DNA of 64,000 bases, taken from positions 186,001 to 250,000 of the forward strand of contig CAJXVM010000001.1 in assembly GCA_913061095.1 (NCBI GenBank), in the 5' to 3' direction. Positions within the stretch are counted from its first letter, which is position 1. Every line of letters starts with the position of its first letter. This stretch comes from an uncultured Ignavibacteria bacterium (lineage in GTDB: Bacteria > Bacteroidota > Ignavibacteria > SZUA-365). Both the position numbers and the translations under genes were made by a program. Shown in pieces: positions 1 to 64,000 of the stretch. The notes beneath the pieces were generated by a model. That model saw only the letters and a program-made list of their open reading frames with translations, was not told the origin of the DNA and ran no database searches.

Positions 1-483
1 CATTCCCCCCTCCCAAGTTTCTCCAATCAACCATCACCCGCAATCGGGCATACCCCGGTGCTGCAGATCAGCCTTGCACTCCATGCAAGAAATATTCGTG
101 AAACTCTTGACTTTTGCGAACTTTCTATTTAAGATTCGAAGGTCCCATCATATTAAATGCATGACGGCTGAAGCGCACCCGGCCGGGCGTGGGAAGGTGG
201 CCCAATCGGGAGCGTGACATTACGCGATACGCAATCATGCTGGATCTCCTTTCTGATGTTTCGTAGAGGAGCATGGAAAACCGCGATGATCAGCAAATGC
301 TGACAAGTTCGACGAGATGACTGTCCCTTTCCCCTGCGGCAACGGGTTCTGCAGCATGTAAGTAGGGTGCTGCATGACACTGCTCGCGACGTCCTGCCCC
401 GGTTATCGGCGCGTGTTGCCCGGAAAGCAACGCAGAGAGTTTGTTTTTTTGTGAATGCAATTCCACTGTATGAGGAGGAGAAC
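1..483. other. Gene-free left edge and long leader of the giant surface gene
   Basis: No credible coding region is visible; the open frames here are shadows. A weak promoter-like arrangement (TTG near 107, TATTTAAG near 126) could drive the downstream gene, which would give it a leader of roughly 350 bases, but the spacing is short for the FCB pattern. The ribosome site GAGGAGGAG directly precedes the ATG at 484. Confidence 0.35.
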
Positions 484-3400
484 ATGAAGCATGTGATAAC
501 CGGTCTCACCATCCTGTTGTTGATGGTGATGACAATACCCCTTCAAGGACAAACCGGCTGGGGTGTAGACAGATACGAGGGTTTCCGGGCTTCCGTCAAC
601 AATCAGGGTAATATCTCCCAGATCGGATGGACCACCGGTAATCTCGGGAACGCCTGGGATGAAGGCGAGTGGGTGCCCTACTGTCTTTCTCTGAAAAACG
701 TGGATATGACAGTCGGCGCAAGCAATTTCACCCCGATCAGAATCAAATATGATTTCACGAGCGCAAATCCGGCTGTCCGTTTCGTCGACCTGGTGCGCGG
801 TGTTCAGGTTGGTGTGACAGGTTCGATCTATTTTCCGCTTGGATCGAACACTACCGGCGACTACGGCTGGCCCAGCCCTGCTGGTCCACCACTCAACGGA
901 GCACCCTGTCCCCTGACAACAGCCTCCGAACTGACCGACGCACAGAACTGTCAGGATGCAAATGTCTGGGGAGGCACGGCAGCAAACGCGTGGAAACTTC
1001 TGACTCTGCCACAAACGCAGATCAACCGTGACCTGACAACCAGTCCGCTGCAATACGGCGGCACCGGCTCCCCCACCGACGCCGAGCATTGCTTTACGAT
1101 CACGTACGGTGATCTCACCGCGGCAGGCATCTCGGCGACCTATCAGGGACCCATGCAGATCTATTTCTGCCTGCACCTTTCCCAGACCTTCATCTGGTCG
1201 CTTTCCCTGCAGGATCAGCTGGATGTCTCTCCCACGGACGACTGGGGAGGATATCTGTACAGCATTTCTCCCTACGATACGGACTCGAGAGACGGATCCG
1301 GTTACGTCCCGGGCGCGTCCGGACATACGACTCTTCTCGGACAGGGCAGCAGGACGGTTCCCATCCCGATCCCTCCTGCTCCGATCGGAGAGATCTCAGG
1401 ACTGAAGTATTTCGACGCGAACGCGAACGGTGTTCGCGATGCCTCGGAATCGATTCTTGAAGGATGGGAGATTTATATTTCAACCAGTGTTGGCGGTACA
1501 CCGATCTCGTATACCCGGGTGACGGACAATACGGGCGCCTACAGTCTTACCGGACTCCCGGGAGCCGTCTACACGGTTTCCGAAAAATCGCAGGGTCTGA
1601 CTCCGCTCGCTTCTCCGCCACCGAATTACCCATATGCGGCATTCAACCAGACGCCGCCTTCCACGTGGGACGAATCGTACCCCACAACTTTTTCAAGTAT
1701 CAACAGTGGAACGGTTCTCGGTACGGCGACTTCGACGGCGGGCATCGCGCTGGGATATGCTGATGTCTCCTGGGCGGTCGATCTCATTTCGACATCGATT
1801 CAGGGCGATGTGAATTTCGGGAATTTCATCCCTCCGCCTGAGTGCATGGTGACAGCATCTGCCACGTCCGTTTGCAACGATGATCCTCCGGTGACATTGA
1901 CAGCCGCACGGATTGCAGAGGGGACGCCCCCGTACACCGTGTCCTGGTCATATTCATATGCAGGATCCGGAACACCGAGCTGGACGCCGCCATCGTCCCC
2001 GACGGCATTCACATTCGACTATGATCCTTCGACAAATCCTCCGGGGACTTACACATTCACCGCGGTCCTGACCGATGCGAATGGATTGCCGACGCCCCAA
2101 CCGGGCTGCAGCGCGACGATTGTGGTTCATCCTCTTCCGACCGTTTCTGTGTCTGCCTCTCCGACGGCGGTATGCTTCGGAGATCCTTCCACACTGACGG
2201 TGACAACCAATGCATCGAGTCCCACCTATCTCTGGGACGATCCAAACGCCTCGACGACACCGTCCATTACCGTTTCTCCACTCACTACCACGACGTACAC
2301 GGTAATTGTTACTGACGGCACGACTGGCTGCGACAACAGCGGATCGGTCACTGTCACGGTGAACCCGCTCCCGGTCTGCTCCATCACTCCGGCCGATCCC
2401 GTCTGTCCGAACGCGACGACGGTTCACAGTGCTCCTGCCGGCATGAAGGAATACCTCTGGGGTATCAACGGCGACGGCAGTATTGTCGGAGCGAATAATC
2501 AGCAGACAGTCACGGTGGATGCTGCGAACATCTGCAGCGGATCCTACACGCTGAGCCTGTATATCAAGGACCAGAACGACTGTGAAAACAACTGCAGCGC
2601 GGCCATCACGGTGCAGGACATCACACCGCCAACCCTGACAGGCACACTTCCGGGAGGTGCCCAGGGGAATGTCTGCAAGAGCGGAGCGCCGGGACCACCG
2701 AGCGAGGCAATTATCGAAGCAGAGTACAGCGATGATTGTGGGAGTCAAATCATTGCCACGTTTGATCCTGCACAGTCAGGTGTAACAGGAGATGACTGTG
2801 CATGGACAGCAACATACGTTTACAAGATTAAGGACATCTGCAATAATCCTGCACCGGATGCCGTGGTCAAGTACACCGGTGGGGACACTGAGGATCCCGT
2901 GCTCTCGGGAGTGCCGAATGATGTCACAATCCAATGCGATGAGAGTGTACCTGCTCCTCCAACAGTAACCGCGACAGATAACTGCGATCCGAATCCACAG
3001 GTATCGATGACAGAAACTGACACGCAGGATCCCGATCCCACTGTCTGCGGGCACTATTCCTACACAATCACCCGCACCTGGACAGCCACTGACGTCTGCA
3101 GCAACAGCAGCAGTGACTTCCAGACCATCACCGTCGAGGATACAAAGCCTCCGACATTTACGAGGCCGTCCGATATTACCATTTACAGCGACGCCAACTG
3201 CAATTATGACGCAGGCGTGCAGTACACGGGCGATGTCCTGGATGAGAAAGATAATTGCGCGACCGGATTGCAAGCCACATTTTCGGACCAGACCGATGCG
3301 AGCAATCCCTGCAATATTGTCATATCGAGGACATGGTCGCTCAAAGACTATTGCGATAACGCAGCAGCTGATCAAATTCAGACCATCACCGTCAAGGATA

Positions 3401-6400
3401 ACATCCCGCCGACCTTCACCCGTCCGCCAGACATCACCATCTACCGCGATGCAAACTGCGGATACGATGATGACCCGAGCAACACGGGTGATGTGACCGA
3501 CGAAGCTGACAATTGCGGCGTGGGTGAGGCCACGTACGCTGATGTGGTCGACAATACCGACAAGTGCAATGTGGTCATCACGCGCACGTGGTCACTAGTC
3601 GACAACTGCGGCAACGCGGCGGCCGATCAGGTCCAGACCATCACCGTCAAGGACAACACCCCGCCGACCTTCACCCGTCCGGCCGACATCACCATCTATC
3701 GCGATGCGAACTGCAATTATGATGCAAGCATCGCCGTCACCGGGGATGTCACCGACGAAGATGATAACTGCGACGTGGGTGAAGCCACATTCGCCGATGT
3801 GGTCGACAATACCGACAAGTGCAACGTGATCATCACGCGCACATGGTCACTGGTCGACGACTGCGGCAACGCGGCGGCCGATCAGATCCAGACCATTACG
3901 GTCAAGGACAACATCCCACCGACGTTCACTCGTCCGCCCGATATCACCATCTATCGTGACGGTACCTGTGATTATGATGCAAGCCTGTCACAGACCGGAG
4001 ATGTGACGGACGAAGCCGACAACTGCGACGTTGGTGAGGCCACATATGCTGATGTCGTTGACAACACCGATCCGTGCAATGTGATCATCACACGCACCTG
4101 GTCACTGGTTGACGACTGCGGCAACGCGGCGGCCGATCAGATTCAGACCATCACCGTCAAGGACAATACCCCGCCGACATTCACCCGTCCGCCCGACATC
4201 ACCATATTCCGTGATGCGAACTGCGGATACGATGACGACCCGAGCAACACGGGCGATGTGACCGACGAAGCCGACAATTGTGGTGTGGGTGAGGCTACGT
4301 ACGCTGATGTGGTCGACAATACCGACAAGTGCAATGTGATCATCACACGCACCTGGTCACTGGTCGACGATTGCGGCAACGCGGCGGCCGATCAGGTCCA
4401 GACCATCACCGTCAAGGACAACACCCCGCCGACCTTCACCCGTCCGCCCGACATCACCATCTATCGCGATGTGAACTGCAATTATGATGCGGGCATCGCC
4501 TTCACCGGGGATGTCACCGACGAAGATGACAATTGCGACGTGGGTGAAGCCACATTCGCCGATGTGGTCGACAATACCGACAAGTGCAACGTGATCATCA
4601 CGCGCACCTGGTCGCTGGTCGACGACTGCGGCAACGCGGCAGCCGATCAGATTCAGACCATTACGGTCAAGGACAACATCCCGCCGACCTTCACTCGTCC
4701 GCCCGACATCACCATCTATCGCGATGCCAACTGCAACTATGATGCAAGCATCGCCGTCACCGGAGATGTCACCGACGAAGATGATAACTGCGACGTGGGT
4801 GAGGCCACATTCGCCGATGTCGTTGACAAAACCGATCCCTGCAATGTGATCATCACACGCACCTGGTCACTGGTTGACGACTGCGGCAACGCGGCAGCCG
4901 ATCAGATTCAGACCATTACGGTCAAGGACAACATCCCTCCGACCTTCACCCGTCCGCCCGACATCACCATATTCCGTGATGCGAACTGCGGATACGATGA
5001 CGACCCGAGCAACACGGGTGATGTGACCGACGAAGCCGACAATTGCGGCGTGGGCGAGGCTACGTACGCTGATGTGGTCGACAATACCGACAAGTGCAAT
5101 GTGATCATCACACGCACCTGGTCACTGGTTGACGACTGCGGCAATGCGGCGGCCGATCAGATTCAGACCATTACCGTCAAGGACAACACCCCGCCGACGT
5201 TCACCCGTCCGCCTGACATCACCATCTACCGCGATGCGAACTGCAACTATGATGCAGGCATCGCCGTCACAGGGGATGTCACCGACGAAGATGACAACTG
5301 CGACGTGGGTGAGGCCACATTCGCCGATGTCGTTGACAATACCGACAAGTGCAACGTGATCATCACGCGCACGTGGTCACTGATCGACGACTGCGGCAAC
5401 GCGGCAGCCGATCAGATTCAGACTATTACGGTCAAGGATAACATCCCGCCGACCTTCACCCGTCCGCCTGACATCACCATCTATCGCGATGCCAACTGCA
5501 ACTATGATGCAAGCATCGCCGTCACCGGGGATGTCACTGACGAAGATGACAATTGTGACGTGGGCGAAGCCACATACGCGGATGTGATCGACAATTCCGA
5601 CCCGTGCGATGTAATTATTGCGCGCACCTGGTCACTGGTCGACGATTGCGGAAATGCCGCACCAGATCAGGTACAGACAATACACGTTATCGATAACATG
5701 GCCCCCATCTGGTTGAATTCTCCACCGCAGAGTATCACGGTACCCTGCGCGACGGATCCAATCCCCTTCTGGGAGCCTGTTGTCAATGTGGATTACAAGG
5801 ACAACTGCGACCAGAATCCCACATTGGATCTTGTTATTGTCCACGACATCATTCCGCAACCTGACGGAACCAAGTGGCATATCCGTTCCTGGAGAGTCAT
5901 TGATGCCTGTAATCTCAGTTCGACAACGGTCACACAGACGATTGTCGAACTGCGCTGCCAGTTTGCCTCCCTGACACAGGGATTCTATGGTAACAGTGGC
6001 GGCACATGGTGCGGGAATGGTGCCAGTACGATCAATCTGCTGAACTCCCTGCTGACGACGCCACTCGTTGTCGGTATCCTGAACACGGGATCGTTCACTG
6101 TCGGCATCGGTGAAGGGAACTGTGTCATCCAGGCACTGCCACCTCTCGGAAATGCGTACGCATTGACGAAGGATTACAGCTTCAATCCGCAGTGCAGCGC
6201 TACGCCAGGCAGTCCCCCGATTATGACTCGCGGCAGGTTCGAAAACAATCTCCTCACGCAGGCGATTACGTTCGGACTCAATCTGCGGCTTGATCCGAAT
6301 CTTATAACCGACCTGTACCTGCCGCCGCCTACTCTGCCGTACCTGTGGACCATTGACGCCGACTACGTCAACGGCATCTGTCTCGACGGCAATGACATCG

Positions 6401-6948
6401 AAGCCGGCCTGCCGAAGTCGTTCTACATTCCTCCGGCGGTGCTGACGGCGATGGGATCAAACGGCAGCAACAGGGGTCTGTCGGATCTGAGGGATTTCGC
6501 AAACCGCGCGATTGCAGGACTGTCAATCAGTCCCGCAACTCTGACGGAAGTGCTCGACGCCCTCGATGCCTTCAACAAGGGCTTTGACGGCGCCCGCTTC
6601 TTTGCGGGGTATCATCCGATGGCGGCGCCGAAGTCTGTCGTGCGTGAGAAACTGCCCGAGAACTTCGCACTCCATCAGAATCACCCGAATCCCTTCAATC
6701 CGTCCACGACGATTACATTTACGATTCCACAGGAGTGCAATGTGCGACTGGCCGTGTACAACGCGCTCGGTGAGGAGATCGCTGTTCTTCTCGATCGCAG
6801 CGTTCCCGCCGGCACACACGCAGTGACGTGGAACAGCAATACCGCGAGAACAAACCTTCCGTCCGGTGTATACACCTACCGCATTCATGCGCAGGTACCC
6901 GACGGTGTGGACTTCCATGACGTGAAGAAGATGATGCTGGTGAAATAA
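484..6948 (+). CDS. Giant repeat-containing T9SS-sorted surface protein
   Basis: The start is placed at the ATG at 484 because it follows a strong GAGGAGGAG site and gives a clean signal peptide (MKHVITGLTILLLMVMTIPL, cleaved near QGQ); the frame is open further upstream but without such signals. The protein is 2154 residues. In order: a unique region (about 25-300), an SdrD_B-like domain (about 302-420, 'GLKYFDANANGVRD'), Ig/PKD-like domains (about 450-720), degenerate HYR-like modules (about 720-880), ten near-identical 85-residue repeats (about 884-1734), a unique region, and a type A T9SS sorting domain in the last 90 residues ('HPNPFNPSTTI'). Each repeat has four regularly placed cysteines, expected to form disulfides outside the cell. 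Secretion by T9SS follows from the family; an adhesive or structural surface role is inference. The gene is monocistronic and ends at a strong terminator. Confidence 0.9.
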   Translation: MKHVITGLTILLLMVMTIPLQGQTGWGVDRYEGFRASVNNQGNISQIGWTTGNLGNAWDEGEWVPYCLSLKNVDMTVGASNFTPIRIKYDFTSANPAVRFVDLVRGVQVGVTGSIYFPLGSNTTGDYGWPSPAGPPLNGAPCPLTTASELTDAQNCQDANVWGGTAANAWKLLTLPQTQINRDLTTSPLQYGGTGSPTDAEHCFTITYGDLTAAGISATYQGPMQIYFCLHLSQTFIWSLSLQDQLDVSPTDDWGGYLYSISPYDTDSRDGSGYVPGASGHTTLLGQGSRTVPIPIPPAPIGEISGLKYFDANANGVRDASESILEGWEIYISTSVGGTPISYTRVTDNTGAYSLTGLPGAVYTVSEKSQGLTPLASPPPNYPYAAFNQTPPSTWDESYPTTFSSINSGTVLGTATSTAGIALGYADVSWAVDLISTSIQGDVNFGNFIPPPECMVTASATSVCNDDPPVTLTAARIAEGTPPYTVSWSYSYAGSGTPSWTPPSSPTAFTFDYDPSTNPPGTYTFTAVLTDANGLPTPQPGCSATIVVHPLPTVSVSASPTAVCFGDPSTLTVTTNASSPTYLWDDPNASTTPSITVSPLTTTTYTVIVTDGTTGCDNSGSVTVTVNPLPVCSITPADPVCPNATTVHSAPAGMKEYLWGINGDGSIVGANNQQTVTVDAANICSGSYTLSLYIKDQNDCENNCSAAITVQDITPPTLTGTLPGGAQGNVCKSGAPGPPSEAIIEAEYSDDCGSQIIATFDPAQSGVTGDDCAWTATYVYKIKDICNNPAPDAVVKYTGGDTEDPVLSGVPNDVTIQCDESVPAPPTVTATDNCDPNPQVSMTETDTQDPDPTVCGHYSYTITRTWTATDVCSNSSSDFQTITVEDTKPPTFTRPSDITIYSDANCNYDAGVQYTGDVLDEKDNCATGLQATFSDQTDASNPCNIVISRTWSLKDYCDNAAADQIQTITVKDNIPPTFTRPPDITIYRDANCGYDDDPSNTGDVTDEADNCGVGEATYADVVDNTDKCNVVITRTWSLVDNCGNAAADQVQTITVKDNTPPTFTRPADITIYRDANCNYDASIAVTGDVTDEDDNCDVGEATFADVVDNTDKCNVIITRTWSLVDDCGNAAADQIQTITVKDNIPPTFTRPPDITIYRDGTCDYDASLSQTGDVTDEADNCDVGEATYADVVDNTDPCNVIITRTWSLVDDCGNAAADQIQTITVKDNTPPTFTRPPDITIFRDANCGYDDDPSNTGDVTDEADNCGVGEATYADVVDNTDKCNVIITRTWSLVDDCGNAAADQVQTITVKDNTPPTFTRPPDITIYRDVNCNYDAGIAFTGDVTDEDDNCDVGEATFADVVDNTDKCNVIITRTWSLVDDCGNAAADQIQTITVKDNIPPTFTRPPDITIYRDANCNYDASIAVTGDVTDEDDNCDVGEATFADVVDKTDPCNVIITRTWSLVDDCGNAAADQIQTITVKDNIPPTFTRPPDITIFRDANCGYDDDPSNTGDVTDEADNCGVGEATYADVVDNTDKCNVIITRTWSLVDDCGNAAADQIQTITVKDNTPPTFTRPPDITIYRDANCNYDAGIAVTGDVTDEDDNCDVGEATFADVVDNTDKCNVIITRTWSLIDDCGNAAADQIQTITVKDNIPPTFTRPPDITIYRDANCNYDASIAVTGDVTDEDDNCDVGEATYADVIDNSDPCDVIIARTWSLVDDCGNAAPDQVQTIHVIDNMAPIWLNSPPQSITVPCATDPIPFWEPVVNVDYKDNCDQNPTLDLVIVHDIIPQPDGTKWHIRSWRVIDACNLSSTTVTQTIVELRCQFASLTQGFYGNSGGTWCGNGASTINLLNSLLTTPLVVGILNTGSFTVGIGEGNCVIQALPPLGNAYALTKDYSFNPQCSATPGSPPIMTRGRFENNLLTQAITFGLNLRLDPNLITDLYLPPPTLPYLWTIDADYVNGICLDGNDIEAGLPKSFYIPPAVLTAMGSNGSNRGLSDLRDFANRAIAGLSISPATLTEVLDALDAFNKGFDGARFFAGYHPMAAPKSVVREKLPENFALHQNHPNPFNPSTTITFTIPQECNVRLAVYNALGEEIAVLLDRSVPAGTHAVTWNSNTARTNLPSGVYTYRIHAQVPDGVDFHDVKKMMLVK
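3133..5685 (+). repeat. Ten in-frame tandem repeats (255 bp) with 765-bp higher-order order
   Basis: Units start at 3133, 3391, 3646, 3901, 4156, 4411, 4666, 4921, 5176 and 5431. All are exactly 255 bp (85 codons) except the first, which is 258. Each begins with a V-K-D-N-[IT]-P-P-T-F-T type motif and ends with C-G-N-A-A-[AP]-D-Q. Units 2, 5 and 8 carry the variant 'CGYDDDPSNTG', so the array has an A-B-C pattern repeated three times with a 765-bp period. This points to recent duplication of three-unit blocks. Confidence 0.97.
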
Positions 6949-7005
6949 TCACCTGCATCATCAAGGCACGCAGATTCTCCCGGATCTGCGCTCTCCCTCC
7001 ACTCA

Positions 7006-7041
7006 TACAAAACGGACCCGCCAAGGCGGGTCCGTTTTGTA
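7006..7041. terminator. Bidirectional terminator between convergent genes
   Basis: A perfect 17-bp stem (7006-7022 pairing with 7025-7041) with an AA at the tip. The GC-rich core CGGACCCGCC is flanked by AAAA/TTTT on the two sides, so it can serve the giant gene on the plus strand and the transketolase gene on the minus strand. Confidence 0.9.
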
Positions 7042-7099
7042 TATTCACGATACCGTATTCTGATGCCTTCACGTGATCGGACACCAGAGACAGTGGTCA

Positions 7100-8026
7100 T
7101 CAACTCGTATGCAGAAAGGACTCCACCTGATCGCGAATCCCATCAGCGTCGAGACCGAAATGACGATACAGATCTGTCGGTGAACCGGATCGGCCGTAAC
7201 TCTGCATGCCGATACGCTTCATGCGTGTGGGATGATGCTCACCGAGAACCTCCGCGACCGCGCCGCCGAGTCCTCCGATCACGCTGTGATCTTCGACAGT
7301 GATGACGCGGCCGGTCTCTTTCGCAGCCTGGACGACAGCATCCACATCGAGGGGCGCGATCGTATGAATATTCACCACACGGATACTCAGTCCCTTCTGC
7401 TCGAGCTGCTCCGCCGCCTTCAGCGAATGCATGACCACACCGCCGGTGGTGAACATCACGGCATCGGTGCCGTCCTTCAGGGTATCTGCCTTGCCAAACC
7501 TGAATTCGTAGCTTTCATCGTGGACCTCCTCAACCCCCTGCCGTGTCAGACGGAGAAAGGCAGGCTGATCATAGGTAGCAAGGAAGCGCACGGCCGCCTT
7601 TGTCTCACGGTCGTCGGCAGGCTGGATGACCGCCATGTTCGGGAGCGTTCGCATGAGCGCAATATCCTCGAGGGCCATCTGACTGTAGCCGTCCTCGCCG
7701 ATGGCAACACCGCAATGCGTCCCGACAATGGTGACGGGTGTGTCGGTATATCCGATCGACATGCGAATGACCTCGAAACGCCCGACGACGAAGGTGGAAA
7801 ACGAACAGATGAACGGTTTTTTCCCTGAAAGCGCCATTCCGGCGGCAGCGCCGATCATGTTGTGTTCCTGAATACCCATCTCGTAGAAACGCGCAGGGTA
7901 GCGCTCGGCGAACATCTGAGACTGTGTGGATTTTGACAGATCGGCGTCGAACACGACGAGCTCGGGATGCGAGGCTCCCAGTTCTGCAAGTTCTTCACCG
8001 AATGATACGCGTGTCGCTTTTGCCAT
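7100..8026 (-). CDS. Transketolase, C-terminal subunit
   Basis: This 308-residue protein is the pyrimidine-binding plus C-terminal half of a transketolase encoded as two genes. The N-terminal part shows the transketolase Pyr-domain order with 'EMGIQEHNMIGAAAGMA', which contains the glutamate that activates the thiamine diphosphate ring in this family. The C-terminal domain begins near 'GLSIRVVNIHTIAPLD'. It works with the product of the gene immediately upstream (16-base gap) in the non-oxidative pentose phosphate pathway. Split transketolases are common in many bacteria and archaea, so this is not a broken gene. A role in a specialised pathway rather than in central metabolism cannot be excluded from sequence alone. 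Confidence 0.92.
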   Translation of the reverse strand: MAKATRVSFGEELAELGASHPELVVFDADLSKSTQSQMFAERYPARFYEMGIQEHNMIGAAAGMALSGKKPFICSFSTFVVGRFEVIRMSIGYTDTPVTIVGTHCGVAIGEDGYSQMALEDIALMRTLPNMAVIQPADDRETKAAVRFLATYDQPAFLRLTRQGVEEVHDESYEFRFGKADTLKDGTDAVMFTTGGVVMHSLKAAEQLEQKGLSIRVVNIHTIAPLDVDAVVQAAKETGRVITVEDHSVIGGLGGAVAEVLGEHHPTRMKRIGMQSYGRSGSPTDLYRHFGLDADGIRDQVESFLHTS

Positions 8027-8042
8027 GATGCAGTGCTGATCC

Positions 8043-8870
8043 TCAGTTGAGTAATGCTTCGAGTTCTTTGAGTGCGGCTTCCGCCTGCTCGTCGTTCGGC
8101 GCTTTGCCGTGCCACTCGGTCGGATCCTCCATGAAGGAAACGCCTTTGCCCTTCACGGTATGGGCAATAATGAAATGCGGACGGCTGTCGAGCTCCTGTG
8201 CATTGGTCAGCGCGGTATCGATGGCTTCGAAGTCGTGCCCGTCGATTTCCTGCACGGCCCAGTTGAAACTCGCAATCTTGTCTGCCAGTGGCTCGAGATT
8301 CATGATTTCATTGGTCGGACCGTCGATCTGTCCCTTGTTGTAGTCCATGATGACGATCAGATTGTCGAGTTTGAACTTGGCCGCTGAAAGCATCGCCTCC
8401 CAGATCTGGCCTTCCTGCGACTCACCGTCACCAATGACACAGTACACGCGATAGTCCTTGTTGTCGAGCCGGGCGCTCATGGCCATCCCCTGGGCGATAC
8501 TGAGTCCCTGACCGAGCGATCCGGTTGATGCCTCGACCGCCGGAACGGATCCGTTATGTGGATGGCCCTGCAGGCGGCTGTCGACCCTGCGAAGTGTCAG
8601 CAGTTCGTCATGGTCAATCACACCGGCGCGGGCAAGCACCGCGTAAAGGGCGGGAACCCCATGTCCCTTCGACAGCACGAGACGGTTCCTGTCCGGGTCA
8701 TCCGCGTTTTCCTTCGTTCTCCGGACGTACTTGAACATGAGAACAGTAAGAAGATCGATAAGGGAAAGCGAACCGCCGGGATGGCCCGATCCGGCCGCGT
8801 GCAGCATCCGGATAATGTCGATCCGCATTTCGTTCGCAGCACGCTGCAGTGCGGGGATTGTAAGATCCAT
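8043..8870 (-). CDS. Transketolase, N-terminal subunit
   Basis: A 275-residue thiamine diphosphate-binding subunit. The cofactor motif is clear: 'VIGDGESQEGQIWEAM' followed about 25 residues later by an Asn (IVIMDYNKGQIDG). The N-terminal motif 'MLHAAGSGHPGGSLSLIDLL' carries the conserved histidine, and 'LSKGHGVPALYAVLA' is the second transketolase signature. It is the first gene of the pair and ends just before the C-terminal subunit gene, so the two halves are expected in equal amounts. Length fits the usual 270-285 residues of split N-terminal subunits. Confidence 0.92.
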   Translation of the reverse strand: MDLTIPALQRAANEMRIDIIRMLHAAGSGHPGGSLSLIDLLTVLMFKYVRRTKENADDPDRNRLVLSKGHGVPALYAVLARAGVIDHDELLTLRRVDSRLQGHPHNGSVPAVEASTGSLGQGLSIAQGMAMSARLDNKDYRVYCVIGDGESQEGQIWEAMLSAAKFKLDNLIVIMDYNKGQIDGPTNEIMNLEPLADKIASFNWAVQEIDGHDFEAIDTALTNAQELDSRPHFIIAHTVKGKGVSFMEDPTEWHGKAPNDEQAEAALKELEALLN

Positions 8871-8911
8871 GGGTGTTGTGAAGTGAGCGTTTGTGAGTAT
8901 GGTGAGCGTAT

Positions 8912-9253
8912 TCAGGACTGAAGAAGATCCTCATCCACTTCGATTTCCATGCGCAGCATCGCGGCGCCGAGTGTCTTGCCCTGCGCGTCATGCTTGAGCG
9001 AGACGGTACCGCCGCCGCCCAGCGTGTTGTTCAGGATGAAATTCAAAGCACCGAGATTCGGAAGCTCATAGCGCTCCACCGTGCCATGACAGATACCTGC
9101 GAAGTGCTTCTTTACCGCATCAATGGTAAGCTGTTCAACGAGAACGGGATAGAAGCGTTCATCGCGAGCGATGACTCCCACGTTCCCGGCATCACCCTTG
9201 TCGCCGGAACGGGCATGGGCAATCTCGATGAGTCTGACGGTTTTCCTGGCCAT
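8912..9253 (-). CDS. AtuA-related small protein (C-terminal domain as a separate subunit)
   Basis: A 113-residue protein starting 'VRLIEIAHARSGDKGDAGN', the signature of the C-terminal domain that in other bacteria is fused to AtuA (acyclic terpene utilisation) proteins. Its ATG lies one base after the stop of the AtuA-like gene (9255), so the two are translationally linked and probably form one complex. The biochemical activity of the family is not settled. In Pseudomonas, AtuA belongs to the citronellol/geraniol gene set, but no other genes of that pathway are seen here, so the pathway assignment is open. Confidence 0.8.
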   Translation of the reverse strand: MARKTVRLIEIAHARSGDKGDAGNVGVIARDERFYPVLVEQLTIDAVKKHFAGICHGTVERYELPNLGALNFILNNTLGGGGTVSLKHDAQGKTLGAAMLRMEIEVDEDLLQS

Positions 9254-9254
9254 G

Positions 9255-10616
9255 TCAGTTTTCCTCCACGAGCACTCGGGTTCGAATCAGTGATTTGGGA
9301 ATCAGGGCCGGCCAGTACGCAATGACATCTTTCGGTTTCGGACGCCCGCCGGCAAAGCCGGTTACGGAGGGCGGACCAGTGAGAATCAGCGGGGCAATCT
9401 CCTGACCGAATACATCGACATGTTTTCGGATCTTCCCGCGCACACCTATGCGGAGCACCACTTCACTTACTTCCTCCGGCATCGGAGCCAGCGGACCGAA
9501 GCAGGAATTCAATCCGACATATTCCGAACGGATTTCATCAAACTCGAGTTCATGGTCCTTCAACCGCTGTCGGAGAATGCGATCCGCTGCCTGCGCTTTT
9601 TCATAGGCGTCAGGCCAGGTATATGTCAGGGAGCCGATCGCGGAATACCCCGCGTGATAGGACGCGGATACCTTGTACGAATCCGTTGCCGGATGCCCCT
9701 TGATATCGAAAACACGTACGCGGTCCTTACCATCCTGCTGGACACGAATCGTCGTGAAATCCGCGACGCAGTCGGGCGTGATGTATTCTTTCGGATCAGC
9801 GATTTCATACAGGAGCTGCTCCTTGACCGTTGCCTCAGTGACCATGCCGCCGGTGTCATCGTGCTTGGTGACCACGAAACTGCCGTCGGGATACGCCTCC
9901 GCGATCGGAAATCCGATATGCGCCATGTCGGGCACGCTGCGCCAGTCGCCAAGAAAATTGCCGCCGCTGCTCTGCGCACCGCATTCCAGAATGTGTCCCG
10001 CGACAGTACCGGCAGCCATTTTGTCCCAGTCGTCTTCGTCCCAGCCGAACTCGTAAATCATCGGTGCGAGCGTCAGCCCCGTATCCGTCGTGCGTCCTGT
10101 GATGACGATGTCGGCGCCGTTCTGCAGGGCTTTGACGATCGGCATGGCCCCGAGATAGACATTGGCGGAGACGATCTGGTCCCGGATTTCAGTGATCGGG
10201 GCACCGGTATCCATATTGTTGAGCTCCACTCCCTGCGCGGTCAAATCATCGAGACGGTCGATAATATCATCACCGGTCACCACGCCGATTTTCAATCCGT
10301 GAATGCCCAGTTTTTCGGCCTCACGGAAGATTGCGTCTTTGCAGGCGACAGGATTGACGCCTCCGCCGTTGGTGATAATCCTGATGTTCTTGGCCTTGAT
10401 GTGCGGAAGCAGCTGCTTCATCTGCTCGGGCAGATCGCGCGCGTACCCCATATCGGGATTGCGCAGTTTCTGTTTCTGCATGATGGACATCGTGACTTCG
10501 GCCAGAAAATCCATCATGACATAATCGACCTTGCCCTTGGTGACCTGATGATAGGGTGCGTCAAAGAGGTCGCCCCAGAATCCCTGGCCACTGGCAATGC
10601 GAATGCAGTCTTTCAA
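9255..10616 (-). CDS. AtuA-like acyclic terpene utilisation family protein (DUF1446)
   Basis: The start chosen is the TTG at 10616, giving 453 residues beginning LKDCIRIASGQGFWGDLFDA (read as Met). GGAAGGG sits six bases upstream of this TTG, and homologues of this family as I know them begin near 'KDCIRIA'; ATG codons at 10670 and 10742 lack a ribosome site and would add unmatched residues. The sequence has the DUF1446 hallmarks: 'VDYVMMDFLAEVTMSIMQKQ', 'ITNGGGVNP', 'VITGRTTDTGLTLAPM', 'ECGAQSSGGNF'. Enzymatic role uncertain; families annotated this way appear in terpene or branched-chain acid catabolism. Confidence 0.85.
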   Translation of the reverse strand: MKDCIRIASGQGFWGDLFDAPYHQVTKGKVDYVMMDFLAEVTMSIMQKQKLRNPDMGYARDLPEQMKQLLPHIKAKNIRIITNGGGVNPVACKDAIFREAEKLGIHGLKIGVVTGDDIIDRLDDLTAQGVELNNMDTGAPITEIRDQIVSANVYLGAMPIVKALQNGADIVITGRTTDTGLTLAPMIYEFGWDEDDWDKMAAGTVAGHILECGAQSSGGNFLGDWRSVPDMAHIGFPIAEAYPDGSFVVTKHDDTGGMVTEATVKEQLLYEIADPKEYITPDCVADFTTIRVQQDGKDRVRVFDIKGHPATDSYKVSASYHAGYSAIGSLTYTWPDAYEKAQAADRILRQRLKDHELEFDEIRSEYVGLNSCFGPLAPMPEEVSEVVLRIGVRGKIRKHVDVFGQEIAPLILTGPPSVTGFAGGRPKPKDVIAYWPALIPKSLIRTRVLVEEN

Positions 10617-10870
10617 GAATGCCCTTCCAGATTCGGTGGATGGTTTGAAGAGGATATGGAATGTCTGCATTCCACAGTTCAAAAGGTAATACTCCCGGCA
10701 GAGATATACAAAGCGCCTGTTCCCGTCATGCTGAAAATACACGATTCGGGCGTCCGTAATTTTTCCTCTGCGTCGTTGATCGCGCCGCGAGAATTATTAT
10801 CTTGCGGAATCTTCAGCGCCGCGTCGGCGCGCCATCCCTCGATATGAGTATCACCAACCGTTGAGCGTTC

Positions 10871-12286
10871 ATGGCTGAAAACACTTCCCAGAAAGCCCGC
10901 CTGAAGGATTTCCCCAGGAATTACTGGATTGTCATCCTCTTCGAATTCTTCGAGCGCGGTTCGTACTACGGCATGATGAGCATTCTGTCGGTGTACATGA
11001 CCGACCAGCTCGGATTTTCCAAAGAGGGCGTCGGTATCATCAAAAGCACCATCCAGCCGCTGCTGTACTTCCTCCCGATCCTGTCCGGGGCGGTGGCGGA
11101 CCGCATGGGATACCGCAAAACACTGATGGTCGCCTTCACCCTGCTGGGCGGCGGCTATTTCCTGACCAGCCAGATGGACACCTACGCGGCGGTCTTCTTC
11201 GCACTCGTGATCATGGGCTTCGGTGCGGGAACGTTCAAACCCGTCGTCTCAGGAACCATAGCGAAGGTCACCGACGAACGCACGAGCACACTCGGCTTCG
11301 GCATTTTTTACTGGACGATCAATCTCGGCGCCTTTCTCTTCCCGCTGATCCTTGTGCCGATGCTCAAGGCCATTTCCTGGCACTATGTGATCATCGCCTC
11401 GGCCATCGGTACGGGCGCAATGATTATTCCAACCCTGTTCCTCTTCAAGGAACCGATGGAGCCCCATCCCGACAAGGAGTCGTTCGGAGTCGCGCTCAAG
11501 GGCATTTTCAAGAAACTGTACATGGTCTTCACCGACTGGCGCTTCATCCTTTTCATTTTCATTTATTCGTGGTTCTGGATTCTGTATTTCCAGATGTTCG
11601 ACAGCGTGCTGTGGTATGTCAAGGCCTTTGTCGACGCATCCCCCCTCGACAACTGGGTGCAGGGGACTTTCGGCATCAACTGGCATTTCGACGTCGAGCA
11701 TGTCACCGTGATCAATGCCGGGACCATCATCCTGCTGCAGCTTTTCATTTCGAAAATCGTGAGCAGAACCAAGGCGCTTCCGACCATGGTGACCGGCATC
11801 GCACTCGGCACACTGGGTATGGCCATTCTCGCCGTCGATACAAATATCTGGATCTTCATGGCCGGCATCACGATTTTCTCCATCGGAGAAATGACCGCCC
11901 ATCCGAAGTTCATCAGCTATCTCGGACTCATCGCTCCCCCCGACCGCAAAGCGACATACATGGGCTTCGGTTTTCTCTACGGCGCATTCGGTTCACTGAT
12001 CGGCGGCGTCCTCGGCGCCTTCCTCTATGTGCGCTTCATCGATAATCCGATGATCGCATACATTCGTCGCACAGTGGCCGATCGCGCTCTTGATATTTCC
12101 ATGCCGACGACGATCAAGATCGACCAGGCGCTGGAGATCGGCGAGCAGATTGGCATGACAAAAGCGGATATCTCCCAGTACGCCATGACGAGTGAACTCT
12201 GGCTGCTGTTCAGCGGTATCGGCGTCATCTGCATCATCGGTCTGCTGTCGTATCAGAAATTCATCGGTACGAGGACCGAGCACTAA
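10871..12286 (+). CDS. POT/PTR-family proton-dependent oligopeptide transporter
   Basis: A 471-residue integral membrane protein of the major facilitator superfamily. The N-terminal helix carries 'FEFFERGSYYGMM', matching the ExxER-x-x-YYG motif that couples protons and peptide in the POT/PTR family. A DRxGYRK-type loop follows ('VADRMGYRKTLMV'), and further hydrophobic segments run to the C-terminus. It is expected to import di- or tripeptides across the inner membrane. One long charged insertion (about 380-440) separates late helices, which is a little unusual. The gene diverges from the AtuA-like gene and ends at a strong terminator. Confidence 0.85.
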   Translation: MAENTSQKARLKDFPRNYWIVILFEFFERGSYYGMMSILSVYMTDQLGFSKEGVGIIKSTIQPLLYFLPILSGAVADRMGYRKTLMVAFTLLGGGYFLTSQMDTYAAVFFALVIMGFGAGTFKPVVSGTIAKVTDERTSTLGFGIFYWTINLGAFLFPLILVPMLKAISWHYVIIASAIGTGAMIIPTLFLFKEPMEPHPDKESFGVALKGIFKKLYMVFTDWRFILFIFIYSWFWILYFQMFDSVLWYVKAFVDASPLDNWVQGTFGINWHFDVEHVTVINAGTIILLQLFISKIVSRTKALPTMVTGIALGTLGMAILAVDTNIWIFMAGITIFSIGEMTAHPKFISYLGLIAPPDRKATYMGFGFLYGAFGSLIGGVLGAFLYVRFIDNPMIAYIRRTVADRALDISMPTTIKIDQALEIGEQIGMTKADISQYAMTSELWLLFSGIGVICIIGLLSYQKFIGTRTEH

Positions 12287-12374
12287 GCAGCATTCGACAG
12301 CGACGAAGCGGTTTATTCTGAAAGCCGCGGCGGTTCACTCCGCTCCGGATTTCCGGGAAGAACTTCCACGTTAC

Positions 12375-12404
12375 AGGAAAGGCGGGCACATGCCCGCCTT
12401 TCCT
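12375..12404. terminator. Bidirectional terminator
   Basis: A perfect 14-bp stem (12375-12388 with 12391-12404), core AAAGGCGGGCA, with TTTCCTTTC on the plus side, between the transporter (plus) and the BNR protein (minus). Confidence 0.85.
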
Positions 12405-12424
12405 TTCTCAATCTGCACGCTTCA

Positions 12425-15094
12425 TTACTTCGTCAGCAGCATTTTCCGCACCTCCCTCTGCGTTCCCGCAGAGAGCTCGTACAGATAGACGCCGCTCCGC
12501 AATCCCGCCGCATCAAGCCGGATACTGTGCAACCCGGCTTCCCGGCGCTCATTGAGCAGCGTACGGACATGCCGTCCCTGCGCGTCATGGATGCGAATGG
12601 TGACATCGGCAGCCCGCTCCAGCGTGAAGGGAATCACGGTCGAAGGATTGAACGGATTCGGATAGTTCTGACCGAGCGTGAATGAAAGCGGGCGCGTACG
12701 CTCCGCCTCTTCCTCGACGGTAAGAATCGCCGATGCCATCCACATGCCGCGTCCATGCGTCGCGGCATAGAGAATGTCTTCACCCGTCAGTTTGAGATCA
12801 TCGATGACGACGTTCGGAAGACCGTCACCGAACGGATACCAGTTGCGTCCCGCATCGGAACTGACGAAAACGCCGAGATCCGTGCCGGCGAAAACGACGT
12901 CGGGATTTTTCTCCCAGATGACCACCGCGCCTACCGGAATGTCCGGCAGCCGCGAGGCTTCCGTTTCGCCTTTCATGAACTCCCAGTTCTGCCCGCCATC
13001 GGTAGTCTTGTAGACACCGGAACTAGAGCTGAAGCCAGCCGTGCCGATGTATGCGATATTACCATCGGTGGGATGCACTTCCACTTCACTGAGGAAAAGA
13101 TTGGGCAGCCCTTCGTCGATACGCTCCCAGCTCACCTCCTCCGGATCGTCGAGCGCATTGGTGGAGCGGAAAGCACGGCTCGAATAACCGGTGACACCAT
13201 AGAGCACATTTGGGTCCGTCCTGCAGAGCGACAGATCCTGAAACTGCGACAGGGAGCTGCGCGCACCGGTCAGATTCTCGGAAATCGGCTCCCACTCCCC
13301 CGCCCTGTTTGTGGTGCGGTACATGCGATTCCCCCCGACAAAGAGGATGCGACTGTCGGTCGGATGCATGATGAAGGGCGTCACGAAACTGAAGAGATAG
13401 TTGCCCTGCGCATCGGTGCGGTCGAGTCCACGCCGTGCTGATCGAAACGATGCGCCGCCATTCGTGGTTTTTGCGAGATTCCCGTACTGGGATGTAATGT
13501 AGAAAATATTTTCATCCTCGTGATCGAAGGCCACATAGCCGCCGTCGCCGCCCCATCCGAGACGGTCCCATTCACCCGTCGCAACGTCGCCAAGGTTGTT
13601 GCGGCGATCCTGCGTGCCGCCGGCGACGCGCCGCGGATTCCGCGCATCGAAATCCATGGCGTAAAACTGCATGGTCGCGAGACCGGTGTTGATTTCCTTG
13701 AAGACCGGTGTCGACCGCAGTGCATCATCGGTGCGGAACAGTCCACCGTCCCCCGCGACGATCATCTGGTCGGGATCCTCGGGATTGAAATCCGCGTAAT
13801 GCATGTCCACCCAGGCGCCGTTCACACCTGTCTGCGAGGATATCTGCGAGAAGCTGTCACCGAAATTCGTACTGCGCCAGACATAGATGCCACCGAGATA
13901 TATGACATTGTGATCGGTGGGATGGAAACGAACGAAAAGATTGTAATCGCCCTGGCCGCGAAGTACCTCCCGCATATTCGCCTGGTCAGAAGCAGCGGAT
14001 CGCTCCCAGGTCGCACCGTAATCGCTGGAGCGGTAAACGCCGAGGAAGTCCTGTCGGTCAGTGGGAGCAGTGGCACGCGAGCGCTGCATGACAGCGACCA
14101 TCGTGCCGGGACGGGACTGACTGATATCCATCACCACCCTGCCGATGGAGTCCGGTTCCGGCAGGTTCACCGTGAGTTTCTCGAACGTCCACCGGTCACC
14201 CTTCTGTTCGGAAAAATAGATACCGTTACTGCTGCGGCCGTTCGCGTTCCCGAACGCGACATAGACACGATCTGGATTCGTCGGATCCAGCACAACGTCC
14301 CTTGCAGGACCGTTGAGCACGGTTGTCCAGTTTTCACCGCCATCCTCGGTGCGCAGCAGACCGCCGGATCCACCACCAAACGTTGCCGCAGCATAGATCA
14401 GGTCGGAATTCCGGGGATGAATCTCTACGTGGTTGACTGCGAGATCGTAATCACGAATGACATCCTTCATGATGTTTACCCACGTCTGGCCGCCGTCGGT
14501 CGACTTGTACACACCGTCACCGTACACCTTGTCCCAGTTGAAACTGCCCTCTCCGGTGCCGATGTAGATGTGCTCGGGATTCCCGGGATCGATGGCCATG
14601 TGCCCGATCGCCAGCGTCGGCAGATTGTCGCTCATCGCCGTCCAGGTGTCACCGCCGTCCACGGATTTAAAAACGCCGCCCGAGGCGGATCCGGCATAGA
14701 CGATGAAAGGATTATCGGGATGATATTTCACAACGCGCACACGTCCACCGATGGTATTCGGTCCAACGAAGGTCCAGTTGTTCCCCAGCGTCTGTTTACG
14801 AAGGGACAATTCCGCGCGCTGATATGCGAGCTGCCGCATACCGTGACGGAGTCCTTCGGAAATGCGACGATCCGAGTTGTAGGTTCTGGGAATGATATAG
14901 CGGTCGACATGAGGCATGTCGGCAGCCTGGCCTTGTGCCGCAGCCGCCTTCAATTCTGCCTTGAGCTGCAGTTTCTGAGTACGCGCGGTCGAGAGCACGG
15001 CACGCCCCTCGGGCGAGAACGTGATTTCGGAAATCAAGAGAACCGCCAGCGCGGGGACAATCAGCGCGAGAATGCTGCGGGTTGTGGTATGCAT
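12425..15094 (-). CDS. Secreted BNR/sortilin-like beta-propeller protein with T9SS sorting domain
   Basis: 889 residues with an N-terminal hydrophobic export signal ('SILALIVPALAVLLISEI'). Residues about 105-770 hold many Asp-box (BNR) motifs of the S-x-D-G-G-x-x-W type, for example 'KSVDGGDTWTAMSDNLP' and 'KSTDGGQTWVNI', the arrangement of sortilin/VPS10-like and WD40/YVTN-like propellers. The last 85 residues are a type A sorting domain starting 'LGQNYPNPFNPSTVIPF'. Export and cell-surface attachment or release by T9SS follow from the family; the ligand is unknown. No catalytic sialidase arginine triad is evident, so an enzyme call is not supported. Confidence 0.88.
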   Translation of the reverse strand: MHTTTRSILALIVPALAVLLISEITFSPEGRAVLSTARTQKLQLKAELKAAAAQGQAADMPHVDRYIIPRTYNSDRRISEGLRHGMRQLAYQRAELSLRKQTLGNNWTFVGPNTIGGRVRVVKYHPDNPFIVYAGSASGGVFKSVDGGDTWTAMSDNLPTLAIGHMAIDPGNPEHIYIGTGEGSFNWDKVYGDGVYKSTDGGQTWVNIMKDVIRDYDLAVNHVEIHPRNSDLIYAAATFGGGSGGLLRTEDGGENWTTVLNGPARDVVLDPTNPDRVYVAFGNANGRSSNGIYFSEQKGDRWTFEKLTVNLPEPDSIGRVVMDISQSRPGTMVAVMQRSRATAPTDRQDFLGVYRSSDYGATWERSAASDQANMREVLRGQGDYNLFVRFHPTDHNVIYLGGIYVWRSTNFGDSFSQISSQTGVNGAWVDMHYADFNPEDPDQMIVAGDGGLFRTDDALRSTPVFKEINTGLATMQFYAMDFDARNPRRVAGGTQDRRNNLGDVATGEWDRLGWGGDGGYVAFDHEDENIFYITSQYGNLAKTTNGGASFRSARRGLDRTDAQGNYLFSFVTPFIMHPTDSRILFVGGNRMYRTTNRAGEWEPISENLTGARSSLSQFQDLSLCRTDPNVLYGVTGYSSRAFRSTNALDDPEEVSWERIDEGLPNLFLSEVEVHPTDGNIAYIGTAGFSSSSGVYKTTDGGQNWEFMKGETEASRLPDIPVGAVVIWEKNPDVVFAGTDLGVFVSSDAGRNWYPFGDGLPNVVIDDLKLTGEDILYAATHGRGMWMASAILTVEEEAERTRPLSFTLGQNYPNPFNPSTVIPFTLERAADVTIRIHDAQGRHVRTLLNERREAGLHSIRLDAAGLRSGVYLYELSAGTQREVRKMLLTK

Positions 15095-15285
15095 TGTATC
15101 CTACCTGAAACGGGTACACGAAACGATCGAGAATGTTCGTGACACAGTGCCCCGCAATTCATATATTCAAATAAACGGCCAGCGTGTCACGATAAAGCTG
15201 CCGGCAGCCCGGCAGACAGCGGCAATCTTTAAAATACCGCCTCCATGGCACTCATCACAACCGCATTTCCGCCATCTTTGTTCCG
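15095..15285. promoter_or_regulatory. Divergent promoter region
   Basis: About 190 bases separate the minus-strand BNR gene and the plus-strand AMMECR1 gene. An AT-rich patch near 15160-15172 (CATATATTCAAATAAA) is the most promoter-like element. No operator or terminator is evident. Confidence 0.35.
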
Positions 15286-15291
15286 GTGAAT

Positions 15292-15849
15292 ATGTTGCAT
15301 TCGCTTTCCCCATCCGCGCGCAGGGCGATTCTCCAGACCGCCCGAACCGCCGTCGAAAACGAGGTGGCTGACCGTGTTCCGGAAACAGCGAAAACGGCTG
15401 CGGACCTACCTGAGCTTGATGTCAGCGGGCTGTTCGTGACCCTGCACGTTTCCGGCGCCCTGCGCGGCTGTATCGGCTTTCTCGAATTGCAGGGTTCATT
15501 CGAGAAGACACTTCGCGAGGTCGCGATGCGCGCCGCCACGGCCGACATCCGATTCCCTCCGCTCGACCCCGATGAGCTGAAGGATATGACCGTTGATGTC
15601 ACCCTGCTCGGTCCGCTCATGCCCCTCGAAGAGCCCACTGATTTTACCATCGGTCCTCACGGCCTGGTCCTTGAATATGCCGGACGCCGGGGACTGCTGC
15701 TTCCGCAGGTTGCGGTCGATCATAACTGGAACAAAGCACAGTTTCTCGAAGGACTGTGCCGCAAAACCATGGTACCGACGGACGCATGGGAAAAGCCCGG
15801 CGCGGTGGTGTACCGCTTCGAAGGTATGGTCATCAAGGAGGAAGAATGA
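15292..15849 (+). CDS. amrA: AMMECR1 domain protein (AmmeMemoRadiSam system protein A)
   Basis: About 185 residues of a single AMMECR1 domain: 'LFVTLHVSGALRGCIGFLE' contains the family's invariant LRGCIG motif, and 'EYAGRRGLLLPQVAVDHNW' and 'KTMVPTDAW' match the C-terminal conserved blocks. An in-frame GTG lies six bases upstream (15286) and could be the real start. Its stop overlaps the ATG of the Memo-like gene (ATGA), the pairing known as AmmeMemoRadiSam A and B. The family's reaction is not established. The third partner, a radical SAM protein, is not in this neighbourhood. Confidence 0.88.
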   Translation: MLHSLSPSARRAILQTARTAVENEVADRVPETAKTAADLPELDVSGLFVTLHVSGALRGCIGFLELQGSFEKTLREVAMRAATADIRFPPLDPDELKDMTVDVTLLGPLMPLEEPTDFTIGPHGLVLEYAGRRGLLLPQVAVDHNWNKAQFLEGLCRKTMVPTDAWEKPGAVVYRFEGMVIKEEE

Positions 15850-16688
15850 AAGCGATGCAGATACGCCAGCCGGCGGTAAGCGGACTGTTCTACCCTGACG
15901 ACCCGACGCTGCTGGGTCTCAATATTGACGGGATGCTTGAAGATGTGCAGGATCTGCGCATCTCGGGAACACCGGTGGCGGTCGTTTCACCCCACGCCGG
16001 ATACGCGTATTCGGGTCCGACAGCGGCGACTGCGTACGCAGCTCTCAGGCAGCGGCGATTCAGCACGGCCGTCATCATCTCGCCGAGTCACAGGGAATAT
16101 TTCCATGGCATTTCCGTCTACGACGGTGATGCGTACCGCACGCCGCTCGGGCTCGTGAACGTTGATGTCGAACTCCGCGGGAAACTGCTCGAGCACAGAG
16201 GCATTATCAAAGCATCCGAGTTGGGACATCGCGACGAGCATGCCGTCGAGGTACAGGTGCCATTCCTTCAGCGCATCAATCCTGACGTGAAAATCCTTCC
16301 CATCGTCATGGGGGATCAGCGACCCGATTACTGCCGCGTCCTCGGCCAGGTACTCGCCGACATCCTTCGCGACAGAGACGCCGTCATGATCGCGAGCAGC
16401 GACCTCTCACATTTTCACGGTCAGGAGGACGCAAAGGAACTTGATGCGATCGCCGCACGGCACATCAGAGAGGGACAGCCGAACAAACTGCTCGAGGATC
16501 TCGAGAATCATCAATGCGAAGCCTGCGGCGGAGGGCCGATCGCCGCTGTCATGACCGCCGCGTCGCTCCTCGGCGCGGACAGGAGCGCAGTACTGCATCA
16601 GTGCACTTCGGGTGACGTCACGGGCGACACCACGCGCGTTGTCGGCTATCTTTCGGCGGTGTTCACTCGCAGCGGCATGACCTCATGA
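15846..16688 (+). CDS. amrB: Memo-family protein (AmmeMemoRadiSam system protein B)
   Basis: 280 residues starting MKAMQIRQPAVSGLFYPDD, the normal N-terminus of the family; the reading frame is open upstream but this ATG overlaps the preceding stop. Conserved blocks: 'SPHAGYAYSGPTAATAY', 'ISPSHREYFHGISVYDGD', 'DEHAVEVQVPFLQ', 'IASSDLSHF'. Memo proteins are related to extradiol dioxygenases, with histidines around a metal pocket. Function in bacteria is unclear. It is translationally coupled at both ends, to AMMECR1 before it and to the DUF2520 gene after it. Confidence 0.9.
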   Translation: MKAMQIRQPAVSGLFYPDDPTLLGLNIDGMLEDVQDLRISGTPVAVVSPHAGYAYSGPTAATAYAALRQRRFSTAVIISPSHREYFHGISVYDGDAYRTPLGLVNVDVELRGKLLEHRGIIKASELGHRDEHAVEVQVPFLQRINPDVKILPIVMGDQRPDYCRVLGQVLADILRDRDAVMIASSDLSHFHGQEDAKELDAIAARHIREGQPNKLLEDLENHQCEACGGGPIAAVMTAASLLGADRSAVLHQCTSGDVTGDTTRVVGYLSAVFTRSGMTS

Positions 16689-17581
16689 GCTCATCGACAG
16701 GATCACGTGTCATGCTGATCGGTGCAGGACGCGTCGGTATGAACCTGCTCCGTCACCTGAAGCGCAGGAACTTCGTGATCCAGACCATCGTAGAGCCGGA
16801 TCTCGAACGGCACGCGTCCCTGCGTTCCATCCTGCCCGACGCTCGCGTTCTGTCCACCCTCCCGACTGGCATCCCTCATGACACGGATATCTGCATTCTG
16901 TGTGTCCCGGACGAGACCATTCGACCGACCGCAGAGCAGCTCGCACAGGGGCATATGGAAGCGCCGTCCGCACTGGTTTTCCATGTCTCCGGTCTTCGTG
17001 ACGCATCGGAGCTGCAGCCTCTTATCGATCGGGGGGCCGCTGCAGGCGGATTGCATCCGATGCAGTCGTTCACGGAAGCGCCGCTGCCCGTGGAGGTCCT
17101 GGAAGACATCGGCTGCGGGATCGTCGGGGACGACACTTTTCAGCTCCGCGCGCAGGCGTTCGCCGAGTCTGTCGGATGGCGTCCCCTGCGGCTGCGCGCC
17201 GATCAGAAGGCGTTATATCACGCCGCATGCGTGTTCGCAGGGAATTTTCCGGTGGTTCTGGCCGCACTTGCCGATCAGCTGCTGTGCGCGGCATTGGAGG
17301 AAGGAGAAACAACACAGGGTGAGCATCTCCGCCCGATGATCGAAACCGTTCTTCATCGTCTGCGCACCGTGCCCGTGGAGCAGGCGCTGAGCGGTCCTGC
17401 CGCGCGCGGCGATCTTCTCGCGATCGGCAAACACCTCGCGGCACTTCGTGATCACGGCGGAGAAGCTGTCTCGGCCTATGCGGATCTCACACGTGCCGCG
17501 GCTCGTATTGCAAAGCTGCCCGCCGACGTGCAACGTGATATTGACGCCCTTGTTCATTCATGGGTACGGTCGGAGCATTAA
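16685..17581 (+). CDS. Rossmann-like and DUF2520 domain-containing protein
   Basis: 298 residues. The N-terminus has a dinucleotide-binding fold ('MLIGAGRVGMNLLRHLKRR', a GxGxxG variant), then 'VFHVSGLRD' and 'GGLHPMQSF', typical of the Rossmann-like plus DUF2520 family related to F420-dependent NADP reductase and prephenate dehydrogenase folds. The C-terminal helical half contains 'ALYHAACVFAGNF', the DUF2520 dimerisation region. Its ATG overlaps the Memo stop, completing a three-gene coupled operon. The substrate is unknown; an NAD(P)-dependent oxidoreductase is likely. Confidence 0.85.
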   Translation: MSSSTGSRVMLIGAGRVGMNLLRHLKRRNFVIQTIVEPDLERHASLRSILPDARVLSTLPTGIPHDTDICILCVPDETIRPTAEQLAQGHMEAPSALVFHVSGLRDASELQPLIDRGAAAGGLHPMQSFTEAPLPVEVLEDIGCGIVGDDTFQLRAQAFAESVGWRPLRLRADQKALYHAACVFAGNFPVVLAALADQLLCAALEEGETTQGEHLRPMIETVLHRLRTVPVEQALSGPAARGDLLAIGKHLAALRDHGGEAVSAYADLTRAAARIAKLPADVQRDIDALVHSWVRSEH

Positions 17582-17589
17582 CCCCTCGC

Positions 17590-17637
17590 CATCGCTCTCA
17601 CACTCGAAATCGCAATCGCAATCGGAATCGGAATCAC
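17590..17637. repeat. Degenerate hexanucleotide microsatellite
   Basis: A run built from AATCGC then AATCGG hexamers fills most of the 52-base gap between two convergent genes and just touches the stop codon of the glycosyltransferase gene. Confidence 0.8.
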
Positions 17638-19043
17638 CCCTGCACAGAAAGCACCTCACGAAGAACATCCATGAACGATTCCCTCTCCGAATCCCAGCTG
17701 TAATCGCGCGCAGCAGATCGGCATCCCTCGCGCAGCCGTTCCCGCATTCCCGGCTCGTCAAGTATCCGGCGCACGCCGCGGGCCACCGACACCGCACTGG
17801 ACGGATCGACGGTGACGCCCGCCCCGCTGTCGCGCAACACGGCACCGATCTCGGGAAAATCACTGCCGACGACCGGCACTCCCGCCGCAATGTATTCAAA
17901 CAGCTTGTTCGGAAGACTGAGATAGTAGCTCTCCCCGAGATTTTCGATGATACAGAAGCCGATGTCAGCGGACGCGGTCCACAGTGGCAATTCCTCGCTC
18001 GGGACGGCAGGAAGCAGGTGCACGCGGTCTGCCCGGCCGCAGACTTCGGCGTGCAGTCGCACATCGTCACGCATCGGACCGTCCCCGAGGAACACCAGAT
18101 CGCACTCGGGCAACTCCGCGAGGGCGTCGATGCACACCAGCGCGCCGCGCCCCCGCTGCACGCCCCCCTGTGACAGCAGCACTGTCCGGTTTTCCGGAAT
18201 GTCAAGCTCCCTGCGAAGGAGATTCGCCGTGGCCGCGGAATCACCCGCTGCATCTGATTCAGCACCTGCATCCGATTCCCCACCTGCATTCGAAGCAACG
18301 CCTGCCTCTGAATCACCACCTGCTCCCGAATCACCCTTTGCAGCGGACTGCGACCAGTCTGGCAGATTGCGGATCACATGCACGGGAGAAAAATCCCCGC
18401 GGAGGATTTCGGCTATCGACTCGTTGACCGTCAGCACCGCCTGTGCTCCCCGGGCATAGCGCCGCTCGAGCAGACGCCAGAAGCGCTGCATCAGCGGCCT
18501 ATGAGTCAGTGCGGCGACGGACCGGTACAGCTCACGCGCATCGTATATCAGCGGACGCCCGGTACGCCGCGCCGCCCATGCGGCTGCGGGCAGGGCATAC
18601 AGGTCGGCGGCGAAATACAGATCTGCATCCAGCATCGCCGCGGCACGCGCTCCCTCCCGCCAGAAAGGCGGCAGCAGCGCGCGCAGTGTCGCCGGTGCAA
18701 ACGGACGAAAGCGCAGCTCACGTCCGAAACGCTCCAGATGAAAATGACGGGAAACGGGGGATAAAGAATGCTGAACGGTGTCGTCGGCCGACGATACGGA
18801 ATCTGCCGGCGGCGAATGCGAGGCCGGCGACGCTGCGTCTGGGGACTCAGCGGGTGGCGACTCCGCCTCTTGCGACTCCACCTCTTGCGACTCAGAATTT
18901 TGCGTCTCCGCCGTTGCAGATACCAAAAGCGTCACAAGCGACACATCCGCGATGTCCGCTGCGGCCTGCCGGAAACGGCGCAGGCGTGAATCCCGCGTGA
19001 CATCCCCCACGAATGTGAAGCAGATGTGCGGTGCGTCGTGCAT
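17634..19043 (-). CDS. Glycosyltransferase family 4 with two low-complexity insertions
   Basis: 469 residues with a GT-B fold. The C-terminal half has the donor-binding EX7E-like motif 'ENLGESYYLSLPNKLFEYI' and 'GVPVVGSDFPEIG', marking a retaining GT4-type enzyme that uses a nucleotide sugar. The N-terminal half includes 'PLIYDARELY'. Two unusual Ser/Glu/Asp/Ala-rich stretches interrupt the fold: about residues 48-88 (S-Q-E and S-P-P-A-E runs) and about 233-270 (six-residue repeats such as GDSEAG, GESDAG, AESDAA). It is the last gene of an operon five bases after a PorV/PorQ-like gene. It may decorate surface glycans or lipopolysaccharide; the acceptor is unknown. Confidence 0.85.
   Translation of the reverse strand: MHDAPHICFTFVGDVTRDSRLRRFRQAAADIADVSLVTLLVSATAETQNSESQEVESQEAESPPAESPDAASPASHSPPADSVSSADDTVQHSLSPVSRHFHLERFGRELRFRPFAPATLRALLPPFWREGARAAAMLDADLYFAADLYALPAAAWAARRTGRPLIYDARELYRSVAALTHRPLMQRFWRLLERRYARGAQAVLTVNESIAEILRGDFSPVHVIRNLPDWSQSAAKGDSGAGGDSEAGVASNAGGESDAGAESDAAGDSAATANLLRRELDIPENRTVLLSQGGVQRGRGALVCIDALAELPECDLVFLGDGPMRDDVRLHAEVCGRADRVHLLPAVPSEELPLWTASADIGFCIIENLGESYYLSLPNKLFEYIAAGVPVVGSDFPEIGAVLRDSGAGVTVDPSSAVSVARGVRRILDEPGMRERLREGCRSAARDYSWDSERESFMDVLREVLSVQG
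18232..18342 (-). repeat. 18-bp coding microsatellite in the glycosyltransferase
   Basis: Six imperfect copies of an 18-bp unit encode six-residue blocks (GDSGAG, GDSEAG, VASNAG, GESDAG, AESDAA, GDSAAT). The stretch sits between the two Rossmann domains, where a flexible linker is tolerated. A second, shorter-period Ser/Glu/Pro-rich stretch lies near 18790-18900 in the same gene. Confidence 0.85.
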
Positions 19044-19048
19044 GGAAC

Positions 19049-19966
19049 TCAGAGTGCGATGGTCAGCGCAACCGTGTGAGCGTTGCCGAAACTCTCGGTG
19101 AACGGCACGAAGGCATAATCGAAGCGCAACGTGCTGTACCGGGCTCCGGCGCCGAAGGAAATGTTCTTGTTGTCGTAGCCGGATTCATATCCCGCCCGCA
19201 GAAACACCATGTCCACATAGTCGAATTCCACACCGATGTTCGCGTGCGTTGTCTCCTCTTCGAGCAGCGTTACGCCGTTCACCTCGACATTGAGATGACT
19301 CTTGAGCGTCTCGAGCGGAATGCTGTAGCCCGCGCCGTAGCGCAGCAGCGACGGCAGCGTGGTTTCGACCGCACTCAGCTCCGACATGCTGCCGATGTTC
19401 GCCAGCGCCAGTCCGAACCCGAGATCCTGCAGGTCGCCGCTGAACGGATGCGCCGTCAGACCAAAATCGAATGCGTATCCGCCGGCGTCGTCAGTATAGA
19501 TCTTCTCGAAAATGTATTTCGCGTTCATACCGAAACTGACCGACTCCATGATGTCGAACGCCGCCGTTACACCGCCGGCGAAATTGCGTGAATCGGTCAT
19601 CCCGTCGGGCTCCACCGACGGCCGGTCACGAACCTCAATCCCCGCCACCGTCGTCAGTCCCATGAAAAGACCGAACGTCCACCCCTTCGCAGGCAGGACG
19701 ATGCCGATGTACTCGGTGGAAATATCCTGGATCCACTCGTTGTGCATGATGGTGATCGACGCGTCGGTATCATCCGCCAGCAGGGCGGGATTGTAGTACA
19801 TCGCGGATCCGAAATCCGCGCCGGCAACGCCCGCGTTGCCCATGGCCACCGTGCGCGCACCAACGCCGTTCTTGAGGAATGAAAGTCCCGCCTGGCCGGA
19901 CTGGGCATGCGCCAGCATCGGCAGCACGGCGATAAAAACAATCGGAAGGAAAAAGTATCGCTTCAT
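19049..19966 (-). CDS. PorV/PorQ-family outer-membrane protein (UPF0164)
   Basis: 305 residues with a signal peptide (MKRYFFLPIVFIAVLPMLAH, cleaved after AQ). It then reads 'FLKNGVGARTVAMGNAGVA' and 'SAMYYNPALLA', the N-terminal signature shared by PorV and PorQ of the type IX secretion system, followed by alternating beta-strand segments of an FadL-like barrel ending in a plain hydrophobic strand. It probably sits in the outer membrane and shuttles or docks sorting-domain proteins. A second member lies just upstream in the same operon. Which T9SS role each plays cannot be told from sequence alone. Confidence 0.85.
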   Translation of the reverse strand: MKRYFFLPIVFIAVLPMLAHAQSGQAGLSFLKNGVGARTVAMGNAGVAGADFGSAMYYNPALLADDTDASITIMHNEWIQDISTEYIGIVLPAKGWTFGLFMGLTTVAGIEVRDRPSVEPDGMTDSRNFAGGVTAAFDIMESVSFGMNAKYIFEKIYTDDAGGYAFDFGLTAHPFSGDLQDLGFGLALANIGSMSELSAVETTLPSLLRYGAGYSIPLETLKSHLNVEVNGVTLLEEETTHANIGVEFDYVDMVFLRAGYESGYDNKNISFGAGARYSTLRFDYAFVPFTESFGNAHTVALTIAL

Positions 19967-19984
19967 GATCCGTGTTCCCGTGAA

Positions 19985-21109
19985 TCAGAAATGAAGAGCG
20001 AAAGAGAGTACATGTGTCGGCGACGGGGCCACCGGCTCGAGAATGAATGCGTAATGAATGATCGGCTGCATCTGCGCGACAGGCTGGCTGACCGAGAACC
20101 CGATGGTCGGACGCGGGTCGATGCCCATGTCGGACAGATCGAGGCGCTCGACGCCTCCGCGCAGCGCAATATTCTCCGCGACCGGCACCTCCACACCCAG
20201 CCGTGCCATGTACACGTCCCCGTCGATCTGCTCGATTTCCGCCGATGCGAGCCCGCTCTCGGACGGCAGCGTATAGCCGATACCGAGACGGAAAATGCGC
20301 GCGAACGGATCCTCGGTGGAGTTGCCGCGCTCCGCGCCGTACAGATCACTCGTATCCCACTGGTACTTCGTGAGCAGCTCCTGCGCCACGAGCGCAATGC
20401 GCAGCGACGACGACACCATGTACAGCGCGCCGATGTCGAGTCCGAATCCCGACGAGGTGATATCCTCGTACACACCCGAGTAATAAAACTTCGCGCTGAA
20501 TCCCACCGCAAGCCGATCGGAGAAGCGCGTGCCGAAATTCGCGTAGAACTGGTTCTCGAACACGCTCAACATATCGGTCTTGAAGCCGTCGCTGTCATAC
20601 CCCTGAATATCCGCGTCGCCGGCGTTGATCCAGCCCACGGAAATACCTGAAATGGACTGCACGCCCGGCTCATCGGCATACACGCGCGCTTCCTCGTCAT
20701 AGATGCGGATGGTCTGCGTGTAGCTGACCTGGTTGAATTTGCGGTCCAGCGCCAGGAAGGAGTAACTCCCGCGAAACACATGCCCCTCCTGAAAGGCACT
20801 CAGCGCGGGGTTATAATACGTGGCGATCGTGCCGGTGTTCACCGTCGACAGCGCATTGCCCATGCCCTGGCCGCGCGCACCGAATCCCATGCGGGTGAAC
20901 GCGCCGGCCGTGCCGTTCTGTGCCTGCAGCGATGTGGACGCCAGCAGCAATGCAGCGAGCAGCAGAAGGAATGCCAGCCCGGCTTGCACAGGATTCCATC
21001 GGGATTGTCCGGCTGCGCCGGGATGGACGGCCGTGCGCGCAACTGCGCGCGTCCGGCGATTCGACGTGACAGGATATGCACGGTCCATGCAGGAAATTCT
21101 CTCTGTCAT
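19985..21109 (-). CDS. Second PorV/PorQ-family outer-membrane protein
   Basis: 374 residues from the ATG at 21109, chosen because GAGG lies six bases before it; an earlier ATG at 21121 overlaps the upstream stop (ATGA) and is an alternative. The N-terminus is basic and long, then a hydrophobic signal segment ('LAFLLLLAALLLASTSLQAQ') that ends in an AQ cleavage site. The mature start 'FTRMGFGARGQGMGNALSTV' followed by 'ATYYNPALSA' matches the PorV/PorQ family, and beta-barrel strands follow. It is paralogous to its neighbour. The long pre-signal extension is unusual and could reflect a misplaced start. Confidence 0.8.
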   Translation of the reverse strand: MTERISCMDRAYPVTSNRRTRAVARTAVHPGAAGQSRWNPVQAGLAFLLLLAALLLASTSLQAQNGTAGAFTRMGFGARGQGMGNALSTVNTGTIATYYNPALSAFQEGHVFRGSYSFLALDRKFNQVSYTQTIRIYDEEARVYADEPGVQSISGISVGWINAGDADIQGYDSDGFKTDMLSVFENQFYANFGTRFSDRLAVGFSAKFYYSGVYEDITSSGFGLDIGALYMVSSSLRIALVAQELLTKYQWDTSDLYGAERGNSTEDPFARIFRLGIGYTLPSESGLASAEIEQIDGDVYMARLGVEVPVAENIALRGGVERLDLSDMGIDPRPTIGFSVSQPVAQMQPIIHYAFILEPVAPSPTHVLSFALHF

Positions 21110-21117
21110 GTGATTCC

Positions 21118-22686
21118 TCATTGCAGCACCACCACTTTCGTCCAGCGGGGATCCTGATCGCCTTCGCTGACTTCGATGTAGTACACGCCGTTGGCGACGC
21201 GCTCGCCGTTGTCGTTCAAGCCGTCCCACACCTCGTCAAACTCGACATCCGGGGCGCGGCTGGCATTGCGCAGCAGCGTGCGCACCGGCATCATGGCGAA
21301 GTCGTAAATTTTGATGCTCACGCTTCCGCCGCCTGTTCTGTAATGGATGCGACAGACCTCGTCGTCGGGCGCGAAGGGATTGGGATAGGCGTAGACCTCT
21401 TCGACGGACGCCAGCTTCTGCGCGGCGCGGAGGATGGTCCAGCGCGTCCCGAAAAACGACTCGTCACTGTCTTCGGTATACATCAGTCCGTCGCTGTTCG
21501 CCACCCAGACCCGATCGCCCTGCGATACCGCGGCGAAGCAGCGCTCGTCGGCGGAGATCTGTCTGCTCGCTGCATCGACGAAGCGCGAGAAGGCGATCCA
21601 GCTCCTGCCCCCGTCATCGGAGCGGTAGATGCCGCTATTCGTGGCCGCGTAGACGACCTCGTCCTTGAATCCGAAATTGTGCGTGAACTCGCCGCGCAGC
21701 GCCGTCTGCCAGCTCTCGCCCATGTCCGTGGTATAACTGACCGCGCGAAACTCGATGGGATTCAGCGCGTTCACCGTGGCGGCCCAGACATGGCGCACGC
21801 CCCCGATCATGTTGTCGCCGATCGCGACGACGAAATTCCCCGAGATGGGCTGCGTCTGGTTATTGAAGGAAAACTTCCGCCACGACACCCCGCCGTCGGT
21901 GGAGAGATTGATGCCACCCGCCGTGCCGACCCAGATCGTGTCGTCGCTCATGGCATGGACGGAAAACACACGGTGATTGAGGCTTTCGCGCAGACCGAGA
22001 TCTGGACGGTTGACCGGCGATAGCTCGAAGTCCAGCGTGTCTTCCGGCGCGATGCGATCGAGAAAATCCGGCGGCAGTATCACGGGCTCAAAGGTCTGGC
22101 CACCGTCCGTTGAGCGGCGCAGTCCGCCGGCAAAACTCGCGATGAACACCGCCTCGCCCGTCACGGCGATGTCATAGGTGATGTTGTTGATATCCGTCGT
22201 GACTGCGAGCGCAGCGATTGTATTAGAACCGTATGTGATCTCGTAGGTGGACATGTCCTCGGACTCCCGCGGCTGCTCAAAGTGCGTCCACGTCCGTCCA
22301 TTGTCGGTCGAGCGGACAAGCCCCAGGCCGACGGGCAGCGATCCCTGGTCGCTCTCTTCCGAGCCGGCGAGCGACGCCCAGAACGTCGATCCATGCGCTT
22401 CCAGCGCGGCGATGTCTTCGCGGTCGAAGGGCTCGAGGCCTCCGTAATGTGTCCACGTCGCACCCCCATCCTCGGTGCGGTCGATCCCCTTGCCGCCCGC
22501 CACCCAGAGCGTGTCGCCGCGCACCAGGAGGTCGACGGCGCTGTTGCTCAGCGGACGGTCATCCTCCCCCGCCACGGTTTTGCGAAAATCGAATGACGCA
22601 GGATATTCCTGCGCATGCGCGGCCGCGGGCAGCAGCGCGCAAGCACAGACGGCGATCATTCCCTTGATGAATCGGGCGATGTGCAT
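21118..22686 (-). CDS. Secreted BNR-repeat protein with FlgD-like C-terminal domain
   Basis: 522 residues with a signal peptide (FIKGMIAVCACALLPAAAHA, cleaved near AQE). Asp-box motifs recur ('DRTEDGGATWTHYG', 'RSTDNGRTWTHFE', 'RSTDGGQTFEPV', 'LSTDGGVSWRKF'), indicating a beta-propeller. The C-terminus ('AYPNPFAPDDEVCRI', 'WDGLNDNGERVANGVYYIEV') is the FlgD-Ig-like version of the T9SS sorting domain. Its start overlaps the stop of the lipoprotein gene (TGATG), and its stop overlaps a possible start of the PorV-like gene, so the cluster is translationally coupled. A surface or secreted binding role is inferred. Confidence 0.85.
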   Translation of the reverse strand: MHIARFIKGMIAVCACALLPAAAHAQEYPASFDFRKTVAGEDDRPLSNSAVDLLVRGDTLWVAGGKGIDRTEDGGATWTHYGGLEPFDREDIAALEAHGSTFWASLAGSEESDQGSLPVGLGLVRSTDNGRTWTHFEQPRESEDMSTYEITYGSNTIAALAVTTDINNITYDIAVTGEAVFIASFAGGLRRSTDGGQTFEPVILPPDFLDRIAPEDTLDFELSPVNRPDLGLRESLNHRVFSVHAMSDDTIWVGTAGGINLSTDGGVSWRKFSFNNQTQPISGNFVVAIGDNMIGGVRHVWAATVNALNPIEFRAVSYTTDMGESWQTALRGEFTHNFGFKDEVVYAATNSGIYRSDDGGRSWIAFSRFVDAASRQISADERCFAAVSQGDRVWVANSDGLMYTEDSDESFFGTRWTILRAAQKLASVEEVYAYPNPFAPDDEVCRIHYRTGGGSVSIKIYDFAMMPVRTLLRNASRAPDVEFDEVWDGLNDNGERVANGVYYIEVSEGDQDPRWTKVVVLQ

Positions 22687-23504
22687 CAGCGTACGATAAT
22701 GTTGTGAATAACGACTTTGCTCGTGAGGTTGGAGTAGTCGACGGCACGGAACTGGAAATCATACTCTCCCTTCTGTGCCGTGGGCGGCAGTTGCACACGA
22801 ATGGAATACCATCCGTCGCCCGCCACCATGTCGCCCTGCGAGGTATTGCCGTCGTCGGCCATTGAAAACGGATTGCCGGAGGACGGGGAGCCATCGGGGC
22901 GATAGCTGTTGAAAAACACCTGCTTGATGTCCTGCTGTCCGCTGGCATCGACCACGTTAACCGACATGTCAAACACGACAACCTGCGACTCCAGCTCGAG
23001 CGTGTCCGGCGCTCGCACCTCGACAATCTCCGGCGGATTCGCGCCGCTGATGACACGCAGTTTCCCGAGGGCGCTCGACACCGCTGCCTCGCCGTCGGCG
23101 GTCACCTCCACGGTGTAATCCCCCACATCCCCGCGCGTGAGATCCAGGTCGAACGCAAATGCGTACGGTCCCGAAACGGCATCACTGATCGTCTCTTCCG
23201 CCACCACCTGCCGGCCGCCCTCGGGCCGGACCGTGCAACGAATCACCGCCGGTTCGTCGGGCGCGGTGGGACGCGTCATGCGGACATCCACGCGCAGCGG
23301 AATGGTCACCGGATCGTCCGGAGACTTGTCTTCACCCGGTACGACGTTCAGGGTATCCGTATCCACGAGGAAATGGGATAAGTGCAAGTCAGAAAAGACG
23401 ATAGGGTTGTCAGTGAGAGCAGGATCGATGGTCGAATCGTCCTCGCTGCAGGATGCGGCGAGCAGGACGATTACCAGTGAAAGGACACCATGTTTCAGGC
23501 TCAT
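22686..23504 (-). CDS. Lipoprotein with Ig-like modules
   Basis: 272 residues from the ATG at 23504, which follows an AAGGAG site (11-base spacing) and opens a lipoprotein signal (MSLKHGVLSLVIVLLAASC); the lipid-bearing cysteine is in 'LLAASCSED'. The rest is beta-rich with two Ig-like repeats ('VDVRMTRPTAPDEPAVIRC', 'PPEIVEVRAPDTLELESQ') and a C-terminal block 'DGWYSIRVQLPPTAQKGEY' like domains found with choice-of-anchor or FlgD-type proteins. First gene of the five-gene envelope operon reading leftward. Function unknown; an outer-membrane or periplasmic lipoprotein accessory is likely. Confidence 0.8.
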   Translation of the reverse strand: MSLKHGVLSLVIVLLAASCSEDDSTIDPALTDNPIVFSDLHLSHFLVDTDTLNVVPGEDKSPDDPVTIPLRVDVRMTRPTAPDEPAVIRCTVRPEGGRQVVAEETISDAVSGPYAFAFDLDLTRGDVGDYTVEVTADGEAAVSSALGKLRVISGANPPEIVEVRAPDTLELESQVVVFDMSVNVVDASGQQDIKQVFFNSYRPDGSPSSGNPFSMADDGNTSQGDMVAGDGWYSIRVQLPPTAQKGEYDFQFRAVDYSNLTSKVVIHNIIVR

Positions 23505-23539
23505 AGGCTCGAATTCTCCTTCAGTGGTTGGCCGTGTAA

Positions 23540-23580
23540 TGAAGCCGGGGCATGTCGCAACAGACAATGCCCCGGCTTCA
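23540..23580. terminator. Strong stem-loop, probable terminator of the M50 operon
   Basis: GAAGCCGGGGCA (23541-23552) pairs with TGCCCCGGCTTC (23568-23579), and TGTC/GACA extends the stem with a one-base bulge. No U-tract follows on either side. Its place between two same-strand operons suggests termination or RNA-end protection. Confidence 0.6.
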
Positions 23581-23667
23581 AATCACACTATCAAGGAGGC
23601 GCTATAAACATACGTCACCCCCCGTCGAAAGTCAATCGCAAACTGCCGCCGGGACGGATTTTTCCCC

Positions 23668-24711
23668 TCATGCGAGATAGAGCGGCGCCGGTGACAGACA
23701 GACAAAAAACATGAAATAGGAAAACCATCCGAGCGCACGCCTCCCGGGCGTAAGTGCTTCATATTCCGGCACATCCGGGTGACGCACCTTGACCACCACC
23801 GCGATGAGCAGCGCCCAGAACAGCCATCCCGGCCAGAACCAGGCTTCGAAGCTGCCGAATGCTTCCATGAAAGCGACAGCAGGCCCTCCGAATCCGGCGA
23901 GTTCCATAATGGCCGGCAGTATGCCGATGCCGCCGAGCGCCACGAGCACGGTCACCGTGATGCGGCCGACGATATGCTGTTTTTTCCCGAACATCGCGTA
24001 CGTGATGTGTCCCCCGTCGAGCTGCCCCGCCGGCAGCAGGTTCAGCGCCGTGACCAGCAGTCCGAACCAGCCTGTGATGAGATAGGGATAATGATACATC
24101 TCCGTCATCGGCGGCACGTAAGCGCCCGGACGGCTGAACACCTCCTCCATGAACATGTACAGCAGCGTCTTCCCGAAGGTCAGGGAGAATCCGGGTTCGG
24201 CGGATGCCGCCATGCCTTTGGCAAAATCATAATCGGGATGGATGGCAAGAAGGAAATCCTGCCCGGGCAGTGTCATGAATCCATAGGCGAGGACAAAAAG
24301 GCTCGCGATGAATCCCGCGACGGGACCCGCGACCCCGATGTCGAACAGTGCGCGCCGGTGCGGGATCTCCTGCTTCGTGCGGATGACGGCGCCCAGCGTT
24401 CCGAAATTAATGAACTGCGGCAGCGGCGGCAGGGGGATGTAATACGGCAGTGTGACCCGCACACCGTGATGCTTGGCCGCGAAATAGTGCCCGAATTCAT
24501 GACAGCTGAGGATGAACAGTCCAGCCAGCGCATACGGGATGCCGATGCCGATGTATTCGAGGTCGATTCTGTTCTGCCAGAGCATCCCCGCCACCGTCAT
24601 GCTGGCGAAGGTCACGAGAAACAGTGCCGCGTGCTTTGTGACCTGCAGCGGCCGGAGCTCGGGGGAACGGACAGTTGTGGCGTCGTCGTGCATGTCGTGT
24701 CGTGTTTCCAT
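23668..24711 (-). CDS. Site-2 protease family (M50) membrane metalloprotease
   Basis: 347 residues with several transmembrane segments. The zinc motif HExxH is visible in 'FILSCHEFGHYFAAK', and the third ligand in 'NLLPAGQLDGGHITYAMFG' (the LDG motif), both on membrane helices as in S2P enzymes. 'LPQFINFGTLGAVIRTKQ' and 'DIGVAGPVAGFIASLFVL' match the group of soluble-loop-poor S2P homologues close to plant EGY and cyanobacterial enzymes. It should cleave membrane-spanning substrates within the bilayer, for example an anti-sigma factor, but none is encoded nearby. It is the last gene of a long minus-strand operon. Confidence 0.88.
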   Translation of the reverse strand: METRHDMHDDATTVRSPELRPLQVTKHAALFLVTFASMTVAGMLWQNRIDLEYIGIGIPYALAGLFILSCHEFGHYFAAKHHGVRVTLPYYIPLPPLPQFINFGTLGAVIRTKQEIPHRRALFDIGVAGPVAGFIASLFVLAYGFMTLPGQDFLLAIHPDYDFAKGMAASAEPGFSLTFGKTLLYMFMEEVFSRPGAYVPPMTEMYHYPYLITGWFGLLVTALNLLPAGQLDGGHITYAMFGKKQHIVGRITVTVLVALGGIGILPAIMELAGFGGPAVAFMEAFGSFEAWFWPGWLFWALLIAVVVKVRHPDVPEYEALTPGRRALGWFSYFMFFVCLSPAPLYLA

Positions 24712-24717
24712 GAAAAA

Positions 24718-25467
24718 TCAGCCCCCCGCCCACAGCTGGCGCCGGCGGACCTGCGCGCGTTTCTTCCGGCGCAGCGTATTCTGGCTGATCATGAGGGAGA
24801 GGATCTCCCGCACGGTGGTAAAGTTGTAAAACCGCCGGAACGTGATGTTCTGTTCCTGGCAGTACGTTTCGAGGGCGCCGCGTGCGAGCACCATATCGGC
24901 ATACCCGGCAGCCTCGAAATCAGACGTGCCGTCGCCGATGTACACGATGATATCGTCCTCCTGAGAGCGCAACGCAACCTGGTTGCTCTTGCAGTGCGCG
25001 ACCTCGGGACAGCGGGAATCAAAATACGGAAAATCCATCAGAGGTGATCCTCCGGTGAGGCGCATGGTGTTGCTCAGGTACTGGAATTCAATTCCCGCCT
25101 TCTCCATCAGGAGGTCGATGTAGAGATCCACGCCGTCGCTGAGCACGAGCAGCGGATACCCGTGCTCGTCGCACCAGCGCATGAAGCGCGGGAACGCGGG
25201 ATCGATTTCATACGGCGCGAGGAAATCGCGCAGCTGCCGCATGGTAAGCGAGGAGATGCGCCGGCACAGTGCCTGGTATGCGGCGGGCGCTTCGAGTTCG
25301 CCCGCCTTCCAGCGGCCGCGGATGTCTTCGAAGTATTCCTCCCCGCTGAAATGCCGGAACAGGTCAGCGCCCACATCCTCTTGAGTCATCGTGCCGTCGA
25401 AATCCGTGTAGATCCGAATCGTCGGTGGCGGCAGCTTCGAAGTGAATGGCTGTCTGCGCATCGTCAT
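24718..25467 (-). CDS. MtnX-like HAD-IB phosphatase
   Basis: 249 residues of the haloacid dehalogenase superfamily. Motif I is 'IYTDFDGTMTQEDVG' (nucleophile and acid aspartates in DFDGT), motif II 'PLLVLSDGVDLYI', and motif IV 'DIIVYIGDGTSDFEAAGYAD'. The pattern and size match MtnX, which removes phosphate from 2-hydroxy-3-keto-5-methylthiopentenyl-1-phosphate in methionine salvage. No other salvage genes lie nearby, so the substrate stays open. The ATG overlaps the gatA stop (ATGA), giving translational coupling. Confidence 0.82.
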   Translation of the reverse strand: MTMRRQPFTSKLPPPTIRIYTDFDGTMTQEDVGADLFRHFSGEEYFEDIRGRWKAGELEAPAAYQALCRRISSLTMRQLRDFLAPYEIDPAFPRFMRWCDEHGYPLLVLSDGVDLYIDLLMEKAGIEFQYLSNTMRLTGGSPLMDFPYFDSRCPEVAHCKSNQVALRSQEDDIIVYIGDGTSDFEAAGYADMVLARGALETYCQEQNITFRRFYNFTTVREILSLMISQNTLRRKKRAQVRRRQLWAGG

Positions 25468-26939
25468 CCTAATTTCTCCGTGCGGGATGCCTCTCCGCGT
25501 GATGCATCCCCTCGCGATGCTTCCCCGCCGTGCAGCCGCTCCACCGCTCCGGCCGCGGCGTAGAGCAGATCTTCCCGCCAGGCGCCTGCCATAAACTGCA
25601 CAGCGAACGGCAGCCCCTTCGCGTCCTTTCCTGCCGGGACGCTGATCGCCGGCAGGCCGCTCAGATTCGCGGCCGTGTTGAACACATCGGTGAGATACAT
25701 GTCCATCGGATCGGCGAGCCGCTCGCCCATGCGGAACGGCGGACCCGGCGTGACCGGCGTCAATAGCAGGTCGAGCTCACCGAACGTGCGTTCGAATTCC
25801 TCTCGCACAAGACGCCGCACGCGCTGTGCCCTGCCGTACCAGTCCTGCTCGTGTCCCCCGCCGAGCACCCGGCTCCCGAGCATGATACGGCGCTTCACTT
25901 CGCGCCCGAAACCCTCGCTGCGGCTGTGCACGTAGCGGTCATGCAATGCGTCCGTTTCCGCCGCGGTGCCGAGACGTACACCGTCGTAGCGCGCGAGATT
26001 TGAGGATGCCTCCGCGTTGGCGATGAGAAAATATGCCGGAAACACGGCCCGGGTCAGCGGCAGTGAGCAGTCACGGATGACCGCCCCGCGCTCTTCGAGC
26101 CGCCGTGCGATCGCGCGCACCCGGCTGCGCATGTCCTCCGGTACGCGGTCGTCGAGATACTCGGCGGGAAGACCGATGCGGCGTCCTTCGACCCCGGCAG
26201 TGACAGCGGAGGGGAAATCCGGCACCGACACATCGGCCGTTGTCGCGTCGGCGGGATCCCTGCCCGCGATGACCGCGAGGATGCGGGCGTTGTCGTCGAC
26301 GGATGCCGTGATCGGACCGATCTGGTCGCAGGAGGATGCGAACGCCACCAGCCCTGCACGGGATACGCGTCCGTAGGTGGGCTTCATGCCGACGGTGCCG
26401 GTGTAGGCGGCCGGTTGCCGCACGGAACCGCCGGTATCCGTGCCGAGCGCGCCGTGCACAATGCCCGCGGCAACTGCCGCCGCGGAACCGCTGCTGCTGC
26501 CGCCGGGGACGTAACCCTCGAGAAAAGGATGACGGACGGGACCGTAGGCCGAAGTCTGTCCCGACGAGCCCATGGCGAATTCATCCATGTTCGTCCGGCC
26601 CAGCAGCACGGCGCCGGCATCCCGAAGGCGGGCGATGACGGTGGCATCCCGCACGGCATGATATCCCGCAAGAATGCGTGATCCCGCGGTGGTCTCGCGG
26701 CCATGCATGGCGATGTTATCCTTCACCGCGACAAGCATGCCCTCGAGCGGACGCGCCGTTCCCGCCGCGATGCGCGCATCGCACTCCAGCGCGCGCTCCC
26801 TTGCGGAGGATGCGAACAGTTCGATGAACGCATTCAGATCCTGCCGCTGACCCGCGGTTTCGAGCGCGGTATCAACGAGCGAGGCACAGAATTCCTTCCG
26901 TGCCTCGACGTATTCCCGTATGTCGGAATAGTTAATCAT
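25464..26939 (-). CDS. gatA: Asp-tRNA(Asn)/Glu-tRNA(Gln) amidotransferase subunit A
   Basis: 491 residues of the amidase signature family. The Ser-cisSer-Lys triad is visible: Lys in 'LVAVKDNIAMHGRET', the cis-Ser region 'PGGSSSGSAAAVAAG' and the nucleophile in 'LGTDTGGSVRQPAAYTG'. In GatCAB it releases ammonia from glutamine to amidate mischarged Glu-tRNA(Gln) or Asp-tRNA(Asn). The C-terminus has an odd five-residue repeat (GEASR, GDASR, GEASR) absent from typical GatA. gatB and gatC are not in this window. A general amidase is the alternative, but the motif set fits GatA. Confidence 0.9.
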   Translation of the reverse strand: MINYSDIREYVEARKEFCASLVDTALETAGQRQDLNAFIELFASSARERALECDARIAAGTARPLEGMLVAVKDNIAMHGRETTAGSRILAGYHAVRDATVIARLRDAGAVLLGRTNMDEFAMGSSGQTSAYGPVRHPFLEGYVPGGSSSGSAAAVAAGIVHGALGTDTGGSVRQPAAYTGTVGMKPTYGRVSRAGLVAFASSCDQIGPITASVDDNARILAVIAGRDPADATTADVSVPDFPSAVTAGVEGRRIGLPAEYLDDRVPEDMRSRVRAIARRLEERGAVIRDCSLPLTRAVFPAYFLIANAEASSNLARYDGVRLGTAAETDALHDRYVHSRSEGFGREVKRRIMLGSRVLGGGHEQDWYGRAQRVRRLVREEFERTFGELDLLLTPVTPGPPFRMGERLADPMDMYLTDVFNTAANLSGLPAISVPAGKDAKGLPFAVQFMAGAWREDLLYAAAGAVERLHGGEASRGDASRGEASRTEKLG

Positions 26940-26996
26940 GTACCCCGGCGCACCCGGATGACCGGGCGCGGCAACGACGCAGATACAGCGCCGCGA

Positions 26997-27194
26997 TTAC
27001 TTCGATTTTTCCTTGTCCTCGATTTTCTTGTCTTCGAGGCTGATGTCTTCCTGAATGTCCTTTGCCGCCTTGCGGAACTCCTTGATGCCCTTGCCGAGTC
27101 CCTGCGCGAGATCGGGAATTTTCTTGGCGCCGAAGAAAATCAGGATCAGGAAGAGGATGATGAGAATTTCCCATCCGCCGATATTGCCAAACAT
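26997..27194 (-). CDS. tatA: Twin-arginine translocase TatA/TatE-type subunit
   Basis: 65 residues from the ATG at 27194, preceded by AGGAGG; the longer open frame lacks a start signal. The N-terminal helix '[20 protein letters not shown]' is followed by the amphipathic helix with the invariant FGxKK(I/L)P(D/E)L core and '[15 protein letters not shown]'. It forms the pore-like assembly that moves folded proteins across the inner membrane. No tatC is present in the window. It lies between purQ and gatA in one operon. Confidence 0.93.
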
Positions 27195-27204
27195 AACAGT
27201 CCTC

Positions 27205-27924
27205 CTATGAGAGAGCCGGGACGCTGCCCGTAATGGATTCTGCCAGGGATGCGAACACCCCGAGACCGTCGTCGGAACCGAGCAGGTTCTCGACCACACG
27301 CTCCGGGTGCGGCATCATGCCGAGCACGTTGCCGCGGCTGTTGACGATGCCCGCGATATTGTTCAGGGAACCGTTGGGATTCGCGGCCTCTGTCGCTTCG
27401 CCGTTCTCGTCGACGTAGCGGAAGACAACCCGGCCGTTGTCCTCGAGTTCCCTGAGCGTATCGGAATCAGTATAGAAATTTCCTTCTCCATGAGCAACGG
27501 GAATCTGCAGGACCTTTCCCTGCTCATACCGGCGCGTGAAATCCGTTTCGGCATTCTCCACGCGCAGGCGCACCTGTTTGCAGACGAATTTCAGCGAGCG
27601 GTTGCGCAGCAGCGCACCGGGGAGCAGTCCGGTTTCCGTCAGCACCTGGAAGCCGTTGCAGATGCCGATCACGTGTCCGCCGCGCTCGGCATGGCGCACG
27701 ACTTCCTTCATGATGGAGGAGAACTGCGAGATGGCGCCGCAGCGAAGATAGTCGCCGTAGGAAAACCCGCCCGGGAGCACGACCACGTCGACGCCCTGCA
27801 GATCGGTATCCTTGTGCCAGAGAAACGTCGCCTTCTCTCCGAGCACGTGCTTGACGGCATGGTAGGCGTCATGGTCGCAGTTCGATCCCGGAAACACGAC
27901 AACGCCAAACGTCGGTGCGCTCAT
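27205..27924 (-). CDS. purQ: Phosphoribosylformylglycinamidine synthase subunit PurQ
   Basis: 239 residues of the class I glutamine amidotransferase subunit of FGAM synthase. The nucleophile Cys is in '[19 protein letters not shown]'; the catalytic His and Glu are in '[19 protein letters not shown]'; the N-terminus is '[19 protein letters not shown]'. It supplies ammonia to PurL in purine synthesis. The ATG overlaps the stop of purS (ATGA). purL is not in the window. Confidence 0.95.
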
Positions 27925-28175
27925 GAGGTCAGCTCCTGCAGTTCAATGGTATAATCTTCCATGACCGGATTCGCGAGCAGTTTCCTGCACGCGTCATCCA
28001 CGGCCTGCTCTGCCGCGTCGCGGTCCGCCGCATCGACGGTCAGTTCGATTTCCTTTCCGACGCGCACGTCGGAGAGCTGTTGGAAATCGAGTGACTGCAG
28101 CGCATGCTCGATGGCCTTGCCCTCGGGATCGAGGATGGAGGGACGCAGTTTCACGGTGACGATCGCTTTGAACAT
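27921..28175 (-). CDS. purS: Phosphoribosylformylglycinamidine synthase subunit PurS
   Basis: 84 residues with the PurS pattern: '[20 protein letters not shown]' and 'VRVGKEIEL'. It bridges PurQ and the small-type PurL in the three-subunit FGAM synthase. It is coupled to purQ by a four-base overlap and lies ten bases after pssA. Confidence 0.95.
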
Positions 28176-28184
28176 GATGGTCCT

Positions 28185-28976
28185 TTATGATTGCGATGAT
28201 TGCGAGTCGATGGAGACGGAGTCTTCCTCCTCCCGGGCCCGGCGCGCGTCGCGCTGCCGCGCGGTCATGCGGCGCAGTCCGCGGCCGGTGGCAAAGACCG
28301 GACCGCTGATGTCCAGGGCCAGGAGAAAGGGAAACAGCAGCACGCCCTTGCTCGCGATGATGGCGATGATGGCGATGGTCAGCACCGTCATCTGCAGGGG
28401 CTGCCGGCGGAAACTTCCGAGTGAGATCTTCGGGAATACCGGATAGCGCACGGTGCTGATCATCAGGGCGCCGCAGCTCACGGTGATCGCGATGAGTGCG
28501 TACTGCAGTTCCGGAAGCGCGATGATCTGATCGGGCCGGAAAAAGATGATGAACGAAACCAGTGTCAGCGCTGAGAGCGGAATGGGCATGCCGGTGAAAT
28601 GATCTTTCGAGAGTCCCACCAGCTGCACGTTGAAACGCGCCAGACGCAGGGCGCCGAGAATCAGTGGTACGGCGGCAGCCAGCATACCGAATGTTCCGTA
28701 TTCACTGAGGACGAGGGAATAAATCAGGAACGACGGTGAGACGCCGAAGCTGACGACGTCGGCAAGGGAATCGAGTTCGACACCAAATTCGCTCGCGGAA
28801 TTGGTCAGGCGCGCCATCATGCCGTCCAGCGCATCGCATGCCGCGGACAGCACGATATACCATGCCGCCGCGATGTACATCTCCTCCACGGCATGGATAA
28901 TGCTGAGAAACCCGAAGAATATGTTCAGCACGGTGAACAGGTTCGGGACGATGGAACGGCTGAGACGGATTCTCAA
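28185..28976 (-). CDS. pssA: CDP-diacylglycerol-serine O-phosphatidyltransferase
   Basis: 263 residues with multiple transmembrane helices. The CDP-alcohol phosphotransferase motif DGx2ARx8Gx3Dx3D is complete in 'CDALDGMMARLTNSASEFG' continuing through 'VELDSLAD'. It makes phosphatidylserine from CDP-diacylglycerol and serine at the inner membrane. The gene for phosphatidylserine decarboxylase lies directly upstream, so the two steps to phosphatidylethanolamine are adjacent. The C-terminal 40 residues are highly charged and poorly conserved. Confidence 0.93.
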   Translation of the reverse strand: MRIRLSRSIVPNLFTVLNIFFGFLSIIHAVEEMYIAAAWYIVLSAACDALDGMMARLTNSASEFGVELDSLADVVSFGVSPSFLIYSLVLSEYGTFGMLAAAVPLILGALRLARFNVQLVGLSKDHFTGMPIPLSALTLVSFIIFFRPDQIIALPELQYALIAITVSCGALMISTVRYPVFPKISLGSFRRQPLQMTVLTIAIIAIIASKGVLLFPFLLALDISGPVFATGRGLRRMTARQRDARRAREEEDSVSIDSQSSQS

Positions 28977-29006
28977 GCGAGCTTCCGGTTGGTGTAACAG
29001 TTCGTA

Positions 29007-29657
29007 TCAGCGCTCGACGACAGCGATCACGGTTTCTCCCGCAGTCACCCGCTGATCCATGGTGACGCGGATATCCGCGTCGGGCGGCATGATGACATCG
29101 ACGCGGGATCCGAACTTGATCATGCCGAAGCGCTCGCCGGCGACCGCGGTGTCGCCGACCTCGATCGGACACACGATGCGGCGCGCCACGAAGCCGGCGA
29201 TCTGTTTGAACAGCACCTTCCATTCACCGGTGTTGATGCCGATATGTGTGCGTTCATTGAGTTCGCTGGACTTGTCTTCGAACGCGGCGAAGTACTTTCC
29301 CTCGATATGGCGCTTCAGCTCGACGACGCCCGACACCGGGTAGCGATTGACGTGGACGTCGAGAGGCGACATGAAAATGGCGACCATTTTCGCCTTGCCG
29401 CCGAGATATTCCGTATCTTCGACATCGCTGATGGCGACAATTTTGCCGTCCGCCGGAGAAATGACGCCCCCGGGCACATCCGGCGTCGTGCGATCCGGAT
29501 CCCGGAAGAAATTCAGCGTAAACAGCAGCACCGCTCCGCCGACGACGAAGAGCACGATGCGGAACGGGATATTCGAGATGAAAAATCCCGCGATCACCAC
29601 GGCAAGCGCGATGACCAGGATGGGAATGGCCGTTTCGAGTCCGTATTTCGTCAGCAT
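29007..29657 (-). CDS. psd: Phosphatidylserine decarboxylase (short, archaeal-type family)
   Basis: 216 residues, shorter than the E. coli enzyme and like the family found in many FCB bacteria and archaea. Two N-terminal transmembrane segments precede 'GGVISPADGKIVAISDVED' and the self-cleavage region 'RFGMIKFGSRVDVIMPP', where the Ser of FGS becomes the pyruvoyl group. It converts phosphatidylserine to phosphatidylethanolamine. First gene of the long minus-strand operon that continues into pssA, purS and purQ. Confidence 0.92.
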   Translation of the reverse strand: MLTKYGLETAIPILVIALAVVIAGFFISNIPFRIVLFVVGGAVLLFTLNFFRDPDRTTPDVPGGVISPADGKIVAISDVEDTEYLGGKAKMVAIFMSPLDVHVNRYPVSGVVELKRHIEGKYFAAFEDKSSELNERTHIGINTGEWKVLFKQIAGFVARRIVCPIEVGDTAVAGERFGMIKFGSRVDVIMPPDADIRVTMDQRVTAGETVIAVVER

Positions 29658-29843
29658 GATAATCGAATGTTCATAATACGGGGAGTTCCGGTCACAACGG
29701 AATTCCAGTGTTTCATATCATCATCAAAGATATTCATTTCCGCCAACGAATCATAGCTGCAAGTGCCCGGCGGCCCCGCCGGCAGTTGTTTTTGCCCCCC
29801 GGGGCGCGTAGTTTTGAAGTTTGAGGAAGAATGAGGAAAACCC
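29658..29843. promoter_or_regulatory. Divergent promoter region of psd operon and methyltransferase-like gene
   Basis: About 186 bases between divergent genes. An AT-rich patch at 29715-29755 (includes CATATCATCATCAAAGATATTC) is promoter-like for either strand; a GC-rich stretch with a CCGGCGGCCCCGCCGG-like palindrome follows near 29768. No clear boxes could be assigned. Confidence 0.35.
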
Positions 29844-30416
29844 GTGACTGTCAGTCAGTTTCTGTTCCGCAATCGTTCATACACGCCCCTGCCCTTTCTG
29901 CTCGTGATGCTGATTTTCGCAAAACCGACGCTGCTGAGTCTCGTGATCGGATTCGTTGTCGCAGCGGCCGGAGAAGCCCTGCGTGCCTCCGGGGTGTTCT
30001 ACGTGGGCAGCGAAACGCGCGTGACCGGCGAGGTCGGGGCCAGCCGCCTGGTCACCTCCGGACCATTTGCCTTCACGCGCAATCCGCTGTATGTTGGGAA
30101 CATTCTCATATATCTCGGTATCGGCATCATGTCGATGGCACTGTTTCCCTGGCTGCAGATCGCGGCTCTGGTCTGGTTTCTCTTCCAGTACACGATGATC
30201 GTCAAGGAGGAAGAAACGTTTCTGCGGGAAAAATTCGGACAGGAACACGCCGACTACTGCGCCAGGGTGCCGCGCTTCCTGTTCCGCCTGACGCCCTACC
30301 GCTCGTGGCATCCGGTGGACATCGACTGGAAGGCCGGCTGGCATTCCGAGCGGCGCACGCTGCAGGCCTTCACTGCCGCGACACTGATTCTCATCATCAT
30401 CTGGATCATCCGATGA
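29844..30416 (+). CDS. Isoprenylcysteine carboxyl methyltransferase-family membrane protein
   Basis: 190 residues starting at a GTG with GAGG seven bases before it. Four or five membrane helices and the ICMT/PEMT signature 'LVTSGPFAFTRNPLYVGNIL', then 'EEETFLREKFGQEHADYCARVPRF', which binds S-adenosylmethionine in the family. Bacterial members methylate lipids or small molecules, not prenylated proteins; the substrate is unknown. It is followed closely by lpxB. Confidence 0.85.
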   Translation: MTVSQFLFRNRSYTPLPFLLVMLIFAKPTLLSLVIGFVVAAAGEALRASGVFYVGSETRVTGEVGASRLVTSGPFAFTRNPLYVGNILIYLGIGIMSMALFPWLQIAALVWFLFQYTMIVKEEETFLREKFGQEHADYCARVPRFLFRLTPYRSWHPVDIDWKAGWHSERRTLQAFTAATLILIIIWIIR

Positions 30417-30465
30417 AACCGGATCGTCTGATGCAGCCTTTCCGTCCACTCTCACGGAGGATATG

Positions 30466-31599
30466 ATGCCTGCCGGCGCCCCCGTCATCATGCTCGTCGC
30501 CGGTGAAGCCTCTGGCGATCTCTACGGCGCCCGTCTCATCCGCGCCTTCCGGGAGAAACATCCCGACGCGGTGTTCTTCGGCATCGGCGGGGATCTCATG
30601 AAGGACGAAGGGATGGAGCTGCTCTATCACATCCGCGAGACCGCCATCATGGGATTCGTGGAAGTGGTGAAGAACTATGCTTTTCTCAAAGAGATGTTCG
30701 CGACCTGCGAGGACGCCTACCGGGATCGAAAGACGGATGCGGCGGTGCTCATCGATTATCCGGGATTCAACCTCCGTCTCGCCGAGCGTATCAAAGAGCA
30801 CGGCGGACGCGTGCTCTACTATATCAGTCCGCAGGTCTGGGCGTGGGGACGCCACCGCATCAAGAACATGCGGCGGCATATCGATCATCTCGCCGTCGTC
30901 TTTCCCTTCGAGGAAGCATTCTTCGCGGAACGCGATCTTCCCGCGACATTTGTCGGACACCCCCTGCTTGAAATCCTCGAACACAGTGAGCGCGGCTCCT
31001 TCCTGGCGCGCTGGGGACTGCCCCCCGACCGGCCGCTGCTGGCCCTGCTGCCGGGGTCGCGGAAGCAGGAAATTGAGCGCCTCCTCCCCGCCATGCTGGA
31101 GGGCGCGCAGATCCTGGCCGAAAAGCACGGCTGTGCCGTCGCGGTCGGCGCCGCACGTCAGCCGGACGAGCTGTACAACCGGTGGCTTCAGGATTACCCC
31201 TCTGTGGTGCTTGTCCGCGACGACACGCACGCGCTGATGGAACATGCGCACGCCGCCGTGGTCGCGTCGGGCACCGCGACGGTCGAGACCGCCTGGTACG
31301 AAACGCCGATGATCGTGGTCTACCGCGCCTCCGCACTGAACTACGCCATCGGCAGCCGCCTTGTTCGCGTCGATCACATCGCCATGGTCAACATCCTCGC
31401 CGGACGCCGTATCGTCCCCGAACTTCTGCAGTCCGACGTGACGCCGGAATACATCTCTCGCTACACGCATCACTATTTCAACGATGCGGAATACTACGAA
31501 AACACCCGCCGGGAGCTTGAGCGGGTGAAGGAAAAGATGGGAACGGCCGGAGCGTCGGAGCGGGTCGCGGGGCTGCTCGAGCAGCTCATACAAGCCTGA
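30466..31599 (+). CDS. lpxB: Lipid-A-disaccharide synthase
   Basis: About 377 residues; ATG codons at 30463 and 30466 are both possible, and the second has better spacing to the GGAGG at 30456-30460. The N-terminus 'VAGEASGDLYGARLIRAF', 'IDYPGFNLRLAERIKEHG', 'YYISPQVWAWGRHRIKNM' and 'ALLPGSRKQEIERLLPAM' are diagnostic of GT19 LpxB. It joins UDP-2,3-diacylglucosamine and lipid X into the lipid A disaccharide at the inner membrane, so the organism makes lipopolysaccharide. Confidence 0.95.
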   Translation: MPAGAPVIMLVAGEASGDLYGARLIRAFREKHPDAVFFGIGGDLMKDEGMELLYHIRETAIMGFVEVVKNYAFLKEMFATCEDAYRDRKTDAAVLIDYPGFNLRLAERIKEHGGRVLYYISPQVWAWGRHRIKNMRRHIDHLAVVFPFEEAFFAERDLPATFVGHPLLEILEHSERGSFLARWGLPPDRPLLALLPGSRKQEIERLLPAMLEGAQILAEKHGCAVAVGAARQPDELYNRWLQDYPSVVLVRDDTHALMEHAHAAVVASGTATVETAWYETPMIVVYRASALNYAIGSRLVRVDHIAMVNILAGRRIVPELLQSDVTPEYISRYTHHYFNDAEYYENTRRELERVKEKMGTAGASERVAGLLEQLIQA

Positions 31600-31679
31600 A
31601 AGATGATTGCAGATTGCTGATTGCTCGATCCGATGCGTTGCGATATCCACGATATGCCGCCTTCGGTTGGTAGTCGCCC

Positions 31680-32606
31680 TTACGGGATCAGCATCTCCCC
31701 TGTCTCAATCCGGTGACCGCGCAGATACTCCTCCGCCGTCATCGCTTTTTTCCCTTCGGGTTTGAGCTCGAGGATGTCGATGCTTCCCCGGCCGCACTGG
31801 ACGCGGATAACGTCGACGGCGGAGAGGACGCTGCCGGGCGTGCCGGATGAATCCTCCTCGGCGATGCGGGAACGCAGGACCTGCAGCTGCCGGCCGCCGC
31901 GCATGGTCCATGCCGCCGGATAGGGACTCAGTCCGCGAATGTGATCGTGCACTTCGCGCGCGGTTTTCTCCCACGGGATCGCGCAGTCCTCACGAAAGAT
32001 TTTCGGCGCGGGCGTGGCTGCGCTGTCGTCCTGCGCACGCGGCTCGGCTTCCCCCTCCTCGATCAGGCGCACGGTGCGCAGCACGACATCCGCCCCGAGA
32101 TCCGCGAGAATGTCATGGAGTTCACCGGCCGTCATATCCCCATGCACCGGCACGGATTCCTGCAGGAGAATCCCCCCCGTGTCGACTTTCCGCTTGAGGA
32201 AAAACGTCGTCACGCCGGTCTCCCGCACGCCTTCCATCAGCGCCCGGTTGATCGGCGCCGCGCCGCGGTAGCGCGGCAGCAGCGAAGCATGCAGGTTGAA
32301 ACTGCCGTGCGGCGGAATGCTGAACACCGCCTCGGGCAGGATGCGGAAGGCAACGATGACAAAGCAGTCCGCACCAAGCGCCCGCAGCTCCGCTTCGAAC
32401 GCCGGATCCTTCAGTGACTCCGGTTGCAGTACGGGGATGTCGTGCTCGACGGCGTAGCGTTTGACGGGAGTGGCGGAGAGCTGCTGTCCGCGGCCGCGTT
32501 TGCGGTCGGGCGCGGTGACCACGGCGGCGATGTCGTATCCTGCTTCGTGCAGCGTGCGCAGTGAAGGGACGGCGAAATCGGGTGTTCCCATGAAGACGAG
32601 ACGCAT
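31680..32606 (-). CDS. fmt: Methionyl-tRNA formyltransferase
   Basis: 308 residues, the usual length. Diagnostic motifs: 'LVFMGTPDFAVPSLRTLHE', 'VTAPDRKRGRG', 'NLHASLLPRYRGAAPINRAL' (SLLPxYRGxxPI) and 'TGVTTFFLKRKVDTGGIL'. It formylates initiator Met-tRNA with 10-formyltetrahydrofolate. The C-terminal OB-like domain follows. It lies eight bases downstream of def, the usual pairing, and an initiator tRNA gene is found at 39.7 kb in this window. Confidence 0.96.
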   Translation of the reverse strand: MRLVFMGTPDFAVPSLRTLHEAGYDIAAVVTAPDRKRGRGQQLSATPVKRYAVEHDIPVLQPESLKDPAFEAELRALGADCFVIVAFRILPEAVFSIPPHGSFNLHASLLPRYRGAAPINRALMEGVRETGVTTFFLKRKVDTGGILLQESVPVHGDMTAGELHDILADLGADVVLRTVRLIEEGEAEPRAQDDSAATPAPKIFREDCAIPWEKTAREVHDHIRGLSPYPAAWTMRGGRQLQVLRSRIAEEDSSGTPGSVLSAVDVIRVQCGRGSIDILELKPEGKKAMTAEEYLRGHRIETGEMLIP

Positions 32607-32614
32607 AAATCCTC

Positions 32615-33175
32615 TTACTTCACCACCGCGGCATCGTTTGCCATAGCGTAATCCACCTCGGCCTCCCCGCGCCGGATTTTCTTGAGCACGGGCATGACCA
32701 GGCGCTTGCGGAAGCCACGCAGGTAGTCGGTGAAGAAAATCCCCTCGAGGTGATCGTATTCATGCTGAATTACGCGCGCAAGAAATTCGTCCGCCTCCAG
32801 CTCCTGCGGCTCGAAGTTCGCGTCGCGGTAGCGGATATGGAGTTTCTCCGGCCGCACGACCTCTTCCCGCACGTTGGGCACGCTGAGGCAACCTTCCTCC
32901 AAATTGATCTCGTCGCCCCACATGTCGGTGATTTCCGGATTGATCATCACGAGCGGCTTCTGCTCCTCGTAGCCTTCCATCGGACTCAGATCCACGACGA
33001 ACAGCGATTTCCCGACGCCGACCTGATTCGCCGCGAGTCCGATTCCGTTGGCCAGATGCATCGTGGCGAACATGTCGACGATCAACTGCGTCAGTTCCTC
33101 GGACGGCGCGTCGACTGCTTTTGTTTCCTCGCGCAGCACCTGCGCGTCATAGGGATATATCGGAAGAATGGGCAT
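32615..33175 (-). CDS. def: Peptide deformylase
   Basis: 186 residues with all three metal and substrate motifs: 'GIGLAANQVG', 'EEGCLSVPNVREEV' (ligand Cys) and 'ARVIQHEYDHLEGIFF' (HExxH). It removes the formyl group from nascent proteins. First gene of the def-fmt pair. Confidence 0.97.
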   Translation of the reverse strand: MPILPIYPYDAQVLREETKAVDAPSEELTQLIVDMFATMHLANGIGLAANQVGVGKSLFVVDLSPMEGYEEQKPLVMINPEITDMWGDEINLEEGCLSVPNVREEVVRPEKLHIRYRDANFEPQELEADEFLARVIQHEYDHLEGIFFTDYLRGFRKRLVMPVLKKIRRGEAEVDYAMANDAAVVK

Positions 33176-33305
33176 GGTGTGTCTTCGATGTCGTTGTTGT
33201 TCCTCGGCATGCGGGATTTTGTCGCCGGAGCGAAATCCCGTACTTTTTCAACCTGTAATTTAACAAAAAATGCAGTGGTTTTGTTTATGAAACAGCGAGG
33301 ATTCC

Positions 33306-34097
33306 ATGGATCTCGGATTGAAGGATAAACGCGCGTTCGTCGCCGGATCGAGCGACGGTATCGGAAAGGCAGTGGCGGAGGGACTCGCCGCGGAAGGATG
33401 TGCTGTCATGCTCTGTGCCCGCAGCGAGGACAAACTCTCCGCACTGGCGCAGGAACTCAGGGATACCCACGGCGTGCGCGCGGAATACGTGTGCGCGGAT
33501 CTCGACCGGGTTGAGGATATCGAAGCGGCGGTGGACCGGATGAACGAGGTGTTCGGCGGATGCGACATCCTCGTGGCGAACAACGGCGGACCGAATCCGG
33601 GCGATTTCCGCTCGATGAGCGAGGAGGACTGGCTGGCCGGCTGGAACCGCACACTGATGAGCACCGTGCGCCTGATCCGCGGCGTGCTCGACGGAATGAT
33701 CGCGCAGGAGTGGGGACGCATCGTGAACATTACCTCCATCTCCGTCAAGCAGCCTGTGCAGCGCCTGCTGCTCTCGAACACCTACCGCGCCGGCGTGACC
33801 GGCATGGCGAAGACGCTCTCGGACGAAGTCTGCGCGCACGGCGTGACCGTCAACAACGTCGCGCCGGGTTACATCAAAACCGGACGCCAGACGCAGCTGT
33901 TCACTGACCGCGCCGAGAAGGCCGGCACCTCATTCGAGGCCGTGCGTGACGAGGTCACCGCGAAGATTCCGATGGGACGCATCGGCACGCCCGACGAAAT
34001 CGCCGACATGGCGGTCTTCCTTTCCTCCGACCGCGCCGCCTACATCACCGGCGCCACCATCCAGGTCGACGGCGGAATTTTCCGGGGATTGATGTAA
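33306..34097 (+). CDS. SDR-family oxidoreductase lacking the canonical YxxxK pair
   Basis: 263 residues with a Rossmann fold: 'AFVAGSSDGIGKAVAEGLA' (TGxxxGIG variant), 'CDILVANNGGPNPGDF', and the C-terminal 'GRIGTPDEIADMAVFLSSD' plus 'YITGATIQVDGGIFRGLM' typical of FabG-like enzymes. Where YxxxK is expected the sequence reads 'LLSNTYRAGVTGMAKTLSDE': a Tyr is present but the residue four later is Val, and the Lys is displaced. This belongs to a known SDR branch with a degenerate active site, often mislabelled 3-oxoacyl-ACP reductase. Substrate unknown. Confidence 0.85.
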   Translation: MDLGLKDKRAFVAGSSDGIGKAVAEGLAAEGCAVMLCARSEDKLSALAQELRDTHGVRAEYVCADLDRVEDIEAAVDRMNEVFGGCDILVANNGGPNPGDFRSMSEEDWLAGWNRTLMSTVRLIRGVLDGMIAQEWGRIVNITSISVKQPVQRLLLSNTYRAGVTGMAKTLSDEVCAHGVTVNNVAPGYIKTGRQTQLFTDRAEKAGTSFEAVRDEVTAKIPMGRIGTPDEIADMAVFLSSDRAAYITGATIQVDGGIFRGLM

Positions 34098-34251
34098 CAC
34101 CCTGCTTCAAAAATATTCGCATAAGAGAGTAGCATATCAGAATAAAATGCGCTACTTTCCGGGTACACTCGACGTATGAGCCTTTTCGCAGCACCGTTTG
34201 CGGGAAATGCGGACGATGCCATTCTATCCATCAGCACTGGAGGAGGCGATT

Positions 34252-36189
34252 ATGCACAGAAGCGTACCCCTTTGCGCAGTATTGCTGCTCGGCCTGTGCC
34301 TGAGCGCGGCATTCGCGCAATCCCCCGAGTATCTGACGATACTCCATCTCAATGACACCCATTCCAACCTGGCGGCTGGAGCACCGAGGGATGCGGAAGG
34401 GAATCCGACCGCGGGAGGCGTCGCCCGCGCCGGCACAATCATCATGCAGGAAAAGGCGTCCGATCCGAACGCACTCGTGCTGCATGCCGGCGACGCATTC
34501 ATCGGCGATCCGTCATTCAATCTCAGTTTCGCCTCCACACCGCCACTGCCCGCCATTCCAGACCTGCAGATGCTGCTGCAGCTCGGTGTCGAGGCCATGG
34601 CCGTGGGCAATCACGAATTTGATCTCGGTCCTGATCTCCTGCTCGGCTGCCTGGCCGCATCATTCGATGAGAGCAGCTTTCCCCTGCTGTCGGCGAATCT
34701 CGATTACAGCGAGGATCCGGAGAACGCCCTGCAGGCATTCGTATCTCCCCATGTGATCCTGCAGAAAGGCGACGTCAAAGTCGGCATTTTCGGTATGACC
34801 ACACCTGAAGTCGAGGAAACCGGAACGTCACATCCCATCATCGTCTCCGACGACCTCGGTGTGATCGCCGGTGAGCAGGTCGCCGCGCTGCGGGGCGAAG
34901 GATGCGACGTCGTGATCATGCTTTCGCATCTGCTCCATGTGCACGACATGGAAGTCGCCGCGAATGTACCCGGCATCGACCTGATCGTGGGCGCACACGA
35001 TCACTACGCCTTCGAGGAGCCCGTGGAAATCCCCAACGCCGGCGGAATGACGCCAATCGTGCAGTGCGGAGCATTCTACCGTTCGATGGGAAAAACCGTG
35101 CTCAAGATCGACAACGGCGTCGTGTCGGTGGAATCATATGACCTGATCGCGCTGGATGAGACGGTCGGTGAACTCGGACCGCTGCAGACCGCCTGTGCGG
35201 ATATCTATTCACAGCTCGACGCCGCGACCGGCGGACTGCTGATGGCGACAGTCGGGGCGGCCACGGGGGATTTCAGCGAGGAGATTCTCGACTGTACGGC
35301 GGAGGGCAACCTCGATACGCATGTCGGCAATCTCTGCGCGGATGCCTATGCGGCGGCCACCGGTGCGGATTTCGCGTTCCAGCCCGGAGGAAGCACCGCG
35401 CAGCCGATCCATGCCGGCCCGATCAAGGCGCTCGACCTGTTCCGCACCATCGGATACGGGATGAACGCGGACAATGGCATCGGATTCGGACTCGTGACCG
35501 TCAAGATGACCGGTATGGCACTTCTTGCCGGACTCGAAGCGACGCTGGGATACATCGAACTCAATGATGAAGCGCTGATACATCCCTCAGACGGATTTTC
35601 CTATGCGTTCAATCCGATGGCGGAAATAGGACATCGCGTCCATACGCTGAATCTCAACGGTGTACCCCTCAGCCCTGGGGCGACATATACCGTCGCGTTC
35701 AATGAGTACCTCCTGATGTATCTGGACTATTTCGCGATGGAGGATCCACGCATCGTGTATTCTGATCCAGTATTCTTCGATAGTCCCACGATGGACGGGC
35801 CGCTCACGGAATTCGAGGCGCTTGCGGGATATGTGATGAACCTTCAGACACTCACGCCCGAGGATCCTCTGCCGGGACGAGTCACTTCGCTGGTCACGTC
35901 GACCGGACATGGTGCGGCGCTGCCGGCATCGCCGGTGCTCGAGCAGAACTATCCGAATCCGTTTGCCGGCGGCACGGTCGTCCGGCTCACAATGCCATCA
36001 TCACTGTACGCCCGCGTGACAGTGCACGATGCCATCGGACGCGAAGTCGCCGTTCTTGCCGAACGGGAATTCCGTCCCGGCGTTCACCAGCTTCAATTCC
36101 ATGCAGACGGCCTGCCGGCGGGACTGTATTTCTGCCGCCTGCTCACCGGCGGACAGCAGCAGGCCATTCGCATGATGCACACACGCTGA
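34252..36189 (+). CDS. Secreted 5'-nucleotidase / cyclic phosphodiesterase-like protein with T9SS sorting domain
   Basis: 645 residues from the ATG at 34252, behind GGAGGAGG, with signal peptide MHRSVPLCAVLLLGLCLSA. The calcineurin-like metallophosphatase domain is complete: 'TILHLNDTHSNL', 'VLHAGDAFIGDPSF', 'AVGNHEFDLGP', 'IMLSHLLHVHDME' and 'IVGAHDHYAFEEP'. The 5'-nucleotidase C-terminal domain follows ('LDTHVGNLCADAYAAATG'), and the last 85 residues are a type A sorting domain ('LEQNYPNPFAGGTVVRL'). It should hydrolyse extracellular nucleotides or cyclic nucleotides. The nucleotide-pocket NGGxR motif is altered ('FAFQPGGSTAQPIHAG'), so substrate preference may differ from UshA. Confidence 0.9.
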   Translation: MHRSVPLCAVLLLGLCLSAAFAQSPEYLTILHLNDTHSNLAAGAPRDAEGNPTAGGVARAGTIIMQEKASDPNALVLHAGDAFIGDPSFNLSFASTPPLPAIPDLQMLLQLGVEAMAVGNHEFDLGPDLLLGCLAASFDESSFPLLSANLDYSEDPENALQAFVSPHVILQKGDVKVGIFGMTTPEVEETGTSHPIIVSDDLGVIAGEQVAALRGEGCDVVIMLSHLLHVHDMEVAANVPGIDLIVGAHDHYAFEEPVEIPNAGGMTPIVQCGAFYRSMGKTVLKIDNGVVSVESYDLIALDETVGELGPLQTACADIYSQLDAATGGLLMATVGAATGDFSEEILDCTAEGNLDTHVGNLCADAYAAATGADFAFQPGGSTAQPIHAGPIKALDLFRTIGYGMNADNGIGFGLVTVKMTGMALLAGLEATLGYIELNDEALIHPSDGFSYAFNPMAEIGHRVHTLNLNGVPLSPGATYTVAFNEYLLMYLDYFAMEDPRIVYSDPVFFDSPTMDGPLTEFEALAGYVMNLQTLTPEDPLPGRVTSLVTSTGHGAALPASPVLEQNYPNPFAGGTVVRLTMPSSLYARVTVHDAIGREVAVLAEREFRPGVHQLQFHADGLPAGLYFCRLLTGGQQQAIRMMHTR

Positions 36190-36257
36190 ATGATCCATTA
36201 TTGGTCTGATCCCGCGACAGGCATCGCGCCATCGCACCGGATCCGTTTACTCCACGC

Positions 36258-36286
36258 AGCGCCGCCCCGACTGACGGGGCGGCGCT
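36258..36286. terminator. Bidirectional terminator
   Basis: A perfect 12-bp GC stem, AGCGCCGCCCCG paired with CGGGGCGGCGCT, loop ACTGA, between the nucleotidase gene (plus) and the NmrA-like gene (minus). No long U-tract. Confidence 0.8.
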
Positions 36287-36308
36287 GTACAATGGAGGTG
36301 TATCGAAC

Positions 36309-37259
36309 TTATTCGAGCGGGATCCGTTTCCCGTTTTCCTTCATCCAGTCACTGAACGACTGGAGGTCGGGATTCAGCGTACGGCTGAACTCGACGCTGC
36401 GAGGGCTCCGGAATTCATCCTCGAAATCATGCTTGAACTGAAACATGTTGCCGAGGTCATCCGCTCCGGGAAAACCGAAATCCCGGTACACATCGAACGG
36501 CACGTTCACATGGCGAACTTCCTGCCCGAGCGCCTCGCTCATGGTTGACGCCATCTCCGCGCCGCTGAGATGTTCACCGGCGATGCCCACGGACTTCCCG
36601 GCAAATTCGGAGGGATTTTTGAAAATCCCGTAGGCGCATTTCCCGATATCCGCCGCCCCGATACCCGGCAGCTTCGCCTCGCCCATCGGCAGCACGAAAT
36701 TCAGCACGCCATCATCGCCGGGCTTTGGATTCATGCCAAAGAAAATCATGTTGTCCCAGTAAAAAGACGTGTAGAGCAGGGTCGCGGGGACGTTCGAATT
36801 CTCGAAGAACGCGTTCGCCTCCCCTTTCGCGTCGAAGTGAGGCACCTTGTACTTCTCCATCAGGGTTGGCATGCGGTCATCGTCCAGGGACACCCATGTG
36901 CGCGTATCCTCGAGTGTCGACCAGACAACGTGCTGCAGTCCGGCTGCCTCCGCCGCATCGGCCATGTTTTTCGCCTGCTGCAGTTCCTTTTCCGGGGAGA
37001 AATGCTCCCAGAACGCCGTCACGCAGAATGCTCCGTACGCGCCCTGGAAGGCCGCGGTCAGACTGGCCGCGTCGTCGATATCGGCCTGCACGACCTCCGC
37101 GCCCAGCGCGGCGAGCGCCTGCGCCTTTTCGCTGTTCGCATTGCGCGTCAGCGCGCGCACCGCGAACGGACTGTTCTCATCGGCGAGAATTGCGCGGGCG
37201 AGTCCTCCGCCCTGTGCCCCCGTCGCTCCGACAACTGCAATGATTTTTTTATCTGCCAT
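36309..37259 (-). CDS. NmrA/HSCARG-family NAD(P)-binding protein
   Basis: 316 residues. The N-terminus 'IIAVVGATGAQGGGLARAIL' carries the GxxGxxG motif of atypical SDRs of the NmrA group, followed by 'VRALTRNANSEKAQALAALG', 'AEVVQADIDDAASLTAAFQG' and 'YGAFCVTAFWEHFSPEKE'. This closely follows the layout of human HSCARG (NMRAL1), a redox-sensing NADP-binding protein. It may be a redox sensor or a quinone/aldehyde reductase. It stands alone between two strong terminator or intergenic regions. Confidence 0.88.
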   Translation of the reverse strand: MADKKIIAVVGATGAQGGGLARAILADENSPFAVRALTRNANSEKAQALAALGAEVVQADIDDAASLTAAFQGAYGAFCVTAFWEHFSPEKELQQAKNMADAAEAAGLQHVVWSTLEDTRTWVSLDDDRMPTLMEKYKVPHFDAKGEANAFFENSNVPATLLYTSFYWDNMIFFGMNPKPGDDGVLNFVLPMGEAKLPGIGAADIGKCAYGIFKNPSEFAGKSVGIAGEHLSGAEMASTMSEALGQEVRHVNVPFDVYRDFGFPGADDLGNMFQFKHDFEDEFRSPRSVEFSRTLNPDLQSFSDWMKENGKRIPLE

Positions 37260-37442
37260 CTCCGGATCCTTTCGTGCTCATGTAAGATTGGAATAGTTTC
37301 AATTCAAAACACTTGCAGTGCAATGAATGATTCCCTTTGCGGAAGACATACCGTTCTCCCTTGCGAGCACGCCGGAGATCATCGCCTGCCGGCTACGATT
37401 GGTCCCACTCTGCAGCGCAGGAGGCGCATCCTGCGATGGATA
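37260..37442. promoter_or_regulatory. Upstream region of the NmrA-like gene
   Basis: About 180 bases between two minus-strand genes. The part near 37280-37315 is AT-richer (GATTGGAATAGTTTCAATTC) and is the likely promoter. It contains the small inverted repeat TTGGAATAG-TTTCAA. No terminator for the upstream GYF_2 gene is obvious. Confidence 0.35.
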
Positions 37443-38753
37443 TTACTGTGAACGCTCCTTTGTGATATGCAGATCTGAATCAGGATCTCCGTCCCACGAC
37501 TTCGTCTGAAGCGTCAATGATGCCGTCACGAGTCCGCTGCTCTGTTTGCCGCGCTCGGGACTCTCGACCGCATAGTCCAGTCCATAGGTCACGGCATACA
37601 CACCAGCCATGTCAGTGGGTGTGATGGTGATCTCACCGGACTGCACCGTGTAGTTGCGCACGGGCCAGCGTTTGAAATACGCCTGCTTGTCTTCTCGTAT
37701 ACGATTTCGAGGTACCGTTCCCCAGGAATAGTAGTCGACCTCGTCCGCATAAAACGCCATGAGTGCATCGATGTCGTTCTGATTCTGCGCGCGTATGAAC
37801 GAGTACACAAAATCTTCTATCGAATTGCGTTCCGCTGCCGACAATCCCGTACCCTCGTCATCGTCATCATCCATCTGATCCGGTACAAGCGCATCGCTCT
37901 CTTTGGATGTCACGGCCTCGTCATCACCAGCTGAATCGTCTGCTTTCTTGTAGGTGCCGGCAAACCCGACATTGAATCCGAAGTTTTCATTGCTGCCCGT
38001 CTCCTCGACAATGATCCCGTCGTCCGTTGGACGGATGGTGATTGTGTAGTCCGGGTCGTCGTTACCGACAAGCACGCCCTCCTTGAGTTCAGCCGTGATG
38101 GCGAGCGTTCCGATGTTCGGACCGTATTCGCGGTTCGTTCCATAGAGCGACTCGCCCTCGATGAAGAACACGCCCGCATCGTTGCGACTGATATCCAGTG
38201 TCGATGACGCACCGGAGGTTTCATACGTGAAGTGACCGACAAGCGCGTCGGTCTTGTCCCCGGTCTGAAGGGCGACAAAGAGAATGACCATGACCAGGAC
38301 AGCAAACGCCCCGGCTCCGATGAGCACCTTCCGCCCTCCGCCACGTGTGGCTTCGGCTCCCTCGGATCCCGCGGACGCCGGGGTCGAGTCGCCTGATGTT
38401 CCCGCGTCGCTGTTCCTGGTCGATGCTGCGTCAGCAGACGGCTGCGGCATCGGTTCTGATCGATCGGTTTCCGACGATGGAGATGTGACATCAGGTTCCG
38501 TGGCGCCGGATATTTCATCCGTCGAAGATTCCGTCGATCCGACAGAAGGCCGATCGGGTGGGAACACGTCATGCGCATTTTTCCATTCGGACCAGCCCTC
38601 CTTCCACACCAGGTGACGCCGATCCGGCGTCCTGCTGACAGCATCACGAATTTCCCGTTCTGATATCTGTTTCGGTTCCCCGCCATCCACAGAATAAAAG
38701 TAGGCATCGCCTTGATTTCCAGCATGTCTGTCATCATTCACGGAGCGTTGCAT
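37443..38753 (-). CDS. Membrane-anchored protein with GYF_2-like, lipocalin-like and NTF2-like parts
   Basis: 436 residues. The N-terminal 60 residues ('AYFYSVDGGEPKQISE', 'HLVWKEGWSEWKNA') match a GYF_2 domain, which often precedes a membrane segment. A Ser/Asp/Glu-rich linker follows, then one transmembrane helix ('GAGAFAVLVMVILFVAL') near residue 155. The middle part ('DALVGHFTYETSGASSTLDI') looks like a small beta-rich domain. The last 120 residues ('FVYSFIRAQNQNDIDALMAF', 'YYSWGTVPRNRIREDKQAYF') are an NTF2/SnoaL-like fold. It is translated after yidD and the DUF4177-like gene. Function unknown. Confidence 0.75.
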   Translation of the reverse strand: MQRSVNDDRHAGNQGDAYFYSVDGGEPKQISEREIRDAVSRTPDRRHLVWKEGWSEWKNAHDVFPPDRPSVGSTESSTDEISGATEPDVTSPSSETDRSEPMPQPSADAASTRNSDAGTSGDSTPASAGSEGAEATRGGGRKVLIGAGAFAVLVMVILFVALQTGDKTDALVGHFTYETSGASSTLDISRNDAGVFFIEGESLYGTNREYGPNIGTLAITAELKEGVLVGNDDPDYTITIRPTDDGIIVEETGSNENFGFNVGFAGTYKKADDSAGDDEAVTSKESDALVPDQMDDDDDEGTGLSAAERNSIEDFVYSFIRAQNQNDIDALMAFYADEVDYYSWGTVPRNRIREDKQAYFKRWPVRNYTVQSGEITITPTDMAGVYAVTYGLDYAVESPERGKQSSGLVTASLTLQTKSWDGDPDSDLHITKERSQ

Positions 38754-38771
38754 GACTGCCTCGTATACGTG

Positions 38772-39092
38772 TCACTCTTTCGGGAGAGGTGGTGGGACGG
38801 GTCCGGCCGATGACGACGCGGACCGCGTTTCAGCCGCGGTTGCCGCCGCGGTCTCAGGAGTCCGGGTAGTGGAGTCGGCATTCCCGGAAGCGGCGCTGTT
38901 CACATCGCGTTCAAAGATCAGGAAATGCGCTTCACGCTTGAAAAGAATGAGCCAGCGTTTTTCTTCCTTGATCGTTGTGCGGAGCCGCCATCCGGCACCG
39001 GCCTGCTGATTGATCGCCTGCGTCAGTTTTGCCGGATTCATTGATCCGCTCAGACATCCGGTCATGTAGACCTCGACGTGATATTCTCTCAT
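38772..39092 (-). CDS. DUF4177-like small protein
   Basis: 106 residues. Residues 1-65 ('YHVEVYMTGCLSGSMNPAKL', then 'INQQAGAGWRLRTTIKEEKR') fit the DUF4177 pattern, with the typical 'a-x-x-G-W-x-L' core. The tail is Ala/Thr/Ser/Pro-rich. The start overlaps the yidD stop (ATGA) and an 18-base gap leads to the GYF_2 gene. No activity is known for the family. Confidence 0.7.
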   Translation of the reverse strand: MREYHVEVYMTGCLSGSMNPAKLTQAINQQAGAGWRLRTTIKEEKRWLILFKREAHFLIFERDVNSAASGNADSTTRTPETAAATAAETRSASSSAGPVPPPLPKE

Positions 39093-39391
39093 GATTCACC
39101 ATCTGTATTGATTGGAGGGTCGTCATCGATGACCGGTGCGGATGTGTCACAGCGGCGCAGCCTGTCGGCGATCAGCGGCAGGGCCCGGCGCAGCGGGAGG
39201 TGCAGCAGGCAGAGACGGGCATACTCCGAGCAGCTCGGGTGGAAGCCGCACACTCGATAGCCGCGCGACCGGCGCCGGTTCCGGTACAATCCGATCAGCC
39301 AGAGCAGAGGAACGTTGAGAATTCTCCGGGCTGAATGGTGCGTCTCACTGGCAACATTTCGTCCATCATGTACCGAAACCATTGACATCAT
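39089..39391 (-). CDS. yidD: Membrane protein insertion efficiency factor YidD
   Basis: About 100 residues with the YidD core 'LLWLIGLYRNRRRSRGYRVC' and 'GFHPSCSEYARLCLLHLPLR', containing the hallmark C-x-x-x-PSCSEY arrangement. YidD assists YidC-mediated insertion at the inner membrane. The start is uncertain: ATGs at 39391, 39388 and 39382 are close together and the frame is open to 39466. The usual rpmH-rnpA-yidD-yidC neighbourhood is absent; here yidD leads a small envelope operon and lies downstream of the four-palindrome array. Confidence 0.82.
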   Translation of the reverse strand: MMSMVSVHDGRNVASETHHSARRILNVPLLWLIGLYRNRRRSRGYRVCGFHPSCSEYARLCLLHLPLRRALPLIADRLRRCDTSAPVIDDDPPINTDGES

Positions 39392-39498
39392 CACCGGATC
39401 CAAAATTTGTAACCTCGATACCCGCTGAAGGTGCATCGCGGGATGAAATACTATTGCCGTCACCATCCGGAGATGGTGAAAAATGCTTGCATTATTTT

Positions 39499-39582
39499 TA
39501 CCCGGGTAATATCAGGTTTTTACCCGGGTAAAAATCCATTTTACCCGGGTATAATTCTCAGCTCAGGGTTTTTATCCGGGTA
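39499..39582. promoter_or_regulatory. Array of four TACCCGGGTA palindromes with helical spacing
   Basis: Perfect copies lie at 39499-39508, 39521-39530 and 39542-39551, and a one-mismatch copy (TATCCGGGTA) at 39573-39582. Centre-to-centre distances are 22, 21 and 31 bp, close to two, two and three helical turns, so all sites face the same side of the DNA. Each is flanked by T and A runs. This is the look of a cooperative operator for a dimeric repressor. The array sits between yidD (minus) and the initiator tRNA gene (plus). The regulator is unknown. Confidence 0.8.
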
Positions 39583-39659
39583 TTATTCACATCAGAATTG
39601 ACAGATTCCAAATTTCAGGTGACGTTGATGCATTTTCCCGAAGCTTCCCGATTCTCCGG

Positions 39660-39690
39660 TTGCAATCCGCCCAATGATTTTGTATATTTA
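39660..39690 (+). promoter_or_regulatory. Bacteroidetes-type promoter of tRNA-fMet
   Basis: TTG at 39660-39662, a 20-base spacer and TATATTTA at 39683-39690 match the FCB primary sigma pattern (TTG-N19/20-TAnnTTTG) closely. The tRNA begins nine bases after the -7 element. Confidence 0.6.
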
Positions 39691-39698
39691 AAATCCAC

Positions 39699-39771
<73 letters not shown>

Positions 39772-39775
39772 CAAG

Positions 39776-39806
39776 AAAAGGCAGAGTCATTCGGCTCTGC
39801 CTTTTT
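39776..39806 (+). terminator. Terminator of tRNA-fMet
   Basis: AAAAGGCAGAG pairs with CTCTGCCTTTT around the loop TCATTCGG and is followed by TT-CG; an 11-bp stem with a U-run. An almost identical copy lies at 58624-58654. Confidence 0.88.
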
Positions 39807-39835
39807 TCGTTTTCTGATAATTTTAGGGAGAACCC

Positions 39836-40084
39836 TTGACCTACTATGTCTATGTGCTGAAAAGCAATGAGGGCCACAGGTACATCGGATCAACTGGTGA
39901 CCTGGAACAGCGACTCGCCGACCACAACCGCGGACGGAATCATGCCACGAAGCATGGATCCGGATGGACAATCCTGCATCAGGAGCAGTTCGCGACGCGC
40001 GGCGAGGCGATGAAACGGGAGAAATGGCTTAAAACCGGCATTGGTAGGCAATGGTTAGAGGAACATGTACTGGCTTGGGATTAA
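39836..40084 (+). CDS. GIY-YIG nuclease domain protein (UPF0213-like)
   Basis: 82 residues, read from a TTG at 39836 preceded by AGGGAGAA; the first ATG comes too late in the domain. The GIY-YIG core is complete: 'YYVYVLKSNEGHRYIGSTGD', an Arg in 'LEQRLADHNRGRNHATK', and the Glu in 'REKWLKTGIGRQW'. Stand-alone proteins of this type are frequent in Bacteroidetes genomes, often near tRNA or rRNA genes. It lies exactly between the intact initiator tRNA and its disrupted copy, which hints at a role in tRNA-associated DNA rearrangement; this is inference. Confidence 0.88.
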   Translation: MTYYVYVLKSNEGHRYIGSTGDLEQRLADHNRGRNHATKHGSGWTILHQEQFATRGEAMKREKWLKTGIGRQWLEEHVLAWD

Positions 40085-40113
40085 TCTGAACAACGGGCCG
40101 AAGGACCGCCACA

Positions 40114-40232
40114 GGCGGGGTGGAGTCCGCCGCAGGCGGAGTAGCTCGTCGGGCTCATAACCCGATGGCCGAAGGAGCGCCATGGCGCTCCGCAGGTCCG
40201 CCGCCGGCGGAGTTCAAGTCCAGCCCCCGCTA
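40114..40232 (+). pseudogene. tRNA-fMet pseudogene split by GC palindromes
   Basis: Three blocks match the intact tRNA: the 5' acceptor plus start of the D-arm (40115-40125), the D-stem 3' strand through the anticodon arm (40142-40165), and the T-loop to the 3' end (40212-40234). Between them, the D-loop is replaced by TCCGCCGCAGGCGGA (40126-40140), and the variable loop plus the 5' strand of the T-stem by about 46 bases with GGAGCGCCATGGCGCTCC (40174-40191) and TCCGCCGCCGGCGGA (40197-40211). The T-stem can no longer pair, so it should not be a working tRNA. The anticodon arm is untouched, which argues against a group I intron. Confidence 0.85.
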
Positions 40233-40267
40233 CAAAGACCCTGAAAATAAACGACTTAACTTCGGTC

Positions 40268-40288
40268 GGGTAACAACAGGGTAACAAA
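40268..40288. repeat. Tandem GGGTAAC sites after the tRNA pseudogene
   Basis: GGGTAACAA is followed after two bases by a second GGGTAACAA. Similar short direct repeats beside tRNA-type attachment sites can be arm-type sites of tyrosine recombinases. No integrase gene is nearby. Confidence 0.4.
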
Positions 40289-40294
40289 AACAGA

Positions 40295-40324
40295 AAAACG
40301 CGCATCGATTTCGGTGCGCGTTTT
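40295..40324. terminator. Bidirectional terminator
   Basis: AAAACGCGCA pairs with TGCGCGTTTT, and inner bases extend the stem; T-runs lie on both sides. It can end transcription from the tRNA/GIY-YIG side and from the response regulator on the minus strand. Confidence 0.85.
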
Positions 40325-40370
40325 CTTGTTTACGCTACTCTACCGGATTCTTTGCCTGCATTCCGCTGCG

Positions 40371-40733
40371 TCAGCAGAACGCACCTGCCCCTCGCTCGGT
40401 GATGTAATCGAGCAGATCGATCAGACGATCCTTCGGGAAAAACTGCTCCGCTCCTGACTCCAGGGCCGCCCGGCGATACCGCTGCTGGCTGAACTGCGAA
40501 ACTACGATGATGTGCGCCTCGGGATCGGAGGCATGAATGCGATCAATCGCCCAGAGTCCTCCTTTCCCCGGCATGCGAATATCCATCAGCACGAGATCTG
40601 GATGCATGATTGCGAACAGGCGCAGCGCCTCCTCACCGCTCTCACACTCGACGATGTCTGATGACACCTCCTCCAGTGCTTCGCGCAGCACTTCCCGCGC
40701 TTCTGCCGAATCGTCTGCAATGAGTATGCGCAT
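40371..40733 (-). CDS. Stand-alone receiver-domain response regulator
   Basis: 120 residues from the ATG at 40733 (MRILIADDSAEAREV), which is the normal family start; the longer open frame adds unmatched residues. Acidic pocket DD at 7-8, phospho-acceptor Asp51 in 'LVLMDIRMPG', a Ser in 'IIVVSQFSQQ' and the Lys in 'EQFFPKDRLI'. No output domain. It is a close paralogue of the receiver at 48.6 kb; each lies directly next to a large DUF7948/SBBP gene, here divergently. The TPR histidine kinase at 56-58 kb is a candidate partner. Confidence 0.88.
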   Translation of the reverse strand: MRILIADDSAEAREVLREALEEVSSDIVECESGEEALRLFAIMHPDLVLMDIRMPGKGGLWAIDRIHASDPEAHIIVVSQFSQQRYRRAALESGAEQFFPKDRLIDLLDYITERGAGAFC

Positions 40734-40806
40734 TGGAATTGGGTACGGACTGTGGTTTGAAAGAGTACGGTCCCCCCTGATCATACATATCCCCGAGGGA
40801 AAAGGA

Positions 40807-40874
40807 AATAGGCAGACCTCCCCATTTTACCATACCCGGACAGAAATCCACAAAAATGGGCAGACCTGCCTATT
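40807..40874. repeat. 22-bp inverted repeat in a divergent promoter region
   Basis: AATAGGCAG...CCCATTTT (40807-40828) is mirrored by AAAATGGG...CTGCCTATT (40853-40874). The arms match except for a central four-base block and are separated by 24 bases. The 9-mer GGCAGACCT also occurs in direct orientation in both. It lies between the response regulator (minus) and the 2008-residue secreted protein (plus), a good site for an operator. Confidence 0.65.
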
Positions 40875-41005
40875 GCGCCTCCCTCCGGATTTTCGGACCT
40901 TGTCGTCGTACGCAATCAAGACAGATTCATCCTGATATAGATTCCACCGCCGCAGCGCCGGCCGGTGCCGTTGTATCCATCGTCATTGTTTCGGAGGAGA
41001 AGCCC

Positions 41006-44000
41006 ATGTGTTCCGTCCCATCCCCCAGCAAGCCGATCCATCCAGCTATCGCAGCATCATTCTTCCTCATGCTCATGTGCTGGCTGCTCCCGCAATCGGC
41101 ACTGCATGCAGCATTTCCTCTGAACGGAAATCCCGGCGGTATTCCTGCGCTGAGAGGGAAATCCCTCGACAGCAGGCCGGTCTGCTTCACCGAGAACCGC
41201 GGGCAGATCGTGGACACCGAGGGCAATCCCCGCCCGGACATCCTCTACACGGCCGACGTGAACGGTGTGCGGCTCTACGTCCGACGCACGGGTATCAGTT
41301 ACGTGTTTTCGCAGCGGAAAGAGCCGGAGAAGATGCCTGACAGCCAAACGAACGCCTTCATGTCCTCGAAAGCGGAAACGGAAGTCGTGCTCTATCGCAT
41401 GGACATGGACTTCGCCGGCGGGAATCCCTTCGCGCAGGCGCGTCCGGGGAAAGTGCTCGATGGCGTCTCTCACTATTACCTCGCGCACTGTCCCGACGGG
41501 ATTCGTGACGTGCGGACCTTCGAAGGGATCGTGATGGAAGACATCTATCCCTCCATCGACATGCGCATCATGACGGTGGATGGAAAGATGAAATCCGAGT
41601 TCATTGTGCATCCGGGCGGGAACCCGGCGGACATCCGCATGGAGTACACCGGCGCGACAGAGATGTTCGATATGCCGGACGGCGGCATGCAGGTGCACGC
41701 GCCGCTGGGATATTTCGAGGAGAGCACACCGGTGAGCTGGCAGGAGGATGGACGGGGAGTAAATGCCGAGTTCAGCATTAACGGATCGACACTCACCTGG
41801 GATGTCGAAGATTACGATGCGCAGAAAGATCTGATCATTGACCCATGGGGAACGTATCACGGTGGTTCACAGGTGGATCATTTTTACGCGGTAGATTGCG
41901 ATGGAACGGGGAATATCTATGTGACCGGATATACGGAGAGCAGTAACTTTCCCGTTCTCGCCGGAGTACAAAACACCTATGCAGGGGACGCTGACGCCAT
42001 TCTGGCGAAATACAGCAATGGGGGGCAACTCCTATGGTCAACTTACTGCGGAGGGAGCGGTGAAGATGTTGCATGTGCAATTGCAGTGGGCGCAACTGGT
42101 GATATGGTTGTCACGGGTGGTACGTTTAGTTCGAATTTTCCAATATTGAACGCATGGCAGGCCGGGCTCTCCGGCTCCCAGGATGTTTTCCTCATTAAAT
42201 TAAATTCGACGGGTCAACCCGTCTGGTCGACGTATTTCGGTGGGAGCGGTAACGAGGGATGGTATGTCGAAGCAGGCTACCTTGCTTCACCAAAAGGGGG
42301 GGTTGCCTTGGATGCCAGCGGAAACACCTATATAGCTGGAGGGACGGGCAGTACTGATCTGCCGGTGGTAAACGCGTATCAACCCACCTACGGTGGAGGC
42401 GGAGATGGTTATCTTGCTGAATTCTCACCGACCGGACAACTTTCCTGGGCGACATATTTCGGGGCATCAGGCGGGGAAAACTTTTATCAATGCTGCGTAA
42501 CCCCTCAGAATACAATCGCGGTGCTTGGAAGAGGTTCTGACCCTGGTTTCCCGGTGCATAATCCTGTTCAGGCAAATTTCGGAGGAGGACAACAGGATTT
42601 GACAATTACGGAGTTTACCAGCGGTGGGACGATGCTATGGTCAACATATCTTGGAGGTACTGACGCCGACTTCCCATACGAAATCTCATCAGACAGTCAT
42701 GGTGGACTTTACATCGCATCAATTACGTCGAGTTCAAATATGCCAACGGTTAATGCAATCCAACCGACTTTGGCCGGACCTGTGGACGGATATATCTGCA
42801 AGTTAGCAGCCACCTCAAATCCAAGTGGCGGACGCACAATCGAATGGGCCACGTACGTCGGAGGGAGTGGTAGGGATGGTAGTACTTCGATCTTTCCCGA
42901 TTCTCACGGGAATACGATTATTACCGGTTCAACCGGGAGTTCTGACTATCCTCTCGTAAATCCAGTGCAATCTGTGAAGCATGGCGACTATGATGGATTC
43001 TTGACGATCATCAACTCAAACCTCAGTGTCGAGTACTCGTCATACTGGGGTGGTGGGAGCTATAATGAAGGAGGGTATGGTATTGCCCTGGATCCCAATG
43101 AAAATATCATCATCGTCGGTATCAGCAACAGCCCTGATTTCGTGGAAGCAAACACCAGTCAGACAACACTCGGCGGAGACTATGATGGCATCATCGTCAA
43201 TTTCAGTGCCGGTGGTCCTGTCGTGCTTCCCCCCGATCCTCCAACCGATCTGACCGCCACTGTACTATCCCCTACCCGCATCCAACTGGACTGGAAGGAC
43301 AACGCCGATAATGAGAACAGGTACGTGATTGATCACAAAACTCCCAGTACGTCCTGGAGTCCGCTCGAAACCGTGGCGCCGAATTCGGAGACATGGACCG
43401 TCGCCGACCTCTCGCCCGACACCGAACACAGCTTCCGGGTGAAAGCGGCGAACTCCCAGCATGAATCCGACTGGTCGAATGTCGCTACGGTCACCACCGG
43501 GACGTTCGACCCCCCGGCCAACCTCACTGCCACGGGACATTCGTCAGAGGAGGTCATGCTGACGTGGGATGACAACACCGACGGAGAGGAGGGCTATGAA
43601 CTCGAATACCGCAAACCCGGGGACAGCTGGATGTCGGCCGGGGGTGCCGCCGCTGACGCGGAGAAAGCCATGCTGGGAGGCCTCGAAGCGAACACGACAT
43701 ACGACTTCCGCATTCGCGCCTTCGCTGGAAACATCGCAACGGACTATTCCAACACTGCCCAGGGCAGGACGCTGCTGTATCTGACCGCGCCCACGAATCT
43801 CGACGGCGTGCTGCAGTCCGAAACGCATGTCGCGCTGACCTGGGAAGACAACGCCGACGGAGAATCCGGCTACGAGGTCGAGCACAACGAGATGGACCAG
43901 GGCTGGGTGACGATCCACACCACCGATGCTGATGCGACGAGCTATGACGCACAGGCACTCACCCCCCGTACGACAAACCGATTTCGCGTGCGCGCGGTGG

Positions 44001-47000
44001 GACCGAACGCCGCATCGGGGTACTCCAATGAGTACACCATATACACGCGCATGAAGCCAGCTCCGCCGCAGAACCTCGATGCCACGGCGGAGGATCATAC
44101 GTCGATTCGCGTGACATGGGAAAGGGGATCCGAGAACGAGGACGGCTTCGAGGTGGAGCGCAAGGCACCCGGGGAGGACTGGACACTGCTGACCACATCC
44201 GGACCGGGTGACGGCGACATCCTCGATGAGAACCTGGAGATGACCACGATATACTGGTACCGCGTGCGCGCGGAGAATGACCTCGGGTATTCGGACTGGT
44301 CGAATGAGGACAGCGCCACAACGCTGGACATCCCCATTCCCTCCGCTCCCTTCGGTTTGCGCGCCGAAGCCGCAGGACCGACGTCCATCACACTGAACTG
44401 GGTAGCCCCATCCCCCAATTACGCAGAATCTTTCGAAATCGAACAATCGCTCACTGGCGACGAAAACGACTTCTCCCGCGTGCCGCCCGATGCGGATGGC
44501 AAGGCGCGAACGCATACTGTCACCGGACTCGATCCACAAACGGAATACTATTTCCGCATCAGGGCGGTGAATCGTTCAGGAGCATCGGATTACAGCAACA
44601 TCGCGAGTGCCACCACACAGGGGTCGGACGATCCCATCCGTCCACGAAACCTCGCGGCACGCGCGCTCAGTGAATCGCAGATCGAGGTTACCTGGGAGAT
44701 GCCCGATCCGTCGAATGAGGATGGCTTCGAACTGCAACGCTCTCTGACGGGAAGTGAGGGAGACTTCACTTCCCTCTCGCCGGCTCCCGGTCAGGGTATC
44801 CGGAAGTACACCGATGACGGACTCGCGGCAAACACGAGATACTATTACCGCCTGCGGTCGCATAACAGCTTTGGTGAGTCCGTATGGACCGACACGGTCA
44901 GCGCAACAACGCTCAATGGCGGAATCAGTCCCGAACTCCTCGCTGCCATGGACGCCAAGGAACAGATTATCACCGAGGTCGAGGAGATCATTCCCGAAGG
45001 CAGCCAGGAGATGGCCGCGCTCCGCTCTCTCCTTGGGGATTACCCCCGCGGCTACGATGAATCCGCTGCGGAGGACCTGATCACCCGGTGGAGATCCGAG
45101 GGGACGGACAACGACGCCACTGCCACCGAAGCGATGAAACGGTTCACTCTGTTCGAAAAAGCCCTGCGAGACAGCTGGGGCGACGAGGAAGCGACTCCGC
45201 CTGTGACAGGCGTGCTGGATCTTGGCAGCCAGTGCGGACGCATCCCGGCCATTGCTTCGAAGGACCTGATGGCCCTGTCCCTGGCATGGAAGGATGAACG
45301 CGCGTTCCTCGGCATAGACGATCCGCACGTGGATGCCGCCATGGAAGACATGATCCTTGCGCTGAGCGACAATACGTGGATGCTGCTTGCGCTCATGGGC
45401 GCAGACCGCGGAACGGAGCTTCCAGACCTTACCTCTGACATCCTCGTTGGCCGCGGAGATGTCATGGATCTTTCCTCGAACCTCATGCTGTCGCTCCTGG
45501 ATTACTGGCGGGAACACATGCTCGGCCGGTATTACTTCCCCGCCACACAGCCGCTGATCCCCGCATACGCCGACAGTACCGAACAGCTGGCTGTTACCGG
45601 AACATACGCGGAAGCGGAGGGTGAGAAGGATGCCTACGAGACGCAGCTGCGTGCGGACATCGATGCGCTCACCATGGATTTCAGCGACTACTATCGGATC
45701 GGCACAAGCCTCGATCGCGCCTTTGCCATCGGGCAGACACCGGGTGTGGATGCGGATGTCTTTCTCCTCCGCATCAAGGGCTTGCGTCCGGACCTGACGA
45801 ACAATATGTACGCGGCGATCACCGATGCAGGCATTCCCACCGAACGATTCCTGTACCTCACGTCGCCGGAGCCAGTAAAAGGGCTCGGCTCTGTCCCCTC
45901 GGCTCTCGATTACGTGGGCAGCAACATTTTCGATCCGAAACTTGGCGGCAGTCCCCATCAGAGAAACACCCCGAACGTGTTCCAATTCATGACGACCCCA
46001 CAGTCAACGCTCGAAATCGATGATGACGTTGCCTTCCTGGAAGAACTGCGGGCGAAGGTCCTTGAGGGTGATACCGAGTACATATCGGATCAGTACGACG
46101 CGCTTCGCCGCAGCGGCAAGGACATGGTGGCTGATGTTAACCGGCTCCAGCGGCCGCTGATGGGGGTAGACCGTGCAGAACTCTATCAGGACGAAACATT
46201 GCGCAGCGATTACTACTACGCACTCGCGCGGATGCAGCTTTTGAAAACCCGGCGAACGGTTCTCTCAGTCGCCCTTGCAGACTACATGCTCACGCCTACT
46301 GCGCAAAAGCAGACCGCTCTGGTCGCTGAGATTGATTCGATCATCGGTCCACTCGACGGTGCGATCGATGATCTTGCGAATCTGGTCACTGACGCGACAA
46401 GTCTGATCACACTGCCTGTGCTCTCACTCGATAACGCAGACATCATACGCGACGAGGCAAGCGGTCCAGACCGCTGCCGCATCCGCTTCACGGTGAAAAA
46501 CGTCGGCGGCGCCGAGGCAAGCAACACCGAGGCTGCCATCGATGTGCTGACTGCTGGCGTGACGACTGTTGGTGACAGCGAGTTCTCCCTCGGCACCCTC
46601 CAAACCGCTGCTTCCACGCGCGACAGCATGGATGTCGAGATTCCAAAGGACATCACGCAAATATCGATCAGCGCCGTGCTCGAATCCGGCGACCGCAGCT
46701 TCATCGATCGCATGACGCTTCCCGTCCCGCAGTCCACCACCGGAATCGAGAATGCTCCCCTGCGTCCTGCGTCCTGCATCCTGCATCAGAATTACCCGAA
46801 TCCGTTCCGGGGGCATACAACAATCACCTACACCATCCCGCAGCGAAGCAGCGTGACACTTCGGGTCTTCGACATATTCGGGCGCGAGGTGCAGCGGGTG
46901 CACAGGCACGCACAGATGCCGGGATCGTACAGCATTCGAGTAAACTCAGGTGACCTCCGCAGCGGGACCTATCTCTACACCCTCGAAGCGAACGGTGCCG

Positions 47001-47032
47001 TGCTGTCCCGAAGGATGGTTGTGATGAGATAG
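41006..47032 (+). CDS. 2008-residue DUF7948 / SBBP / fibronectin type III secreted protein with T9SS sorting domain
   Basis: Start at the ATG at 41006, behind GGAGGA; the open frame begins earlier without signals. A signal-like segment ('AIAASFFLMLMCWLLP') ends near AFP. Domains in order: DUF7948-type N-terminal domain (about 62-278, 'FTENRGQIVDTEGNPRPD'), SBBP beta-propeller repeats (about 278-740, with recurring 'WSTYxGGSGxD' and 'GNIYVTGYTxSxxFP'), six fibronectin type III domains (about 743-1305), a helical region (about 1307-1800), a CARDB-like beta domain (about 1805-1910) and a type A sorting domain ('LHQNYPNPFRGHTTITY'). Secreted or surface-bound; ligand unknown. The SBBP part is visibly lower in GC than the rest. 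Confidence 0.9.
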   Translation: MCSVPSPSKPIHPAIAASFFLMLMCWLLPQSALHAAFPLNGNPGGIPALRGKSLDSRPVCFTENRGQIVDTEGNPRPDILYTADVNGVRLYVRRTGISYVFSQRKEPEKMPDSQTNAFMSSKAETEVVLYRMDMDFAGGNPFAQARPGKVLDGVSHYYLAHCPDGIRDVRTFEGIVMEDIYPSIDMRIMTVDGKMKSEFIVHPGGNPADIRMEYTGATEMFDMPDGGMQVHAPLGYFEESTPVSWQEDGRGVNAEFSINGSTLTWDVEDYDAQKDLIIDPWGTYHGGSQVDHFYAVDCDGTGNIYVTGYTESSNFPVLAGVQNTYAGDADAILAKYSNGGQLLWSTYCGGSGEDVACAIAVGATGDMVVTGGTFSSNFPILNAWQAGLSGSQDVFLIKLNSTGQPVWSTYFGGSGNEGWYVEAGYLASPKGGVALDASGNTYIAGGTGSTDLPVVNAYQPTYGGGGDGYLAEFSPTGQLSWATYFGASGGENFYQCCVTPQNTIAVLGRGSDPGFPVHNPVQANFGGGQQDLTITEFTSGGTMLWSTYLGGTDADFPYEISSDSHGGLYIASITSSSNMPTVNAIQPTLAGPVDGYICKLAATSNPSGGRTIEWATYVGGSGRDGSTSIFPDSHGNTIITGSTGSSDYPLVNPVQSVKHGDYDGFLTIINSNLSVEYSSYWGGGSYNEGGYGIALDPNENIIIVGISNSPDFVEANTSQTTLGGDYDGIIVNFSAGGPVVLPPDPPTDLTATVLSPTRIQLDWKDNADNENRYVIDHKTPSTSWSPLETVAPNSETWTVADLSPDTEHSFRVKAANSQHESDWSNVATVTTGTFDPPANLTATGHSSEEVMLTWDDNTDGEEGYELEYRKPGDSWMSAGGAAADAEKAMLGGLEANTTYDFRIRAFAGNIATDYSNTAQGRTLLYLTAPTNLDGVLQSETHVALTWEDNADGESGYEVEHNEMDQGWVTIHTTDADATSYDAQALTPRTTNRFRVRAVGPNAASGYSNEYTIYTRMKPAPPQNLDATAEDHTSIRVTWERGSENEDGFEVERKAPGEDWTLLTTSGPGDGDILDENLEMTTIYWYRVRAENDLGYSDWSNEDSATTLDIPIPSAPFGLRAEAAGPTSITLNWVAPSPNYAESFEIEQSLTGDENDFSRVPPDADGKARTHTVTGLDPQTEYYFRIRAVNRSGASDYSNIASATTQGSDDPIRPRNLAARALSESQIEVTWEMPDPSNEDGFELQRSLTGSEGDFTSLSPAPGQGIRKYTDDGLAANTRYYYRLRSHNSFGESVWTDTVSATTLNGGISPELLAAMDAKEQIITEVEEIIPEGSQEMAALRSLLGDYPRGYDESAAEDLITRWRSEGTDNDATATEAMKRFTLFEKALRDSWGDEEATPPVTGVLDLGSQCGRIPAIASKDLMALSLAWKDERAFLGIDDPHVDAAMEDMILALSDNTWMLLALMGADRGTELPDLTSDILVGRGDVMDLSSNLMLSLLDYWREHMLGRYYFPATQPLIPAYADSTEQLAVTGTYAEAEGEKDAYETQLRADIDALTMDFSDYYRIGTSLDRAFAIGQTPGVDADVFLLRIKGLRPDLTNNMYAAITDAGIPTERFLYLTSPEPVKGLGSVPSALDYVGSNIFDPKLGGSPHQRNTPNVFQFMTTPQSTLEIDDDVAFLEELRAKVLEGDTEYISDQYDALRRSGKDMVADVNRLQRPLMGVDRAELYQDETLRSDYYYALARMQLLKTRRTVLSVALADYMLTPTAQKQTALVAEIDSIIGPLDGAIDDLANLVTDATSLITLPVLSLDNADIIRDEASGPDRCRIRFTVKNVGGAEASNTEAAIDVLTAGVTTVGDSEFSLGTLQTAASTRDSMDVEIPKDITQISISAVLESGDRSFIDRMTLPVPQSTTGIENAPLRPASCILHQNYPNPFRGHTTITYTIPQRSSVTLRVFDIFGREVQRVHRHAQMPGSYSIRVNSGDLRSGTYLYTLEANGAVLSRRMVVMR

Positions 47033-47127
47033 GAATGTATTGTAGATTCAGGCGACACGCATCCGACACAGACTGAAAAGCTAACGGGATGCACCATATC
47101 GCAGCTCTTATGATCACAGGAAACTGT

Positions 47128-47664
47128 ATGATTCGTAACGCACGGCGCTTGTGGCTCTTCGCAATCCTCCCGGTGCTGATCCTCTGTATTCTGTTCCCGG
47201 CCTGTCAGCTGTATATCCCTCCAGGACAGTATGAGTTCAACAGATCACGGATTGTGGAGCAACCGGCTGACGAGGTCTGGGCACGGGCAGCACAGTGGTA
47301 TACCGGCCTCGGTTTTGATGCGGACAGCATCGACTACGATTCCGGAGAGCTGCGGGCGACGATCGGAATGGCCGTAAGAAACGGGAGAGATTTCTGCGAC
47401 TGTGGTATTGTCCGCGGTGATACACTGGATATGAGGATATACACCGTGTACCAGGATATCGGCATTCATGAAATAGCCGAGGGGAAAACAGAAATCACTC
47501 TTGACTGCCTTTTCTATGCAGAGCTGGATACGGTCGATACCGGTGGCGTCTGGATGGGAACATTTGATAATGATCCACGATGGATTCCGTGCAGCAGCCT
47601 CGGCAGATATGAAGCGGAGATGCTCGATAAGCTCGAAGGCAAGCTTCCCATGTTCTGTGAATAG
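47128..47664 (+). CDS. Uncharacterised lipoprotein
   Basis: 178 residues from the ATG at 47128, behind CAGGAAAC. The signal 'LWLFAILPVLILCILFPAC' has a lipobox with Cys. The mature part ('VEQPADEVWARAAQWYTGLG', 'RIYTVYQDIGIHEIAEGKTE') resembles small periplasmic beta-rich proteins in which a START- or DUF4468-like fold is possible, but I do not recognise a family with confidence. It lies alone between the 2008-residue gene and a LuxR-type regulator. Confidence 0.72.
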   Translation: MIRNARRLWLFAILPVLILCILFPACQLYIPPGQYEFNRSRIVEQPADEVWARAAQWYTGLGFDADSIDYDSGELRATIGMAVRNGRDFCDCGIVRGDTLDMRIYTVYQDIGIHEIAEGKTEITLDCLFYAELDTVDTGGVWMGTFDNDPRWIPCSSLGRYEAEMLDKLEGKLPMFCE

Positions 47665-47773
47665 TGCTGTACGGTGGCAGCGTTTTCACAGGTGACGAAA
47701 CAGGTTGACGTTCCGACCGGGAGAGCATATATTTGCCGGAGAAGTCAATCCCGTACAATCCTCGTGTTCCGCC

Positions 47774-48430
47774 ATGGCCGACGACGAGGTCCGCATCATA
47801 CTCGCGGACGATCATCCCATCTTCCTGAAGGGACTGCAGGATATCCTCGACGGTGTGGAGCACTTCCATATCCTGGCCTGCTGCGAGGACGGCGAGGCGG
47901 CGCTTGCATGTATCCGTGAGGAACGACCGGATGTCGCGATACTGGACGTGGGCATGCCGAAGCTGACCGGACTCGAGGTTGCGGCGGTCGCACAGCACGA
48001 GGACCTCCCGACTCGTATTATCATTCTCACCATCTCGGATCGTGTTGAGGTATTCAACCGTGCGATCGATCACGGGATTGCCGGGTACATCCTCAAGGAT
48101 TCGGCGGTCGTTGACCTCGTGCGCGGTGTGCACACGGTGCTCCGCGGCGAATATTATTTCAGTCCCACTCTCGCGGTTCGAACGGTTCTTCAGGACACTC
48201 ATCCCGACGCCCCGCTTACGATATCCAGCGGTCTCAATGCGCTGACACCGACGGAACGAAAAGTCCTGCACTTCATTTCCGACAACAAGACATCCGCCGA
48301 TATCGGGGAGCTGATGCATATCAGCACACGCACGGTGGAAAAACACCGTTCCAATATCGCCGAGAAGCTGCAGCTGCATGGCTCTTACGCGCTGGTGCGT
48401 TTCGCCCTGCAGAACCGGCATTTCCTGTAG
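47774..48430 (+). CDS. NarL/FixJ-type response regulator (receiver plus LuxR HTH)
   Basis: 218 residues from the ATG at 47774 (MADDEVRIILADDHP). The receiver has DD at the pocket, phospho-Asp58 in 'VAILDVGMPKLTGLEV', and Lys in 'AGYILKDSAVVDLV'. The C-terminal LuxR-type HTH is 'LTPTERKVLHFISDNKTSAD' with the recognition helix in 'ISTRTVEKHRSNIAEKL'. It is the only DNA-binding response regulator in the island, and the NarX-type histidine kinase at 56-58 kb has the HisKA_3 domain that normally pairs with this class. The pairing is inference. Confidence 0.92.
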   Translation: MADDEVRIILADDHPIFLKGLQDILDGVEHFHILACCEDGEAALACIREERPDVAILDVGMPKLTGLEVAAVAQHEDLPTRIIILTISDRVEVFNRAIDHGIAGYILKDSAVVDLVRGVHTVLRGEYYFSPTLAVRTVLQDTHPDAPLTISSGLNALTPTERKVLHFISDNKTSADIGELMHISTRTVEKHRSNIAEKLQLHGSYALVRFALQNRHFL

Positions 48431-48561
48431 TATTCATCCCCTCCCCGCATACGTAGTACCACGTAGAGAAAATGGATAGTCCCTCGCATTGATCCCCACC
48501 CGCTCACCGGCGACATTTCCGATGTCATTCAAACTTCAATCTCCCACAGGAAGAACCACCT

Positions 48562-48957
48562 GTGAAGGTCCTCATCACGGACAATGACGCGCAGGTACGC
48601 GCGCTGCTGCGTGAACTGCTCAGAGAACTGCACGACGACGTGCTGGAATGTGCTGACGGACACGCGGCGCTGCGGCTCTGTGAGACCGAGCAGCCGGACC
48701 TGCTGCTCATGGACATCCGGATGCCGCAGCTGAACGGCATCGAAACCACGCGGCGCATTATCGCCGCCCATCCGGACCTGCAGGTGCTGATCGTGACACA
48801 GTACGACGACGATGACCTCCGCATGAAGGCGCGTGAAGCCGGAGCACACGGCTATTTCCTGAAAGACGACCTCCTGCTGCTGCAGCAGCACCTGCGGAGG
48901 CTTCACGGGCGTGACAGATATACCGATACCGATGAATACAACCACCAGCATAACTGA
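48562..48957 (+). CDS. Stand-alone receiver-domain response regulator
   Basis: 131 residues from a GTG at 48562 (ACAGGAAG about ten bases before). Phospho-Asp51 in 'LLLMDIRMPQLNGIETTRR', Lys in 'HGYFLKDDLLLLQQHL'. The last 15 residues are polar. It is paralogous to the receiver at 40.4 kb and lies 12 bases before the 987-residue DUF7948/SBBP gene, so the two are probably co-transcribed. Confidence 0.9.
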   Translation: MKVLITDNDAQVRALLRELLRELHDDVLECADGHAALRLCETEQPDLLLMDIRMPQLNGIETTRRIIAAHPDLQVLIVTQYDDDDLRMKAREAGAHGYFLKDDLLLLQQHLRRLHGRDRYTDTDEYNHQHN

Positions 48958-48969
48958 GGAGATAGAACA

Positions 48970-51933
48970 ATGAAACGGCAGCATATCACGATCATCACAA
49001 TGCTTCTGTGCTGCACCGTCTGCCTGGCGGGCGCGGCCACCACGGCGGACTCCGGTCCAGGCACGGAACGGCACACGATGGTCCCACTGCTCTTCCAGGA
49101 GAACCGCGGGCAGATCGTCGACACTGACGGAAAGACGCGGGCGGATGTGGCATTCATCGCATCCCTGCCGGGCATGCGCATGTACGTGCGCAGCGACGGC
49201 ATCAGCTATGTATTCACCGATGGGAGTTCCACGAGAGGAACCGCACAGTATCGCATTGATATGACGCTCGAGGGCTGCAATCCCTCCGCGACGATCCGCG
49301 GCGAGGATCTCGCACACAGCGTCGTGCATTATTACCTGCCGCACTGTCCGTCCGGGATTGCCGGGATACGGGAATACCGGAGCATCGTGTACGAAAACAT
49401 CTATGACGCCATCGATCTCGAACTGCTGTCGAACGGCGATCGGATCAAGTATAACTTCATCGTCCATCCGGGCGGAAACGCTGCGCGCATTCGCATGCGC
49501 TACAGCGGAACGACCGGAGTGCGGATCACGGAATCAGGATCCCTGCGCATCACGACACCCCTCGGGCAGGTCGAGGAAGCAGCGCCGTACTGCTACGCCG
49601 GACACAGCGACAGCGAGGTCCCCTCGTCCTTCATCTGTGACGGGAACGTGGTTTCCTTCCGTCTTGACCCCTACGACCATGCGCAGACGCTGGTGATCGA
49701 TCCCTGGGCGACATATTACGGCGGCAGCGGAACCGACGTCTGCACCGGTGTCGCGACAGACGCCTCCGGCAATGTCATCATGACCGGTTACACCTCGAGT
49801 ACTGATTTCCCGACGGTCTCCGGACAGCAGTCCGTCATCGCAGGCGGCGAGGACGCGTTCATCGTGAAGTTCGATGCGAGCGGGACGCGGCTGTGGGCGA
49901 CGTACTTCGGCGGCTCCGGAGATGAACGGGCGTATGTGACGGTGGACGGCTCCGGCAATATCATTCTCGGTGGGACTACCGACAGTCCCGACCTCCCCAC
50001 CACTGCGGGGACACTGCAGCCTGTGTATGGAGGTGACAGCGACATGTACGCCGCGAAATTCAGTGCGTCTGGCACGCTGCTCTGGGCGACGTACGTCGGC
50101 GGATCAGGCACGGAGAGCAACGGATTCAACAACGGGAAGGTGGCGTCGGATGCGCAGGGGCATGTTCTGATCTGCGGATCGACGAATAGCCTGGATTACC
50201 CCGTGAGTGTGGGAGCGTTTCAAACCTCTCTTTCGAAGCGGAAAGACATGGACGTCTGCGTGACAGCGCTGACATCCGCGGGCACGATGCACTGGTCAAC
50301 CTATTACGGCAACAGGGGTGGTGAGGGTGCGAATGATATCGCAGTGGATGCATCTGGAAACGTGTTCGTAACCGGTGGTGCGGGAGATGGTTTTCCCGTC
50401 ACTCCCGGTGCGTACCAGACGAGCTCTGCGGGAGGGCTGGATGGATTCATCATCAAGTTCAGCAATACCGGTCAGCGGCTCTGGGCAACATTCGTGGGTG
50501 GGTCTGATGGTGACTGGGCACGCGCCGTCGCAACCTCTCCCGAGGGCAGTGTGTACGTCACCGGATATACATGGAGTGGCGATTACCCGGTAACGCCGGG
50601 AGCGTTTCAGACCGTCCCACCCAGTGCTTCAACCGTGTACGACCCGATGATCAGTAAATTCTCGGAAAACGGCTCCCTGCTCTGGTCTTCCTACTGCGGA
50701 GGAAGTGACAGCGATGTCGCATACGAACTGGCAGTGGATGGTTCCGGTAACGTGATCCTGACAGGCCGCACCGCGAGCAACGACTATCCCGTTTCCGCAG
50801 GCGGTTTCCAGTCGGGCGCAGCGGGCGGAGGCGACGGCATGGTCACGAAATTCTCCTCCAACGGTTCGATGCTCTGGTCGACGTACTGTGGCGGTACATT
50901 GCGTGATGATCTGACGACAGCGGCCGTGAACAGTTCCGGGGAGGTATTCCTTGGCGGTCTGACGCTGAGCACGGACTTCCCCACCTTCGCCGCTTTCCAG
51001 AACACGCTTGCCAGCGGCCCGGATGCGGTATGTGTGGCACTCACATCCAGCGGACTCATCCCCGGGTACAATGTTCCTCCCGTCGCGGTCGCGACGGCGG
51101 AGCCCTCACAGGGGATCATCCCGCTGACGGTGTCCTTCACCGGGGACGGATCGTATGACCTCGACGGTACCATCACCGCGTACGCGTGGGACTTCGGAGA
51201 CGGGAATACTGCATCGACGGCAAATCCCCAGCACACCTATACGACGGCGGACACCTATACCGTGACGCTGACCGTCACCGATAATGACCTGGCAACGGCG
51301 ACAGCAACTGTGACCATCACCGCGAACGCGGCGGGAAGCTACGTGTTCGTCGCGAGCCAGTCGGTGACACACGCCACCCTGCCCGGCAACAAGGAACTCG
51401 CAGAGGATCTCGTCGTCGTCAGGGACAACAACGGCCAGCCGGTCGACGGTGCGGTCGTGACTGCGGATTACACGGGGCCGACATCCGGATCCACATCCGG
51501 CATCACCGGTGCGAACGGTGAAGTGACACTCGAATCCGCGTGGGACCGCAATCCCAGTGGCATATGGTGCTTCACGGTCACTGGTGTGCAGGCATCCGGG
51601 AGTACATTCAATTCTTCCATGAGTGTCCTCACGGCGTGCGAAATCGCACCGAAGATTGTCCGTCCGCTGCCGAGCGAGGTCGAAGTCTCCGTACAGCCGA
51701 ATCCGTTCAAGTCGTCCGCCACGATCCACTATTCCCTGCCGCACGATGCGCAGGTGATACTGCGCGTATATGACGCCGTGGGTCGCGAAGTGGCGGTGCT
51801 GCTGGACGGCAGCGTATCCGCAGGAATACACGCGGTGCGATTTGACGCACACGACCTTCCGGGCGGTGTATACTACTACCGACTTTCCGCGGACGCAGAG
51901 GTGCAAACAGGTTCCATGGTGCTGGTGAAGTGA
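48970..51933 (+). CDS. DUF7948 / SBBP / PKD secreted protein with T9SS sorting domain
   Basis: 987 residues from the ATG at 48970 behind GAGGAGATA. Signal peptide MKRQHITIITMLLCCTVCLA. DUF7948-type domain about 36-243 ('FQENRGQIVDTDGKTRAD'), SBBP repeats about 243-700 ('DPWATYYGGSGTD', 'GNVIMTGYTSSTDFPTVS'), a PKD domain about 702-785 ('AYAWDFGDGNTASTANPQHT'), an Ig-like module about 790-880 ('DNNGQPVDGAVVTADYTG'), and a C-terminal sorting domain from 'VSVQPNPFKSSATIHYSL'. It shares its first two domains with the 2008-residue protein but lacks the FN3 part. Likely secreted by T9SS; binding partner unknown. Confidence 0.9.
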   Translation: MKRQHITIITMLLCCTVCLAGAATTADSGPGTERHTMVPLLFQENRGQIVDTDGKTRADVAFIASLPGMRMYVRSDGISYVFTDGSSTRGTAQYRIDMTLEGCNPSATIRGEDLAHSVVHYYLPHCPSGIAGIREYRSIVYENIYDAIDLELLSNGDRIKYNFIVHPGGNAARIRMRYSGTTGVRITESGSLRITTPLGQVEEAAPYCYAGHSDSEVPSSFICDGNVVSFRLDPYDHAQTLVIDPWATYYGGSGTDVCTGVATDASGNVIMTGYTSSTDFPTVSGQQSVIAGGEDAFIVKFDASGTRLWATYFGGSGDERAYVTVDGSGNIILGGTTDSPDLPTTAGTLQPVYGGDSDMYAAKFSASGTLLWATYVGGSGTESNGFNNGKVASDAQGHVLICGSTNSLDYPVSVGAFQTSLSKRKDMDVCVTALTSAGTMHWSTYYGNRGGEGANDIAVDASGNVFVTGGAGDGFPVTPGAYQTSSAGGLDGFIIKFSNTGQRLWATFVGGSDGDWARAVATSPEGSVYVTGYTWSGDYPVTPGAFQTVPPSASTVYDPMISKFSENGSLLWSSYCGGSDSDVAYELAVDGSGNVILTGRTASNDYPVSAGGFQSGAAGGGDGMVTKFSSNGSMLWSTYCGGTLRDDLTTAAVNSSGEVFLGGLTLSTDFPTFAAFQNTLASGPDAVCVALTSSGLIPGYNVPPVAVATAEPSQGIIPLTVSFTGDGSYDLDGTITAYAWDFGDGNTASTANPQHTYTTADTYTVTLTVTDNDLATATATVTITANAAGSYVFVASQSVTHATLPGNKELAEDLVVVRDNNGQPVDGAVVTADYTGPTSGSTSGITGANGEVTLESAWDRNPSGIWCFTVTGVQASGSTFNSSMSVLTACEIAPKIVRPLPSEVEVSVQPNPFKSSATIHYSLPHDAQVILRVYDAVGREVAVLLDGSVSAGIHAVRFDAHDLPGGVYYYRLSADAEVQTGSMVLVK

Positions 51934-52222
51934 TCCGCTGCCGCAGCGGGCACGATATCTTCCAGTGACGCACGGTACACCGCTATACCGCGCCACTGAA
52001 CGAGACTCACAGCAACATCCAGGCGCTATTGCCTTTTGCAGGGCAACAATGTACCTTTTCGATGCAACCATCAAGAACGGTGTTTGAAACCGGAATACCT
52101 TATTCCACACCCGTGCTTCATGAAGCATGGACGCATGCCTGCGTGCTTGCCGAAGCAACTCATGAATACGGCGAACACGTCACGACGTTCCTCTTCACAG
52201 GTGCAACAGATCTGGAGGATTT
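51934..52222 (+). other. Intergenic region between two SBBP genes
   Basis: No credible gene. A small hairpin CCGCTG-CCG-CAGCGG lies at 51938-51952, directly after the stop. The rest has no recognisable element; a GGAGG site precedes the next ATG. Confidence 0.4.
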
Positions 52223-54007
52223 ATGCTTCGCTTCATTTATCTCAGTGCCCTGATTGTGTTCGCACTTTCGGAAGTGCCGGGTATGGGTGACCTTGAGACC
52301 GCCGGGAAGGATGACGCGACACACCGAACGCACATCCGCGATATCGAATTCTGGGGGCACCACTACGGCGGGAATCATGAGGATTTCGTTTCCGACATGG
52401 ACGTCAGGGATGACGGTGTGATAGCCATATGCGGCAGCACGTCGAGCAGTGATCTCCCGGTACCCGGAGGGTATCAGACAACAAATGCAGGGAGCGGGGA
52501 TGCCTTCGTGGCGACATTCGATGCGGATGGGACACTGCGCTGGGCGACCTATCTTGGCGGTGAAGACAGGGATTTTGCCAGCGCTGTCTGTTTCGATTCC
52601 AACGGAAATCTCTGTGTCGCCGGTGCGACGGAAAGCGTTTCATTCCCTGTCCGCAATCCCGCCCAGGGACAACTGGCCGGTGATGCGGATCTCTTCATTG
52701 CAAAGTATTCCATCGAGGGAGACTTTCTCTGGTCGACATACCTCGGAGGAACCGATCGGGAACTGATGGGACAAAATGAGCTGTGGGGTGACATCACCGT
52801 TGACGGTCAGGACAATATTATCATTTCGGCCTGCAGTGAAAGCCTTGATTTCCCGGTCAAGAATGCCTGGCAGGAGACCAACCCCGGAGATGAAATCAAC
52901 ATTCTCGCCCGCTTTTCCGCGAACGGCACGCTGGAATGGGCCACCTACCTCGGAGGGGAAAAAACGGCATGGTCCAGCAGCGCCGGGGACGTCGGAACCG
53001 ACGCGGCCGGAAACATCTATTTCGCCGCGCAGGTCTCTTCAACCTCCATGCCGGTCACGCGCGCATACCAGGCAGCCCTGTCGGGACCGACTGACATGTA
53101 TATCTCCAAGTGGACGCCTCAGGGGCACCTGATCTGGGGCACCTATTTCGGCGGCAACGGTGATGAATCCGCCGAAGCGCTGGGTGTCGGCCGAAACGGA
53201 GAATGCGTTGTCGTCGGTTCAACTGCCTCCCGGAACATGCCGACGCGCAATCCATTGCAGAGTGAAAAAGCCAACCTGGAAGACGGAGCTATCGTCTGCT
53301 TCGATTCAACGGGTGCTCTTTCGTTCGCGACATTTCTCGGTGGGGATCACGATGACTGGATATCTACACTGGACTGCAACACGAATGGGGATATTGTGCT
53401 CGCTGGAGGGACAGAGAGCATGGACTTCCCTCTCATTGATGGGATCGACAGCAGCATGTCTGGCCGCTCTGAGGGAATTATCTGCCTGCTGGATCGAGAG
53501 TCCACGGGAAGCTACCGCCTCGCCTGGTCGACCTATTTCGGAGGCGAAGAGGGCGAGCGCTGGGGCGCGATTCGATACACTCCGAATGGGTCATTCTGCT
53601 TCGCCGGATACACACAAGGCGATCTGCGAAAGGAATATGGTTGGTTCACCGACAGCCGACACAATGGATATGATTACGAAGGATTTCTCGTGAACATCAG
53701 CGGCGTCGTAACACCGGTGATAACAAATACACCAGCCGCGCCGGATGTATTGACGTTGTCCGCGATATGGCCGCAGCCCGCCCGGGACGAAATTGCCATA
53801 TCATTCACCCTTCCGCGGGAGGGTTTGATACGCTTCGACCTGTATGACCTCACGGGCAGACCTGTCGCGCGGCTGCAGCACAGTGCATGGTACTATTCGG
53901 GCACGCACACGCGGCATCTGCGGCTGCCCGGGCTCGCGCCCGGCATATACCGTCTCCAGCTGCGACATGGGAAAGTGAGCGCATCCCGCAGCATCATCAT
54001 CCGGTAA
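52223..54007 (+). CDS. SBBP-repeat secreted protein with T9SS-like sorting domain
   Basis: 594 residues, ATG behind CTGGAGG. A short signal (MLRFIYLSALIVFALSEV) is followed by SBBP repeats from about 35 to 505 ('WATYLGGEDRDFASAVCFDS', 'GNLCVAGATESVSFPVRNPA' and so on). The last 80 residues form a sorting domain with a degenerate start ('LSAIWPQPARDEIAISFTL'). The DUF7948 domain of its two relatives is missing. The next gene starts 14 bases later, so the two are likely one transcript. Confidence 0.87.
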   Translation: MLRFIYLSALIVFALSEVPGMGDLETAGKDDATHRTHIRDIEFWGHHYGGNHEDFVSDMDVRDDGVIAICGSTSSSDLPVPGGYQTTNAGSGDAFVATFDADGTLRWATYLGGEDRDFASAVCFDSNGNLCVAGATESVSFPVRNPAQGQLAGDADLFIAKYSIEGDFLWSTYLGGTDRELMGQNELWGDITVDGQDNIIISACSESLDFPVKNAWQETNPGDEINILARFSANGTLEWATYLGGEKTAWSSSAGDVGTDAAGNIYFAAQVSSTSMPVTRAYQAALSGPTDMYISKWTPQGHLIWGTYFGGNGDESAEALGVGRNGECVVVGSTASRNMPTRNPLQSEKANLEDGAIVCFDSTGALSFATFLGGDHDDWISTLDCNTNGDIVLAGGTESMDFPLIDGIDSSMSGRSEGIICLLDRESTGSYRLAWSTYFGGEEGERWGAIRYTPNGSFCFAGYTQGDLRKEYGWFTDSRHNGYDYEGFLVNISGVVTPVITNTPAAPDVLTLSAIWPQPARDEIAISFTLPREGLIRFDLYDLTGRPVARLQHSAWYYSGTHTRHLRLPGLAPGIYRLQLRHGKVSASRSIIIR

Positions 54008-54021
54008 CACGGAGGTTCATC

Positions 54022-56139
54022 ATGCGCATACGCGCCGTTCTTTCCGTTGTGATCATGTTCATACTGGCCGTCTCCCTGGCCTGCGCACAGACTCAGCGAT
54101 GGGAGCAACTGACCGGACCGTACGGAGGTCAGCTGTATCGATTCCTGGGGCTCGTGGTTGATGATATGACGGGGGACATTTACGTCGGGCGCATGGACGG
54201 CGTTCTGCACTCCAGCGATGGCGGGACACACTGGGGATTCGACTTCACTGGACGCGTGATGGTCTATGCGATCTGCTTCAACGCCAGCAGGGAGATTGTC
54301 GTTGGAACTCAGAACGGTGTGATGTTCCGTGACCGCTCCGGCGGAGACTGGCGGAGCTGCCCGGAAACGGAACCGTTCGCCATCTGGTCGCTGGTCTGCT
54401 TGCCCGGAAGCGGTACATTGCTCGCGGGCTGCGCCGACGGCACACTTCTCCGCTCGACCAATCACGGCCGAAGCTGGGAGATCCGGTCCATCAGCCGGGA
54501 TGTCTCATGCAGTGTTGATCATATCACCTGTATTGATTCAAACAGACTCTGTGCCGGCACGGCAACCGAGGGAGCCTGGATATCCCGTGACGAGGGCCTG
54601 ACGTGGAATCGCACCGGCAGGGAGGTCCTTCCGGCGCGGATACGGTCCCTACGCGCCGACGAAGAGCGCCATCTGCTGTTCGTCTGCGGTTCCCGCACGG
54701 TGTGCCGGTCGACTGACGACGGAGAACACTGGGCGACCTTTCCCCTTCCCGTCGACAGCCAGAACAACGCGGCCGCTCTCTGTGTCGCGCCCGGAGGACG
54801 TCTTTTCGTCGGAACGGACAATGGCATCCTTTCTTCTGATGACCTTGGTGAGAGCTGGACCAGACGATCGATGCTCCTCGCCGACACGGCAATTGAAACG
54901 CTGCTGTATTCCGAACACGGAGCATATTTCCTCATCGCCACAGCTGACGGCCTGTTCCGTTCGTTCACCGGCGAGGCTCCATGGGAATTAATCGGAACAC
55001 CGCTGGAAGCTCCGAATGACATTCATATAACGAGCGATGGGCTGTTGGTCGTACCGACGATGTTCGATATGGCGATCACATCTGACGGGGGACTGTCGTG
55101 GCACACTACGGGATTGCAGAGGATATTCAACGTTGTTTCCGATAACACACAGCACATCCTTTATGCGGGTGGAAGGACGGGGATGTACCGGTCGACGGAT
55201 CGCGGTGTCACATGGGAATCCATCGGCGACGGTCTCGGCAGCACTGCCGTGTACAGTGTGCAGGTCCTTCCGGACGGAACAGTTCTCGCGGGAACCGCCA
55301 GCCAGGGCGGCACCGGCGGCGTCTATGCCTCCACCGACCAGGGACAGCACTGGGAGGCGCGCGTCCAGGGACTGGATGACCGGGATATCTACTGGATCGA
55401 GCGGAGTCCCGCCGACGGCACACTCTACGCTTCCTCCATTCCGGGAACGATCTACCGGTCCGATGACGATGGCCATTCATGGTGGAAATACCCAGTCAGC
55501 TTCGACCTGTATCCCACAATCTCCGTGGACATTGACGGACGCGTCATTCTCGGAACTCAGCAGGGCGGAATTCATCTGTCGACAGACAGAGGTGAGACCT
55601 GGTCCCGGATCAGTACTGGCGTACTCGACGCTGCCACGATCAACTGGATTGAAACCAACGGCACGGGGCAGATTTTCGCGGGCTGCGCCGGCGAGGGCGT
55701 CTACACGACATCCGACGACGGTGCGACATGGCATCGGATGAATGATGGCCTCCGCGACAGTCTCGTGATGTGTCTTACGATTGACAAAGATCAGTACCTG
55801 TATGCGGGAACATTTTACGGCGGCGTATTCCGCACCGCGAAGCAGACCGTGACCGGAGTCGATCCGCGTCCACTTCCGACTGAGGTACAAATACACAGCT
55901 TCCCGAATCCGTTTTCCACGTCGATGCTGATCAGTGTTGACTCCCCCTTCCCCGCTGAAGGACTCACACTGACGCTTCATGATGCGACCGGACGCATGGT
56001 TGCGGATCTTTCGCCGTCCGTCCGCGCGAATTCCCTCGTCCGTGTTACGCGTTCCATGCTCCCTTCCGCCGGAGTGTACTATATCCGGCTGACGACGCCG
56101 GGTGGGACGCTGACGCGTGCGGTAATCTGTACTGAATAA
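54022..56139 (+). CDS. BNR-repeat beta-propeller protein with T9SS sorting domain
   Basis: 705 residues from the ATG at 54022, behind CGGAGG; the open frame extends upstream without a start signal. Signal peptide MRIRAVLSVVIMFILAVSLA, cleaved near CAQ. Asp-box blades repeat throughout ('HSSDGGTHWGF', 'RSTNHGRSWEI', 'RSTDDGEHWATF', 'YRSTDRGVTWESIGDG', 'TSDDGATWHRMNDG'), resembling photosystem stability factor or sortilin-type propellers. A sorting domain ends the protein ('IHSFPNPFSTSMLISV'). Followed at 46 bases by the histidine kinase gene. Confidence 0.88.
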   Translation: MRIRAVLSVVIMFILAVSLACAQTQRWEQLTGPYGGQLYRFLGLVVDDMTGDIYVGRMDGVLHSSDGGTHWGFDFTGRVMVYAICFNASREIVVGTQNGVMFRDRSGGDWRSCPETEPFAIWSLVCLPGSGTLLAGCADGTLLRSTNHGRSWEIRSISRDVSCSVDHITCIDSNRLCAGTATEGAWISRDEGLTWNRTGREVLPARIRSLRADEERHLLFVCGSRTVCRSTDDGEHWATFPLPVDSQNNAAALCVAPGGRLFVGTDNGILSSDDLGESWTRRSMLLADTAIETLLYSEHGAYFLIATADGLFRSFTGEAPWELIGTPLEAPNDIHITSDGLLVVPTMFDMAITSDGGLSWHTTGLQRIFNVVSDNTQHILYAGGRTGMYRSTDRGVTWESIGDGLGSTAVYSVQVLPDGTVLAGTASQGGTGGVYASTDQGQHWEARVQGLDDRDIYWIERSPADGTLYASSIPGTIYRSDDDGHSWWKYPVSFDLYPTISVDIDGRVILGTQQGGIHLSTDRGETWSRISTGVLDAATINWIETNGTGQIFAGCAGEGVYTTSDDGATWHRMNDGLRDSLVMCLTIDKDQYLYAGTFYGGVFRTAKQTVTGVDPRPLPTEVQIHSFPNPFSTSMLISVDSPFPAEGLTLTLHDATGRMVADLSPSVRANSLVRVTRSMLPSAGVYYIRLTTPGGTLTRAVICTE

Positions 56140-56184
56140 CGCTGACTGCAAACTGCCCCTCTCACACAATCCGGAGCATGTACT

Positions 56185-58494
56185 GTGAACGGCAGGCGAC
56201 ATATCATCACCCTTTCCGCACTTCTCCTGTTCCTGATACAGCCACTGTTTCTCTTTGCACAGACGAGGACAATAGAGAATCTGCAGGCGCGCATCGCTGC
56301 GACAGCTCCCGTGAAGCGCGCGGCAATGGACTCTCTGCGCGCCAGGCTGGCGCGCGCGTTGCATGAGCATGCGAGACTCCTGGTCAACCGGCATGAGCAG
56401 GATTCGGCACGGATGCTGTTTTCCCGCAGTCTTCGTATCTGTGAGATGCTGCATGACAGTTCAGGGACCGATGCAAACTGCTTCCGCATGGGAGAGTTAC
56501 TGCAACGTATGGGTGAACTGGATTCGGCGCAGGCGCTGTACCAACGCAGCTTTGATATCCGCATGGCGCTCAACCGACTCGAGGCGGCGGCCTATTCACT
56601 GAGTGCCATCGGGAATGTACATGCCACGCGGGCAGACTACACATCCGCTATGAAATACTACAGGAGGAGTCTTGACCTCCGTCGATCCATCAATGACCAC
56701 AGCGGCGCAGCGTACATGCTCAGCAATATTGCAGTCCTGCTCACGACACTCGGACAGCATGAGAGCGCGCTTGTTCACCTGCATGAGGCTCTCACAACTC
56801 ATGAAACGCTCGATGATCCCAAAGGCAGTGCCGATGTACTCACAAACATCGGAAACATCCACTACCATCACGAACAATATGACAGTGCGATGGCGTATTA
56901 TCAGCGGGCGATTCCTCTCCGTGAACAAATCGGAGACCGGATCGGACTGAGCAAAGCAATGAATAATATCGGCGCGTGCCACCTCCAGCTCGGAGATCCG
57001 AGAAATGCACTCACGTATTACCAGCGTGTCCTCGATATCCGCGAACGGGAAAAGGACATTCCGAGCATGATCTCGATCCTGCTAAACCTCGGTCTGCTTC
57101 ATAAGGAATTGCAGGAATACGAACCTGCCACGCGGCATATCAGGCGCGCGCTGGAAATAGCAGAGGATATCGGTGCCGGACGAGAAGTACGTGATGCGGA
57201 GCGCATCCTGAGCGAGATCGCGGCCGCAAAGGGAGATTTCCAGTCTGCATACGAGCATCATCGCCGCCTGAAACTGCTCAATGACAGTCTGTTCAATGAG
57301 GAAAACCTTCGGCAGATCAACGAGCTCAGTGCCGAGTTTGAGCATGAGACACAACAGCAGCGAATACGCAGCCTGGAACGAGAGAAAAAAATTCATACGC
57401 TCGAACTGGCCCGGCAGTCCGATGCGCTTCTCCGCCGCCGTCTCGAGCAGGAGCGAGCTGAGCAGCACATGCAGATCCAGGCGTTGCAACTGGACAGCAG
57501 CAGGAAAGCACTGCGCATCGAGCAGCTCGATCATCGGCACGCGGCAGAAGAAGCGGATAACCTCCGCCAGCGAGAGGCACTCAAGGCCGCGCAACTCGAT
57601 CGGCAGCGCTTCATCGTGTATGCACTGATTGCAGGTGTGTTCCTCCTGCTAATGATCGGGATCCTGCTGCAGCGCAGGGCACGTGCGAAACGCCAGCATG
57701 CCGCCCTTCGCGCGGAGGCCGCGGAATTGCAGGCGCGTGCGGCGGATGCGGAGTCACACCGCATCGCGGCGCAGCACGCGCAAAAGGAGAAGGAGGCGCA
57801 GCGACAGTTCGCGCGCGGACTCATCCGTGCACAGGAAGACGAACGCGCGCGGATCGCCAACGATCTCCACGACAGCCTCGGCCAGGAACTTGTCGTCATC
57901 AAGAACCGGACACTGCTTGCCCTGCGGGACATGGAACAGCCGGAGAAACTCCGCAACCAGCTGGAGCAGGTCGTCACGCGCGCGGACGCCGTGATCCAGA
58001 GCATGCGCGGGATATCACACAACCTGCGCCCGCTGGAAATCGACCGCGTCGGATTCACTGAGACCATCCGCGGTATCCTGCGCGACATCGCAGAGGTTAC
58101 CTCACTCAGGGTGCGGACGGTTATCGATCCCATGGACAATCTATTCACCAGGGAAGAAGAGATCACACTGTACCGCATCATTCAGGAGGGGCTGGTGAAT
58201 GTCGTCAAACATGCGGATGCCTCGACGGTCATTCTCACGATGAAGCGACATAATGGGGAGGTTCACATCGAGATTCGAGACGACGGACGGGGATTCCAGT
58301 CGTCGGATTGCACCGACGCGAGCGGCGGAAACAACGGGTTCGGACTCCACGGCATAGCCGAGCGTGTACAGATGCTCAGCGGAACATTCGCCATCTCATC
58401 CACGCCCAGCAATGGAACGACCCTCCGCGTTACGCTGCATCCAGGGGATGGAACGCCACAGAAGGAAGATTACGTCCGTTCACGTATCGGATAG
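56185..58494 (+). CDS. TPR-sensor histidine kinase (NarX/DesK type)
   Basis: 769 residues from a GTG at 56185 with GGAG upstream. A signal or first membrane segment ('IITLSALLLFLIQPLFLF') leads into at least six TPR repeats (about 85-390, such as 'ALYQRSFDIRMALNRLEAAA') that should lie in the periplasm, then a coiled coil (about 395-470), a transmembrane helix near 474-492 ('FIVYALIAGVFLLLMIGIL') and a cytoplasmic kinase. His562 is in 'RIANDLHDSLGQELVVIKN' (HisKA_3). The ATPase N-box 'RIIQEGLVNVVKHADAST' and G-boxes 'IRDDGRGFQ' and 'GLHGIAERVQML' are intact. The NarL-type regulator at 47.8 kb is its likely partner. Last gene before the tRNA-end fragment. Confidence 0.93.
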   Translation: MNGRRHIITLSALLLFLIQPLFLFAQTRTIENLQARIAATAPVKRAAMDSLRARLARALHEHARLLVNRHEQDSARMLFSRSLRICEMLHDSSGTDANCFRMGELLQRMGELDSAQALYQRSFDIRMALNRLEAAAYSLSAIGNVHATRADYTSAMKYYRRSLDLRRSINDHSGAAYMLSNIAVLLTTLGQHESALVHLHEALTTHETLDDPKGSADVLTNIGNIHYHHEQYDSAMAYYQRAIPLREQIGDRIGLSKAMNNIGACHLQLGDPRNALTYYQRVLDIREREKDIPSMISILLNLGLLHKELQEYEPATRHIRRALEIAEDIGAGREVRDAERILSEIAAAKGDFQSAYEHHRRLKLLNDSLFNEENLRQINELSAEFEHETQQQRIRSLEREKKIHTLELARQSDALLRRRLEQERAEQHMQIQALQLDSSRKALRIEQLDHRHAAEEADNLRQREALKAAQLDRQRFIVYALIAGVFLLLMIGILLQRRARAKRQHAALRAEAAELQARAADAESHRIAAQHAQKEKEAQRQFARGLIRAQEDERARIANDLHDSLGQELVVIKNRTLLALRDMEQPEKLRNQLEQVVTRADAVIQSMRGISHNLRPLEIDRVGFTETIRGILRDIAEVTSLRVRTVIDPMDNLFTREEEITLYRIIQEGLVNVVKHADASTVILTMKRHNGEVHIEIRDDGRGFQSSDCTDASGGNNGFGLHGIAERVQMLSGTFAISSTPSNGTTLRVTLHPGDGTPQKEDYVRSRIG

Positions 58495-58598
58495 TGACTG
58501 GACGATACTACTCAGTGATCGCACACCTGCACGTGAGAATCCTGCGAAAAACAGCAGTGTGATTCTTGCTTTTCCGTCCCTCCCCTCCAACATTTTCT

Positions 58599-58654
58599 GT
58601 TCAAGTCCTGCCCCCGCTACTAGAAAAGGCAGAGTCACACGGCTCTGCCTTTTT
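58599..58654 (+). repeat. Copy of the tRNA-fMet 3' end with terminator (attR-like)
   Basis: This 56-base stretch matches 39751-39806 at about 51-52 positions: T-loop, T-stem 3' strand, acceptor 3' strand, then the AAAAGGCAGAG stem-loop. No 5' part of a tRNA precedes it. It is best explained as the displaced end of the initiator tRNA gene after insertion of foreign DNA, or as a large duplication. Confidence 0.8.
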
Positions 58655-58731
58655 GCGTTGCGGGCGTATCTCGCGGCCCTGCTGCCAAGGGCTCATGATT
58701 CATGAAACAGCGGGTATCGATCTTCCTCAGG

Positions 58732-58772
58732 TTGACAATCCATCCTATATTCGATATGTTAATCTGTATAAT
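58732..58772 (+). promoter_or_regulatory. Putative promoter of the small T9SS protein gene
   Basis: TTGACA (58732-58737), 17 bases, TATGTT (58755-58760); a perfect TATAAT also occurs at 58767-58772. The region is AT-rich against the GC-rich background and lies about 140 bases before the gene. Confidence 0.45.
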
Positions 58773-58914
58773 TGTATTTGTTCAGTCATCGATGCGTACT
58801 GCCTCGCGGCTCCGGGTCACGCTCGGACGTCTGCTTCATGGCGGATCACGAACTGAATCGGAACGCCTGTGCACGTGCTTCTCGATGAAGATCAAACACT
58901 GATCGGAGGACACC

Positions 58915-59454
58915 ATGAATCGGGCACTTTGCAGGCAGCTCCGCATATGGGCAGTTATGCTGCTTGTTACGGGTTGCGTCACAACGGTATCGGCACAACA
59001 GCATCTATCGAGATCGACTGCAGCATCCGGCTGTGTCGCTGCGTCGGATGGCAGCCACCGCATCCTCGGCACGATAGGCCAGAGCGCGATCGGAACGGCG
59101 AAAAACAGTACACAGGCTGGATTCTTCGGTTTCTGGTATAACCACTCCAACACAACCGTTGATGTAAAAACAGTTCAACACGCTCCCTCCGCAGATTTCG
59201 AACTGCTTGGCATGTACCCGCAACCCACTCGGAATCACATCACCTGCGTTGTCAGACAGCCGGAACGCGGTTCCGTGCAATTCGCCGTGTACGGAATACT
59301 AGGCAACGTGATTCAACACGGTTCAATGCGAATGTGGAATGCGGGAACATACCGGCTGCAACTCACCCTCCCGCCGCTCCCTTCCGGCATTTATCTTCTA
59401 CAGGCGCGCTGGAACAGTCAGACGAGAACGCAGAGGCTTACTGTTCTCCACTGA
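58915..59454 (+). CDS. Small secreted protein with T9SS sorting domain
   Basis: 179 residues, ATG behind CGGAGGACACC. Export signal 'LRIWAVMLLVTGCVTTVSAQ'. The mature N-terminal part ('SRSTAASGCVAASDGSHRIL' and 'GTIGQSAIGTAKNSTQAGFF') matches the short 'GQ-x-x-G' motif region common in FCB secreted proteins. The rest is a sorting domain ('ELLGMYPQPTRNHITCVV', 'GIYLLQARW'). In effect the protein is mostly sorting domain, so it may be a small surface component. Function unknown. Confidence 0.82.
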   Translation: MNRALCRQLRIWAVMLLVTGCVTTVSAQQHLSRSTAASGCVAASDGSHRILGTIGQSAIGTAKNSTQAGFFGFWYNHSNTTVDVKTVQHAPSADFELLGMYPQPTRNHITCVVRQPERGSVQFAVYGILGNVIQHGSMRMWNAGTYRLQLTLPPLPSGIYLLQARWNSQTRTQRLTVLH

Positions 59455-59548
59455 ATGAATGCTCCGGTGCAGGAGACAGGCATGTTCCTGACACGCTGAA
59501 TTCCATCGGGGCCATTTGACATCTATCCCATGCAATAAGGAGGTCATC

Positions 59549-61795
59549 ATGACACCTCGGACGATCTGCACAGTAAGCATCTCGCTGTACCTGACAATCC
59601 TGCTCTTGACATTGACTTCATCGAGTACCTTCGCGCAGCAACTGCAGATCAGCTACCAGGGTATCCTGACCGACGCGGCAGGCTCCCCGCTGCCCGATGG
59701 CAGTTATGAACTGACATTTCGTCTCTATGACAGCAAGGAAGGCGGCACTGTTCTCTGGCACGAAATCCAGAATGTCACATGCACCGACGGACTGTTCAAT
59801 GCACAACTCGGTGCGGTATCGGCACTGACGCTGGAGTTCGACAGACAGTACTGGCTCGGAACCGCCGTCGATGGCAGCACCGAGCTCACACCCCGCACGC
59901 AGCTCAGTATGGCGCCCTATGCGTTCAGTGCCTTACGGACGCAATCCATCGAGGGGCTTTCCGCCGGGGGCGTGCTCAATGGACATTATCCTGATCCGGA
60001 TCTTCGCGCGGGAAGTATCACCGCGAACGATATTGCGGCCGGCACCGTCGTTACCAGCGTCAACGGATTGCATGACGCGATCATGCTCTCTGGCGGCGAT
60101 GGCATCGACATCAGCCCTTCCGGCAGCAGCATTCGCATTTCCGCATCCGGCGGCAGCGGCAGCGGGGATATCACCGCCGTCAGAGCCATTCACGGCCTTG
60201 AGGGCGGAGGCAGCAGCGGCGACGTGCAACTGGGCATCCGTGACGGCGGCGTGCAATCATCCATGCTGGCGCCCAACGCCGTCCGATCCTCTCATATCAG
60301 TGATCAGGCGGTGACAACGCGCACGCTCGGACTGCATACCGTCACGATGGACAGACTCTCACCGACCGGCGGAGTTGCCGGCCAGGTGCTTTCAACAAAC
60401 GGAGTATCCCTTTCATGGGCAGATCCGCAGGGATTTCAGCTGCCGCTGGCGGAAACCGTAAGCACCAGCTCGGTGGCTGCACTTGCCATCACCAACACAG
60501 GAAGCGGAAACGCGATCGAGGGGATAAATTCGGGCAGTGGAACAACCGGGATTATCGGACACGCCGAGGCCGGCATGCACGCAGCCAGCAGCGGATCCAA
60601 GCCGGCACTGCAGGCGACAAGCACAGGCAGCGCCCCGGCAGTCCGCGTCACGGGTAAGGACCACGGTGGTATCCGCGTGACAACAGACGCCGGCAGCGGA
60701 CTGTATGTCATATCGAAAGACGGGCACGCCGTTGAGGCGGAAAGCAGCAAGGGCGACGCGATCAGGGTCAAATCGATCGATGATGGCGCGAGCACGATCC
60801 TTACCCAGGCCTTTGGTCAGAGTGCCTGTGCGTTGTACGCAGGCAACAAAGTCGAAAGCACTACTGCTGTGCTCGCCACGGAATACGGTGTCTATGGTCA
60901 CAGCTGGGAAAGCTGCGGCGTGCTTGGACGAATCGGCTCCTCACCCATGAATACACATTGCTTCACGAAATTCGGTGTCGTCGGACTCGCCCCGGACTGC
61001 GGTGTGTACGGATATACCGAAGCGAACCACGGCACCGCTGTCGCCGGCAAGAACGGCTTCAAAGATACCTATGGCGAACTCGCCGGTTATAATGGTGTGT
61101 ATGGTGAATCGAGTTCATTTTTCGGAGCGATCGGGCGACCGACCAGTGCGTTCTACGGATCGAGCGTGACCAGCGGTCCATCCGCCACACTGGCGAGTAC
61201 CACGCACGCCGGTGATTTCAAGGGGGATGTCCGCGTCGAAGGAAACCTGCATGCCACCGGGACGATAACCGGCGGTGCAAAGATGTTTGTCATCGATCAT
61301 CCCATTAAACCGACACAGAAATACCTTCGTCACGCCTCGATCGAGAGTCCCGAATTACTCACATCGTATTCCGGTAATGCGGTATTCGACGAGAACGGCC
61401 GCGCAATTGTTGCGCTTCCGGAGTACGTCGAGGCGATGAGTACCGATTTCCGCTACCAGTTGACATGCATCGGAGGCTGGGCGCAGGTCTATATTGCCAG
61501 GGAGATTCAGGATAACAGCTTCGTGATTGCCGGCGGCGCGCCCGGAATGAAGGTGTCCTGGATGATCATCGCGCAAAGGACTGACGCCTGGGCACGTGCG
61601 CATCCCCTCGAAGCAGAAGCTGAAAAGCCACTGGAACTGCGAGGCACGTACCGCCATCCCGAAGAACATGGTGCCCCCGTTGAGCTCTCGGAGCGCCATG
61701 ATCAGAACAGAATCGAACAGAACATGCGACGTGAGGTACAAAAACGTCAGCAGACGAAGGGCCGCACAATTGATCTGCCCGAGTTGACACAGTAG
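59549..61795 (+). CDS. Secreted fibre-like protein with N-terminal domain shared with its convergent neighbour
   Basis: 748 residues from the ATG at 59549 behind AAGGAGG. Signal 'YLTILLLTLTSSSTFAQ'. The N-terminal domain 'LQISYQGILTDAAGSPLPDG' and 'YELTFRLYDS' up to 'QLSMAPYAFSALRTQ' is a widespread FCB module placed before fibre-like regions. Then 'GSITANDIAAGTVVTSVNGL', Gly/Ser-rich linkers and repeated 'GNAIEGINSGSGTTGIIGHA' and 'GVYGESSS' motifs suggest a collagen- or tail-fibre-like, possibly trimeric stalk. The C-terminal part ('FVIDHPIKPTQKYLRHASIE') is a conserved block seen at the end of such proteins. No sorting domain is visible. Confidence 0.83.
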   Translation: MTPRTICTVSISLYLTILLLTLTSSSTFAQQLQISYQGILTDAAGSPLPDGSYELTFRLYDSKEGGTVLWHEIQNVTCTDGLFNAQLGAVSALTLEFDRQYWLGTAVDGSTELTPRTQLSMAPYAFSALRTQSIEGLSAGGVLNGHYPDPDLRAGSITANDIAAGTVVTSVNGLHDAIMLSGGDGIDISPSGSSIRISASGGSGSGDITAVRAIHGLEGGGSSGDVQLGIRDGGVQSSMLAPNAVRSSHISDQAVTTRTLGLHTVTMDRLSPTGGVAGQVLSTNGVSLSWADPQGFQLPLAETVSTSSVAALAITNTGSGNAIEGINSGSGTTGIIGHAEAGMHAASSGSKPALQATSTGSAPAVRVTGKDHGGIRVTTDAGSGLYVISKDGHAVEAESSKGDAIRVKSIDDGASTILTQAFGQSACALYAGNKVESTTAVLATEYGVYGHSWESCGVLGRIGSSPMNTHCFTKFGVVGLAPDCGVYGYTEANHGTAVAGKNGFKDTYGELAGYNGVYGESSSFFGAIGRPTSAFYGSSVTSGPSATLASTTHAGDFKGDVRVEGNLHATGTITGGAKMFVIDHPIKPTQKYLRHASIESPELLTSYSGNAVFDENGRAIVALPEYVEAMSTDFRYQLTCIGGWAQVYIAREIQDNSFVIAGGAPGMKVSWMIIAQRTDAWARAHPLEAEAEKPLELRGTYRHPEEHGAPVELSERHDQNRIEQNMRREVQKRQQTKGRTIDLPELTQ

Positions 61796-61804
61796 CTATT
61801 ACGG

Positions 61805-64000
61805 TCACTGTTCCTGCACAATGTCGTCAAGGCGCGCCTCCAGTTCTGCAATGCGTGAGAGGAACACCTGCACGTCCGCTGCCGGAACGCTCGTTCCACC
61901 CGTTCGCGAGACAGTTTGCGACGTGCCGCTGGCGCTGACTTCACGCTGTTCGAGTACATCGATGCGCGCTTCAAGTTCGGCAATGCGCTCCGTGGCTGCG
62001 CGCAGTTCACGGGTGCGGCGCTCAAGCGCTTTGATCGCAGCGAGATTCACCCCGTCGATCGCGACACTATTGATGGTCAGGCTATCCGTCCCACAGAGTC
62101 GGAACGCCTGCCAGAAATCCTGCGCCATCGGACCGATATACCGCACCGACGGATCCGCGCCGATATAATTCCACTCGGATACCGGAAGCTGCCGGATTTT
62201 TTCGAGCAGCACCTCGCCGTCAATGTCACGAAAATTCTCTTTCATGCGCCGATCACTCGGGGTGCTCCATCCAGTCCCCGCAGGGGGCAGATATGCCCAG
62301 GTCGACAGGTTCGAACTCGTATAGAGACGGTATCCGCCGGCAAAACGCATGATCATCTGGTTGGGAGCCGAAGCTGAAACCTGGCTCGTTGATGAGTTAT
62401 CACCGATTGCGAAGGACCCCGCGTTCCCGGCAGTTCGTGCATACGACCCCATCGCGGTGGAGTAATCACCGCTGGCAGTGGTATTGCAACCGAGTGCGAT
62501 TGCACCCGTTCCCCCCGCACTGGTTTTGATTCCGATTGCAGTAGAGGCCTCGCCGGCAGCAACGGATCGAGAACCGCATGCCGTCGCATACATGCCATTC
62601 GCTTTGGTAACAAAACCAAGTGCAGTGGATACATAACCACTCGCTGTCGTCTTCAGGCCTATTGCAACGGCATAATTTGCATCCGCGGTCGATTCAGAAC
62701 CGAATGCAAGACTCTCAACGCCGGATGCAATGCACGTATTGCCTGCGGCAAAACTGTTCCGACCATTAGCCTGCGTCTGGGATCCGATCGCTACGGCATT
62801 TTCCCCGGAGGCGGCACTTTGCGTCCCCAGCGCGCATGATGCCGTACCGTCGGCCACGGTCAAACTCCCTGCAGCAATCGAGCGATTCCCTGCTGCCGTT
62901 GTTTGATGCCCGAGCGTCAGCGCATGATCACCACTGGCGGTTGTTTGAATTCCAGATGCAATCGCACAGCGGCCACTTGCCGTCGTCTCAGAACCCATTG
63001 CCAGGGACAAATCGCCACTGGCGATCGTACTATGCCCCAACGCCATTGACCATTTACCTGTGGCCTTTGTCCGACATCCGAATGCGGCAGCAGCCACATT
63101 ACTGGCCTCTGCTGACTCCCCCATCGCAAAGCAATACCTCTCCGAAGCGACTGTCCCGAAACCCATCGCAGCAGAATATAATCCGATATTGTTTGCATCC
63201 CACTGCGAGCTCGTCACATGTCCTGCGCGGAACGCGGCTGCACGGGGGTACCAGTGCATACGTGTACCCGCACCGTGATTCATCACCATCCCCCCCGCGA
63301 ATATTCCGGTAACGAGGAGCCCGTTCTCACCATCGACGTGCAATGTCGCCTCTGGTGATGATAATCCGATACCCATGCGAATACCGTCAAATACAAAGTG
63401 TGACGAGCCTTTCAGCCTACTCGTCCCGTCCCACAATGCAATCAGTCCTGTTGCACCGGAGCCGTTTACACCGCCGGAGGTAAGCTGCGTCCAGCCAATC
63501 GCTGATCCGTCGTAAGCGAGTACTTCGCCCGCGGTCGCTCCGACACTGCTGATTCTGGATGTCGTCACTGCTTCAGGGGCAATTTTGGTCGTTGTGACAG
63601 CATTGTCGGCGAGTTTGGAGCCGGTCACCGCGAGATTCCCCAGCTTTGCCGTCGTCACTGCGAGATTGGCGATTTTCTGTTCGATGACCCCGCCATCGAC
63701 AAGACCCAGCGTCACAGCCGGACCGGTGGGATTCAAAATCGAAATGGATCCGTCGGTATTGTGCAGGCTCACAATGCCCCCGCCCCCGCCCGAGGACGTG
63801 ATGGTGATCGTGCCGCCGTTGGTGCTGACGCTGGTGCCTCCCACACCGACCATTTCGATGTCGCCGGTCAGCTGGTTGAGGGATGTCACCGCGCCGGTCG
63901 CATCCGGTGCGAGTGCGGAGGAAACATCGGCCTGATCGGCACGGGCTGCGTGATCCGCATCGGCCGCACGATCCGCCGCGACTGCGCGCATGGCATAGGG
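61805..64000 (-). CDS. YadA-head / Peptidase_S74 trimeric fibre protein (5' end beyond window)
   Basis: At least 731 residues; the frame stays open past the right edge and its first visible residues (PYAMRAVAAD) match the 'APYAFSALRT' region of the convergent neighbour, so the N-terminal domain is outside. After 'TGAVTSLNQLTGDIEMVGVG' and 'SKLADNAVTTTKIAPEAVTT' linkers come about 17 YadA-head (Hep_Hag) repeats with 14-residue period ('AFGCRTKATGKWSMALGHST' and so on). The C-terminus is an intramolecular chaperone of the Peptidase_S74 type ('TPSDRRMKENFRDID', 'YIGPMAQDFWQAF') with a coiled coil. This is the architecture of trimeric phage-tail or adhesin fibres that self-trim. Surface adhesin is the likely role. 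Confidence 0.88.
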   Translation of the reverse strand, partial: PYAMRAVAADRAADADHAARADQADVSSALAPDATGAVTSLNQLTGDIEMVGVGGTSVSTNGGTITITSSGGGGGIVSLHNTDGSISILNPTGPAVTLGLVDGGVIEQKIANLAVTTAKLGNLAVTGSKLADNAVTTTKIAPEAVTTSRISSVGATAGEVLAYDGSAIGWTQLTSGGVNGSGATGLIALWDGTSRLKGSSHFVFDGIRMGIGLSSPEATLHVDGENGLLVTGIFAGGMVMNHGAGTRMHWYPRAAAFRAGHVTSSQWDANNIGLYSAAMGFGTVASERYCFAMGESAEASNVAAAAFGCRTKATGKWSMALGHSTIASGDLSLAMGSETTASGRCAIASGIQTTASGDHALTLGHQTTAAGNRSIAAGSLTVADGTASCALGTQSAASGENAVAIGSQTQANGRNSFAAGNTCIASGVESLAFGSESTADANYAVAIGLKTTASGYVSTALGFVTKANGMYATACGSRSVAAGEASTAIGIKTSAGGTGAIALGCNTTASGDYSTAMGSYARTAGNAGSFAIGDNSSTSQVSASAPNQMIMRFAGGYRLYTSSNLSTWAYLPPAGTGWSTPSDRRMKENFRDIDGEVLLEKIRQLPVSEWNYIGADPSVRYIGPMAQDFWQAFRLCGTDSLTINSVAIDGVNLAAIKALERRTRELRAATERIAELEARIDVLEQREVSASGTSQTVSRTGGTSVPAADVQVFLSRIAELEARLDDIVQEQ

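Follow-up and report, generated by a model that had tools for sequence, protein, structure and literature searches.

Phased palindrome arrays in an Ignavibacteria genome as putative binding sites of the DUF2239 protein family

MetJ, with its met boxes, and other ribbon-helix-helix repressors act on tandem short palindromes, to which they bind cooperatively and through which they regulate their own synthesis. The met boxes of MetJ are 8 bp in length and abut one another. Repeats of the REP/MITE type are present in many intergenic copies per genome and are lineage-restricted, and chromosome marker sites of the parS/Noc type are dispersed palindromes bound by one protein. The palindromes considered here, which lie between yidD and a tRNA-Met gene of an uncultured Ignavibacteria bacterium, can be compared with each of these systems. 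In contrast to the met boxes, they are 10 bp long and are set two or three helical turns apart (21-22 or 30-32 bp) rather than abutting. Like REP/MITE repeats, they form arrays that are numerous, intergenic and restricted to a lineage, but their unit is a putative operator that recurs in many phyla upstream of a single gene family, and the arrays are strictly helically phased and lack shared homologous borders. Like parS/Noc sites they are dispersed and have one proposed binder; however, they occur in clustered phased arrays tied to the DUF2239 family (PF09998), which is not known for such a role. No DNA-binding role or operator for this family is described in the literature searched: queries for DUF2239, PF09998 and COG3644 (presumably the same family) and for longer operator strings returned no papers, the matches listed for ribbon-helix-helix proteins held nothing on the family, and those listed for TACCCGGGTA appear to concern unrelated subjects.

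The explanation favoured here is that the palindromes in the window (the whole stretch of 64,000 nucleotides that was analysed) form one of 21 phased arrays to which the genome's own DUF2239 protein would bind. In most hosts, a pair of TAYCCGGRTA sites with a spacing of 27-29 bp would allow DUF2239 to repress its own promoter, whose -35 element falls between the two and whose -10 element is reached by the second; DUF1330-like and alpha/beta-hydrolase genes would be additional targets in some genomes. In the source genome (G000) and one congener, the site appears to have been multiplied into short intergenic arrays that place every site on the same face of the helix and to which, we infer, dimers of DUF2239 bind cooperatively. 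Taken as a whole, and with repression at the window locus left open, this account is considered probable. The sequences themselves show that the arrays exist, that they are phased and that site and DUF2239 go together throughout the family. That DUF2239 binds the site is considered highly likely.

The initial annotation described three perfect palindromes and a one-mismatch copy in an AT-rich gap, and regarded such an array as very unlikely to arise by chance. Both the positions and the sequences of the four sites are as claimed (Table 1), with start spacings of 22, 21 and 31 bp, and all four match the family-wide TAYCCGGRTA. When one mismatch to TACCCGGGTA is allowed, the window contains seven matches against 0.68 expected, a number reached by none of 100 dinucleotide-preserving shuffles. 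The gap (39467-39698) has a G+C content of 40.5%, compared with 58.4% for the whole window, and of its flanking genes yidD was confirmed by Pfam, while ARAGORN calls a tRNA-Met (cat), the putative initiator tRNA of the initial annotation.

Table 1. Coordinates of the palindrome array in the window and of the features around it
Feature	Position	Strand	Remarks
Site 1, TACCCGGGTA	39499..39508	.	Exact sequence match
Site 2, TACCCGGGTA	39521..39530	.	Exact sequence match
Site 3, TACCCGGGTA	39542..39551	.	Exact sequence match
Site 4, TATCCGGGTA	39573..39582	.	Still fits TAYCCGGRTA
Whole array with AT-rich site flanks (WTTTTACCCGGGTAAAAT-like consensus)	39495..39586	.	
yidD	39089..39466	-	PF01809; start codon uncertain
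Weak leftward promoter match TTGGAA-18-AATAAT, candidate yidD promoter	39582..39611	-	Touches site 4
Promoter match of the tRNA gene, TTGCAA-17-TATATT	39660..39688	+	Clear of the array
tRNA-Met (cat)	39699..39772	+	ARAGORN

Across the source genome, TACCCGGGTA is found in 64 exact copies, compared with two for the reversed control. These copies are clustered: every one lies within one of 21 arrays (62 in 20 arrays and two in an array on contig C36) and none is solitary. With one mismatch allowed, TAYCCGGRTA has 73 sites in the 21 arrays, giving 52 spacings, all of which measure 21-22 or 30-32 bp, i.e. two or three helical turns (21 bp, 10; 22 bp, 35; 30 bp, 1; 31 bp, 3; 32 bp, 3). These spacings are strongly phased to 10.5 bp (p ~1e-20, treating them as independent, an independence that is partly broken by tandem duplication of units). 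The flanks of the sites extend to the consensus seen in the window, and one array (L049) stands before the genome's own DUF2239 gene, at approximately G000:C2:325568-326191, outside the window. The right flank of L049 and the left flank of another array, L060, share a 70-bp stretch that is 91% identical and inverted, a dispersed GC-rich repeat of this genome; L060 also carries a 45-bp direct repeat.

A comparison of the genome with 60 relatives connects the site to DUF2239. A pair of TACCCGGGTA copies with 8-38 bp between them is found in six of these 61 genomes: 42 pairs in the source genome, 14 in G004, and one each, at 28 bp, in G001, G002, G003 and G009. Each of the four single pairs directly precedes a gene of about 200 codons that encodes DUF2239; three of the four were scanned, and score 239.4-250.5 bits to PF09998 against a curated cut-off of 25. 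The source genome's own member, scanned as two pieces, gives 188.7 and 52.1 bits. In G004, an array likewise precedes DUF2239. The family is present in seven of the 61 genomes, namely the six that bear pairs and G008, where degenerate copies of the site occupy the same place upstream, so that all seven genes have a site, and no pair was found in any of the 54 genomes in which DUF2239 was not found (Fisher p 1.3e-7 for co-occurrence of pair and gene, shared ancestry ignored). Arrays are confined, among the genomes tested, to the source genome and its congener G004, whose DUF2239 proteins group together (100/100), separately from the remaining five (100/94). The relatives with a single pair provide natural controls for array expansion, and the genus may offer a case of a two-site autoregulatory operator multiplied into phased genome-wide arrays. 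When 394 further genomes from the phylum were searched, two proved to contain one exact pair each, and one of these pairs (L195) lies before DUF2239. The other, L194 (G285:C1:73532-73562), consists of two TACCCGGGTA copies spaced 21 bp apart, and the stretch read around it contains no DUF2239.

The association extends well beyond these relatives. A scan of named genomes gave at least 594 candidate stretches for DUF2239, of which at least 579 were confirmed, and the present account offers this family a function open to test and a precisely defined DNA site. The best 80 loci were kept, and represent proteobacteria, Chlorobi, planctomycetes, acidobacteria, actinobacteria, Chloroflexi, Melainabacteria and others. 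With no motif presupposed, TACCCGGGTA emerged as the most enriched 10-bp palindrome upstream of the gene (22 of 80 loci, 0.0 expected), followed by TATCCGGATA (11 of 80, 0.0 expected); CCCGGG is present upstream of 48 loci against 5.2 expected, and ACCCGGGT of 34 against 0.1. TAYCCGGRTA occurs exactly in 53 of the 80 upstream regions and with at most one mismatch in 76, with two or more sites in 54, and 40 of 55 spacings between its sites are 27-29 bp. A pair 26-30 bp apart, two mismatches being allowed, was found in 58 of the 80 regions compared with three of 1599 control windows, and all four loci that lack a TAYCCGGRTA match still possess a pair. Many pairs have TTGAC between both sites and an AT-rich, -10-like stretch after the second, which is the layout of a promoter-overlapping repressor. 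The array in the window shares only the site with these loci; it has neither a 27-29 bp pair nor a -35-like TTGAC between its sites. Plasmids also carry the family (24 records), and all six copies read have sites, although those in Acinetobacter are weak. Two phage records contain DUF2239, both of Acinetobacter phage MD-2021a, and no array with a 10-13 bp gap was detected in viral contigs. Variant cores occur at a few loci: the pair at L116 and L136 (Collimonas) has CCAAGG and CCAGGG cores, and at L173 (Acinetobacter) the site cores are shifted to CCCTGA/CCCCGA. Such shifts are possible natural specificity variants of DUF2239.

Exact pairs were also sought throughout 77 genomes of the 80 loci (all but those of L109 and L153 and of L099, which by length and coordinates is the same record as G003). 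Nineteen were found, in 18 genomes and with at most two per genome, and 16 of these are at DUF2239 when coordinates are compared by hand. Of the remaining three, that in G095 stands before an alpha/beta hydrolase gene, that in G122 before a DUF1330-like gene, and that in G136 before a DUF1330-like gene with a similar hydrolase gene behind it. At L140 and L157 (Bradyrhizobium), a pair stands before a DUF1330-like gene that is oriented like DUF2239 and starts about 1.2 kb ahead of it. DUF2239, DUF1330 and hydrolase genes are consecutive on a Paenibacillus plasmid, and DUF2239-DUF1330 occurs on Rhizobium and Eleftheria plasmids. Here, 'DUF1330' is the product name in the records, and two members scanned against Pfam gave no match at 1e-4. 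Genes of one group that lie apart but carry a common upstream site are usually taken to share a regulator, and the predicted regulon comprises DUF2239, the DUF1330-like protein and the alpha/beta hydrolase. In the source genome, candidates for the hydrolase are generic matches only, with 31-32% identity. A MatE transporter gene lies 3' of DUF2239 on the same strand, and the neighbour cluster to which it belongs covers 13 of the 80 loci (L112, for which PF01554 was matched, L124, L126, L128, L130, L131, L140, L151, L154, L156-L158 and L164), and a functional link between the two is possible.

Because the site is found upstream in 76 of the 80 loci, the pair often straddles the promoter, and pairs elsewhere precede DUF1330-like and hydrolase genes, DUF2239 is probably an autorepressor. 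Another regulator could instead bind TAYCCGGRTA and control DUF2239, the DUF1330-like gene and the hydrolase, with DUF2239 a mere target, as might be suggested by the sites before DUF1330-like and hydrolase genes that have no adjoining DUF2239 and by the unproven DNA-binding fold of DUF2239. This is improbable: the site accompanies DUF2239 in many phyla, whether or not the other genes are present; a different regulator would need an equally wide co-occurrence, and none is evident among the 14 largest neighbour clusters listed. DUF2239 itself possesses an invariant basic GRPxLG stretch and a putative strand-helix-helix segment.

The L099 protein was modelled with AlphaFold2 (mean pLDDT 84.3). 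In the model, an N-terminal alpha/beta part is joined to a helical C-terminal part by a disordered linker (76-98), which holds the GRPxLG stretch, a sequence we take to be AT-hook-like. The segment around a nearly invariant REVTLLPRHWxWL, folded alone, adopts a strand-helix-helix arrangement at low confidence (pLDDT 62), and it is in this respect that DUF2239 may resemble MetJ, its REVTLL...WL...GGAS...LRKLVE pattern reading, again with low confidence, like strand-helix-helix. Neither the whole model (best E 1.7) nor the segment found a match in the PDB, and a second structure comparison with the whole model gave a best Z of 5.9, within the range of common helical arrangements. In contrast to the ribbon-helix-helix repressors, DUF2239 resembles no solved structure in sequence or in fold; a ribbon-helix-helix fold is thus a guess. 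This lack of a relative for the model counts against the favoured explanation, as the DNA-binding fold is only putative.

The arrays of the source genome differ from the DUF2239 operator in their surroundings. The initial annotation had asked which genes follow the clusters, and apart from DUF2239, with its site upstream, the answer is a functionally unrelated set. Pfam scans of 40 flanking proteins (the nearest genes and a few next ones, some as pieces) identified, among others, S-adenosylhomocysteine hydrolase, the nitric-oxide reductase NorB, phosphofructokinase, a SpoU methylase, prolyl oligopeptidase, a DEAD helicase, a diguanylate cyclase and TrkA, and a coherent regulon was rejected on this basis. 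Classed by hand, the gene orientations at 20 of the 21 arrays (that on C36 was left out) are divergent in eight cases, tandem in nine and convergent in three. Background gaps of at least 60 bp at the same loci amount to 4974, 7417 and 3955 bp for the respective classes, as judged from crude gene calls, and the convergent share does not differ between arrays and background (p 0.44). A promoter bias was accordingly rejected, and a simple promoter regulon for the arrays is unsupported, given the unrelated flanking genes and background-like orientation classes. Incoherent neighbours and three convergent gaps of 20 fit plain operators poorly. Crude open reading frames overlap some arrays (e.g. L051, L053, L068 and L070), and are taken to be putative miscalled starts or spurious frames.

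Neighbours of this kind raise the question of an architectural role, in which arrays of DUF2239 sites would anchor the folding, bridging or partitioning of the chromosome instead of serving as operators. The absence of promoter bias and the strict helical phasing would suit such a role, as would two cases (L061/L071 and L052/L075) in which the source genome and G004 keep an array in the same neighbourhood but in a different gap. However, the arrays are unevenly spaced, with three within 31 kb on contig C11, among the genomes tested they exist in two only, and elsewhere the site is promoter-bound, which makes this role rather unlikely. A bolder version of the favoured account, unlikely as a whole, is that DUF2239 is an undescribed sequence-specific DNA-binding family, which represses its own gene in most hosts but in one lineage, near Ignavibacteria isolate BM516, turned into a chromosomal protein that forms arrays throughout the genome; there it would oligomerise on 21 phased landing pads and silence or anchor loci.

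The arrays might also have no function or be selfish repeats, having arisen from the DUF2239 operator as copies that multiplied and spread, the bound protein being merely titrated. Whole units are exactly duplicated in tandem in L050, L052, L060 and L061, spacers recur between arrays, and the arrays are confined to one genus. This origin is nevertheless quite unlikely: beyond short scattered repeats, the flanks of different arrays show no homology, and most spacers differ while the sites remain exact. In addition, the array next to the 3' end of the gene for a SpoU methylase persists in both genomes with a changed number and spacing of sites (two at 22 bp in L054; three at 31 and 32 bp in L069), which hints at selection on its presence. 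This is one of three gaps shared with the source genome among the ten G004 array loci read, a set that is incomplete as that genome is fragmented; the others lie before DUF2239 (L049/L088) and before a choice-of-anchor gene (L059/L074). Five of the ten have no match to the source genome in the stretches read. That only three of ten share a gap also counts against the favoured explanation.

At the window locus, the array had been read as a cooperative operator for a dimeric regulator of yidD, the initiator tRNA or both. Its description as a set of phased sites for a DNA-binding protein stands, in view of the genome-wide clustering and the tie to DUF2239; a dedicated operator controlling the initiator tRNA was rejected. 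Where the initial annotation suggested a TetR/LacI/MarR-type regulator, the gene found to co-occur with the site is DUF2239. The array does end only 116 bp before tRNA-Met, but the best promoter match for this gene begins 77 bp beyond site 4, clear of the array, the 20 other arrays lie beside unrelated genes, and no tRNA-Met was seen at any further array locus that was read in either G000 or G004, which leaves tRNA control extremely improbable. The 21 near-identical arrays, together with the site before DUF2239 in many phyla, argue that the palindromes are most likely landing sites for DUF2239 and not an initiator-tRNA switch. Control of yidD is possible, as a weak leftward promoter match touches site 4, a match of which 0.8 would be expected by chance on both strands of the region. 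Since this match abuts site 4 and that of the tRNA does not, any effect of the array on a gene at this locus is more likely to concern yidD. That it represses an adjacent gene, for example yidD, is a tentative proposal; the best guess is that DUF2239 binds the four sites cooperatively and represses leftward transcription, with tRNA-Met served by its own promoter outside the array. Relatives of this yidD were not found at E values up to 0.001 in the 11 related genomes searched.

Beyond the intact tRNA-Met gene, a decayed second copy (40112-40236) retains the anticodon region CTCATAACCCGA and the 3' end GTTCAAGTCCAGCCCCCGCTACAA; it is interrupted by two GC-rich palindromic inserts and is not called by ARAGORN. 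A small gene encoding a GIY-YIG domain (PF01541; 39836-40084) lies between the intact and broken copies, as if its insertion had duplicated tRNA-Met.
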